A stretch of DNA of 40,410 nt, taken from NCBI GenBank assembly GCA_028873515.1, contig JAGWIG010000023.1, forward strand, positions 1-40,410, read 5' to 3'. The DNA comes from Pseudomonadota bacterium (GTDB lineage: Bacteria; Pseudomonadota; Gammaproteobacteria; Burkholderiales; REEB80). Shown one piece after another: positions 1 through 40,410 of this stretch (its first letter is position 1; each line of letters opens with the position of its first letter). Made by a program: the position numbers and the translations under genes. The notes beneath the pieces are model-generated. The model had not been told where the DNA came from. It did not search any database and saw only the letters and a list, made by a program, of their open reading frames with translations.

Positions 1-149
1 CAAGCTGATCCAATGTTTTTGGTGCCCAATACTTGAACCAGCCTTTCTTCCGAAGTTCTGCGGTCTGTTCGTTTTCTTTCGTCGTCTTTCATCCCTACTG
101 CCTCCTAAAGTCCCCTTATGAGGACTTTTATTATGTAAAAAAGCAATAA
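1..149. repeat. Terminal direct repeat, left copy
   Basis: These 149 bases are identical to the last 149 bases of the window. Either the molecule is circular or circularly assembled, or this is a true terminal repeat as in T7-like phages. The outer edge falls inside a reading frame that continues in 40015-40353, which favours an assembly overlap over a packaging end. The copy includes the start and ribosome binding site of the winged-helix gene, read leftward from position 92. Confidence 0.9.
107..128 (-). promoter_or_regulatory. Hairpin of the GTCC/GGAC family before the winged-helix gene
   Basis: AAAGTCC and GGACTTT form a perfect 7-bp stem around an 8-nt loop. It is followed on the minus strand by AGGAGG and an ATG at 92. 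Similar GTCCT-N6-AGGAC hairpins occur at 4156-4171, 34799-34814, 37289-37304 and 38832-38847, always between genes. On the plus strand it is followed by TTTTATT and could also terminate rightward transcription. An RNase III-type processing site is my inference. Confidence 0.5.
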
Positions 150-160
150 TACCCTTTAAG

Positions 161-251
161 TTAACAACTTTCCAAGTTACCCGCTTGGATACGGTGACTC
201 TCTGATAAACGCCTATCACTGATTAACTTCCTAAATGTAAAAAAAAAACAT
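161..251 (-). pseudogene. Short frame with strong RBS and a T10 run at its start
   Basis: A near-consensus AAGGAGG lies just upstream of an ATG at 251, but the start codon is followed by ten Ts and the frame stops after six codons. With nine Ts the frame would run 29 codons (MFFFTFRKLI...) to a stop at 161-163. A homopolymer miscount, slippage by polymerase, or a decayed gene would all explain this. No similarity is recognised. The segment 93-160 holds only the hairpin and AT-rich sequence. Confidence 0.3.
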
Positions 252-263
252 AGACTTACCTCC

Positions 264-356
264 TTACTGAGGCGTGTTAAGGGTAAAGACTTCCGCCACA
301 TTCCACAAGATGTACTGACGGACAGCAGTCGATACCCTACCGTTTAACGGCCACAC
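264..356 (-). CDS. Possible small protein, unknown
   Basis: A 30-codon frame from a GTG at 356 (MWPLNGRVSTAVRQ...) to the stop at 264 fills the gap between the small gene ending at 365 and the next ribosome binding site. The same frame stays open upstream to an ATG at 455, but that version would overlap the neighbour by about 90 bases. There is no clear ribosome binding site. Kept only because early regions of T7-like phages are densely packed with small genes. Confidence 0.22.
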   Translation of the reverse strand: MWPLNGRVSTAVRQYILWNVAEVFTLNTPQ

Positions 357-364
357 TCCGCTGG

Positions 365-523
365 TTACTCTAGCTCCCAAAGTGGCACATAAGGGTACGC
401 AACCACAGCAGACTGGCGGATATGGTCGATTATGTAACCGTTTCGGCCACACCATCTGAGTAGGTCTAACTTTTTGTCAGCTGTAAGTAAAACCTTACGG
501 GACTGCTTGTCAATTAAGATCAT
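365..523 (-). CDS. Small early protein, unknown
   Basis: 52 residues beginning MILIDKQSRKVLL, not recognised. The ATG overlaps the stop of the preceding gene in an ATGA arrangement, typical of translational coupling, and AGAGG lies 9 nt upstream. It is basic in its first half and ends in an aromatic-rich stretch (YPYVPLWELE). Its place in the leftward early string, before the integrase, is like that of T7 host-takeover genes, but no function can be assigned. Confidence 0.5.
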   Translation of the reverse strand: MILIDKQSRKVLLTADKKLDLLRWCGRNGYIIDHIRQSAVVAYPYVPLWELE

Positions 524-690
524 AACGCCACACCTCTCAGCAACTTAACGTCACTGGCTGCAATTCTGTAGTTACCCAGTCCCACTACAGTGACTATTCG
601 TCTACGAGGGTACACGGTTAAGGTGTAACGCTTGGTTAACAGATTGTTAACAGCTTTAGCTGAGATATAGCGAACTGTCCTTTTCTTCAT
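520..690 (-). CDS. Small basic early protein, unknown
   Basis: 56 residues beginning MKKRTVRYISAKAV. The ATG at 690 overlaps the previous stop (ATGA), with GGAG 9 nt upstream, and the stop overlaps the next start, so three small genes are chained by overlaps. The protein is strongly basic (a PRRR motif near the middle), compatible with nucleic-acid binding, but I recognise no family. It probably belongs to the immediate-early transcript from about 2226. Confidence 0.55.
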   Translation of the reverse strand: MKKRTVRYISAKAVNNLLTKRYTLTVYPRRRIVTVVGLGNYRIAASDVKLLRGVAL

Positions 691-881
691 GCCGCTGCAC
701 TCCGCTGTAACTTACTGGACGGGCGGCCACGTTTAGGCGCTGGCAACAACTCACAGCTCAAAACGACTAAGCCGTCATCATTAGTTACCGCATCTATAGC
801 GGCTTGTTTCGTTTTGGCACGTTTGGGGACTCTAACAACTTGGCCCATGTGTAGCGCGGTCACTTTGAATTGTAATAACAC
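687..881 (-). CDS. Small basic early protein, unknown
   Basis: 64 residues from a GTG at 881, with AGAGGT about 10 nt upstream. The C-terminal third, LLPAPKRGRPSSKLQ, holds a PKRGRP motif that looks like an AT-hook minor-groove binder. That is the only visible clue to function. It follows a pair of strong hairpins (921-942, 963-1001) after the clamp-like gene and is coupled to the next gene by an ATGA overlap. Confidence 0.55.
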   Translation of the reverse strand: MLLQFKVTALHMGQVVRVPKRAKTKQAAIDAVTNDDGLVVLSCELLPAPKRGRPSSKLQRSAAA

Positions 882-920
882 TTTAAATATACCTCTTTGA
901 GTTAAACGTATGGATACTAA

Positions 921-1001
921 AGCCTGCCCATACTTACAGGCTGAGATATTAATTATCCCGTTGATAACCTCTAGTATTCGTTTGGAGGACTAGAGGTTAT
1001 C
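921..1001. promoter_or_regulatory. Two intergenic hairpins, one a perfect 13-bp dyad
   Basis: GATAACCTCTAGT (963-975) and ACTAGAGGTTATC (989-1001) form a perfect 13-bp stem with a 13-nt loop. A second hairpin, AGCCTG/CAGGCT, lies at 921-942. Neither is followed by a clear T-run on the minus strand, so simple termination is not obvious. The loop of the large stem reads CCTCC on the minus strand, complementary to a Shine-Dalgarno. Processing site, operator or recombination site are all possible. Confidence 0.55.
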
Positions 1002-1027
1002 GGCTGGATAACTGGTTTATAATGTAG

Positions 1028-1672
1028 TTAATCAATCCGCATAGGCATAATTAGTCCTTTAAACCCTTCCCCTTCAAAATATAAGCAAGACTCACAGAGG
1101 TATGCTGTTTTAATACCGATACGTTTTAGGATGTTTAAATACTCCAGATAGTATGCACTGGCTAATTGAGTGCCGGAAGTTTTCGCTGTTAGTTTCCTAT
1201 AGTGAACGGCTGAGGTTTTAGTCGAATAACTACCTGTTTCCCCTTTTAGATAATCAATAGGGCACTCCTTGTTAACAGTGCCCATAATCCTGTTAAAGTC
1301 TGGAAACTTTGCATAATCACTGCCTTCTAATAATATGCCAGTGTCGCTGTAAAAACCTGGAGGAGCGTTATTCTCTATCTGTATCAGTACGTGGCCGTTA
1401 CTGGCTACTAAATGACTACCTGTAGCGTGTATCATGTTTAGATAATATCGGACATCCTTATTTGCCCTAAAGAGGCTTGCAAGTTTCCAGTGGTTATCTT
1501 TAGGGTTTACGCTGGCCTTCTCTTTCTGAGCTGCTTTCTGTATTAACCAGCGAATAGTGTTAGAGTATTCTGGATCAGTTAAATCCAGCGTATCCTTACC
1601 CGCCAGCATGTGAAGAGCTTTATTAAAGCCCATGTTTTTACTTGGCACTGTAAGTAGTGTGTTAATGTCCAT
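1028..1672 (-). CDS. Early protein resembling DNA polymerase III beta clamp
   Basis: 214 residues from the ATG at 1672 (GAGG about 10 nt upstream). A longer start at 1753 would have to read through an 8-bp hairpin. Two parts look like the host sliding clamp: an internal HLVASNGHVLIQIE, resembling the clamp's 'TDGHRLA' segment, and a C-terminal region of about 45 residues (YLEYLNILKRIG ... FKGLIMPMRID), matching the beta-clamp ending where the last strand is 'IMPMRL'. A full clamp has about 370 residues and three repeated domains, so this would be one to two domains. It could be a processivity factor or a mimic that occupies clamp-binding host proteins. T7 itself uses host thioredoxin. The similarity is by eye. 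Confidence 0.55.
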   Translation of the reverse strand: MDINTLLTVPSKNMGFNKALHMLAGKDTLDLTDPEYSNTIRWLIQKAAQKEKASVNPKDNHWKLASLFRANKDVRYYLNMIHATGSHLVASNGHVLIQIENNAPPGFYSDTGILLEGSDYAKFPDFNRIMGTVNKECPIDYLKGETGSYSTKTSAVHYRKLTAKTSGTQLASAYYLEYLNILKRIGIKTAYLCESCLYFEGEGFKGLIMPMRID

Positions 1673-1710
1673 ACTGTTTTCCTCTTGTTTGGTTAATGGA
1701 TTGTCACGCT

Positions 1711-1738
1711 GTAACCCTCTAGTCTTCCAAAGGGTTAC
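1711..1738. promoter_or_regulatory. Intergenic hairpin, 8-bp perfect stem
   Basis: GTAACCCT (1711-1718) and AGGGTTAC (1731-1738) pair around a 12-nt loop, between the 80-residue gene and the clamp-like gene. The sequence around it (CCTCTAG...) resembles the 963-1001 dyad, suggesting one recurring early-transcript element such as an RNase III cut site. It also argues for the shorter start of the clamp-like gene. Confidence 0.45.
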
Positions 1739-1760
1739 GACTTGCCAACTCATTAGTTAT

Positions 1761-2003
1761 TTAAATATCTCTTTCCCAGGTTCCTATATAAAAGACGCCA
1801 TCGGTACTGAATAGCCAGTCCTCCAACTCCTGCATGGTTAATGTGGTATCTAAGATTATTAGAGAGTAACTAGAGTATTCTCTGTACTCTCCAGCGTCCA
1901 CCACATCAACGGTGCTAGGTAATTTAGATAACTCCTCTATTACTGCTTGTTTGTCTTTAGTTAACACATCGATACCGATTAGGTTTAATTCTTTAGGACT
2001 CAT
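1761..2003 (-). CDS. Early protein of 80 residues, unknown
   Basis: Begins MSPKELNLIGIDVLT and is acidic overall, ending WERDI. The ATG at 2003 lies one base after the previous stop (TAACATG) and GTAGGAG is just upstream, so it is co-translated with the 48-residue gene. It alternates helix-prone charged segments with hydrophobic strands (SSYSLIILD). No family recognised. Acidic small early proteins of T7-like phages often bind host enzymes, but this is context only. Confidence 0.65.
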   Translation of the reverse strand: MSPKELNLIGIDVLTKDKQAVIEELSKLPSTVDVVDAGEYREYSSYSLIILDTTLTMQELEDWLFSTDGVFYIGTWERDI

Positions 2004-2004
2004 G

Positions 2005-2151
2005 TTAGTTACTCCTACAGTTACCAGTTTCTTGAGAAGTAATGTCCTTCATTGCTGCTGATTGAGTAATGAAGGGGTTATGACGATTAGCTTCAATTAG
2101 GGAACTGCAAGCTACTTTATAGAGTCTAGCGGTCAACTGTTGTTTAGACAT
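2005..2151 (-). CDS. First early gene, 48-residue protein, unknown
   Basis: Begins MSKQQLTARLYKV and ends ETGNCRSN. CAGGAGATAAACATC precedes the ATG, a good ribosome binding site. It is the first gene after the sigma70-like promoter at 2234-2261 and abuts the 80-residue gene. Two cysteines and a basic N-terminus are visible, but no family is recognised. An inverted repeat (CCTTCATT 2046-2053, AATGAAGG 2068-2075) lies inside the coding sequence. Confidence 0.6.
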   Translation of the reverse strand: MSKQQLTARLYKVACSSLIEANRHNPFITQSAAMKDITSQETGNCRSN

Positions 2152-2203
2152 GATGTTTATCTCCTGGTATGTAGCGTCTTCCAGTGAGGACGCTTAAGTT
2201 AAC

Positions 2204-2261
2204 AAAAAGGCTTGATGTCTCAAGCTGGTAACTATTATCCACATAATTTTCGTGTTGTCAC
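2204..2261 (-). promoter_or_regulatory. Sigma70-like early promoter with a hairpin at its start point
   Basis: On the minus strand GTGACA (2261-2256), a 16-base spacer and GATAAT (2239-2234) each match the sigma70 consensus at five of six positions. The predicted start near 2226 falls directly at a hairpin, GCTTGA-GACA-TCAAGC (2225-2210), followed by CTTTTT (2209-2204). The hairpin has the form of an intrinsic terminator or of a 5'-end stem that stabilises mRNA. It would drive or attenuate the early operon. Confidence 0.55.
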
Positions 2262-2290
2262 CATTATTTTTTACTAAGAGGAGGCTTTTA

Positions 2291-2507
2291 GAAAACGAAT
2301 AGATATACAGGAAGAGGCATTACCTATATCTAGTGGTAATCTTATAGATGATGGCTATTTGTTACTATATGTTGTGTTAGAGAGCGTTTAGGATAGCTGT
2401 TTGTAGACTGGAGGAGGATGCAGGAGACTTTAGGGCAAACACTATATCTAGTGGTTTACTGGGAGATTACTGGCTGTTTACCCCTATATCTAGGAGAAAA
2501 CGAATAG
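2291..2507. promoter_or_regulatory. Operator-like array: three CTA-N4-TAG dyads
   Basis: The ten bases CTATATCTAG occur at 2324-2333, 2442-2451 and 2484-2493. Each sits in a wider dyad whose arms differ but stay complementary: ATTACC/GGTAAT in copy 1, CACTA/TAGTG in copy 2, CCTA/TAGG in copy 3. GAAAACGAATAG flanks the array at 2291-2302 and 2496-2507. The position upstream of the early promoter suggests binding sites for a regulator, perhaps the phage winged-helix or Rha-like protein. That assignment is inference. Confidence 0.45.
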
Positions 2508-2982
2508 GAAGAACCCTAAATACAGACGCTACCCTTCCTTTAGTATCGACTCGAAACCAATACAGAACGGTCAGTCTAGTTTAATTAAACACTGTTCAAA
2601 AACAATAGATACACCTAGTCCCATGCCTGCTAAGGATACACCATCCTTTAGTTACCTAATAGAATCAATAGGTTATCCATCACTGTGTCGCTGGTGTGCT
2701 GTAGTCGTGTGGTTATCCTGCTGTCCTCTGGTAATCCACTGACCATCAACCATCCGGCACCTATTGAACCGAGGCACCCCCACGGGGGGATCAGCCGCCC
2801 CCAGGCGATCAAGACACCTCAGACAATTTTATAGCAAATCTTTTTGACCGGACTTAAAGTTACTTCCTGAACCCTCCAGTTGCCGGTCAGTCCCTAGAGG
2901 ATGCCCACAGCGATGTTGCGGAGAGGATATGCTATATGCCTCCTAGCCGTTCACTGTAGGTCTTTAGCCGTTAACCCTTAGC
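2508..2982. other. Gene-free region with a GC-rich structured segment
   Basis: No convincing gene is seen on either strand. A 26-codon frame starting with ATG near 2760 on the minus strand has only a weak ribosome binding site. At 2769-2822 runs of five and six Gs and Cs (CCCCCACGGGGGG, GCCGCCCCCAGGCG) can fold into stacked hairpins, followed on the plus strand by AT-rich sequence. With the dyads at 2.3-2.5 kb this is the largest non-coding region of the genome and a candidate for the true genome end or the immediate-early control region. Confidence 0.5.
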
Positions 2983-3273
2983 CTAACTAGCGGTAACACT
3001 GTTTGATGGCTTATCGCTCACTGTAGGAGCCTTAGCAGCCGTTGCTTTAGCTTCTTCTTTCAGGATGATGCCTTCACCTGTAACAGCTGCTACATCAGCA
3101 ATCTTAGCAGCGGCGGTAACTTCTGGATTACCAGTGGAGACGCCTACAACTTCAGCCACTGGAGCCAAGATGGTGACGATATGGAACAAGCCTTTAAAGA
3201 ATGATACAGCAGCTGCGCCAAAATGTTGAGCAGCGGTTTCGAGTTGTTGGACTGTAGATGTTTGTGTTGACAT
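2983..3273 (-). CDS. Alanine-rich 96-residue protein, unknown
   Basis: Begins MSTQTSTVQQLETAAQ, with AAGGA 8 nt before the ATG. Residues about 20-50 are hydrophobic (FFKGLFHIVTILAPVAEVVG) and could form an amphipathic or membrane-associated helix. The rest is alanine/threonine rich. It follows the 97-residue gene as a leftward pair, beyond the terminase and the rightward secreted-protein gene. T7 has a small gene (19.5) after its terminase, but no similarity can be claimed. Confidence 0.6.
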   Translation of the reverse strand: MSTQTSTVQQLETAAQHFGAAAVSFFKGLFHIVTILAPVAEVVGVSTGNPEVTAAAKIADVAAVTGEGIILKEEAKATAAKAPTVSDKPSNSVTAS

Positions 3274-3279
3274 TGTGAT

Positions 3280-3573
3280 TTATCCTTGTTGATGTTTCTT
3301 GATGGTGTATTGTTTACGTTTACCCTTATGAACCCACCGTAACTTGGTGACACCGTAGGCATCATAGAGTTTCTTAGCGATAGCCTTCAGGTCATGGATG
3401 GTTCCACCGTAGGAACTGGTGAGGCCCTGTATGGTTGCTGAGCTATCGGTGATGTGGGCTACCGTGAAGAATCGATAAGGTGTATCGGGGGCCGTAGGTG
3501 GCTCATCGTAGACACGTAGAGGGACGATTGTTCCGCCCTCCAGTGTCTGAGGGATGACTATTGGATAGGACAT
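3280..3573 (-). CDS. Basic 97-residue protein, unknown
   Basis: Begins MSYPIVIPQTLEGG, with AGGAAG upstream of the ATG. The C-terminal half is basic (LRWVHKGKRKQYTIKKH) and is preceded by a helix with a conserved look (LKAIAKKLYDAYGVTK). A small alpha/beta domain is plausible, but I do not recognise it. It is divergently oriented from the rightward signal-peptide gene, with a 69-base shared control region. Confidence 0.6.
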   Translation of the reverse strand: MSYPIVIPQTLEGGTIVPLRVYDEPPTAPDTPYRFFTVAHITDSSATIQGLTSSYGGTIHDLKAIAKKLYDAYGVTKLRWVHKGKRKQYTIKKHQQG

Positions 3574-3588
3574 GTAAATAACTTCCTG

Positions 3589-3616
3589 TTGACTTTAAGT
3601 AAACCTTCTGTACCCT
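3589..3616 (+). promoter_or_regulatory. Candidate promoter for the rightward gene
   Basis: TTGACT (3589-3594), a 16-base spacer and TACCCT (3611-3616). The -35 box matches sigma70 at five of six positions and the -10 box at three. It sits just upstream of the only plus-strand gene, consistent with independent transcription from a prophage. Confidence 0.35.
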
Positions 3617-3642
3617 TGGAGACTTTAGGAGCCATAAAGGAT

Positions 3643-4021
3643 ATGAAGATGGAGATAAAGAAGAGACTACTGTTCCTGAGCCTGTTCCTTATGAGCAGTC
3701 AGTGTCTTGCGGTAACTGCTGGAGACCTGAAGTTGTGGACTTCTAAGTCAGTAATGGAGACAGGCGGAGATAAGGAACAACCAGTGAACAATGTGTTCAT
3801 GGCTGGGCACCTTCGGGGGTACATTAAGGCCACTGCTGAAATACTGATGGTGTACAAGCAGTGGCCTTAATGTTGCAACAGCCGGGGACTATGAGAAACT
3901 GGGGGTAGAGGGGATGGTGGAAGATGCTTTGGATAGAGCTGAAGGGGACTCATTGAGACTGCCTGCTGCTCTTTTTGTACAGAAGGTTCTCTATGGGAAG
4001 TTTCCTTGTGACAGGAAGTAA
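3643..4021 (+). pseudogene. Rap1a/Tai-like secreted protein, frame broken
   Basis: The only plus-strand gene. ATGs at 3643 and 3649 begin a signal peptide (MEIKKRLLFLSLFLMSSQ, cut near CLA) followed by a small domain with LRGYIKATAEI. The frame stops at 3868-3870, but the next frame continues without a stop to 4019-4021 and encodes SLRLPAALFVQKVL and YGKFPC, like the C-terminus of the Rap1a/Tai immunity family, where a helix ending in FPC is typical. A one-base shift between about 3845 and 3868 rejoins the halves. The family's other cysteines (after LxxW and before GYI) are replaced. Single orientation, own promoter and signal peptide make it a likely lysogenic-conversion gene. It may be decayed or contain a sequencing error. 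Confidence 0.55.
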
Positions 4022-4053
4022 CCTGTTGACTGCTAGGGAGACTAGCAGAGACT

Positions 4054-4233
4054 AGGGGTTAACCTTAAGTAGACTATAAGTATAGCTGTTGACTATAAGT
4101 AACTATAAGTAACTATAAGTTACCTTAGTTTATTTATTTCTGTACCCTCATCCATGTCCTTACTGGAGGACTTACTGAGAGGAGATTAAGTCAGACTTAT
4201 AGTTATCCCCTCTCCTATGGTACAACCTTTTAA
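4054..4233. repeat. Duplicated module, copy A, after the terminase
   Basis: 4054-4207 repeats 38740-38883 exactly except for one extra 10-base unit, and the similarity continues to 4233. It contains decamers GACTATAAGT at 4072 and 4091, AACTATAAGT at 4101 and 4111, and an inverted copy at 4195-4204, a GTCCT-TACTGG-AGGAC hairpin at 4156-4171, and GGTACAACCTTTTAA at 4219-4233. Candidate roles are integrase arm sites, replication iterons or a processed leader with a promoter. The rest of 4022-4277 has no gene. Confidence 0.85.
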
Positions 4234-4277
4234 CTCTCCTTCAGTATCAAGCACTTAACCCCTGCCCCTCCCTAACA

Positions 4278-5481
4278 TCATTCCTGTTCTGACAGCTCAA
4301 TAAATCCTAAAGTTTCCCCAAAACCTCCTGTAGTTCCTTCGTACCCTAAAGCATACTTAAGATGCTCCTTCAGCTCCTCTTCCAGAAGGTTATCATAGTG
4401 TTCCTTCTCAGCCTTAAGGGTGTCTCTGGACATATCTTCAGCCCAGTAAGCCACTGCCCCTGACAATGCGTCCAGCCGGTCATCATGAAGCAAACTCCCT
4501 TTATCTTTGGAGATGCGAGTCAACTGGTAAAACAGACTATACTTAGCCCAGGTTTCCCCAGGATGCTTGTTGTAGTTGGTCAAGTCCTTCTCAACTAACT
4601 TACGGTTTACAACCATCCTATGATTAGCAATGACAGGTTCCAAGGTCTCGATGATCCTGACCTCTTTCTGCCCTTTAGAGCGTCTTCCCTGGAGGAACTC
4701 ATCATCTATGGAAACCTTATAGATTCTCGAAAGTACAGGCTTGAACAACTCCTTGTACATGCCGTCACCAAAGTTATCCTCAACGACCACCGAGTTAACC
4801 TGAAACTCCTTGGCCTTCTCTGCCAGCGACTCAAGGGTGGCTGGGGAGTAACCATCGATAAACCCTCCAGCATCCATCAGGAACATCATGCCGTTTAGTT
4901 GGAACACTACAGCGTAGCCTGTCTCATCCTTTCCTCGTCCTGATGGGTCGATGAACATCACCTTCCCTTGGTAGCTGGTCATTCCCTGGTCATCTGTAGA
5001 AATCCACATAGGGCTATGCCAACGATCCCCAGGGAAACCGAAAGCTTCTAAGCCTTGTATCTCATGGGCTTTATCGCCTGCGTAGACGATCTTGACTGGG
5101 CCTACTTCTTTATCCAGATCAGTAACTACCATGTCCCCCAGTTTCAAAGGGTATCTATCCTGGTCAGACAGGGTAGTATCCAGCATGAACTGAAGGGAGA
5201 AACCTGCCCTACCGTAAGAAGCCTCCCGTTCCCTCAAGTCTATATCGGAGAATCGAGTAGGCTCAGTAGAGGTTCCTGCCAGTTTCGGATTGAGCTTAAG
5301 GATGTTGACAATCCGGTCTGCAATCCTCCCCCGATACTGCTTTAACTGCTTGGTATTGGGGTATCTGGCAGGCCACACCTTGATGTCATAGCCCCTCTCA
5401 GGGAGATAGTTGTATAAACTCATCTCTGTCTGAGGAGTTCCCAGGTAAATAATCTCACCGTTTGGTACTAACACTGCGTCA
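4278..5481 (-). CDS. Terminase large subunit, exon 2 (nuclease domain)
   Basis: C-terminal two thirds of the T7 gp19-like DNA packaging motor. After splicing the reading continues K-E-F|D-A-V-L-V-P-N-G, giving the ATPase coupling motif YLGTPQTE at about residues 192-199 and the RNase H-like nuclease with FIDPSGRGKD near 356-365. Acidic residues at VVVEDNFGDG and HDDRLDALS would complete the metal site. Exons 1 and 2 total 1743 nt, 580 residues, close to the 586 of T7 gp19. Without splicing this part has no good start of its own: the GTG at 5474 lacks a ribosome binding site. Confidence 0.92.
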
Positions 5482-5731
5482 CACTATGTTCAACAGGAGT
5501 CGTTAGTTCCTGCTCGGCACTTAGGCCAGCTATATGTCGCCATATAGATCAGACTATCTCTTCATCCCTTACAGGGAGTCTTGCGCTTCGAGCCACTTGG
5601 CTCTACTTCCTTTCGGAATAGTCGTTACACTTTCCCCTAGGGGCTTAGCACGGTATTGTCTCTGGGAGATGTCCACCGTTTTCACAAGATTTATTTTCAA
5701 AGGGGTTACCCCCAAAGGAGTCTAACTTTTA
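5482..5731 (-). ncRNA. Group I intron in the terminase gene, 250 nt
   Basis: Minus-strand sequence contains GTAACGACTATTCC (5628-5615) and GAAGAGATAGTCT (5563-5551), whose GACTAT/ATAGTC pairing is the group I P7 helix with typical R and S elements. It also shares GAAGCGCA with the polymerase intron. Choosing the 5' site after ...AAAGAGTT (exon ends in T, 5732) and the 3' site after ...CATAGTG (ends in G, 5482) restores the terminase frame exactly. No endonuclease gene is inside. The 5' part forms GGGG/CCCC stems near 5701-5715. Confidence 0.88.
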
Positions 5732-6270
5732 AACTCTTTGACTGATTCTGCCAGCCGGTCACGCATGGTCTGAGTAAGGGAGTTCTTTGGAACCTCTACG
5801 TCATCAGCAACGATGATAGTGGCCCGTCCTCCGGTAAGCTGCCCTGTGATACCTACCGATCTTACGGAAGGAGCCTGATGCGCTGCTGAGGGGCCAACAT
5901 CGAAGGCTAACACAGAATCCCGCTGTCCTTTATCAGGATCAGGACGGAGATGATGAAGTAACGGCATCTCCTCGATAAGTCTCTTAACGAACACTGAGAA
6001 CGCTTCTGACCTGTCCTTAGATGCGGAGACTACTAAGATGCGCTCATTAGGGTTGACATACAGCCTCCACAGGACATAAGCGGCTGTCAGCCATGACTTC
6101 CCAATCCCTCGGAAAGCCTGCACCATTCTCCGCTTAGGGCCAGACTGTAAGTACCCTGCAATGTCTAACTGTAAATCTGAAGGAGTGGGGAGGTCTAAGT
6201 GTCTCCAGACTAGCCAGAGGAATATCCTGAAGTCTGACTTGATCCTTTTTATCTTGGTATTGTCATCCAT
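5732..6270 (-). CDS. Terminase large subunit, exon 1 (ATPase domain)
   Basis: N-terminal ATPase part of the T7 gp19-like motor that pumps DNA into the prohead. Walker A FRGIGKSW is at residues 53-60 and Walker B with catalytic acid, IIVADDVE, at 152-159. The intron splits the codon of F180 in KEF|DA, between Walker B and the coupling motif. I start at the ATG at 6270 (MDDNTKIKRIKS). A TTG at 6312 would extend it but lies in the arm of the 6311-6360 hairpin. Unspliced mRNA would stop two codons past the junction, giving an inactive ATPase fragment. Confidence 0.92.
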
Positions 6271-6310
6271 GACAGTTCCGATGTATGATATGAATAGGGT
6301 CTCTATAAGC

Positions 6311-6360
6311 AACGATAAGGAGCAGAGGGCTACAGTTGTGCCTCTTGGCTCCTTATCGTT
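6311..6360 (-). promoter_or_regulatory. Long hairpin between the terminase subunits
   Basis: AACGATAAGGAG (6311-6322) and CTCCTTATCGTT (6349-6360) pair perfectly over 12 bp, and AGAGG/CCTCT (6324-6328/6341-6345) extends the stem inward. It lies between the small and large terminase genes with no following T-run on the minus strand. The distal arm ends about 40 nt before the large-subunit start, so it may set mRNA stability, processing or relative translation. T7 has genes 18.5 and 18.7 in this place. Confidence 0.55.
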
Positions 6361-6390
6361 TACCTACGGGCCTGTACAGGCCTCTAAAGG

Positions 6391-6678
6391 CTACTTCATG
6401 TATTCCTTTAGACTGATGATGTCAGCAGTGGACTCAAAGTCAGGCAGTTCCTCCACCAGACCTTGCAGTCCCTTATTGCTTTCCGGCAGCGCCTGAATGC
6501 CGTTATCCTTCAGAAACTGCCTAGCCACATTAAGTGCTGCTGGGTTCCTTTTCTTACCTATAACCTCTCCAGTCTCCCGGTCAACGATGGGTTCCGGCTG
6601 GATGGCCTCTTTCAGTGCTTCTGCAAGTTCTGCGTGAAGATTGCTGAGAGTTTCTTCGGTAGCAGTGTTGTTAGCCAT
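6391..6678 (-). CDS. Terminase small subunit
   Basis: 95 residues (T7 gp18 has 89), the DNA-recognition subunit that works with the split large subunit just downstream. It begins MANNTATEETLSNLHAE, with AGGAAG immediately before the ATG at 6678. It carries the family layout of an N-terminal helix pair, a linker with RETGEVIGKKRNPAAL, a second helical segment ARQFLKDNGIQALP and an acidic C-terminus (LVEELPDFESTADI). The upstream extension to 6750 overlaps the gap to the holin-like gene and is not needed. Confidence 0.85.
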   Translation of the reverse strand: MANNTATEETLSNLHAELAEALKEAIQPEPIVDRETGEVIGKKRNPAALNVARQFLKDNGIQALPESNKGLQGLVEELPDFESTADIISLKEYMK

Positions 6679-6762
6679 CTTCCTGTTCTCCGTTAGGGTG
6701 CTCTCCTGATTCGACGGGAAGACGGTCTTCGTCATACCAGTTGTCAGCATCGATCATATGTG

Positions 6763-6999
6763 TCATAAGTGTACTGCCCCTTGTAACCGCAGTTTGTCCC
6801 AAAGGAACGTAAAGAATGCCCAGACACAGGCTATGGTTAGGGAGATACCCCCGAACATGCCTTTATGTCTAGCCATGCTAATCTGTAGGTCACTGACAGT
6901 TTCAGTCAGTGACTTCAGAGCTTCTTTAGTTTCCTTCATGTCCTCCGCCAGTAGACGGAGGGTTGTCTCTGTAAAAGCTGCTTGTTGGTGTCTGGTCAT
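6763..6999 (-). CDS. Holin-like protein with one membrane segment
   Basis: 78 residues beginning MTRHQQAAFTETTL. Residues about 10-45 form a charged heptad-patterned helix (LLAEDMKETKEALKSLTETV), followed by one hydrophobic segment GMFGGISLTIACVWAFFTFL and a short basic tail. This is the usual plan of small phage membrane proteins next to the terminase, where T7 has its class II holin gp17.5. The ATG overlaps the previous stop. Together with the 21533-21757 protein there are two holin candidates; which one triggers lysis cannot be told. Confidence 0.65.
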   Translation of the reverse strand: MTRHQQAAFTETTLRLLAEDMKETKEALKSLTETVSDLQISMARHKGMFGGISLTIACVWAFFTFLWDKLRLQGAVHL

Positions 7000-7000
7000 G

Positions 7001-7336
7001 TTAGAGAGTCCCTGCCAGAGTGAACAGGGAATCAAGTTGAGCCGTAGTCCAACCTAAAGCTGTGGCAGCTTGAGCTATCAAGGCGTTGTTCCTATTGAAA
7101 GAAGAGGTGTCTTGATACCAGACTTGGGTAGAGATAGGCTGAGTCCCTACCCAAGTTTCCAAGGTTGTTAGAAGCCCTGCCTGCGCTAAGGCTAACCGCC
7201 CTTGTCTGCGGGTAACTACAGAAGCTAAAGCTTCGGAGGAACTGACGGCTACAGAACCAGGAGGGAGCCTGTCTATGAATTGTGTTGAGTCGATATAATG
7301 TAGAGCATTCGTTGTTAGGTCTTTATAATAAGGCAT
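7001..7336 (-). CDS. Probable tail fibre assembly/attachment protein
   Basis: 111 residues beginning MPYYKDLTTNALHYID. The opening 'MPYYKD...ALHYIDS...LPPGSVAVS' resembles the N-terminus of phage tail-fibre assembly proteins, which describe a displayed 'step' followed by a C-terminal helical DUF4376-like part. It lies just downstream of the fibre gene. The C-terminal helix (RRQGRLALAQAGLLTTLETW) fits. A longer start at 7432 would overlap the end of the fibre gene, so I use the ATG at 7336. Confidence 0.55.
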   Translation of the reverse strand: MPYYKDLTTNALHYIDSTQFIDRLPPGSVAVSSSEALASVVTRRQGRLALAQAGLLTTLETWVGTQPISTQVWYQDTSSFNRNNALIAQAATALGWTTAQLDSLFTLAGTL

Positions 7337-7368
7337 GGGTAGTTCCAAAAAAGGGGAGAAGAGGATGC

Positions 7369-8517
7369 TCAGTAACCGATAGCCAGCCATCTGATATTGG
7401 TTGCCCCTGTTCCCCCAGTAGACCATCCCCATTGGAAAGTGTAATAAGTAGGCGCTAAGGTGGTCGTATAGCAGAAGCCCCCAGATGAACTAGTGGGTAT
7501 GGAACTATCACAGTATTGGTTATAGACTGCTAGACAACCAGTTGGAAACGCAATAGGAAACGAAGGTGAGTAGTATGCCCCGTGAACTCCCGTGCAGGCA
7601 TAAAGCCCCCACTGGATTATCAAACCGTTAGCTAGTTTTGTATGACCGTTCCCTACTATAGAGGCTGCAAAGGCATTGGCAATAAAAGCTGTAGTAGCTA
7701 ACTGTGTGCTGTTGTCCCCTCCAGCAGCGGTGGGGGCAGTTGGGGTGCCTGTCAGTGCAGGGCTGGACAGGGGAGCGAAGCTGGCAGCAACGAAGGCTGT
7801 GGTAGCCCCTTTCGTTGAGTTTGTTCCAGGAGAAGCAGTAGGAAAAGTAGGGGTAATGGAGTAACTATTAGTCCCTGTCCAAGAGTTATTCGCACTCAAG
7901 CTGAACCCTAACGAAGTTACAGAGTTAGCTGCTGCTATCGCACTGGCTGCTGCTGCCGTTGCGGAGGATGCTGAGGATGAAGCACTGCTGGATGAAGAGG
8001 ATGCGGAACTGGCAGCACTAGCAGCACTAGTGGCAGCACTAGCAGCACTAGTGGCAGCATTGGCGGCTGCTGTCCCCCCGTAGTTAGCGTTTCCATAGGC
8101 CAATGTGACGGCATCTTGTGAGCTTACAGGGGCTACCAGATTGGCTAAGCGTTTGCTTCCGGCATCTAAGTACCCAGCAGGGCTGTAGGTTATGGAAGCG
8201 TTAGCGGTATCTAAAGCCTCTTGAGAGATATAGAGGTTCTGTGTCTGGGCCAGATTAAGGTCAGCCTGCGTGAGCACCGAAGCGTCTACAAACGTAACCA
8301 AAGAAGAAGACTTAGGAGTGTTCCTCCTGATGTCGATCAGGACACTAGAAGCAGGAGCAGTGGTAAAACTGACTGTAGTTCCTGAAGTTGTGTACCCCGT
8401 TGACTGCAAGGCACCTGCTAGTCTAACCTCTATATGGGACAGGGAGATGAAGGGGAAGGTTATACTAAAGTTCTGGGTAGAACCATCCCCTGTATATTGA
8501 ACATACGAATATGCCAT
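7369..8517 (-). CDS. Tail fibre protein
   Basis: 382 residues. The first 140 resemble the T7 gp17 particle-binding domain (MAYSYVQYTGDGSTQNFSI; FPFISLSHIEV; RRNTPKSSSLVTF). Residues about 145-200 are a nearly pure alanine/serine stretch likely to form a trimeric coiled shaft. Two copies of a 'TGTPTAPTA...NSTQLATTAF' type repeat follow. The C-terminus (NGLIIQWG ... FPIAFPTGCLAV ... NIRWLAIGY) matches the receptor-binding tip of gp53-like tail fibres. It is shorter than T7 gp17 (553) and has no visible enzymatic domain, so binding rather than degradation of a receptor is expected. Confidence 0.88.
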   Translation of the reverse strand: MAYSYVQYTGDGSTQNFSITFPFISLSHIEVRLAGALQSTGYTTSGTTVSFTTAPASSVLIDIRRNTPKSSSLVTFVDASVLTQADLNLAQTQNLYISQEALDTANASITYSPAGYLDAGSKRLANLVAPVSSQDAVTLAYGNANYGGTAAANAATSAASAATSAASAASSASSSSSSASSSASSATAAAASAIAAANSVTSLGFSLSANNSWTGTNSYSITPTFPTASPGTNSTKGATTAFVAASFAPLSSPALTGTPTAPTAAGGDNSTQLATTAFIANAFAASIVGNGHTKLANGLIIQWGLYACTGVHGAYYSPSFPIAFPTGCLAVYNQYCDSSIPTSSSGGFCYTTTLAPTYYTFQWGWSTGGTGATNIRWLAIGY

Positions 8518-8573
8518 TTGATTTCCTTATCGAATGGTGGAGGAACTGCCGGACTCTCACCGGCTACGTTTAG

Positions 8574-11500
8574 TTAGTCCTCTGGTTGACGGAGGGGGTT
8601 CTTCAAGGGATAGTTGTCACTGACCGAGTTTATCAGGTTTCTGATTACCAGGTAGTTAGGCAGTACAGTACGGAGACCGTTGGACACATCAGACCGAGTA
8701 GCCATGTACTCATCATCAAGGATTGCCCTGCTGACATGCTTCACTGCCCCTGTAACCCCTGTAGCAACATTGTGGACAGGACTTCCTGTAACAAAGCTGG
8801 TATCGTTACCTGTGGTTCTTCCATACCTGAACACTGGTTCACCAGAAGTGAAGTCAGTTGCCGTATCGATTACTGAAGGTAAGACTGACGAGAAACCTGC
8901 TCTTTGGAAAGCAGCCTTAGCGATTTCTTTAGGCTGTAGCCTTTTATCCAAGGCTTCCTGATCCCCAGCATAGTTAGCTGATGTCTGTGCCACATAGGTC
9001 AGCCCCCCCAGCATGGTGCTATAAGTCCACATCATTGCTGTGTTCCTATCCATATGAGACATTCCCCAGAGAAGCTGTTTACCATAGGCACCTAAAGTGA
9101 ACCCTCGAAACTGCATGAGGTTCTGCCCTAACAGCTTGTGCATCCAGGGGTGAGTCTCCCCACGCAACTGCTGTTGGACTGCCCGTCTTGCTTCCCTATG
9201 AATAGCTACTTTGAATTTGTCCATCATGTCAGGATTAGCAGCTGTCATGCCTTCATAGTCGATACCTGATAACTTACCGTCACCATCGAATCTGGCATGT
9301 TTCTTCAAGAGGCTCTCCAGTGACTTTAAGTCTCCTTTGGAAAGACCAGCAGTGGCTAGTTTCTTAAGCTGGACTTCTGTCAACTTGGAGTGCCCTAAAG
9401 CATCGTCCACGACCTTAGCCGCCACCACCTTGTAGCTGATCTGGTGCAGGAAGTTATTGATAGAAGCCATACCTGAGATACGGGAGGTTGCGTACTTCCC
9501 CACGTTAGCCATGTTCTCTGCTGCGGTGATTCCCTTGTGAAAGGCTACATCTGACAGCTTGGTTATCTCAGGGTTCTCCATCATGTCCGTGCCAATGCCC
9601 AGCATCATGTGGAGGTCTTTGGATAACTGATCCGATTCCAGCAGTCCACCTTTCAGAGTCTTAATGATTTCATTGTAGGAGGGAAGGTGCTGCATGAACA
9701 GCCGAGTACCTACATAGCCCATCGTGTTGCCTATCTCAGCTACCTGAGCAAACCCTGCCTCACCCATCATCCTGAAGAAGTTGAAGTCCCCCAGAATCTT
9801 TAAGCTTCTATTTACCAAGGAGCCTGGATTGTCCTCGATAGGTATTCCCATCAGTGTTTTATAGGAATCCAGCATGAACTGAGAGTGCTTGGCATGTATA
9901 GCATCAGAGATTCCATGATCCGAAGCCCATGTAGCTGCCTGCTCCATATACTTCATAAACTGGCTGCTGGACTTGATACCGACCTTAGCAAGGGCTGAAG
10001 CACCGGACAGCTGACGAGCATAGCTGTTCATCAGTTTACCGGCGTTGTTCTCGAATAAGTCAGTGACCTTTATCTTGACTCCTGGGGAAACCTCGTTGAC
10101 AAAGTTCTCATCCATGAAGGTTCTCTTCTTGAACCTGGGGATTGTACCTTTAGCGAGAGCTTCAGGATCATGGGGACGACCTGTGACAATCTCCATTACT
10201 GCATCTATGTCCCCTTCAGGAACGTTAATTTCCCTTAAGGATTCCCTGAGCATGGCGTATTCCTTACTCCCCATCATGCTGTTCATAAGCTGTGGTTTCT
10301 TATAAGGCAGCTCAGAGATGGTCTTATAGTAAGCCTTGGCTACCGTAGCAGCCTTCTCTGGGGCAATATCCTGGGCAGAACGGATAGCCTTGGCGATAGT
10401 ATCCACCACTGCTTCCTTAGCGGCTACATGAGTTCCCAAAGAGTCTTCCAGTTTAGCCAATAGCTTCAGCCGGTTATCCATAGAAAACTTACGGGTGATG
10501 TAGTGGTGAGCAGCTTCAACATCCTCAGCTCCCTCAACACCGTGACGCTGGGCTTCCTTAATCAGATAAGCTTCTATCTTGTGCATCTCTCCAGTCAGCT
10601 TACGGATCGCTGGGTGTACCTCAAGATCAGGGTTTCGTTTAGCAGCTGTCACCTGTTCCATGAAGGAGTCGTGGTGAGCGGAACGTTTCCATAGAGGTAC
10701 TGGATTGGTGGTAAGGTATTCCTGCCAAGCACTCCAAGCCTTAGCCTTAAAGTTACCAAAGGCTTGCTGATGGAGTATGTTGCCGTACTCCATAGCATTG
10801 ACTCCGTTTAGTCCCCCGCCCACAGCATTAGGGTGAATGATGTCGTTCATCCACCGGAACACTGGGTTATCCTGTCTGGCAAAGATAGAGAACAGGTCGT
10901 ATCGGAGAGGTATCTTCAAGTCCGTCCCTGGTAGCTGAACGTGCAGGAAGTCTGCTGGGTGATCCATTTCGATCACACTGCCTGGGGTCTGCGCTGCACC
11001 GCCAGAATGGTTTAGGTTCCAAGGTTCATCTGGAGCATGTAGTGTCTTCATGGCCTGCTCAGCTTCAGCATCAGGAATAGTACCATCCGCATACTTAGTA
11101 ACCCCTTTGAACACTGGCTTAACTTCAGGAACCGTCAGTCCAAACTGTTCACCATGCTTGGCTATATCGTCAACCTGTAATGCCTCAGCCAGTTTCCCGC
11201 CAGTAGTCCGTACAGCAGTAGCTTCTGTAGGTGTGAAGTGGGCACCTAAAGCTCCCAGTCCGAACCCTAAAGCGCCTGCAATGGCTACGTTAGAGTCGTC
11301 CCTGGTCAACTGCTGGTTATTAAGGTAAGCCTCGATACCGGCATTAGTGGCTCCATTGACAAGACCCCCAGTAACCAGCTTAGCCAAGAGCTTCCCCTTG
11401 AACGCTGCTGCCGATGCCCCGCCTGTGGCTACACCAAGGACTGCTTGCACCGGATCAATAAGGGAGGTTAACATCCTTGCTCCGAAACCTTTAGCACCAG

Positions 11501-11933
11501 CATTCCCTAAGACTTCCTCATTATCAAGCTCATGGAGTGCCTGATCCCTGATATGCTGCATGTGGTCTTCTGACTGTGCTGCCAGAAGATACTGCTGAGT
11601 TTCCGCTGGCAGGCCCTTCCCGTAATGATCCATCAGGTCTTTAGTAATCATAAAGTCTGGATCATGGGGAAACTGCTGTCCTTGGGTAAGCACTCGCTGT
11701 ATTGTAGCGTCCTGCTCCCAAGCTCTCCCCATTAGGTCACTGAAGGTAGGCTTGGGAGCGTAGGCTTGCTGATACTTATAGTTCTCCACCAGATTACCAT
11801 ACTCACCTCCAGTCATAGCTGGGGGCTGGGCCACTGCTTTCGCTAACTCTTCAGGGTTCTGTGAGGTAAAGGCTGAGTAGCCGTCAGTAGCTGAAGGAGG
11901 AGCGGTGGTTCCCTGCTGAAGAACTGTATCCAT
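8574..11933 (-). CDS. Internal virion protein, gp16-like
   Basis: 1119 residues, matching by position, size and composition the T7 gp16 core protein (1318) that is ejected to form the DNA channel across the inner membrane. It has glycine/alanine-rich segments (about 150-235, GALGFGLGALGAHF) that could enter membranes, and long helical regions afterwards. The N-terminus has no lytic transglycosylase motif, unlike T7 gp16; the lysozyme is on the gp15-like protein instead. The C-terminus ends NPLRQPED. It is preceded by the gp15-like gene with a 5-base gap. Confidence 0.85.
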   Translation of the reverse strand: MDTVLQQGTTAPPSATDGYSAFTSQNPEELAKAVAQPPAMTGGEYGNLVENYKYQQAYAPKPTFSDLMGRAWEQDATIQRVLTQGQQFPHDPDFMITKDLMDHYGKGLPAETQQYLLAAQSEDHMQHIRDQALHELDNEEVLGNAGAKGFGARMLTSLIDPVQAVLGVATGGASAAAFKGKLLAKLVTGGLVNGATNAGIEAYLNNQQLTRDDSNVAIAGALGFGLGALGAHFTPTEATAVRTTGGKLAEALQVDDIAKHGEQFGLTVPEVKPVFKGVTKYADGTIPDAEAEQAMKTLHAPDEPWNLNHSGGAAQTPGSVIEMDHPADFLHVQLPGTDLKIPLRYDLFSIFARQDNPVFRWMNDIIHPNAVGGGLNGVNAMEYGNILHQQAFGNFKAKAWSAWQEYLTTNPVPLWKRSAHHDSFMEQVTAAKRNPDLEVHPAIRKLTGEMHKIEAYLIKEAQRHGVEGAEDVEAAHHYITRKFSMDNRLKLLAKLEDSLGTHVAAKEAVVDTIAKAIRSAQDIAPEKAATVAKAYYKTISELPYKKPQLMNSMMGSKEYAMLRESLREINVPEGDIDAVMEIVTGRPHDPEALAKGTIPRFKKRTFMDENFVNEVSPGVKIKVTDLFENNAGKLMNSYARQLSGASALAKVGIKSSSQFMKYMEQAATWASDHGISDAIHAKHSQFMLDSYKTLMGIPIEDNPGSLVNRSLKILGDFNFFRMMGEAGFAQVAEIGNTMGYVGTRLFMQHLPSYNEIIKTLKGGLLESDQLSKDLHMMLGIGTDMMENPEITKLSDVAFHKGITAAENMANVGKYATSRISGMASINNFLHQISYKVVAAKVVDDALGHSKLTEVQLKKLATAGLSKGDLKSLESLLKKHARFDGDGKLSGIDYEGMTAANPDMMDKFKVAIHREARRAVQQQLRGETHPWMHKLLGQNLMQFRGFTLGAYGKQLLWGMSHMDRNTAMMWTYSTMLGGLTYVAQTSANYAGDQEALDKRLQPKEIAKAAFQRAGFSSVLPSVIDTATDFTSGEPVFRYGRTTGNDTSFVTGSPVHNVATGVTGAVKHVSRAILDDEYMATRSDVSNGLRTVLPNYLVIRNLINSVSDNYPLKNPLRQPED

Positions 11934-11938
11934 TATTG

Positions 11939-14875
11939 TTATTTCCTACTGGTCTGTTTTAAAGTAGTATCGAGGTAGTTTGCCCAAACAGCAGGCCCAG
12001 CCAGCATCTGCTGGTACATATCGATACGCCTATCGTTACGGACGGAATTACCATGAGAGTCTCTATAAGTCAGGTTGATACGCTGGCCTGCCTTCTGGAA
12101 GTCCCCTGCTTCTATATCCTTGATGGCTTCCTGGTATTTATCTATTGAACCTGTAGTGTACGCAAGGTCTCCCAGCACAGCCTTAACATGTGTAGGCAAG
12201 CTATCGAACCCTGGGCCGAAACCGTCCCTTGCTCTTGGCAGGTACTCATTCTTCATCTTATTGCGGAACAAGGTAACGGCCTGATCTGGGGTAATTTCCA
12301 CTTTCCCCGCCAGTACGCCACTAACGTTATCTGGAGGTACGCCAGCTTCCCGTAAATCTTTGGTAGCCTGTTCTTCCCCGTGGGCATCAATGTTGTAACC
12401 AATGCCTATGGTTCTGTGGCCTCCTTGGTCTCTATAGGTTGACAGCTTCATGCCTTCAGCCAGCATGGTTAAAGATGGGCCTAGTTCACCCTTAGCTGCT
12501 TGTTGCTGCGAGTAGTCGATAGTTCTCAAGTTGGTTCCTCCTGGATTCATAATATCTGTTGGGTACGAAGTACTAACTCTCAGCTGTCCCGATCCGTAGA
12601 GCTTCTGGGTTTTAAACAGTAACTCTTGGATGCCTTGCAGTCTCTGATTGTCGTTCGCTTTGGCACGTGCTGTTATCTGCTGGAACGGGGTGTTCTCCCC
12701 AACCATGTCAGGAGCAGCAGTGAATATCTGGCCTGGGCGTTTACTTAGCAGGTCGTACATAGGCTTCAAGCGTTCGACTTCCAGTGACGATAGGGACTGA
12801 GCTTCTGGAGAGTCAGGAGCAGCGATAACCCGCTTTAACTTCTGCATTAACTCAGGGTCTCCTGCTCGTTGACCGAGAGCATCTAAGTGGTCGTTGTAGA
12901 CTGCTTTGATCTGCTCAGGAGACAGCTTGGCAAGTACTGTTATCCCATCCCTGTCCTGTAGAGACACATTACCCTGACGGTCAGTATATGCCTGAATGTT
13001 GGAGATACCTTTTTCCTTGATGTCAGGACGCTGTTGAAAGTCACTGATGATGTTGTTAAGGGTTCCCTCGAACTTGTCCTTATCCAACCCTACATACACA
13101 TTAGCTGGGTAAAATGTCTTGCCACCGTTAACGTCAACTGTGTTCTCCGTAACATGAGCTATAGCCAGTTTTAAAGCTGTATCTTCACTGGCATTGGTTG
13201 TCAGCCGGAGAGCCTTGTATTTGGCTAAGGCTACGTCCTGAAGCTGGTCTATATTCTGCCCATCTCCCAGTTTCCACATGGAAGTGGCAGTGTCCCTGAC
13301 CGAGCTGTTGAGCTTCTCTATGGCCTGTTGGGTTACTGGGTGTTTCTCATTTGGATCACGATTCTTGAAGTTAAGCACGGCTTGAAATGCCTGTGTCTCT
13401 GAGCTGCTTCCTAACTGCTGAGCATCGTCATATACCCTGAGTAAGTCCATTTCATCTGAACCAATGACCTGCCCTAATCGCTTATTGTTTCCTGCCTTAT
13501 CCCTAAGAAACTCTTGGTAAACCTCTTTAAAGCCAGGAGGAGTCTGCCCAACACCGTTAGCGTCCTTAGTGTACGACTGAAGGGTACTCATACCAGACTG
13601 CATCAGGTTCTTGTACCCTGGGAGCATCTCTCCTGGAAAGGTGTTCATCCAAGCATGTGCTTTATCCAGAGCCTGCTTGAGAACATTAGGGTCGTGAGGG
13701 TTCTGCATCACAGGGGCGAAGATAGCATCAGATTCTTTGTTTCTCCACTTGGAAGCTTCTTCAGAATACTGGCCTGCTGCCATAGTGTGCGCCATCAAAG
13801 GGTTAGCCAGTGCTATCCTCTCGAAGTCTACTTGTTTCGCTTGTTTCGCTTGCAGAGTCCTAATTTGGTTAATCCGCTGCTCTACATCGTTATCAGTACT
13901 GATAAATGAGCCTGGGCCTCCGAAAGCTGCCATCACCATGCTAGGGGCATCCGTATCTGGAGTTACCTGCTGCATCTGCTGATCCCACTGAAGAGCTTGG
14001 GAAACAGCCCCCTCCTGCCGAGCCTTCAACGCCTTCTGTTCGTTCAGTGCCACGCCCTGCCTATAAGCATGTTCCATCGTAGCCCTGCCCTGATCTACCC
14101 GATCAGCCAGCGGGACACCTGATGGAGTATCCTTACTCATCATTAAGTCCATGTACCCCAAGTCACCGCTGGACACCTTAGCGTAGGCATGGTGCAGGAC
14201 TAACTGATCTGTCTCACTTCGGGGGATGCCTAGGTTAACAAACTGTTCTCCACGTTCCCAGAGAGCTTTCCGCTTGTCCTCTATGGTTCCTCCAGCATCC
14301 ATCACAGCACCGATCTGTCCAATGAAGTCCTGCCTTACAGCCTGCCGTTGGTTCTCCTTCTGCTGTTGCATCCACTGTTGCTGGATGGTAGGGCCGATAT
14401 GAGAGACACCTTGTTTATAGGCTTCAATGGAGTACGGACTGGTTAAACCCTTGACACCTTGGGACTGAATACGTTGAGCCGCTGCTAATGGGTCATAACC
14501 AGGATCGTCGATGTTCTTCTGCAAGTCTGCCATTGCAGCCACGTTATCCTTCTGAGCCGCATCAAGTCCCACCAGTCCCATGTAGGTTTGCTGATAGGCT
14601 TTACTCGCTGTCTCCGGCAGGACTCTATTAGGATCGACCATGTGATCCTTAATAGCCTGAGCCTTGTCCTGCTCGTCCAGCTCCTGGTTCTGCTTCTGAA
14701 CCAGGGGCATTATCCCTTGATTGAACATCCCCAGAGATTCCCCCAGTCTCTGAAGGTTGCTCACTCCAGGATCGACAAAGGTATTCACTGGGGCTGCTGC
14801 TACTTCCCGCTGGACTGGGTTAGGGTTGTCTACAGGAACTTGCTGTGATAATGATTGTGCTGCGTATTTAGGCAT
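11939..14875 (-). CDS. Internal virion protein, gp15-like, with C-terminal lysozyme
   Basis: 978 residues versus 747 for T7 gp15. The first 780 are helical and glutamine-rich, as in the T7 core protein. The last 174 residues (from about 805) carry a T4-type GH24 lysozyme pattern: catalytic E807 in LAEGMKL, D816 in TYRDQGG and T822 in RTIGIGYN, followed by the helical lobe (DQAVTLFRNKM ... LGDLAYTTGS). It would cut peptidoglycan locally during DNA entry. A comparable arrangement is known in phiKMV, whose gp36 has a C-terminal muralytic domain. All three catalytic residues are present, so activity is expected. Confidence 0.87.
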   Translation of the reverse strand: MPKYAAQSLSQQVPVDNPNPVQREVAAAPVNTFVDPGVSNLQRLGESLGMFNQGIMPLVQKQNQELDEQDKAQAIKDHMVDPNRVLPETASKAYQQTYMGLVGLDAAQKDNVAAMADLQKNIDDPGYDPLAAAQRIQSQGVKGLTSPYSIEAYKQGVSHIGPTIQQQWMQQQKENQRQAVRQDFIGQIGAVMDAGGTIEDKRKALWERGEQFVNLGIPRSETDQLVLHHAYAKVSSGDLGYMDLMMSKDTPSGVPLADRVDQGRATMEHAYRQGVALNEQKALKARQEGAVSQALQWDQQMQQVTPDTDAPSMVMAAFGGPGSFISTDNDVEQRINQIRTLQAKQAKQVDFERIALANPLMAHTMAAGQYSEEASKWRNKESDAIFAPVMQNPHDPNVLKQALDKAHAWMNTFPGEMLPGYKNLMQSGMSTLQSYTKDANGVGQTPPGFKEVYQEFLRDKAGNNKRLGQVIGSDEMDLLRVYDDAQQLGSSSETQAFQAVLNFKNRDPNEKHPVTQQAIEKLNSSVRDTATSMWKLGDGQNIDQLQDVALAKYKALRLTTNASEDTALKLAIAHVTENTVDVNGGKTFYPANVYVGLDKDKFEGTLNNIISDFQQRPDIKEKGISNIQAYTDRQGNVSLQDRDGITVLAKLSPEQIKAVYNDHLDALGQRAGDPELMQKLKRVIAAPDSPEAQSLSSLEVERLKPMYDLLSKRPGQIFTAAPDMVGENTPFQQITARAKANDNQRLQGIQELLFKTQKLYGSGQLRVSTSYPTDIMNPGGTNLRTIDYSQQQAAKGELGPSLTMLAEGMKLSTYRDQGGHRTIGIGYNIDAHGEEQATKDLREAGVPPDNVSGVLAGKVEITPDQAVTLFRNKMKNEYLPRARDGFGPGFDSLPTHVKAVLGDLAYTTGSIDKYQEAIKDIEAGDFQKAGQRINLTYRDSHGNSVRNDRRIDMYQQMLAGPAVWANYLDTTLKQTSRK

Positions 14876-14880
14876 GAGGG

Positions 14881-15546
14881 TCAGTTCCTAGAAGTCGGTG
14901 CATAAGTGTTGGCAACAGCCCCGCCTATCTGTAGACCAGCAGCTATCGCTGAGGGGCCACGATTGGTATTAATGACACCTTGGGTTTGAGCGGCTAAACC
15001 TCTGGCACCTGCTTGTGTCTGGTTAACCTTCATGGCTCTATTGGCTTCCAGGGTCGAGATGTCCTGGTTAGCGGCTCCGGCTATCTCATTGTAGTTACGA
15101 TCTACAGACACCCCTGCTACCCCCGATTCCCCAGCAGAGACCATCATGCGGGATTCAGCCGCCATAGCGTCCTTCATCCTCTGGTTCTCCTGCTGGGAAT
15201 ACTGAGCGTTAATCTGGGTTTGCTCCAGGTTCTTCTGCTGCATGTTGTAGTTGTAGGCATCGGTAGCTGAGCGTTGAGCAGCGTCTGCCTGCTGAGACTG
15301 TCCGTACAGTTGGGCACCTGTGGATAGGGCAGTTGCTCCTATCATCAAGGCGTTACTGGACAGTGCCCCTGCTGTAGCTTCTCCAGCGCCATAAGCGGCA
15401 GAGTCTGCCAACACCCCTGCACCTACCCCTTCCATGCCTCCAGCAAATGCTGTAGCTGAAGCAGCCATCTCTGAGGCACCTATAGCAGCCATGCCGTCAG
15501 CAGCTGCCTCAGCTATAGCCGCTATGGCGGGGATAACTACACACAT
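14881..15546 (-). CDS. Internal virion protein, gp14-like
   Basis: 221 residues (T7 gp14 has 196), between the gp13- and gp15-like genes as in T7. An alanine/glycine-rich hydrophobic first half (IPAIAAIAEAAADGM ... LMIGATALSTGAQLYG) is followed by a glutamine-rich helix (NYNMQQKNLEQTQIN) and a C-terminal GLQIGGAVANTYAP. T7 gp14 forms the outer-membrane pore of the ejected channel. The two hydrophobic segments fit that role. The function is taken from order and composition. Confidence 0.8.
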   Translation of the reverse strand: MCVVIPAIAAIAEAAADGMAAIGASEMAASATAFAGGMEGVGAGVLADSAAYGAGEATAGALSSNALMIGATALSTGAQLYGQSQQADAAQRSATDAYNYNMQQKNLEQTQINAQYSQQENQRMKDAMAAESRMMVSAGESGVAGVSVDRNYNEIAGAANQDISTLEANRAMKVNQTQAGARGLAAQTQGVINTNRGPSAIAAGLQIGGAVANTYAPTSRN

Positions 15547-15555
15547 GGTAATTCC

Positions 15556-16005
15556 TTAATTACATTCCTTGTAAAACTCATAGAAATCCTCATGGCTCCA
15601 TGCCTGTTTAAATTCAAACCCTAACCACTCCAGCCATCTAATAGCCTTGCGGTTTCCCTTGTGTACTATGTTCCATAACCCTGAGTACCCCTGAGAAAGC
15701 TCCTCCAGCATTGGGGAGTTCGCCCTCAGGAACCGAGCCTTGTTACTGAACGCTTCCTCTGTGGCGAGCATCCAAGGTATCCCAGTATTGTTGTCATCTG
15801 GTGCCTTAGTTATTCCTACAATACACAACACCTTGCCATCTTCAATATATGTCCAGCACTTCTTTGATAACAAGTAAGAGAGTTCCAAAGCTTGACGAGG
15901 ATTGTAGCCAAGCAGGGCCACCTCAGTTACATCTGCTTCTCTCATTGTGTGGGAAAGCTCTATAACGTGCGCCATTAAAGTCGGCACTCTCTTAACTGTT
16001 GGCAT
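15556..16005 (-). CDS. gp13-like protein with an acetyltransferase-like fold
   Basis: 149 residues, in the position of T7 gp13 (138), an assembly factor lost from mature particles. It has a GNAT-like layout: VALLGYNPRQALELSYLL, a central strand VLCIVGITKAP, and the C-terminal GNRKAIRWLEWLGFEF, the 'N..AirflkklGF' element typical of acetyltransferases and of gp13. Acetyl-CoA binding is uncertain because the pyrophosphate loop is not clear. The ATG at 16005 lies just after the gp12-like stop. Confidence 0.75.
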   Translation of the reverse strand: MPTVKRVPTLMAHVIELSHTMREADVTEVALLGYNPRQALELSYLLSKKCWTYIEDGKVLCIVGITKAPDDNNTGIPWMLATEEAFSNKARFLRANSPMLEELSQGYSGLWNIVHKGNRKAIRWLEWLGFEFKQAWSHEDFYEFYKECN

Positions 16006-16007
16006 TG

Positions 16008-18095
16008 TTAAACCCTTTGTGATCTTACTGAAACAACCCCTTCCCACTCTGCCGACTGAAAGAAGCAGGGGTACGGGGAGTCGTTGATGATGGTGATGTC
16101 TGTGGTATCACCGGCTGATTGAACAGGGAACGAGAACTCCCCTGCCTCTCCATGCACTGTACCGAGTGTTGCGCCTAACGTCCCCAGTGTCTTCCCTGTG
16201 AACTGATAGGTGTACGACTGTCTAGCCAGTGGTGTTACAACAGCCCTAAAGTACTGGGTGTTAGAGAACAGTAACTTAAAGTTTCTAAGCTTAAGCCCTG
16301 CCTGAACTACAGGTAACTTATTGGGGTCTTTATAGTACTGTGGGGAGAAGGTATAGAGGAACGAGTATGGAACACCTATATAAGCTGCCGATCCAGAGTA
16401 GTCCCCTACTGCTGTTACAGTTCTGTACGCCGAACGAGTAGCAGTCTGAAGAAATGCCCCAACCTTCCCAGTGAACCCTGCCCCCAAGACTACCTGAACG
16501 TTACTGGGAGGATCATAAGGTAGCGACCACGTTGTAAGACCCGTAGTCGAGTTGTAAGCCCCTGTAAGAGATACCCTATTGTCCAGGTAGATAACCATGC
16601 TCCCCAGCTCCACAAGCCCCTGCTGGAGGTCTATGTACACTAAACACAGCCCATCGCTGTTGCCTATGGTAAGGTACAGCTTGGTATCCATCAGGTAGCC
16701 ATCCAGTATCTTAGTGCCTACAGGAAGCTGCCATTTAGACCAAGAGGATTGAGCCTTGGTATCCCCACTCCAGTAGTACTTGTAGACATAGATAGAACGT
16801 TGGTCGTCTGCTGAAGCTCCAGTATTTGCGCCAGGAATAGCGAACAATATGTCACCATTGGAACTGGAGACTAACCGGAAGATGCCTAGAGGTAGATAGG
16901 TAGGAACATGGGCTGTCACATCATCAGCGTCATAACTTATCTGATAGGGCTGGACATAATATTCCCTCAGTGATGTTGCGGTAGCTCCAGGAACAGGGAA
17001 ATAAATGTTAGAACCTGCTACTGTTGGTGTACAAGAAGTGGACGCTGCATACTCAGTTGTCTGATCCACAGCCACAGTCTTTGGAGTCAGCAGGTTTGTT
17101 GCCGACAGCATGAACTGTGCAAACTGAGAGAACAATACAAGGTTTTTATTGAAGGGGATGGCTGAGTAAAGCGTGGATACCTTATTGTTGGACACTGCGA
17201 CATCGACAGGATCACCGTCGAGAACTTGGGTTGCTGTCTTAGGCCAGAAGTTGAAGAAGTCGCTGGCTCTTGAGAAGATAACATTCTCCCCTGCCATGAA
17301 CCCGAACCTGTTACGGTACAGAACCATGTAGTTGATCTTACGTCCTACGAAGGAAGGCTGAGCTGCTGATAGGGTATCCCCCACTAACCTACTGGCCCAA
17401 GTATTCTGCTTGAGAGTGAAAGTCCCATCAGCGTTCCTGATGAGTGCATAAGGCATTGTTGCGGGATCAAAGCTGTTCAGTATCCCCGAAGCTACGCATT
17501 CCACCAGAGCCGAAGCATCGGCATTAGGTGTCACATAGTACTGGCCGAAACTGTTGGTATTGTTACCGGCTACCGTGTAGATACGTCCAGCAACAAGCGC
17601 ATGGTAAGTCGCAGTGGAGGCTGTGTAGGTGATGTCGGCGAACTGCTGGACTGTCTGTGACGATGTGTAACTGGCTGACGAACCAGCAAGCATGGCAACA
17701 GTCACTGTCTTATTGACGATGAAAGTGTAATCAGCAATGGTTATCGCCATCAGGTTCGCCTGAGGGTTACTGGTGGTGATGTAGCCTGTGCCGTTGGGAG
17801 TGGTTACAGTTCTGGATGAACCGTCAATCCCCCATACCTGGATACTCCCTGAGCTGGATATGCGTACAGTGTATTTCTCTACCGCATCCCTATGGATGAA
17901 GTGGATGAAGTCGCTGGCGCTGTAGGAAGACGATAGGACACCGACAAAGTTGGAAGGGTGGCGTTTGCCTAGCCCTTCAACTATCGAGCTGCTGCCGTTA
18001 ACCTGGATAGAGGATTGTCCTTCCTGTCTAACTGTTGGAGCCTGCTGTGACACTCCGTTGAACAGGTTGGGGATTGGGTGATTGATTAAGGCCAT
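16008..18095 (-). CDS. Tail tubular protein B, gp12-like
   Basis: 695 residues (T7 gp12 has 794). Begins MALINHPIPNLFNGVSQQAP, with the typical 'PNLxxGVSQQpp' start of podovirus nozzle proteins, followed by a beta-rich body ('VGRKINYMVLYRNRFGF' is a hallmark segment) and a C-terminal AEWEGVVSVRSQRV. It forms the tail nozzle below the gp11-like adaptor and connects fibres to the tube. It abuts the gp11-like gene directly. Confidence 0.92.
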   Translation of the reverse strand: MALINHPIPNLFNGVSQQAPTVRQEGQSSIQVNGSSSIVEGLGKRHPSNFVGVLSSSYSASDFIHFIHRDAVEKYTVRISSSGSIQVWGIDGSSRTVTTPNGTGYITTSNPQANLMAITIADYTFIVNKTVTVAMLAGSSASYTSSQTVQQFADITYTASTATYHALVAGRIYTVAGNNTNSFGQYYVTPNADASALVECVASGILNSFDPATMPYALIRNADGTFTLKQNTWASRLVGDTLSAAQPSFVGRKINYMVLYRNRFGFMAGENVIFSRASDFFNFWPKTATQVLDGDPVDVAVSNNKVSTLYSAIPFNKNLVLFSQFAQFMLSATNLLTPKTVAVDQTTEYAASTSCTPTVAGSNIYFPVPGATATSLREYYVQPYQISYDADDVTAHVPTYLPLGIFRLVSSSNGDILFAIPGANTGASADDQRSIYVYKYYWSGDTKAQSSWSKWQLPVGTKILDGYLMDTKLYLTIGNSDGLCLVYIDLQQGLVELGSMVIYLDNRVSLTGAYNSTTGLTTWSLPYDPPSNVQVVLGAGFTGKVGAFLQTATRSAYRTVTAVGDYSGSAAYIGVPYSFLYTFSPQYYKDPNKLPVVQAGLKLRNFKLLFSNTQYFRAVVTPLARQSYTYQFTGKTLGTLGATLGTVHGEAGEFSFPVQSAGDTTDITIINDSPYPCFFQSAEWEGVVSVRSQRV

Positions 18096-18710
18096 TTACC
18101 ATATCCACTCAAATTCACTCCTGGTCATCATCAGTGCTGACGAGGGGCTGTTATAAATCATGTTGCATTCTTGGGTATCGGTGTCGTAGTCCTGCACCAG
18201 TGCCAGAGCTTCATACTCATCCTGAGCTGTGTACTTCTCCAGCATCTGAGAGCTGACCAGTTGTTCCTGAAAGATACGCCCAGCTTTGATGGCGATATAC
18301 CTACGGAATACATCTGGCAGAGACTCAAAGTCAAACATGTACACTATGCGGAACAGTAAGGTACTGCTCGTCCATACAAAGGTATTATGGTCTTTGTCCC
18401 ACAGTTGCGGAGGGTTCCCTCTCACTGCTACCCGTATCTGCTGGTCAGCTTCTGGTTTAATCCGTAGGGCATTGGTAGGAACCCAGATATACCCATTGAC
18501 ATCGAGAGGGAGGTTTACCCTTTCATCTGTATTAAAGTTCCAGCCTCGTTCCTGCACTTCCCTAGCCGCTTCCTGTAGTGCTGCCAGAGCCAAAGCTACA
18601 TCACCGAGACCGTTAGTATTCAGAGAGTTGACAGGGGCTTCACCGATGGTTGCCAGCATGCGGTTGATGGCTTCCAGAGCTGAGGTAGGCGCTAGGGTAA
18701 GAATAGTCAC
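18096..18710 (-). CDS. Tail tubular protein A (adaptor), gp11-like
   Basis: 204 residues (T7 gp11 has 196). It begins with the family signature ALEAINRMLATIGEAPVNSL, continues with 'EVQERGWNFNTD', and ends with RSEFEWIW. The dodecameric adaptor sits under the portal and recruits the gp12-like nozzle. It is one base after the preceding decoration-type gene stop and abuts gp12, so the three are likely co-translated. Confidence 0.92.
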   Translation of the reverse strand: MTILTLAPTSALEAINRMLATIGEAPVNSLNTNGLGDVALALAALQEAAREVQERGWNFNTDERVNLPLDVNGYIWVPTNALRIKPEADQQIRVAVRGNPPQLWDKDHNTFVWTSSTLLFRIVYMFDFESLPDVFRRYIAIKAGRIFQEQLVSSQMLEKYTAQDEYEALALVQDYDTDTQECNMIYNSPSSALMMTRSEFEWIW

Positions 18711-18711
18711 C

Positions 18712-19164
18712 TTAGTGCCTCAAGAAGCTCATAGCCAGTCGCATAGAAGTACGAGCCGACATATCGTAGGTGGTTAACTGTACAGAACCACGGATATAGC
18801 GCATGGCTGGGAGGGCCGCCAGTGACAGCTCAGCTACTGAAGTTGAAGATGCAGCCGTGTCTCCGGCGTGCTGGAAACCGGTAAACAAAGGAGCGGTGTA
18901 CCAGTTAGTGCCATCAGCAGACATCTGGATAGCCATTACATCAGCCGATGCAATGCTGACAAGCTTCTGGAAGCTAACCCTGTTACAGTTAGGATTTACC
19001 TGATTAAGATCGAAGGTAGGGGTACGGATGAAATCACTTGCAACAGCAGCCGAGGTCGTAGAACTGTTCTTTACATCCCAGTCATAGCTGATCACGGGGA
19101 TGACGTTGACACCTGTTAGTGCTACTGGTTGAGCTTCGGTAGAACCGAGAGTAAGGTTAGCCAT
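18712..19164 (-). CDS. Putative structural/decoration protein 3
   Basis: 150 residues beginning MANLTLGSTEAQPVAL. Beta-rich, with a segment VMAIQMSADGTNWYTAPLF that resembles an element in the 19604-20254 protein (TLALQSSPDGVNWFQVD), suggesting a shared beta-sandwich ancestry. The stretch between capsid and tail adaptor is where many phages keep head-decoration genes. No family can be named. A terminator-like hairpin separates it from the gene before. Confidence 0.6.
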   Translation of the reverse strand: MANLTLGSTEAQPVALTGVNVIPVISYDWDVKNSSTTSAAVASDFIRTPTFDLNQVNPNCNRVSFQKLVSIASADVMAIQMSADGTNWYTAPLFTGFQHAGDTAASSTSVAELSLAALPAMRYIRGSVQLTTYDMSARTSMRLAMSFLRH

Positions 19165-19190
19165 GTTATATCGTCCTTGATATAAAAGTA

Positions 19191-19234
19191 GTCCCTCCCC
19201 GCATACAGCAAGTAGTACGCCAGCAAGGAGGGAC
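19191..19234 (-). terminator. Terminator-like hairpin in the capsid-tail interval
   Basis: GTCCCTCC and GGAGGGAC pair over 8 bp around a 28-nt loop. On the minus strand the stem is followed by ACTACTTTTATAT. The long loop makes it less certain than the 20283-20312 hairpin. It lies between two putative decoration genes. Confidence 0.45.
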
Positions 19235-19242
19235 AGGAAGGC

Positions 19243-19602
19243 TTAGGAGCCTTGGGTCAGCGGAAACACGTAATGGATACCAGCAGTATCCTGGGACATT
19301 GCACCTGAAGTTAAGCCGTTAGTCCCCCGCAAGATGACGTCGAACAGATTGTTCAACTGAGGGTTGTCAGGCATCAAGTGTCTGTTGGAATTCCCTGGTA
19401 ACGTAATGGTCAGACCATTGGATGTTGAAGTGGTGCTAGAGGTAAGCTCTGAGGTCTGAATAACCCAGTCACCATTAGGCCATTTCTCCAGAGTAGCTGA
19501 AGCCAGCAGGCCAGTGCCGAGGGCGGGGTTGCCACCGTTAGCTACCGAAGCAAATCCTGCGATCTGGAAGGTCAGCAGCGGCGCATCATTAGGTGCCGCC
19601 AT
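19243..19602 (-). CDS. Putative structural/decoration protein 2
   Basis: 119 residues beginning MAAPNDAPLLTFQIAG and ending YVFPLTQGS. Threonine/serine/asparagine-rich and beta-strand-prone, with no signal peptide. Start chosen at the ATG just after the stop of the previous gene (TAACATG). An ATG three codons upstream would overlap that gene. It lies in a run of three small head-type proteins between capsid and adaptor. Not recognised beyond that. Confidence 0.55.
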   Translation of the reverse strand: MAAPNDAPLLTFQIAGFASVANGGNPALGTGLLASATLEKWPNGDWVIQTSELTSSTTSTSNGLTITLPGNSNRHLMPDNPQLNNLFDVILRGTNGLTSGAMSQDTAGIHYVFPLTQGS

Positions 19603-19603
19603 G

Positions 19604-20254
19604 TTATTCAACCACCCAGATTGTCAATGCAGGATTAGTAGCACCTGACAGTACAAAGCGGAACAGGCTGTCTGTAACAGGCCTGGTCAGCTTCTTAACG
19701 TTGGCTGTGGCAGTATCCACCTGGAACCAGTTGACACCATCAGGTGAAGACTGGAGGGCCAATGTGCCTGAACCCCAAGTACCCTGAGCAGCCCAAGGTA
19801 TCTGAATGTCACCGTAGAGAGTGTTCCTAGAATCTGCTAAAGACAAGCCGTTAACCAAGAAGGTGCTGGAAGTGCCGTTAGCTGCGAAGGTGATAGGATT
19901 AATCACTTGACCTGGGATAGCTCGGGTGTAGCGCAGAGCCGCAACCTTAACCGTAGGGATCAGAGTAGGAGAAGTGGCGCCTGAGAGGGACAAGCGGATC
20001 AACGGTGCATTAACTATTGCTTTACCCAAGAAGGCTCCGGCTGTGCCTGAAGCCCATGAAACTGTAGGGTGCGATAACCAAGTAGTGCCGCCATCGAAAG
20101 ACTCTTGGATAATCAAGGTGCCTAAGCCGAAGTTAGCACCGCCAGTGCCTAAGTAGATCGTTACTTCTGATTCATGAGCATCCAGCGGGATACTGGAAGT
20201 CTGACCGTTGGCTGATAAAGTTGCCAAGGTTGTGACGCTTAAAGTCTGTGCCAT
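19604..20254 (-). CDS. Putative structural/decoration protein 1, two repeats
   Basis: 216 residues. Two halves appear related: LGTLIIQESFDGGTTWLSHP in the first and SGTLALQSSPDGVNWFQVD in the second, each followed by a strand and an LSGAT motif (RLSLSGATSPTL and FVLSGATNPALT). This indicates an internal duplication of a beta-sandwich domain of about 105 residues. The 18712-19164 protein has a single similar element. Position right after the capsid suggests head decoration. The function is inferred from place and fold. Confidence 0.62.
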   Translation of the reverse strand: MAQTLSVTTLATLSANGQTSSIPLDAHESEVTIYLGTGGANFGLGTLIIQESFDGGTTWLSHPTVSWASGTAGAFLGKAIVNAPLIRLSLSGATSPTLIPTVKVAALRYTRAIPGQVINPITFAANGTSSTFLVNGLSLADSRNTLYGDIQIPWAAQGTWGSGTLALQSSPDGVNWFQVDTATANVKKLTRPVTDSLFRFVLSGATNPALTIWVVE

Positions 20255-20282
20255 TTGTTTTACATCCTTTGTAAAGTATAAA

Positions 20283-20312
20283 GTCCTTCCTCCAGATAAC
20301 CGAAGGAAGGAC
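20283..20312 (-). terminator. Terminator after the major capsid gene
   Basis: GTCCTTCCT and AGGAAGGAC form a perfect 9-bp stem with a 12-nt loop, directly followed on the minus strand by TTTATACTTT. The place matches the T-phi terminator of T7, which lies after the capsid gene and lowers transcription of tail genes. Confidence 0.65.
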
Positions 20313-20332
20313 AGGAGGTTTCCTAAAGCATG

Positions 20333-21259
20333 TTATGCAGTTTTCAACTCTACTGCCGCATCAGGTCTTAACACGCCATGACCTACTGCATATCTGCCCA
20401 ACATCAGTGTACCTTGACGACGAACGTCATACTGGTGTTGCATAGAGACATCCATCAGTTTTACCGTGCCTACCGCATCTTGGCCCATAATCAAGGCAGC
20501 GGTATTAGCACCGTTAACCTGATACTTGGCTGGGCCAGTAGCAATGTTGGTAGTAGGTAACTGAAGTGCTTTAACCAACTCGATACCTGCGATGCTGGTA
20601 ACTTTACCTTCAGAGTACGCACCGGAACCGCCGTACAGCGTGTTGATGGCAGTAGTGTTCTGTGCCAGCAGGTAATACTGAGCAGGACGCAAGTAAGCGG
20701 TACGGCCCTCAGCAGGCACCGCGTTCTCATCCAGAATCTGAGCTGCATAGAACAAGCCACCAGCAAGTGACGTAGAGTCAGTCTTGTAGTTGGCATTGAT
20801 TAATGAAGCGCCGCCTGGAAGACCAGTAACAGCAGTCGAAGCTCTTGCAGCTAACAAGCCGGTTTGCAGGATATTAGCGTCCAACTGGTAAGCCAATGCC
20901 AAGCCGCACTCGTTAGAGTAGATGCTACGGACATCATAGTAGTTCATTGCATCATCAATATCAGCAATGAACACTGGAGAAACCAGCAACTGATCGATAG
21001 TCACAACCTGTTCGCTTTGTGCGATAGGGTTGCCTACAATCTCAGTTCCTGGAACATGGTAGTACGCAGCCTGTCTGCCGGTAGCTGGGAAGGTCGCGGA
21101 TTTACCAGCAGTGATCATACGGGAACGAGTGCGATCCAGAGCTACTACGGCTTTCTGGAAAGCAGCCAGCACCTCACCAGCAAATACCTTCAGGAATAAC
21201 GCTGAGGTATCGCCTGCAAAGTTTTGTTGACCTAAATAGGAAGGGTTAGCATTAGACAT
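20333..21259 (-). CDS. Major capsid protein, gp10-like
   Basis: 308 residues (T7 gp10A has 345). It begins MSNANPSYLGQQNFAGD and contains features of T7-like HK97-fold capsids: LFLKVFAGEVLAAFQKA, 'ITAGKSATFPATGRQAAYYH' in the extended loop, DQLLVSPVFIADIDDAMNYYD in the spine region and a C-terminal GVLRPDAAVELKTA. It follows the scaffold and precedes a terminator-like hairpin. I see no frameshift signal for a longer minor capsid form like T7 10B. Confidence 0.92.
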   Translation of the reverse strand: MSNANPSYLGQQNFAGDTSALFLKVFAGEVLAAFQKAVVALDRTRSRMITAGKSATFPATGRQAAYYHVPGTEIVGNPIAQSEQVVTIDQLLVSPVFIADIDDAMNYYDVRSIYSNECGLALAYQLDANILQTGLLAARASTAVTGLPGGASLINANYKTDSTSLAGGLFYAAQILDENAVPAEGRTAYLRPAQYYLLAQNTTAINTLYGGSGAYSEGKVTSIAGIELVKALQLPTTNIATGPAKYQVNGANTAALIMGQDAVGTVKLMDVSMQHQYDVRRQGTLMLGRYAVGHGVLRPDAAVELKTA

Positions 21260-21532
21260 TGTTCAATCCTTGAAGTGTCTTTTAGGGGAGATAAGGTTTC
21301 CTCATGGATACCTTGTGATTAGTCTCTGGTCTCTCAAAAGTAACGCCAGCAGATTATCCTACCGCAGCAGGGTCAGTGTCATCAGCTTGTGACATCCCGT
21401 TGACAAGAAGTCTGGAAGAAGGCTCTCAATCTTATTGAGCCTTAGAAGCGACAGTGTCCTGTGACAGTGAGTCCGGTATATGAGGCTAAATCCATAACCT
21501 TACCGAACTCAGGAATCAAGGACACCCCACAG
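21260..21532 (-). promoter_or_regulatory. Capsid gene leader with a hairpin
   Basis: 273 bases before the capsid start. AAGGCTC and GAGAGCCTT (21419-21443) form a stem with one unpaired base, followed on the minus strand by CTTCTTCC: a weak terminator or processing hairpin downstream of the holin-like gene. A promoter for the capsid is expected here, but none of the three copies of the 20-nt motif lies in this leader. Confidence 0.35.
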
Positions 21533-21651
21533 TCACTTACTGGTAACTGATGGTGCTGGCTTCTTAAAGATCTTGGAGAACACGCTGTCAGGGATAACAG
21601 CGCCAGAAACGCCAGCAACCGACAGTGTTTGAGCCATGTAAGCAATTGCAT
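21442..21651 (-). CDS. Possible embedded lipoprotein frame
   Basis: An alternative frame lies mostly inside the holin-like gene at 21533-21757. From the ATG at 21651 it encodes a short basic start, a hydrophobic run and a canonical lipobox (LLAFLALLSLTAC), then about 45 residues to a stop at 21442. Rz1-type outer-membrane spanins are often encoded out of frame inside another lysis gene, which this mimics. No clear ribosome binding site and no proline-rich tail are seen, so chance is possible. Confidence 0.25.
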   Translation of the reverse strand: MQLLTWLKHCRLLAFLALLSLTACSPRSLRSQHHQLPVSDCGVSLIPEFGKVMDLASYTGLTVTGHCRF

Positions 21652-21757
21652 TCGCTTGGTCTGGGGTGAACTGATAGATACCAAAGGCTGACAACAACCA
21701 GAAGATACCCATGCAGGTAGACTTCTGGGTAAGCCAGCCTCTTAGAAACTGTTTCAT
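21533..21757 (-). CDS. Holin-like small membrane protein
   Basis: 74 residues beginning MKQFLRGWLTQKST. One hydrophobic segment (MGIFWLLSAFGIYQF), a short amphipathic helix containing TPDQANAIAYMAQTL, a second weakly hydrophobic stretch VAGVSGAVIPDSVF and a basic tail. The pattern 'K-S-T-x-x-G-I-F-x-L-L-x-A-x-G-I-Y' followed by 'P-x-Q-A-x-A-I' is common in phage holin-type proteins. It lies between scaffold and capsid, an unusual place for lysis genes in T7 relatives. Confidence 0.6.
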   Translation of the reverse strand: MKQFLRGWLTQKSTCMGIFWLLSAFGIYQFTPDQANAIAYMAQTLSVAGVSGAVIPDSVFSKIFKKPAPSVTSK

Positions 21758-21760
21758 TGG

Positions 21761-22621
21761 TTATATCCCTTGCTTAGCCAGGAAGAAATTGTCAGGAGTG
21801 GCGGCAATCTTTGCCTCTACTTCCCGTCGATAAGCAGAATCCGTCCGATACCGAGGGTCGCTGATAGCTGCTGTCACTTGTGCTGTGGAAGCGAAACCGC
21901 CATTACCCGCTCCAGATGTGGAAGCTCCGCCTGTCAAGAAGTTAGCAGGCTGTCTACCGTTGGCCGCAACGTACTTAGCTTCTAACCCTTTAATAGCAAG
22001 GTGCGCTATGTTCTGATCCTGCTGACCGACAGCTGCGTTGAATGAAGCCTGCTCTGCCTTAGTCATGCCTGTAGCAGCCCACGCCATCATTGCTCTGTAG
22101 TTTGCCTCTCCGCCTACTAAAGCGAACGCTGCGTTGTAAGCCTGTGCCTGAAGAGCCTTTTGGCCCTCAATGTACTGATCCACAACTTCCTTAGAGATAC
22201 CTGACTTAGCCAGTTCCTCGTAGGATTCTGGGGTAAGTTCTCCTTTCTCAGCGAACTCCTGCTGAAACTTGGGAAGGTCAACACCGGCTGGGACTTGAGG
22301 ATCAGCAGCAGGCTGTGCATCAGGCTCAGTAGGAGGAACCGCTGGTGTTTCAGGGGCTGACTGAGCGCCTAGCTTCTTCTCCAGTTCGGTGTACGCCTTA
22401 GCTAAATCTTCGGCAGTGTCGAACTTTCCAAGTATCTTTTCTGGACTGGCAGGAGGAATAGATGCCTGATTGTCAACCGGAGGGGTGTTCTGAAACTGCA
22501 CATCTCCGTTACTGCTGAACGATGTAGTGGCTACCTGTTCCCCTAGTGAGGCCATGTGTGCGTTATATTCGTCACTGCCAGGTACTAAAGGTGCTGCTGA
22601 ACTGTCTGCTGGGTTACTCAT
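21761..22621 (-). CDS. Capsid assembly scaffold, gp9-like
   Basis: 286 residues (T7 gp9 has 307). Acidic and proline-rich N-terminal half (ILGKFDTAEDLAKAYTELEKKLG is the recognisable segment), then helices ELTPESYEELAKSGISKEVV and QAYNAAFALVGGEANYRAMM, a flexible glycine/serine linker and a basic C-terminal helix that would bind the capsid. Located directly between portal-side genes and capsid, as expected. Confidence 0.9.
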   Translation of the reverse strand: MSNPADSSAAPLVPGSDEYNAHMASLGEQVATTSFSSNGDVQFQNTPPVDNQASIPPASPEKILGKFDTAEDLAKAYTELEKKLGAQSAPETPAVPPTEPDAQPAADPQVPAGVDLPKFQQEFAEKGELTPESYEELAKSGISKEVVDQYIEGQKALQAQAYNAAFALVGGEANYRAMMAWAATGMTKAEQASFNAAVGQQDQNIAHLAIKGLEAKYVAANGRQPANFLTGGASTSGAGNGGFASTAQVTAAISDPRYRTDSAYRREVEAKIAATPDNFFLAKQGI

Positions 22622-22627
22622 CTACTA

Positions 22628-22813
22628 TCACCACTTCACTACAGTTGTGCCATTCAAATCTTCAACCGATTGTGCAGAGGAGGTGTCTGTCACATGGTCG
22701 AAAGCCGTAGGAGCAGCTTGAGCTGCCAACTCCTCCGCTGTGGGTAACTGAGCGGTTACTTCAGGGAGGTTGTTCAAGGCTGGATCAAGGGTTTTCTTAG
22801 GAGCTGTTGCCAT
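22628..22813 (-). CDS. Small acidic protein between portal and scaffold
   Basis: 61 residues beginning MATAPKKTLDPALNNLPEV and ending LNGTTVVKW. Low complexity, acidic, without a membrane segment. It overlaps neither neighbour when started at the ATG at 22813. T7 has no gene here, but related phages often keep a small unknown gene in this place. Not recognised. Confidence 0.55.
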   Translation of the reverse strand: MATAPKKTLDPALNNLPEVTAQLPTAEELAAQAAPTAFDHVTDTSSAQSVEDLNGTTVVKW

Positions 22814-22823
22814 GATATTACTC

Positions 22824-24374
22824 TTATGGTTTGTTGTTGATATGGTCTGCCATCCCTTTAACTGCATTAGGGACTGCTGCTTGTGCTGCTTGTGCTAACT
22901 GCTGTTGCTTCTGGGCCTGCTGTACTTCCTCCTCAGACCTTACCAATCCATCAGTATCCAGCGCCAGTCCTGTACCCATACGGGTGATGTAGTCGGACAG
23001 GTTGATATACGTAGAGATTACTTCGGGGCCGAGGGGAGCGAGCTTAGCCATGAACTGATCCAGTTTGGACATTTCAAAGCCACGGCCTAGAGCTGATAGC
23101 CCTGTAGTGATCTTAGGAGCCACAAGGTCTTTAGGTATGTTAGGAACTTCCCCTGCCTTCCGCATCTGGAGGAGGTAGACTTTTACCAACGATAGCTGGA
23201 GTTCCTGAGAGAGTACTGAATAAATGCCCCCTAACGTGGACTCAAGTTCTTCGGCAACGTACCTTATCTCTTCAGCAGTGACCCTTTCCCCATTCCTTTG
23301 TACCGAGCTGTTCAGAAGGAAAGTGAAGGAAAGGCTTTTGGTAAGCTCTTGGGCCAACTCAAAAGGAGTCCTGAAGTCAGCATATTTGTCCAGCTTCAGT
23401 ATCCCAATGTCATCCACGTTTCCCTCTACCAGCGCACCGTTTGGCGCCTCAGAGATACGCTTCTTATTAGTGGTAGCGTTAGGCTTCAGTAGGAACAACA
23501 CCCTAGCTGCTGCTGCTGCGCCTTCAGTCATGGCCTTGCGTAGACTCTCCAGAACATTCAGATCACCATAGCATTCCTCTACATAACTCCGCCCGTAATC
23601 CTCATTCTCTACTGGGATGAATCGCAGAGGGAGCCAGGGGAGTTCATCAGCAGGGGCTGAGCCTTCAGAGCCTGGGACTTGTTTACCATTCAGCTCCTGA
23701 TAGAAACTGAATGTCCCGTCTTCTTCTTTATAGACACGGGTGAAGAGGTGGATAACGTCTTCTGGACTATCCTCTTTAACTTCTATCCCACATGCCTGTA
23801 GTACCTGCTGGGTTAAGGCGAGTGGGGATATGTCCTCTTTGGTGATTATTTCCAGAATGTTCCCTGAAGGATCACGCTTGACAACATAACGGGACAGAGG
23901 GTACTGCCTGAGTGTCCCATCGTTCTGGATGTATAACAGCACATTACCAGCCACTATGAGCTGTTTTGTTGCTTCAAATATCTTTACACGGACACCTTTG
24001 GTCTCTATCCGTGTGTTCACAGCCCTCTCTATTTTACCGAAAGCTGCGTCAATGTTTGCCCTAGCACCTTGTTGTCCCGCTGCCCTTTCCAGATCAAAGT
24101 CGCTGATGTCTAACTGGAAGAACCCTGAGTTAGGAGGGAACATAGCCAGTGTCAGCTTAGATGCTAGGTTGTTGACTCCTCTGGCACCGATGGACTGATA
24201 AGGTGTAGGATACTTAGTCGCCGCACTGTTATTGGCTGGAGGTACTAAGGCTGGAATGGTAAGCTTAGCGTAACGCCTTGCTCTCATCAGGTAGTTATTC
24301 CGTAAGGCATCTAACCGATGATACCGTCCACCTGCTGAACCCTCTGGATGCTGCTCGTTCCTTGGTTCTGACAT
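22824..24374 (-). CDS. Portal (head-tail connector), gp8-like
   Basis: 516 residues (T7 gp8 has 536). Family features: RYHRLDALRNNYLMRARRYA near the start, LTIPALVPP, 'YQSIGARGVNNLASKLTLAM', FLLNSSVQRNGERVTAEEIR and 'ELQLSLVKVYLLQM'. It forms the dodecameric ring at the packaging vertex and contacts the terminase and gp11-like adaptor. I start at ATG 24374 with AAGGAG upstream. A GTG at 24386 is too close to that site. Confidence 0.93.
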   Translation of the reverse strand: MSEPRNEQHPEGSAGGRYHRLDALRNNYLMRARRYAKLTIPALVPPANNSAATKYPTPYQSIGARGVNNLASKLTLAMFPPNSGFFQLDISDFDLERAAGQQGARANIDAAFGKIERAVNTRIETKGVRVKIFEATKQLIVAGNVLLYIQNDGTLRQYPLSRYVVKRDPSGNILEIITKEDISPLALTQQVLQACGIEVKEDSPEDVIHLFTRVYKEEDGTFSFYQELNGKQVPGSEGSAPADELPWLPLRFIPVENEDYGRSYVEECYGDLNVLESLRKAMTEGAAAAARVLFLLKPNATTNKKRISEAPNGALVEGNVDDIGILKLDKYADFRTPFELAQELTKSLSFTFLLNSSVQRNGERVTAEEIRYVAEELESTLGGIYSVLSQELQLSLVKVYLLQMRKAGEVPNIPKDLVAPKITTGLSALGRGFEMSKLDQFMAKLAPLGPEVISTYINLSDYITRMGTGLALDTDGLVRSEEEVQQAQKQQQLAQAAQAAVPNAVKGMADHINNKP

Positions 24375-24389
24375 TATCCCTGTCACTCC

Positions 24390-24599
24390 TTAGGTTGGGA
24401 TACCTAAACCTACCCCTGAGTTACCAGTTGCTAGATCGATGGTTAAAGCTCCCTTCCCTTTCTTAGCTGATGCTATACCTTGCTGGTCAGTCCCTGTCCC
24501 CCCAGTGGGTGTCTCAGGGTTCTGGAGCATTGGGGGAGGGGGTGGTGGAGGGGGTGGTGCTGGAATAGCTGGAGCGCTTCCGCCGCCGCCTATACACAT
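24390..24599 (-). CDS. Small virion protein, gp7.3-like
   Basis: 69 residues: MCIGGGGSAPAIP, then a run of nine prolines, then a C-terminal GKGALTIDLATGNSGVGLG. Small glycine/proline-rich proteins just upstream of the portal, with a 'K-L-xI..g..GlGI' end, are typical of T7-like phages. T7 gp7.3 is a tail-associated protein there, needed for adsorption. Sequence similarity is limited to composition and the C-terminal pattern. Confidence 0.6.
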   Translation of the reverse strand: MCIGGGGSAPAIPAPPPPPPPPPMLQNPETPTGGTGTDQQGIASAKKGKGALTIDLATGNSGVGLGIPT

Positions 24600-24636
24600 A
24601 GATACACTCCTTGTATCAACTTGTTATCTAACTTTC

Positions 24637-24831
24637 CTACTCGTCGTCATCCAGTAGGGAAGAGTTACTTTCCAACCTCAGCAGCTCCAGTAGTCTACTG
24701 ACAAGCCTCCGTTCCCCAGCCTTCATCCATATCTCACGTTCAGTGTCTTTAGGGTCAGGAGGGAGTGAAGGGTAGGTACTATCGAGTGCTTGAATGAGGT
24801 CGTAGGACAGCGGGGGGACTTTCCTAGCCAT
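24637..24831 (-). CDS. Small conserved-type protein upstream of the portal
   Basis: 64 residues beginning MARKVPPLSYDLIQALD, with 'YPSLPPDPKDTEREIWMKAGERRLV' in the middle and an acidic tail LLDDDE. It looks like the short proteins found before the virion genes in many T7-like and T4-like marine and soil phages, whose function is unknown. Its ATG overlaps the end of the 59-residue gene. Charged and probably helical. Confidence 0.65.
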   Translation of the reverse strand: MARKVPPLSYDLIQALDSTYPSLPPDPKDTEREIWMKAGERRLVSRLLELLRLESNSSLLDDDE

Positions 24832-25003
24832 CCGTGAGTACCTGACTTTCTCGATGGGAGAAGTGGCTGCTTAAAAAGGCATTCAGCCCTATCATGGTTT
24901 GGAACACCATTTCCAACCTGACACCTCCATTAACATCAGCTTGAGTAACTATCCATCCGTTAGTAACCTGATGAATACTAAGTGGGCTATTTTGTCGAAA
25001 CAT
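24824..25003 (-). CDS. Small protein between RlpA-like and virion genes
   Basis: 59 residues beginning MFRQNSPLSIHQVTNG and ending SQVLTDG. The ATG lies inside the end of the RlpA-like gene and the stop overlaps the next start, giving a continuous overlapped string. It looks like a compact beta-strand pair (GWIVTQADVNG; VRLEMVFQ) followed by a helix. No family recognised. Confidence 0.6.
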   Translation of the reverse strand: MFRQNSPLSIHQVTNGWIVTQADVNGGVRLEMVFQTMIGLNAFLSSHFSHRESQVLTDG

Positions 25004-25340
25004 TGTGTTTTCCTTTTAGTATCTCAAAGTCAACTACTGCCAACCCTTCGATACCTAATTGTTTAGCTGCATGTCTGGACAGGTCTAATACCCTTCCCTT
25101 ACGGAACGGGCCTCGATCATTAATCCTGACTGTTATGGCTTTCCCGTGATGCTTAATCCGCACCCTGCTACCAAAAGGCAGCTTTCTGTGAGCAGCGGTA
25201 AGCTCCTTAGGATTGTATGTCTCTCCACTTGCTGTAAGCTTCCCAGTGTCGTACCAAGAAACCAGCCCTTGCTGAGGAAGACACTGGGAGGACTTGAACA
25301 GTAGGAGCAGAAGGAGGAGCAGCCTTATCAGATTGAGCAT
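24987..25340 (-). CDS. RlpA-like double-psi beta-barrel protein, secreted
   Basis: 117 residues. A strong leucine-rich signal sequence (MLNLIRLLLLLLLLF) is followed by an RlpA domain: GLVSWYDTG, TASGETYNP, TAAHRKLPFGSRVRI with H51, and VRINDRGPF with D75, the residues used by RlpA lytic transglycosylases, then LDLSRHAAKQLG. RlpA cuts peptide-free glycan strands at the septum. Here it may help host lysis or septum entry. AAGGAGG lies right before the ATG. No T7-type amidase is seen elsewhere, so it is a candidate muralytic lysis protein. Confidence 0.85.
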   Translation of the reverse strand: MLNLIRLLLLLLLLFKSSQCLPQQGLVSWYDTGKLTASGETYNPKELTAAHRKLPFGSRVRIKHHGKAITVRINDRGPFRKGRVLDLSRHAAKQLGIEGLAVVDFEILKGKHNVSTK

Positions 25341-25419
25341 CCCCTGCCTCCTTGTGGACGACTTTAGGTGCAGACCAGAGGTTGATAGGCGGAAACTTCA
25401 GGTCAGGCCAGCTAAGCAT
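25207..25419 (-). CDS. Small proline-rich protein overlapping the RlpA gene
   Basis: 70 residues beginning MLSWPDLKFPPINLWSAP; the start overlaps the end of the DUF3310 gene, and the last 134 bases overlap the RlpA-like frame. The N-terminal 'W-P-D-L-K-F-P-P-I-N-L-W' is unlikely to arise by chance in non-coding DNA. The C-terminal half in the overlap may be constrained by RlpA's signal peptide. Its function is unknown. Confidence 0.5.
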   Translation of the reverse strand: MLSWPDLKFPPINLWSAPKVVHKEAGDAQSDKAAPPSAPTVQVLPVSSSARAGFLVRHWEAYSKWRDIQS

Positions 25420-25909
25420 GGCTATTATACCAAGGCCATTTACCTAACTCTACCGCCTCTATATACATCTCAAGATAATGCTTAGCTTTCTGCAAGTCTT
25501 CTAAGCGCTTCTCCTTGTCCCCTTTGATACGAGTGATGTACTTTAGGATGTCTTTCTGGAAGAAGTCCAGCCCATTGGCAACTGCATACTCAATGGGCTG
25601 TATAGCTAGAGACTTGTAGTGGTTTCCTCCCACCTGCTCATGGGAGAAACTGGCAACCTTGCTTAGGGATATAGGCTCTCTCCTTCTAAGGAAGAGTTGA
25701 CGCCTATCCCCTATCAAACCTGGAAGCCGCTTTCCCTCAGCAGTGAACACTAGGTTATGGCCGTTTATAACAGCTCTTATGGGAAAACAATTTCTGACGT
25801 CATACTCAACACTGGTCGCTACTCCTGAAAAGTTGTAGGCTTCATATTCGCCTGTCTGCCACAACATCCAATTAAATTCTATTCCTTCAGTTACTTGGGA
25901 GGTTCCCAT
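25412..25909 (-). CDS. DUF3310-containing protein
   Basis: 165 residues. The last 75 match the DUF3310 (SaV-like) domain: VGGNHYKSLAIQPIEYAVAN, LDFFQKDILKYITRIKG and DLQKAKHYLEMYIEA. Many phages encode this domain near nucleotide-metabolism genes, sometimes annotated as nucleotide kinase-like, but its activity is not established. The N-terminal 90 residues (MLWQTGEYEAYNFSGV) are an unknown extension. It overlaps the exonuclease gene by 19 bases. Confidence 0.72.
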   Translation of the reverse strand: MGTSQVTEGIEFNWMLWQTGEYEAYNFSGVATSVEYDVRNCFPIRAVINGHNLVFTAEGKRLPGLIGDRRQLFLRRREPISLSKVASFSHEQVGGNHYKSLAIQPIEYAVANGLDFFQKDILKYITRIKGDKEKRLEDLQKAKHYLEMYIEAVELGKWPWYNSHA

Positions 25910-26712
25910 AGTCTCACCTTCTTTTTCTTAAAGTCGTATTGTCCATGACGGAGGATGTTGGAGATACGTGCCGAAGCGAGTGCCTCTTGGTAAGGTTTTC
26001 TGTAGTAGACACTCAGTACAGCTTCCCAAGAGCTATCAAAGTCTGGAGAACTGAGTGCTTCCTCAGCTGCAACTTTCCCTGCTCCTGGACAGCCTGGATA
26101 ACCGTCTACCGCATCCCCAGTTATTGCTTGAGACATGTGGTAACGATCGGCTCCCTCTTCCGTAATCCTCTCTACCTTCCCGATGTTTGGGTTATAGAGC
26201 CAACCAGGGATAGTCCTCAAGTCCTTATCGATACTGACAACAATCTTCTTGTTATCAGGCAGAAACTCAGGATCAGTGGAGAATATGCCCATCACATCAT
26301 CGGCTTCCAGCTTAGGGAACTCTAAGACTCGGTAATGTTTCCGCAGTAAATCCTTAGCCACTTCGAGGAGCTGAGGTCTTACCGTGTCCTTCCGATTAGC
26401 TTTGTACGAAGGAAGAACCTTCAGTCTCCAGTTGTCCTTACCAGGGCAGGACAAGCAGATATAAAAGTCGTCCCCATCGGTAGCCTGCATGTACCCGTCG
26501 ATAGCTTCCGCTAGATCATGCAGAACATCTGCTTCACCTTTTAGGTAGACAGCCGGTTGGTTATCCTCAGTCGGCTGGGTAGGCTCCGCACCCTCTTCCG
26601 TAAACCCCTCGTTATCCCCAAAGTCAAAGGACTTCTGGGAACGAACAGCTACCTGAAAGGCCAGAATATCCCCATCGATAAGGAGGGTGACACGCTGTTT
26701 ACTTTTAGACAT
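25891..26712 (-). CDS. 5'-3' exonuclease, gp6-like
   Basis: 273 residues (T7 gp6 has 300). FEN/PIN-type acidic cluster: LLIDGDILAFQ near the start, PSYKANRK, EADDVMGIF, 'IVVSIDKDLRTIPGWLYNP' and GDAVDGYPGCPGAGKVAAEE, the helix-hairpin-helix region. It removes RNA primers and degrades host DNA. Start at the ATG at 26712 with AGGTGG upstream; an ATG three codons earlier is possible. Confidence 0.92.
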   Translation of the reverse strand: MSKSKQRVTLLIDGDILAFQVAVRSQKSFDFGDNEGFTEEGAEPTQPTEDNQPAVYLKGEADVLHDLAEAIDGYMQATDGDDFYICLSCPGKDNWRLKVLPSYKANRKDTVRPQLLEVAKDLLRKHYRVLEFPKLEADDVMGIFSTDPEFLPDNKKIVVSIDKDLRTIPGWLYNPNIGKVERITEEGADRYHMSQAITGDAVDGYPGCPGAGKVAAEEALSSPDFDSSWEAVLSVYYRKPYQEALASARISNILRHGQYDFKKKKVRLWEPPK

Positions 26713-26797
26713 GGAGACCACCTGTGGGATCGTTAGGCCAACTTACTGTCACCAGAAAGACCACGCACAGAGCTACAGTGTTTAATAAGTCTAACAT
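26705..26797 (-). CDS. Tiny membrane protein, unknown
   Basis: 30 residues: MLDLLNTVALCVVFLVTVSWP, then a short polar end NDPTGGLHV. AAGG lies 8 nt before the ATG, and the stop overlaps the exonuclease start, suggesting translational coupling. One membrane segment and no recognised family. T7-like phages often carry such small membrane peptides among the replication genes. Confidence 0.45.
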   Translation of the reverse strand: MLDLLNTVALCVVFLVTVSWPNDPTGGLHV

Positions 26798-26813
26798 ATA
26801 GGAACCTTCGCTT

Positions 26814-27047
26814 TTAATCGTGGTGGACTGCCAGGGCAGCTACAAGATGGTAATAATCTGCCTGCTCTTCCTGTAAGTCTTGGATATGGATACCAGCAGC
26901 TGTTGCATTGTCGTAGGTAGCTGAATAGACCCTGCCTGTAGTATCCCCTCGATACAACACCACGTAGGTCGTGGCGGTTGAAGGTGCTGTGTTCTTGTGG
27001 AATACTTTAGAAACTAACTGTCTCACTCTTTTGATATTATTTACCAT
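26814..27047 (-). CDS. Unknown protein of 77 residues
   Basis: Begins MVNNIKRVRQLVSKVFH and ends VAALAVHHD. Basic N-terminal helix, then an alpha/beta segment TTYVVLYRGDTTGRVYSAT. It overlaps the end of the preceding 70-residue gene and is part of the string between polymerase and exonuclease, the place of T7 genes 5.3-5.9. One of those, T7 gp5.9, inhibits RecBCD, but no similarity is visible here. Confidence 0.6.
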   Translation of the reverse strand: MVNNIKRVRQLVSKVFHKNTAPSTATTYVVLYRGDTTGRVYSATYDNATAAGIHIQDLQEEQADYYHLVAALAVHHD

Positions 27048-27249
27048 GCAGGGGTTTTCCTTTGGATTTACTGTTCCTGTGTTTTTGTAAAGCTGCTGCT
27101 TGTTCGGCTAGGAACTGGGATTTAAGTTGGTCATATCTATCCCACTCTTTCAAGCCGTTATCTTCCAGGAACGATAGAAACCTTACGTTCATTCGGACAC
27201 AAGCGTAGACTTCTACATCTACCTCAACTGTTAACTTTTTAGTTGCCAT
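27037..27249 (-). CDS. Unknown basic protein of 70 residues
   Basis: Begins MATKKLTVEVDVEVYACV and ends in a lysine-rich tail (KHRNSKSKGKPLHGK). A beta strand pair is followed by a helical middle (LKEWDRYDQLKSQFLAEQAA). Immediately downstream of polymerase exon 2 with a 9-base gap. Not recognised. The tail suggests nucleic-acid contact. Confidence 0.6.
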   Translation of the reverse strand: MATKKLTVEVDVEVYACVRMNVRFLSFLEDNGLKEWDRYDQLKSQFLAEQAAALQKHRNSKSKGKPLHGK

Positions 27250-27257
27250 GCGTATTC

Positions 27258-27847
27258 CTAATGTGTCTCAGCCCAAGACTTACCGGATTTATATTCACCA
27301 GTAATCGGACACCTGAATTTAAGTAGAGTACCGGCAGTCTCCATTGAGGCAACCGCTGCTTTACCTACCGTATCCGCCAGCTCTTCTTTACACTCTATCT
27401 GCCACTCGTCATGCACATTGGCAACGAACTCGTAGTCTTCTCCAGGCAACAGCTTGTGATCTTCCTGTAACGATCTGTCCAACAGGGCTAAGGCTTGTTT
27501 CATTAGGATGGCACCAGCTGACTGTAGGAGCGTGTTTAAAGCGGAGTGACTTGATCGTACATGTAGGACTCTTCCGTCCAGTCCCTTTAAGTAACCAGAG
27601 GACTTTACCTTGATCTTGACGGCTTCGGAGAGTTCTTTCAGTGCAGGGAGGTTCTTGAGAAACTTGTCCCTAGACACTGCGCCTCTGTGTATGTAACAGA
27701 GTTCTTTCTTGGTACTGGAGGCATACCGTCTGGAACCTTTTAGTTTCCTTATTGCCTTCTCATTGTCAGAGAAGTAAACCTTCAAATCTTCAGGTTTCAA
27801 TAGGATAGTTCCTAACTTATGGTCTCCTGCTCCATATATGAAAGCAT
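27258..27847 (-). CDS. DNA polymerase, exon 2
   Basis: C-terminal part of the T7 gp5-like family A polymerase. After splicing it reads A-K-T-W-F-Y|A-F-I-Y-G-A-G-D, restoring the O helix. Then come GLDGRVLHVRSSHSALN TLL (T7 'GLDGRKVHVRSPHAALN TLLQ') and motif C ANVHDEWQIE with the catalytic HDE, ending GKSWAETH, equivalent to T7 'GPNWAICH'. Exons total 1950 nt, 649 residues (T7 704). Confidence 0.92.
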
Positions 27848-28493
27848 CGTTTGTTCAGTAAGGGTCGCTATGCCTTACCCGCCTAATGGCTGCTGCATGT
27901 TCCCATGCAGTCCAGACTATATCTTCACCTCTACACTAGAGGGCTATGCGCTTCCAGCAGCTTTGCTGTACTCCCGTTAGGGATAGTCGTTGCACCTTGC
28001 TTATGAAATTTTACATACTCAGCGGCAGCTTTTAGTAACTCAGGGTTATCCTGAAATAAACCTAACCCTCTATTACAGTTATGACATAGAAGTTTCCTTA
28101 TCATACCTGTCGCATGATCGTGGTCTACAACAAGCCGCTGTCTGTGGTGTTCCCTAAGTAAGAACCCCTCTGTTCCACACAGATAACACTTCTCCTGCTG
28201 CTCTGTTCTTAACCTGCTGATTACAGCTACAGAGTACTTACCGTAAGTCCTGCGGTAGTATGCAGCGTCGTAACCCTTCATTTTGCAAGGATCACTGCAA
28301 TACATGTGGCAGGGAGAGTACGGCTGGAACAGTTCTCCGCAATTCCTGCAAGGTTTCTTGTTGAACTTTCCGTTAGGGTATTTCATGGTAACCCTTTACC
28401 TTCATAAGCCTTGGCTCAGGGTTGTCCGTTCTGGGGTTCCCCTGAATTCACATAGTTGTTTTCTATGAGTCGCCTCATAGGGTTCCTAATTCA
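27848..28493 (-). ncRNA. Group I intron in the DNA polymerase gene, 646 nt
   Basis: The minus strand has GCAACGACTATCCC (27993-27981) and AAGATATAGTCT (27925-27914), the R and S elements whose GACTAT/ATAGTC pair forms P7, and GAAGCGCA shared with the terminase intron. Using the rules 'exon ends in T, intron ends in G', the exon ends at 28494 (...TTGGTTCT) and resumes at 27847 (ATGCTTTC), giving a perfect T7-like protein. An HNH endonuclease gene lies inside and its C-terminus overlaps the catalytic core. T7-like phages with polymerase introns are known. Confidence 0.9.
27931..28386 (-). CDS. Endonuclease VII-type HNH homing endonuclease in the intron
   Basis: 151 residues. Two zinc-like clusters: PCRNCGELFQPYSPCHMYCS near the N-terminus, and CYLCG ... 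CHNCNRG framing the endonuclease VII core LVVDHDHATGMIRKLLCHNC with the DH-H catalytic triad. AAAGG lies 6 nt before the ATG. It would cut intron-less polymerase genes to spread the intron. The last 20 codons run through the P7 core of the intron, so protein and ribozyme share sequence there, and the C-terminal tail may be partly non-selected. Confidence 0.87.
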   Translation of the reverse strand: MKYPNGKFNKKPCRNCGELFQPYSPCHMYCSDPCKMKGYDAAYYRRTYGKYSVAVISRLRTEQQEKCYLCGTEGFLLREHHRQRLVVDHDHATGMIRKLLCHNCNRGLGLFQDNPELLKAAAEYVKFHKQGATTIPNGSTAKLLEAHSPLV

Positions 28494-29853
28494 AGAACCA
28501 AGTTTTTGCATCGTCCCTTGAGTCTATCTCAAGAGCCTTACGGTTTACGGTGTGAATCTCCGTACCGTCTTCCTTACGGCCCTCAGTGACCGTTCGGATA
28601 TACGCTCCTTCATCGTACTTCGCCATGTAACCAGCCAAGCACCTAAGCTCCAAAGCAGAAGCATCAGCTCCCACAAGAGACTTGCCGAAAGGAACAGTAA
28701 ACAATTCCCTACAGTCATGGCCGTAAGGACTATAGCTGGCTGGAACCTGAGCCATGTTTGGTGAAGCATGTGTCATTCTCCCTGTAACAGCGCCGTTGGT
28801 CAGCACTAAGCCATGTATCCTCCCGTCAGCTTTAACATGGGTGAACCATGCCTGCTTACCTTCGGATAACTGGCCTATCCTTTTAGAGACTGTGAGGTAC
28901 TCAATCAGTAACCGAGCCTCTGGGTACTTATCTAAGGATTCCAGAATAGTCTCGTCAACCTTAGGTTTGCCTTCGTCAGTGAACTCTGTAGGCACCCAGC
29001 CGAACATCCAATGGAGCCAATGATAAATATGGTCTCTGCTCCCTGGGTTAAAGGATGTAACCACCAGCTTCTGAACAGCAGCCCCTTCAGTGTACCCTCT
29101 GGACTTATTGTTTACCTTAGGCACCAATGGTTCCCCTGACCTCAATAACCTTGGAGTGAACACTGAGGTAAGCTCTTCTTCCAGTTCAGCCCTACGCTGG
29201 CAGAGGCTGGCATAAAGAGCCGTGGCTTTAGGCATGTCAAACAGGAACCCATACCGTTGCTGTCTCCCTATTATATGAGCTACCGCATGTTCAAGCTGTA
29301 CGCTTATAGGTGAGTAAGGGGTACTGGTAAGGTACTGGTAAAGACTTGCTAGTGTCTCAACGTCCTGTACACAGTAATCTTCCATCTCCGTAGACCATGC
29401 TTCCCATCCCCCACTATATTCAGCTTTAGGGTTTCCTAACCTGTAGCCCCATGCCTTCAGAGAGTGAGACCTATAGCAGTCTCCTGGTAACTTACCGGCA
29501 GCGAGCAGTTTACTGTCTGTATCCTTAAGATCAGGGCAGATAAGCCTAGACAACACTAACGTATCAACTATGGAGGCATTAGGGATGCTGATTGATGGGT
29601 ATAGTTTACGGATAACCTGGATGTCATAGTTAATGCCATTATGGGCTATAAGTTTCTTACCCTCAGCAGCTGCTTGTTCCAGCCTTAGCAGCCCTTCAGT
29701 AACTGATCGAAACGGATTGTTAGTCTGGTTGTTAAACCTTTCAATCTTCCCTCCTTCCAGGTGCTTAATAACCAAGCAGTGTATCTTTGTCACATCATCC
29801 AGGAGACCGTCAGCTTCAATATCAAATATCAAGTCCCCTCCGTCCTTAACCAT
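28494..29853 (-). CDS. DNA polymerase, exon 1 (exonuclease domain and part of the palm)
   Basis: T7 gp5-like. 3'-5' exonuclease residues: D11 and E13 (IFDIEADGLL, T7 D5/E7), AHNGINYDIQV, and 'DYCVQDVETLA'. Polymerase: NGAVTGRMTHASPNMAQVP, motif A GADASALELRCLAGYM, and the start of the O helix SRDDAKTWF. The intron falls in the codon equivalent to T7 Tyr526. Start taken at the ATG at 29853 (MVKDGGDLIFD). An ATG at 29889 would lengthen it without support. The thioredoxin-binding loop region appears shorter than in T7. Confidence 0.93.
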
Positions 29854-30070
29854 CCGACCATACCACTGATAGTTCCATAATGTCCTCATTAAGGAGTTGC
29901 TGAATAGTCCCCCTAGCGATGCCTGGAAAACTTCCTGGGAACTCTTCGCCCTCTGCCAAAGGAACCCCAGCTTCCCGTAACTTTGTGGTTACATGCTGTT
30001 CCCATGAACGAGGGGTAGGGTGTTGACAGAAATCCTCTGCCCTAAAACTTACTGTTATCTGCTGTGCCAT
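29846..30070 (-). CDS. Small protein between helicase and polymerase
   Basis: 74 residues beginning MAQQITVSFRAEDFCQH. It occupies the T7 gene 4.x interval. The start overlaps the primase-helicase stop and the end overlaps the polymerase start, so the three are coupled. It contains WEQHVTTKLREAGVPLAEGE, a probable helix-turn segment. No family recognised. Confidence 0.6.
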   Translation of the reverse strand: MAQQITVSFRAEDFCQHPTPRSWEQHVTTKLREAGVPLAEGEEFPGSFPGIARGTIQQLLNEDIMELSVVWSDG

Positions 30071-31782
30071 TAGAACTCTTCCTCGTCAGAGAATGGACAA
30101 TTGACAGCTTCCTTGCTATTACCTTCACCATCCTGCTGCCTGACGAACAACCTTCCGGTTTCCTTCTCGTACCCTAAAGGGATGGTAAGGCCGGTAGCTT
30201 GCCCTGTGAAGCGGTCTTTAAGGATACGGAATGTAGTCTTTTCCCGCACTGAAGGATCGTCAGCTTGTGTGTCTCTCTCTATGCCAAACATGAAGAAGCT
30301 CCAGAAGCCGATTGCTCTTGAGCCTTTGAAGTGGCGAATCATCACCCTGCCCCCCTCTTCATGCGGTTTTCCTTCTGGAGTCGATAGGTGACTGACGAAC
30401 GTAATAATGATCTGAAGAGCATTAGCAAGCCCTGCCAGCTCTTTCATAATCTGTTCTATAGACCCTTTTTCATCCCCAGTGTCTGCCATTGCTGTCAGAT
30501 GGTCGAGATAGAACACCCTGATTCCCTGAGACACGGCCATGTATCTGATCTTGCTGGAAACTAAAGACCAGTCAGTTGAACCGAAGGAATCAAAGAAAGT
30601 TACCTTACCTTCTAACTCTGTCAGTGCTTCCGAGAGTTCCTCTTGATCCCACTCTGTACCCTGCGGGATACTTTCCACACTCCCCGATGTTTTGCGAGGG
30701 TGTGGTATGTGGAACCGCTTGCTCTTGATCTTACCGGCGATACGTTTGGCAGTCTCAATTGGACGTTGCTCAAGGAAGATAACCCCAACGGGGATGCCCA
30801 AGGTATCGATGTCATATCCGATTTGTTGAGTGAGGAAGTCCGTTTTACCGCAGCCAGTGCCTGCCCCAACACCATAAATTTCACCATAGCGGCGACCGTA
30901 AGTAGCCGAAGTGAGTTCTTCAAAACACCACGATAGTCCATAACTTACCCCCTCTAGAGCTAGTTGTTTTATTTCATCTATCCCTACCAACCCTTCAGGA
31001 CGATAAGGCTTAGCCTGCCAAATAGCGTTAACTATGGCTGCTGCCTGTCCTCTCTGAAGGCACTCATTAGCGTCCTTGTAGGGAAGGGAAGCTACTTTGC
31101 ATTTACCTGGGGTAAACAACTGGGCGCATTCTTCAACTGCTTCTTGTCCAGGCTCATCCATGTCAAACATCAGAACCACAGTTTCATAAGTCTCCAACCA
31201 TTCCAGAGCCTTCTTGATACTCTTTACTGCTGATGAAGCACCGTTAGGCAGAGACACTACAGGCCACTTGTTCCCCTGAACCTGACTGACTGTCATACAA
31301 TCAAGCTCACCTTCAGTAATGACTACCAGTTTCCCGCCGTCACCCCACAGTTGCTGCCCGAATAGGTCTACATCTTTAGGCTTACCAAGGAACTTAAAGG
31401 TCTTGTCAGGGTATCTAACCTTCTGAGCCACTAAGTTCCTGCCGGAATAATAAGGAGCTATCTGACAGTTGTTTCCCTTTCCGTCCTTACCAACTAAGTA
31501 CCCGAACTTACGGCATGTCTCCTCAGTCAACTTCCGTTTACCAAGGGACAAAACTTCTCCATCTAAAAGGGGCACTTCCTGTGCCATGCTGTCTCTCCTT
31601 CGGGATGTTTGGTTATCTATCCCTGCTGGGGGCTTATCCTTGTAACCGCAAGAACAGATACCCCAACCGCTTGTGTACCGGCTGAGGTTGTCTGAGGAGC
31701 GACACTTTGGACAAGGCGCGTGGTGACTGAAAACTGATTCGGCAGTTACTTTATGCCCACCCAAGGAAACGGTACCTGACAT
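30070..31782 (-). CDS. Bifunctional primase-helicase, gp4-like
   Basis: 570 residues (T7 gp4A has 566). N-terminal zinc ribbon with C24, C27, C43 and C45 (APCPKC ... ICSCG), TOPRIM primase motifs ITEGELDC and VLMFDMDEPGQEA, then a RecA-type helicase with Walker A GAGTGCGKTD, Walker B-type VFYLDHLTAM and 'ITFVSHLSTPEG' with 'KGSRAIGFWS'. The C-terminus DEEEF is the acidic tail with a terminal phenylalanine that binds the polymerase in T7. It makes primers and unwinds DNA ahead of the split polymerase. Confidence 0.95.
   Translation of the reverse strand: MSGTVSLGGHKVTAESVFSHHAPCPKCRSSDNLSRYTSGWGICSCGYKDKPPAGIDNQTSRRRDSMAQEVPLLDGEVLSLGKRKLTEETCRKFGYLVGKDGKGNNCQIAPYYSGRNLVAQKVRYPDKTFKFLGKPKDVDLFGQQLWGDGGKLVVITEGELDCMTVSQVQGNKWPVVSLPNGASSAVKSIKKALEWLETYETVVLMFDMDEPGQEAVEECAQLFTPGKCKVASLPYKDANECLQRGQAAAIVNAIWQAKPYRPEGLVGIDEIKQLALEGVSYGLSWCFEELTSATYGRRYGEIYGVGAGTGCGKTDFLTQQIGYDIDTLGIPVGVIFLEQRPIETAKRIAGKIKSKRFHIPHPRKTSGSVESIPQGTEWDQEELSEALTELEGKVTFFDSFGSTDWSLVSSKIRYMAVSQGIRVFYLDHLTAMADTGDEKGSIEQIMKELAGLANALQIIITFVSHLSTPEGKPHEEGGRVMIRHFKGSRAIGFWSFFMFGIERDTQADDPSVREKTTFRILKDRFTGQATGLTIPLGYEKETGRLFVRQQDGEGNSKEAVNCPFSDEEEF
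31585..31600 (-). promoter_or_regulatory. Internal ribosome binding site for a helicase-only form
   Basis: AAGGAGA (31600-31594) lies 6 nt before an in-frame ATG at 31587, codon 66 of the primase-helicase (MAQEVPLLDG). This would give a protein without the zinc ribbon, as T7 gp4B starts at codon 64. The match to the consensus is stronger than that of most start sites in the genome. Confidence 0.7.
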
Positions 31783-31954
31783 AGCGTTGTCCTGTGATGT
31801 CGGTCTTCCATTGTGACAATAGGCTCATACCTTCCTTACGGAGGTTTGACATTTGTTTAGTTAGGGAACGTACCTTATAGAGAGATGCTGCTTCTATTTG
31901 AGATATTTCCCCTACTTCCTGCATGTGTTCTCGTAGTTGATCTAGCTGGGTCAT
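31751..31954 (-). CDS. Small helix-turn-helix protein
   Basis: 67 residues beginning MTQLDQLREHMQEVG. The layout 'GEISQIEAASLYKVRSLTKQM', 'NLRKEGMSLLS' and 'GQRYVRYRF' matches the helix-turn-helix_39 type winged domain common in phages: a helix pair, a recognition helix, then a two-strand wing. It may bind DNA or regulate transcription. It overlaps the start of the primase-helicase. The 145 bases upstream (31955-32099) hold only a 17-codon frame with an AGGGG site. Confidence 0.6.
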   Translation of the reverse strand: MTQLDQLREHMQEVGEISQIEAASLYKVRSLTKQMSNLRKEGMSLLSQWKTDITGQRYVRYRFLGWA

Positions 31955-32099
31955 GTTATTTTTTCCAGATATTCGTAGCTTGATGTGGAATCAGGTGGTG
32001 ATCCTATTTGAATATGGCTAAAGGAATAGCCGGATTGTTATAAAGCGACTGATTAAGATTGCCTGATTCATGCGGCCCCTGATGGATAACCTGCTCCAC

Positions 32100-32543
32100 T
32101 CATTTCGTTTCCCTTACCCAATCAATAGGTATCTTTTTGTCAGCGAAAAGAAACCCATACTTCCTGCACCAGTCAGCGTAGGAAGTTTTGGATGTCTTGT
32201 TTAGTTTGGTTGTAGACCTGGAGAAGACGAATCTAATATCCTTCTCAGGGTGCTGTGCTTTTATCAGTAGGTGTTTCTTGCGGTCATCGCTGGTGAACCT
32301 GCCTTTAGTCTCAACGATAATACCGTTAGGTAACTCAAAGTCAGGCGTGTACCTGCGAGTCTCCTCAACTAGATAATTGATCCGTGACTCAGGATTTTCA
32401 TAGACTACAGGAATGCCCAGTGACTGGAGGTAAGACGCTGTGTCGTCCTCCAGTCCTGAGCGATACCCGTTAGCGATTGCCCGATCCCTGGGCGACTGTG
32501 AGGAACTAGAAGTCCTCGTCTTCCTTGCTGTTGGTGCTACCAT
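32100..32543 (-). CDS. Endonuclease I (Holliday junction resolvase), gp3-like
   Basis: 147 residues (T7 gp3 has 149). The catalytic set of T7 endonuclease I is present: E32 (RSGLEDDTA), D68 (YTPDFEL) and E78/K80 (IIVETKGR). The ending YGFLFADKKIPIDWV is family-like. It resolves branched DNA and helps break down host DNA. Start at the ATG at 32543 with AGGAAG at a good distance, inside the last codons of the SSB gene. Confidence 0.92.
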   Translation of the reverse strand: MVAPTARKTRTSSSSQSPRDRAIANGYRSGLEDDTASYLQSLGIPVVYENPESRINYLVEETRRYTPDFELPNGIIVETKGRFTSDDRKKHLLIKAQHPEKDIRFVFSRSTTKLNKTSKTSYADWCRKYGFLFADKKIPIDWVRETK

Positions 32544-33225
32544 GTGTGTCACTTCCTGTGTCACTAGAGCTTACACTATCATCGTCTTCGGCAAAGTCTC
32601 CCTCGTCGAACCCTTCGTCTTCCTCATCGAAACCATAAGCTTCTGCTGTACGTCCTCCTGCTCCTGGAGCCACAGGCTTCTTAACCTGAATAGCGTCAAT
32701 ACGGAGAGTGATACCGGCAGTGTTAGTTGCAGGCATATAGAAAGGAACAACCACGTAGGCGACCTTCAGGAGACTTCCTCCACCGACCAGTACCTTTGTG
32801 ATGTTCTTGCCGTTGAATAGGGGGATATTAACCTTATGAACCTTTCCGTCCTTTTCATATTCAGCATTGGATGCGAACTTGAACAGATAGTCACCTGTTG
32901 GTTCCCCTTCAGCGTCCACATCTTCTACCCAGGGTAGATGCTTCTGTAAGGCTTCTATTGCTTTCTTGGCAGAAGCTTTTGCTTTGCCATCTTTACCATT
33001 TGTGGCTTTGTCTCTTAACTCTGCCAATGCTTGTTCATAAGCAGCTTCTGCATGGGGTTCTAAAGACTCAATAAGAGCTTGGGATTCTTCAGGGGACAGT
33101 CTTAAGTTTACCTTGTACTTAGGACGGCCCTTACCTCCCACATCATCTGGTTTGTTAAGGTACGGATAGACAGCGGTGCCTACTGGTGTCAGCCCTTTGA
33201 TTACTTCTTTTTTCTCTTTAGCCAT
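32506..33225 (-). CDS. Single-stranded DNA-binding protein, gp2.5-like
   Basis: 239 residues (T7 gp2.5 has 232). Begins MAKEKKEVIKGLTPVGTAVY with an OB-fold body (KYKVNLRLSP; VNIPLFNGKNITKVL; GSLLKVAYVVVPFYM; GITLRIDAIQVKK) and a long acidic tail ending STNSKEDEDF, with the terminal phenylalanine that contacts polymerase and primase-helicase. It coats ssDNA and coordinates the replisome. Confidence 0.93.
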   Translation of the reverse strand: MAKEKKEVIKGLTPVGTAVYPYLNKPDDVGGKGRPKYKVNLRLSPEESQALIESLEPHAEAAYEQALAELRDKATNGKDGKAKASAKKAIEALQKHLPWVEDVDAEGEPTGDYLFKFASNAEYEKDGKVHKVNIPLFNGKNITKVLVGGGSLLKVAYVVVPFYMPATNTAGITLRIDAIQVKKPVAPGAGGRTAEAYGFDEEDEGFDEGDFAEDDDSVSSSDTGSDTHGSTNSKEDEDF

Positions 33226-33230
33226 AATTT

Positions 33231-33485
33231 TTAATCCAAAAGTGTACGTAGAGTGTCGATTAGTATTTGAATGTGGGGCAGTAGTTTGGAACCAAAAGGC
33301 TCTTCTCCTACAAGCCCTTCAGCTATGTAGAGGAACGCTACAACCCTTTCGTTACTGAAAGTTTCAATCAGCTCATCCACGATGAACCCTTCATCTTCCA
33401 AAGCTGCCCACAAGTCTGTAGGAAGAGGCTCTCCAAGGGCTATGTACACTTGCGCTAGTGCTACTAACTGCTCTTTGAAGGACAT
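33231..33485 (-). CDS. Unknown acidic helical protein of 84 residues
   Basis: Begins MSFKEQLVALAQVYIAL and ends LRTLLD, almost entirely helical and acidic. AGGAG lies 8 nt upstream of the ATG at 33485. It immediately follows the 49-residue membrane gene and precedes SSB. In T7 this interval holds gene 2, whose small acidic product inhibits host RNA polymerase. The place fits, but no motif supports the same function. Confidence 0.6.
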   Translation of the reverse strand: MSFKEQLVALAQVYIALGEPLPTDLWAALEDEGFIVDELIETFSNERVVAFLYIAEGLVGEEPFGSKLLPHIQILIDTLRTLLD

Positions 33486-33635
33486 TCAGTTAGCTCCTAA
33501 AGTGAGAGCCAGAACACCTGCCGCCACGCCTATAGACACACTGAACGTCCCAATAAGAAATACCTTTATCAAGTCGGGAAGGGTTACTCTGATATACGGC
33601 CGGTTTTGGACGGTACTGAGATCGTTATTAAACAT
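33486..33635 (-). CDS. Small membrane protein of 49 residues, unknown
   Basis: Begins MFNNDLSTVQNRPYIRVT, then one membrane segment (LIKVFLIGTFSVSIGVAAG VLALTLGAN). The stop is followed directly by the next ATG. A GTG at 33650 would add five codons and overlap the upstream stop. Ribosome binding is weak, so coupling to the upstream gene is likely. Function unknown. Confidence 0.55.
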   Translation of the reverse strand: MFNNDLSTVQNRPYIRVTLPDLIKVFLIGTFSVSIGVAAGVLALTLGAN

Positions 33636-33646
33636 TTCGTTATTAC

Positions 33647-33919
33647 TCACATTTCGTTATCAAGGTATTGACGGATGGCTCTCACATGTTCCCCTTTCCC
33701 TTGCAATAGGGAGTCGTTCAGCATCCTTCCGGATTTACTGAGAAGCTCAGGGGAGTTAATGTTGAACCGCTTACATAGAAGGAGGAACAATATAGCTATC
33801 GCCGGTAGTCGGATGCCTGGAGGGTTTAAGTTCTGAAGAGAGTCCAGAATCCCGAACGATGCCTGCACTACTTCATCAGCTGTCGAGTTGTTTATCTGAT
33901 CGATCACGTTAGGTCTCAT
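33647..33919 (-). CDS. Unknown protein of 90 residues
   Basis: Begins MRPNVIDQINNSTADEVV and has a central hydrophobic helix (GIRLPAIAILFLLLCKRF) and a charged C-terminal helix (GEHVRAIRQYLDNEM). One possible membrane segment. The ATG overlaps the end of the hexapeptide-repeat gene. I recognise no family. Small proteins with this LPAIAILFLLL-type helix occur beside RNA polymerase genes in related phages. Confidence 0.6.
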   Translation of the reverse strand: MRPNVIDQINNSTADEVVQASFGILDSLQNLNPPGIRLPAIAILFLLLCKRFNINSPELLSKSGRMLNDSLLQGKGEHVRAIRQYLDNEM

Positions 33920-34682
33920 TAGTACCCGCTAAGGCTGTAAGGATAGAAACAAGTAAGGGGTAGAACTTCAGGGCGGTTTCTCCGTCCATTTCTTTGATAC
34001 GGTCATTACTAAATGACAGCCACGCTTCTATGCTATGGAGCTGGCACCCAACCTGCGCCATCCCTGAGTAAACGGTAATGTGATAGCTAAGTCCAGACAC
34101 GCAGACAGGGCTAATAGTCAACAGTGCGGAACCGGAGACCTGTGCGGAATCGGAGACCTTTGCGGAACCGGAGACCTGTGCGTCACCGAAGACCTGTGCG
34201 AAACCGAAGACCTTTGCGGAACCGGAGACCTTTGCGAAACCGAAGACCTGTGCGAAACCGAAGACCTGTGCGGAACCGGAGACCTTTGCGAAACCGTAGA
34301 CCTTTGCGAAACCGGAGACCTGTGCGGAACCGGAGACCTGTGCGGAACCGAAGACCTTTGCGGAACCGAAGACCTGTGCGTAACCGGAGACCTTTGTGTA
34401 ACCGAAGACCTTTACGGAACCGGATATCTGTGCGGAACCGGATATCTGTGCGAAACCGGAGACCCTTGCGGAACCGGAGACCTTTGCGGAACCGAATATC
34501 TGTGCGAAACCGAATATCTGTGCGGAACCGGAGACCTGTGCGGAACCGGAGACCTGTGCAGTATCTGCCACCCATCCTCCACCGTTTGGGTGTCGATGTG
34601 CAGGAACCGGCCCGTTGCCATCTTGGAAGTCGAATAGTGTTACAGGGCTGTCAACAGGTTGTTCATTTTCTACTTCGTTCAT
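33909..34682 (-). CDS. Hexapeptide-repeat (left-handed beta-helix) protein
   Basis: 257 residues. An N-terminal segment (TLFDFQDGNG ... HRHPNGGGWVADT) leads into 24 exact six-residue repeats at 42-185 of the pattern A-[QK]-[VI]-[SF]-G-[SF], then a 72-residue cap (SPVCVSGLSYHITVYSG ... FYPLLVSILTALAG). Hexapeptides with one aliphatic residue per strand fold as a left-handed parallel beta-helix. Here there are about eight turns. Proteins of this design, with this same type of head and tail, are common in phages but of unknown role. Start at ATG 34682. A 20-nt promoter-like motif lies 59 bases upstream. Confidence 0.78.
   Translation of the reverse strand: MNEVENEQPVDSPVTLFDFQDGNGPVPAHRHPNGGGWVADTAQVSGSAQVSGSAQIFGFAQIFGSAKVSGSARVSGFAQISGSAQISGSVKVFGYTKVSGYAQVFGSAKVFGSAQVSGSAQVSGFAKVYGFAKVSGSAQVFGFAQVFGFAKVSGSAKVFGFAQVFGDAQVSGSAKVSDSAQVSGSALLTISPVCVSGLSYHITVYSGMAQVGCQLHSIEAWLSFSNDRIKEMDGETALKFYPLLVSILTALAGTNET
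34128..34559. repeat. 18-bp tandem repeat array encoding the beta-helix
   Basis: Twenty-four copies of an 18-bp unit, on the plus strand reading ACCTGTGCGGAACCGGAG or close variants, cover 432 bases. Variation sits mainly at three or four codon positions (SGS, FGF, FGS, SGF endings), with many neighbours identical, a sign of recent expansion by slippage or unequal exchange. Long open frames on the other strand and in other frames here are side effects of the repeat. Confidence 0.9.
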
Positions 34683-34740
34683 TACTTTCTCACTTTCATA
34701 TTGAAATAATGAGCGTCCCTGCTCGTTAGTGTTTGTATAG

Positions 34741-34760
34741 CTAAGGTACAACCTTTTAAT
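34741..34760 (-). promoter_or_regulatory. 20-nt promoter-like motif after the RNA polymerase gene
   Basis: CTAAGGTACAACCTTTTAAT on the plus strand (minus: ATTAAAAGGTTGTACCTTAG) is identical to 38891-38910 and nearly identical to 4215-4234. Three 15-17 base matches in a 40-kb genome, all in leftward intergenic positions, suggest a binding site for the phage RNA polymerase. This copy lies upstream of the beta-helix gene and the replication genes. Confidence 0.5.
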
Positions 34761-34798
34761 TTATTTTATATTTCAACCAGTTATGCCTTAATAACAAC

Positions 34799-34814
34799 GT
34801 CCTTTTATGAGGAC
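34799..34814 (-). promoter_or_regulatory. GTCCT-N6-AGGAC hairpin just after the RNA polymerase
   Basis: A 5-bp perfect stem GTCCT/AGGAC with a 6-nt loop, three bases past the RNA polymerase stop. A like hairpin sits just before the RNA polymerase start (37289-37304), so the gene is bracketed by the pair. This fits excision of its message by RNase III, as in T7 early RNA. Inference only. Confidence 0.45.
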
Positions 34815-34817
34815 TCT

Positions 34818-37259
34818 TCAGGCAAAGAAGTAGAGCGACTCCTTGATTTCCTCCAGTTCCAAGGTTCCCATCGGAGGGCATTCAGGCACGTAAGCTGCTA
34901 CTTCGGATTCCGTTATTGTCTCCAGAAGCCCCTTCCTGAACTCTCCAAGAACATCCCCAGAATACTGCTCAACGAACTGTTCCCTAAGCAGTATGGACAG
35001 TTCCATCATGTTCGCTGCATGAGTACCGAAGCTGTCATGGATGAAGGAGAACGCTTCGATACCTGCTGCTAACCCTGCATTGATTGTTAACATCATGTGC
35101 GAAGCGTCACAGGAATGGATGAAGTTGGGAGCTATCCCTACTACTTGTTTCCTAGTGTTTGGTTTGGAACCTGGAGTTCCTATCAGGAAATAAGAAGCCT
35201 TACCTTTTATAAGCACCTTAATCTGCTTACTTTCCTTTTTCATGTACGCTTGCTTAACCAGTAGTCCAACCGGAGTAGTCCACTCGATAACATCAGAACA
35301 GGCAGCCGATACCTTGACAGCATCCTGAAGCCAGTCCATAGCTTGACGAGCCGCTACTACAGTGCTGCCGATAGCTTGGTAGTTGATCTTGGCAACATAG
35401 TTGGCAACTTGAGGTATAGTTAGTTCCCCAATATCAGGCAGTACGCCGTCAGCTTTCATCTTCTTCATTTCGTCAATCAGCTGGTCTCGCATACCGAACA
35501 GTGTGACAGCATAGGGTACGGTCATGGTGTTACGTTTAGCCAGCTTCCGAGTAACGAAACCCGAAGGCAGCTGCAACGCTTCTTCTACACCCTCTTCTTT
35601 ATCTGCCCAGATCAGCAAGTTGGCCCTATCAGCCACTTGCTGATAGATGTCGCTGGGTTTTTCTGAAGGAACCAGATTAGTAGCAGCCCCCCCAACGCTA
35701 TCTCTGAGCATTGCAGAATAGTTCTGGAGGCCATTACAAGTGCCATCCACTTGGATAGGGAGATGGGACACATGCTCAGGGCCATGCACATGCCACCCAA
35801 GGTAATCAAAGCAAGCAGCAAGAAACAAGAAGGGATCAGCAGCCTTAGTCCACCCTTGGTTAGCTAAAGGATCAATAGCATAGTCAAGCAGCTCCTGTGA
35901 GTGCTCTTTTACCCATTGGATACGTGCTTCATAACCTGCCTTGTCGAACCCCCATGAGTTTGCAACATGCACGAACAACCATGCTGCCCCCTCTTCACCC
36001 AAGGGTATCCCCTCAGCAAACTCCAGTAACGCCTTGGAGCTATCATCCCCTTGGGGAGACAAGCCGGTACTAATTGGATAAGCCCTTCCCCTCCAGTCAA
36101 GCGTATATGGAAAGTAAAACTCCTGTTCATCCAAGAACTTCTCGGCTATCCAGAGTTTCGTGCTGATGTCTGAGACTTTGCCTGTGATCCTGTGGTTGTA
36201 ATCATACACTTCCCGCATTGCGTTCTTGTAAGACTTCAACAGCTCAGAATCATGGTCAACCGCATCTGGACGATCAGGAAACAGCTTTCCGTCACGGGGA
36301 GGCATCTTAGCCCTATCCCCTCCCAGCTCCCACAGTGCCGACATGACATCGTAAACCTTCTTATTGATACGCCATTTGGTATTCTGGAGACCGTTGGTTG
36401 CGGAGTAGACTCTGGACAGCTGCTCTCCCATACCAGCCAGTGTTCTGAGATGCGCCTTGTCGGAAGTCTTCAGCAATGTATTATGAACTGAGTGATATCC
36501 TCCGTTGTATGGGGTTGTCCACTCCCTAGGAGGGATTAGCATGGGCAGAGAGAAGGGAGAGAGAAGGGAACATGTTTGGTGTTGCTTATTGAGCCATTGC
36601 AGCAGGCTCGCAGTTGCCTTTAGGTATGCTTGAGTGACCTTTGGGCCAGTCCGTACCAAGTCCTTCTCAAAGAAACCTGTAGTTTCTATCACTATCTCCA
36701 GCAGCCTAACACCCACATTTAGCCTGAACTCCTCAGTCCATCCCCTCTCTTGGACACCTGCATCCATCCGTTTGTAGTCTAAAGCCCTTTCCCTTTGTTT
36801 GCCGTTACCTTTATGAGCAATGTCCCTCTCGGCCCACTTTAGCTGCATTGGTGCCTGCTTCTGGAAATCTTTGTACTCCAGCATCTTTTCGAGAGCTGCG
36901 GCAATCTCGAAGGCTACCGTCTGGTACTTAGTGCCTTGCTTGATGTTGCCAATGCAGGTGCGGAGGGCAATGATGGCAGTTTCTGTGTACCCTGCTTCCT
37001 TAACTTCCCGTACCGTAGCTCCTCCCCGTCTAGCTGATGTGCCTGATAGCACAGCTTCGGCCCACTCCTCGATACCAGCAGCTACAGCAGCTACCGATTG
37101 TCTTACTAGCAGTTGACCAGGAGGCATGTTGGCTTCGTCTTCCCTTGACATTTGTTTAAAGTAGCGTTCCTGTCCCAGCCCTATCATCTCTTTTTCAAGT
37201 TCAAGTTGACGGACTAAACGTTGTTCAAAGGTTTCTAAGTGGTTACTGTTGGCTGTCAT
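34818..37259 (-). CDS. Phage RNA polymerase (single subunit), gp1-like
   Basis: 813 residues (T7 gp1 has 883). The whole catalytic set is seen: 'PYTLDWRGRAYPISTGLSPQ', motif A VDGTCNGLQNYSAMLRD with the catalytic Asp, motif B KRNTMTVPYAVTLFG, with K and Y of the active site, FIHSCDASHMM, and motif C FIHDSFGTHA. The C-terminus ESLYFFA is like T7's FAFA. It transcribes the phage middle and late genes from its own promoters. It comes late in the early block, after integrase and Rha, as in other T7-like phages with integrases. Confidence 0.95.
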   Translation of the reverse strand: MTANSNHLETFEQRLVRQLELEKEMIGLGQERYFKQMSREDEANMPPGQLLVRQSVAAVAAGIEEWAEAVLSGTSARRGGATVREVKEAGYTETAIIALRTCIGNIKQGTKYQTVAFEIAAALEKMLEYKDFQKQAPMQLKWAERDIAHKGNGKQRERALDYKRMDAGVQERGWTEEFRLNVGVRLLEIVIETTGFFEKDLVRTGPKVTQAYLKATASLLQWLNKQHQTCSLLSPFSLPMLIPPREWTTPYNGGYHSVHNTLLKTSDKAHLRTLAGMGEQLSRVYSATNGLQNTKWRINKKVYDVMSALWELGGDRAKMPPRDGKLFPDRPDAVDHDSELLKSYKNAMREVYDYNHRITGKVSDISTKLWIAEKFLDEQEFYFPYTLDWRGRAYPISTGLSPQGDDSSKALLEFAEGIPLGEEGAAWLFVHVANSWGFDKAGYEARIQWVKEHSQELLDYAIDPLANQGWTKAADPFLFLAACFDYLGWHVHGPEHVSHLPIQVDGTCNGLQNYSAMLRDSVGGAATNLVPSEKPSDIYQQVADRANLLIWADKEEGVEEALQLPSGFVTRKLAKRNTMTVPYAVTLFGMRDQLIDEMKKMKADGVLPDIGELTIPQVANYVAKINYQAIGSTVVAARQAMDWLQDAVKVSAACSDVIEWTTPVGLLVKQAYMKKESKQIKVLIKGKASYFLIGTPGSKPNTRKQVVGIAPNFIHSCDASHMMLTINAGLAAGIEAFSFIHDSFGTHAANMMELSILLREQFVEQYSGDVLGEFRKGLLETITESEVAAYVPECPPMGTLELEEIKESLYFFA

Positions 37260-37288
37260 GGTTTTTCTCTCTTCAATCGTTGAGTAAT

Positions 37289-37304
37289 GTCCTTTGTTGA
37301 GGAC
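37289..37304 (-). promoter_or_regulatory. GTCCT-N6-AGGAC hairpin before the RNA polymerase
   Basis: A 5-bp stem GTCCT/AGGAC with loop TTGTTG, about 30 bases upstream of the RNA polymerase ATG. Same design as 34799-34814. The leader between 37260 and 37377 has no gene and includes a second imperfect dyad near 37310-37345 (GGAAGCCCC/GGGGAA...). Confidence 0.45.
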
Positions 37305-37377
37305 GCTAGAGGCACAGGAAGCCCCTTCAGGGAACTTTCCCCGTGTCTATTGAGTGTGTTTTACTTTTTGATACTGC

Positions 37378-37785
37378 TTATACTACGGGTTTCTTCTTGA
37401 AAGGATCAGCGACGATAGCAGGGTCTCTCCTGGCTAACTCCACGATCCTCTTGACTAACGGCGAGTAGTCATCAGGGTTACTGGAGCCTAACTCATGGAC
37501 TTTGGATGTTTCCGGTAGTACGGACACAGCGTCTGCCTCCAGCTTGTTGTACTCGTCATCTGAAATCAACGGTACAATGTCAACGTAGTAAGCGTAGCGA
37601 TGAACCATCACCATCAGCTCCAGGTAGGAGGCAGGGATCATGGACAGTTCCCCCCTGGCAGGACAACCCAAAGTGTTACGCAAGGTAACAGGTTGATGCA
37701 CAGTCTGCGGTTGTAGGGCAACCAGTGGACACCTATCCAGAGCGAGGACAACCGGAAGAGGACTCCTAGTTTCATTTGGAGCCAT
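37378..37785 (-). CDS. DNA ligase N-terminus-like protein
   Basis: 135 residues from the ATG at 37785 (overlapping the Rha stop). Residues about 48-85, SYLELMVMVHRYAYYVDIVP and LISDDEYNKLEADAV, match the N-terminal Ia domain of NAD-dependent DNA ligases (consensus 'YYxxDxPxISDxEYDxLxxxL'), which binds nicotinamide mononucleotide. An 'S-S-N-P-D' and RIVELARRDP follow. The adenylation and OB domains are absent, so it cannot be a complete ligase. Stand-alone proteins of this type occur in phages; their role is unknown. The first 45 residues are unmatched and rich in proline. Confidence 0.55.
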   Translation of the reverse strand: MAPNETRSPLPVVLALDRCPLVALQPQTVHQPVTLRNTLGCPARGELSMIPASYLELMVMVHRYAYYVDIVPLISDDEYNKLEADAVSVLPETSKVHELGSSNPDDYSPLVKRIVELARRDPAIVADPFKKKPVV

Positions 37786-38524
37786 CCAGTAGCACAGCCA
37801 GTTCCGCCTGTAATTTCTCAACTTCCTCTTGTTTATCAGCAGCCAACCTTAGGGCTTGTGAAAAGGATGTAGGCATTGATGGTGTCGGTAAGCTCGGAAC
37901 TTTAGGTTCCTTACCCTCCAGTTCAATCCAGCGGTCAACAATAGCTGCCCTGTGCGGGATGCTGTACCCTGCAACTAAGATGTGGGATAACCGGAAGTCC
38001 AGGTTGTAGCTGGGGTACGTCTGCTTGTTCTGTGGGTGGACGTAAGGGGTCTCCCCAAAATTCGGGAGACCTAATTCTGCAAGCATCGTCCGTATGTCAG
38101 ACATCACATGGTCATGCCTCTTCCCCGTCAGCTCAGCAATCTCCAGGGAACTCATGGTTAACTGATTGTTGACTAGTGGTTTCACAAGCTCCACTTTGAC
38201 CGGCTGAGCCTTCACGGGGGTCTTATGTTTGAAAACGTTATCTATGAGCCAGTACAAGAGCTGGTTAGCTTTGGCCTTGTTTAGCTTCTTTAACAGTTTT
38301 CTACAGATGTGGCTCCCTATAACCGTAGCTCCTCCATTCCTGCCCACCTGGGCTGTTCTCAAGCTGGCTTTGGAAACTACGGTATCCAGATGGTATCTAA
38401 GGTTGGATACCACATAACCTAATGGGGCTGCCAGATCGTTGACCACTACAGCCTCTTCCCATCTTCCTCTACTATCCTGATGATATGGGCGTTGTAAGTT
38501 ACGGACGTTACAGCTGACAAACAC
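37772..38524 (-). CDS. Rha-family regulator with an N-terminal domain
   Basis: About 250 residues. The C-terminal half holds a Rha domain: LTMSSLEIAELTGKRHDHVM, SDIRTMLAELG, PYVHPQNKQTYPSYNLDF and 'IPHRAAIVDRWIELE', then a helical tail (AADKQEEVEKLQAELAVLL). Rha proteins regulate temperate-phage growth and lytic choice. The N-terminal part (EEAVVVNDLAAPLGY) is a separate unknown domain. The GTG at 38524 has no ribosome binding site, while an ATG at 38538 with AAAAGG upstream opens the wrong frame. One extra A in 'AATAAACAAG' would join them, so the true start is uncertain. Confidence 0.78.
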   Translation of the reverse strand: MFVSCNVRNLQRPYHQDSRGRWEEAVVVNDLAAPLGYVVSNLRYHLDTVVSKASLRTAQVGRNGGATVIGSHICRKLLKKLNKAKANQLLYWLIDNVFKHKTPVKAQPVKVELVKPLVNNQLTMSSLEIAELTGKRHDHVMSDIRTMLAELGLPNFGETPYVHPQNKQTYPSYNLDFRLSHILVAGYSIPHRAAIVDRWIELEGKEPKVPSLPTPSMPTSFSQALRLAADKQEEVEKLQAELAVLLDGSK

Positions 38525-38543
38525 ACTTGTTTATTCATTTCGT

Positions 38544-38705
38544 TTACCTTTTGTTCAAAGTTGGAACTGCTTTATGTACGTCCTTCCGTTTAAACATCGG
38601 ATCGTCCTTGACTCGATGGAGCCACCAGTCCATTTGTTGCCTTACCTGCTCGTCAGTCTGGTGGAACTGAGAAAGCTTAACCATCTTCCTTGTTGCGGTA
38701 CTCAT
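38544..38705 (-). CDS. Small basic protein of 53 residues, unknown
   Basis: Begins MSTATRKMVKLSQFHQ and ends VPTLNKR. Strongly basic and tryptophan-containing (MDWWLHRVKDDPMFKRKDV). It is the first gene after the duplicated module, between integrase and the Rha-like gene. A possible DNA-binding or accessory protein to the integration switch, by place only. Confidence 0.55.
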   Translation of the reverse strand: MSTATRKMVKLSQFHQTDEQVRQQMDWWLHRVKDDPMFKRKDVHKAVPTLNKR

Positions 38706-38739
38706 TAGTTACTACCTGTTGATCTGTTGCGTCCTCGTA

Positions 38740-38910
38740 AGGGGTTAACCTTAAGTAGACTATAAGTATAGCTGTTGACTATAAGTAACTATAAGTTACC
38801 TTAGTTTATTTATTTCTGTACCCTCATCCATGTCCTTACTGGAGGACTTACTGAGAGGAGATTAAGTCAGACTTATAGTTATCTCCCCTGCTAAGGTACA
38901 ACCTTTTAAT
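38740..38910. repeat. Duplicated module, copy B, after the integrase
   Basis: 144 bases (38740-38883) identical to 4054-4207 except for one missing 10-base unit, plus the shared motif at 38891-38910. Decamers lie at 38758, 38777 and 38787, an inverted copy at 38871-38880 and a GTCCT/AGGAC hairpin at 38832-38847. Placement next to the integrase makes integrase arm-type sites a reasonable guess. No gene lies in 38706-38930. Confidence 0.85.
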
Positions 38911-38930
38911 TGTTCTTAACTTTCAGTTAC

Positions 38931-40031
38931 TTACCGAAACAGCTTGTCCACCCCATTTTGTGCTGCTGGTGTGCTGTTGATTATGTTTCGTTTAGTGTTC
39001 ATTGTTTCCAGCACGTTAACTAAAGGTGATAGCGAGTCCACATTAAGATGGATATACCTGTTCGTGGTTGTGGCTGACTTATGGCCCAGGAACTCTTTAA
39101 CCATCGGCGCATTGATCCCTGCCTCAATCAATCGGGTAGCCGTAGTGTGACGTAGAGTGTGCCTAACGAGCGTTTTATCCTCCCCCAGCCCTACCTGTTG
39201 CTTAGCCCAATTCCACGACCTAGCGGCTTGTTTATAGTTATATATGAAGGGTTTTGGGTGGCCTACTTGCTGCCAGTTGGTTAGTATTTCAACAGCTCTT
39301 AACGTCAACGGCTTGGTAACTGATGAGCCGCTTTTAGTGTCAGGCAGAGTCAGGCAGTGTCTTTCCCAGTCAACTTGTTTCCACTCCAGAGTCAATAACT
39401 CCCCAATCCTACAGCCAGTTTCGAGAAGTAACTCGAAGAGGAGGAGAGATTCTTTATGTACAGGATCGATGGATAAGGCTAGTGTCTTCCAGATTGCGTC
39501 TTGTTCGTCCTGAGCACATACCCTGGTATTCTGACTCTCTTTGAACAAGGGGACTTTAGGGGCCTTATCGATATACCCTGAGTCAACTCCCCATGACAGG
39601 ATGTATGTCAGCGTGGTTAGGATTCGATTGATTGAGGCTGGTGTATAGCCCTTCCCTCTATGGTGTTCCAGTTTGGTAAGCGCCAATATCATGTCATTAA
39701 CCATACCTCTAGTTACTTGAGATAACTGAGTGTCCCCAGGGATGTAGCGCTTGAGCACGTTAAACCGATAAGTCGGGCCTGTGGTGTCTTTCAGCTTGCT
39801 CCAATGTGTTGCATGGATATAGTCAAAAGCTTCTTGCAGTGTCTTACTCTTGACTATACCCATACTTCCGGCCACACTCGTTTGATAGGAACCATCGATT
39901 AGTGACCGCTCGATGCTTTTGGCACGTACTGTGGCCTCTCGTTTATCTGAGGTTCTGAGGGATTGACGGACTGACTTACCGCCATACTCAACATGTACGT
40001 GGTATGTGTTACCTCTAAGGAAAATTCGCAT
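38931..40031 (-). CDS. Tyrosine recombinase (integrase)
   Basis: 366 residues from the ATG at 40031 (GGAG 7 nt upstream). An N-terminal AP2-like beta domain (FLRGNTYHVHVEYGGKSVRQ), a core-binding SAM-like domain about 60-165, and a C-terminal catalytic domain with R208 (ETGCRIGELL), K233 (DTKSGS), H291/R294 (RHTLRHT), H317 (LGHKS) and Y326 (NRYIHL). All active residues are present, so it should be functional for phage integration. Integrases upstream of the RNA polymerase occur in some cyanophages and pelagiphages, while T7 itself lacks one. The attachment site is not located. Confidence 0.94.
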   Translation of the reverse strand: MRIFLRGNTYHVHVEYGGKSVRQSLRTSDKREATVRAKSIERSLIDGSYQTSVAGSMGIVKSKTLQEAFDYIHATHWSKLKDTTGPTYRFNVLKRYIPGDTQLSQVTRGMVNDMILALTKLEHHRGKGYTPASINRILTTLTYILSWGVDSGYIDKAPKVPLFKESQNTRVCAQDEQDAIWKTLALSIDPVHKESLLLFELLLETGCRIGELLTLEWKQVDWERHCLTLPDTKSGSSVTKPLTLRAVEILTNWQQVGHPKPFIYNYKQAARSWNWAKQQVGLGEDKTLVRHTLRHTTATRLIEAGINAPMVKEFLGHKSATTTNRYIHLNVDSLSPLVNVLETMNTKRNIINSTPAAQNGVDKLFR

Positions 40032-40353
40032 CTTCATACTCCACATAGTCGTAAGCTTTAAAACCCCTTTCGGTGACAACGAGGTATTCCCCTGTTGTTG
40101 ACGTATGCTCCCCCGTCTTGGCTACCAGTCCCGCTGCTACAAGTTTCTTTATAGCGTTAGAGACTGTGTTTTTAACCAAAATCCTTCCAAGATGGTTAAC
40201 TTTTAGATCAGCTTGAATCAGTTTGACCCCCTTGCGCTTGATTAAGTAGTCGAATATGGGTCAAGCTGATCCAATGTTTTTGGTGCCCAATACTTGAACC
40301 AGCCTTTCTTCCGAAGTTCTGCGGTCTGTTCGTTTTCTTTCGTCGTCTTTCAT
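40015..40353 (-). pseudogene. Winged-helix regulator, two frame breaks
   Basis: A MarR-like winged helix is encoded leftward from about 40255 to the stop at 40015: DYLIKRKGVKLIQADLKVNH, then a helix NTVSNAIKKLVAAGLV and a wing EHTSTTGEYLVVTERG. The ATG at 40353 has AGGAGG upstream but its frame meets TGA at the contig join. In the +1 frame the sequence reads ELRKKGWFKYWAPKTLDQLD and would continue into the winged helix if the GGG at 40258-40260 were GGGG. A one-base loss near the start would then give a whole protein of about 113 residues. Errors at homopolymers or a decayed gene are both possible. The stop overlaps the integrase start. Confidence 0.5.
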
Positions 40354-40410
40354 CCCTACTGCCTCCTAAAGTCCCCTTATGAGGACTTTTATTATGTAAA
40401 AAAGCAATAA
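40262..40410. repeat. Terminal direct repeat, right copy
   Basis: Exact copy of positions 1-149. Joining 40261 to position 1 gives a circle of about 40.26 kb, and the winged-helix frame crosses this join. The copy includes the hairpin at 40368-40389 (the counterpart of 107-128) and the AGGAGG site. Confidence 0.9.

Follow-up and report, generated by a model that had tools for sequence, protein, structure and literature searches.

A duplicated promoter and repeat-array module in a temperate-looking T7-like phage resembles the phiOR-type right-end element and lies behind the terminase and upstream of the RNA polymerase gene

The phiOR region of phage T7 is an origin, and to our knowledge there is no agreed binding factor for this region or for the short repeats at the T7 ends. 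Together with lysozyme, the T7 RNA polymerase (RNAP) pauses at the junction of concatemers, and it acts alongside the terminase in maturation (PMC3276506), and phiOL has been tied to transcription-driven genome entry (PMC6171733). In LUZ100, a T7-like phage with an integrase, phage-specific promoters were mapped by ONT-cappable-seq, phi1 before the RNAP gene, phi2/phi3 after it and phi8 after the terminase, and an autogenous RNAP feedback loop was proposed (PMC10134795). Beyond these three papers, the literature found on MarR operators and on concatemer processing in T7 offered little.

The window, that is, the whole stretch of 40,410 nucleotides analysed here, is one circular phage contig in which bases 1-149 recur at 40262-40410, and this 149-bp end overlap may be an assembly overlap. 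The minus strand carries most genes, including all of those around the two modules discussed below. The gene set is T7-like (single-subunit RNAP, primase/helicase, DNA polymerase, and T7-type portal, capsid, tail and terminase) and stands alongside a tyrosine integrase (38931-40079, minus strand; PF00589, 2e-29). The T7-type RNAP (34818-37259, minus strand; phrog_414, 3.7e-231) shares no more than about 38% identity with those of the INPHARED phages listed, which places the phage in a remote lineage; searches by integrase, RNAP or portal found no close relatives in viral or genome contigs, and an RNAP search in 150 and 369 related genomes returned one distant other only. The C-terminal exon of the terminase large subunit (4278-5474, minus strand) is separated from the part at 5722-6312 by a group I intron (RF00028, 76 bits; 5530-5741, minus strand), in which no homing-endonuclease ORF was seen. 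This intron was the sole match in an Rfam scan of the window, and a tRNA scan of the window was negative. A long non-coding stretch with CTATATCTAGTGG-type repeats (2004-2982) is a candidate place for the physical DNA ends and host promoters.

Within this contig, two copies of one module lie on the minus strand about 5.7 kb apart across the contig join, as the preliminary description had stated: direct alignment confirms that 4054-4207 (copy 1, post-terminase, 154 nt) and 38740-38883 (copy 2, post-integrase, 144 nt) are the same save for one 10-bp unit. In both copies GATAACTATAAGTC...GGTTAACCCCT is identical, except that copy 1 has an additional ACTTATAGTT unit, and the longest exact string common to the two is 106 nt. 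The leader decamers are ACTATAAGT, 10 bp apart. The array of copy 1, which is also in the best match class, comprises four ACTTATAGT[T/C] units (4072, 4091, 4101 and 4111; array 4072-4120, minus strand) with an inverted unit at 4195-4204, and copy 2 comprises three decamers and one inverted unit. Allowing at most one mismatch, ACTTATAGTT has 16 matches against 3.1 expected, a number reached by 0 of 100 shuffles, and 9 of the 16 fall within the two modules, in both orientations, as had also been noted.

With respect to transcription, TTAAAAGGTTGTACC[A/T]TAG stands upstream of both copies. The preliminary description had placed a 15-base motif, GGTACAACCTTTTAA, after both copies; the adjacency is correct, but this 15-mer is the reverse complement of TTAAAAGGTTGTACC and, given that the surrounding genes are read on the minus strand, it forms the start of each unit, while a third occurrence had been overlooked. 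The window holds exactly three matches, all on the coding strand, against 0.06 expected. The first, TTAAAAGGTTGTACCATAG (4215-4233, minus strand), lies behind the terminase and, from its exact motif and position, would be the equivalent of phiOR and of LUZ100 phi8. The second, TTAAAAGGTTGTACCTTAG (38891-38909, minus strand), lies between the integrase and the rha-like and RNAP genes and, from motif and position, would be the equivalent of LUZ100 phi1. The third (34741-34759, minus strand) lies behind the RNAP gene at the position of LUZ100 phi2/phi3 and T7 phi1.1, matches by motif and has no decamer module. Directly behind this third putative promoter, a solenoid-like protein (33909-34751) is encoded, with an 18-bp repeat occurring 24 times at 34124-34559; given that its listed TTG start overlaps the promoter, its true start is probably further in.

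As an exact pattern, the motif had no match in viral contigs. In CRP-125, each of the three places is occupied by a related motif, TTAGGTTGCACCATAG, and in the sister CRP phages by that motif or variants of it, so that the places agree between phages whereas the motif sequence differs, a difference expected for diverged RNAPs. A repeated coding-strand motif at the RNAP and terminase borders is also what characterises an Autographiviridae promoter set, and we infer that TTAAAAGGTTGTACC[A/T]TAG is a promoter for the phage's own RNAP. Since the motif sits at the places mapped in LUZ100 and shared with the CRP phages, the module would be the leader behind two phage promoters.

The array itself belongs to a repeat family that recurs behind the terminases of T7-like phages. 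The genome-wide best match to the window array lies at most 480 bp behind the terminase in 13 of 18 whole genomes (some of these being ties); in T7 it is directly behind phiOR and in LUZ100 directly behind phi8. Of the analyses of 160 terminase loci taken from viral and bacterial contigs, the cleaner tests are the ranking of loci and a motif-blind count. With the window array as query, 33 of 148 loci had the post-terminase stretch in first rank, against 3.9 expected; p was at least 0.5 in 66 of the 148, that is, no such array by this query, and the array is not universal. Blind to motif, CTATAGG was the most enriched repeated 7-mer behind terminases (22 of 135 loci against 0.7 expected, 3e-26). 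With a motif picked after inspection of some of these phages, repeat density peaks 0-250 bp behind the terminase stop (0.57 against about 0.04 per locus, about 14-fold) and the spacings in the 135 loci cluster at 10-12 and 20-24 bp, which suggests helical phasing. At least three repeats of this motif within 500 bp behind the terminase were found in 17 of 135 loci, against 3 of 3426 background windows. A scan for tandem decamers only gave five stretches, one of them (contig L037) an array that follows, at a distance of about 0.36 kb, the matched portion of a T7-like terminase 46-56% identical to that of the window. The orientation of the decamers relative to transcription varies between phages, and the T7 pause signal ATCTGTT was not enriched. 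In Mycobacterium phage jiawei (1-608 and 35410-36021), 12-bp tandem CTCTAGG-type repeats lie behind the terminase, and TGTGCC/GGCACA palindromes resembling an operator array lie before the RNAP gene.

Short repeats are thus concentrated directly behind the terminase, the arrangement of the T7-type right end with its short repeats and phiOR. By sequence comparison, copy 1 is a variant of a right-end element, a phage promoter with CTATARG-type repeats, that recurs behind T7-like terminases. The preliminary description, in offering a control leader or an origin, was in the right neighbourhood, given that the module is the leader of two putative promoters and the repeat family lies at the T7 phiOR position.

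It is the long copy 2 that is the unusual part. The exact match between the post-terminase and the other region is 106 nt in the window and 14-26 nt at most in relatives with any match, in an effective sample of about 19 loci with an RNAP and 17 genomes, many of the loci being without both ends; where testable, relatives share promoter-sized matches only. Weaker arrays behind the pre-RNAP promoter in phi15, YIMV22061 and contig L063 give the placement of an array there a precedent, but the long exact second copy is without one in the sample compared. In Pseudomonas phage phi15, CTTTAAGTA-type repeats lie behind the pre-RNAP promoter (3871-4009) and none behind the terminase.

It is suggested, with moderate confidence, that the module is a phiOR-type promoter with a replication or packaging array, of which a copy has been placed behind the promoter that precedes the rha-like and RNAP genes. 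Each copy would be a minus-strand unit, a phage-RNAP promoter followed by a leader of about 150 nt with the 10-bp repeat array as its core. The post-terminase copy would be the original, its promoter starting phage-RNAP transcription towards the concatemer junction and its phased repeats binding a conserved replication or packaging factor, and to judge from its position this array may be a secondary origin or a packaging-control site. Copy 2 would have been transplanted behind the pre-RNAP promoter or kept identical by recombination, the direction of copying being presumed; here the promoter would give an autogenous RNAP loop and the array would be another such site, on the side of the early genes.

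It is possible that the decamers are instead operators of a lysogeny repressor, MarR-like or Rha-like, and that a dimer bound to TAACTNNNAGTTA around the pre-RNAP promoter and at sites along the array blocks the RNAP feedback loop in the lysogen. An exact copy of this palindrome, a candidate operator, lies a short way upstream of the pre-RNAP promoter (38917-38929), and others are inside both arrays (4110-4122 and 38786-38798), with 7 matches at no more than one mismatch against 1.6 expected. Moreover, the gene for a Rha-like regulatory protein (37772-38524, minus strand; PF09669, 4.5e-15; PHROG name, anti-repressor) is the first large gene behind copy 2, and MarR sites flanking the promoter upstream of the RNAP gene have been hypothesised for LUZ100 (PMC10134795). 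However, this is unlikely for three reasons: first, the repeat family lies at the same place in T7, which is without such a repressor, and changes far less than the promoters do; its persistence there disfavours an operator as the ancestral role. Second, visual inspection of the CRP phages showed palindromes of another sequence ahead of their pre-RNAP promoter. Third, the MarR-like frame is weak, with Pfam MarR_2 at only 0.0072, below the cut-off, and has an in-frame stop. This MarR-like/winged-helix frame lies upstream of the integrase, and its in-frame TGA (40261-40263) stands precisely where the 149-bp overlap begins, which may reflect a broken repressor, a wrong frame or an end-of-contig error.

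A role at the RNA level, in which the module would be a structured 5' leader that protects or processes messages or controls translation, is less likely again. The leader would close on itself from the presumed start of transcription (AGGGG...CCCCU). Both copies retain AGGGG despite a shifted flank, and both fold better than shuffles (z -2.90 for copy 1 and -2.38 for copy 2), as do CRP-125 (-4.1), LUZ100 (-2.05), CRP-113 (-2.4) and T7 phiOR (-2.2). Against this, CRP-227 shows nothing (z +1.2), so that leader folding is variable, the genome-wide fold ranks are mixed, and the spacing of 10-12 bp in many loci suggests a DNA-binding role. RNA structure as a conserved feature was set aside given this mixed fold evidence.

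Arm-type integrase sites, which the preliminary description had offered as one possibility, are very improbable next to an attP here. Copy 2 does lie directly behind the integrase gene and the decamers do occur in both orientations, but the conserved place is behind the terminase, where homologous arrays are found even in the integrase-free T7, whereas the integrase-bearing relatives are mostly without them beside the integrase. The concentration of the repeat family behind terminases, T7 phiOR included, argues for a conserved right-end element rather than for arm sites. The queries used yielded no attP, no tRNA and no host-like core. Flank queries against the host assembly for a host copy or attB gave chance-level matches only. 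As for the loss of the integrase block by recombination between the copies, which had also been raised, the packaging ends of relatives lie between the terminase and the early genes, and such a deletion would therefore probably remove the packaging ends too. Lastly, it is most unlikely that an assembly artefact copied one module, even though the contig comes from a 275-contig assembly and has the end overlap, since the copies have different flanks and an internal difference of 10 bp, no exact repeat is longer than 106 nt, and the genes on both sides stand in the order found in relatives (terminase-promoter and integrase-promoter-RNAP).

A further and more tentative possibility is that the CTATARG array behind the terminase is a cis-element, recurring but without a name, through which T7-like phages link late transcription by the phage RNAP to replication or packaging, and that it has here been copied whole behind the pre-RNAP promoter. 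If so, a factor that binds the array would govern the self-amplification of the RNAP as well as the maturation of the genome. With its sequence preserved behind the terminase despite complete divergence of the promoters, the repeat family is a defined target for finding the binding factor, and the phage provides a natural test, with the same array beside two promoters that have different duties.

Of the described systems, the T7 phiOR region is like the window in that ACTATATAG/ACTTATAG repeats follow a phage-RNAP promoter located behind the terminase, but its array is single and degenerate, and T7 has neither an integrase nor a second promoter with an identical copy behind it. The T7 short repeats SRL and SRR, with CCTAAAG, are likewise CTWTARG-family repeats flanking the terminal repeat and are the top windows in T7, by a motif also picked after inspection of some of these phages; their place in T7 is next to the terminal repeat, on either side of it, whereas the window copies are 5.7 kb apart and within promoter modules. 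LUZ100 shares the arrangement of promoters at three places, around the integrase, the RNAP and the terminase, and has decamers behind phi8, but its phi1 and phi8 share the promoter only (15 nt) and it has more promoters overall. In the Roseobacter phages CRP-125, CRP-113, CRP-171, CRP-227, CRP-114 and CRP-361, the integrase is followed by the RNAP, the related motif is at matching places and an array lies behind the terminase, as in the window; these phages differ from it in that they carry no array module behind the pre-RNAP promoter, the place that copy 2 occupies here.
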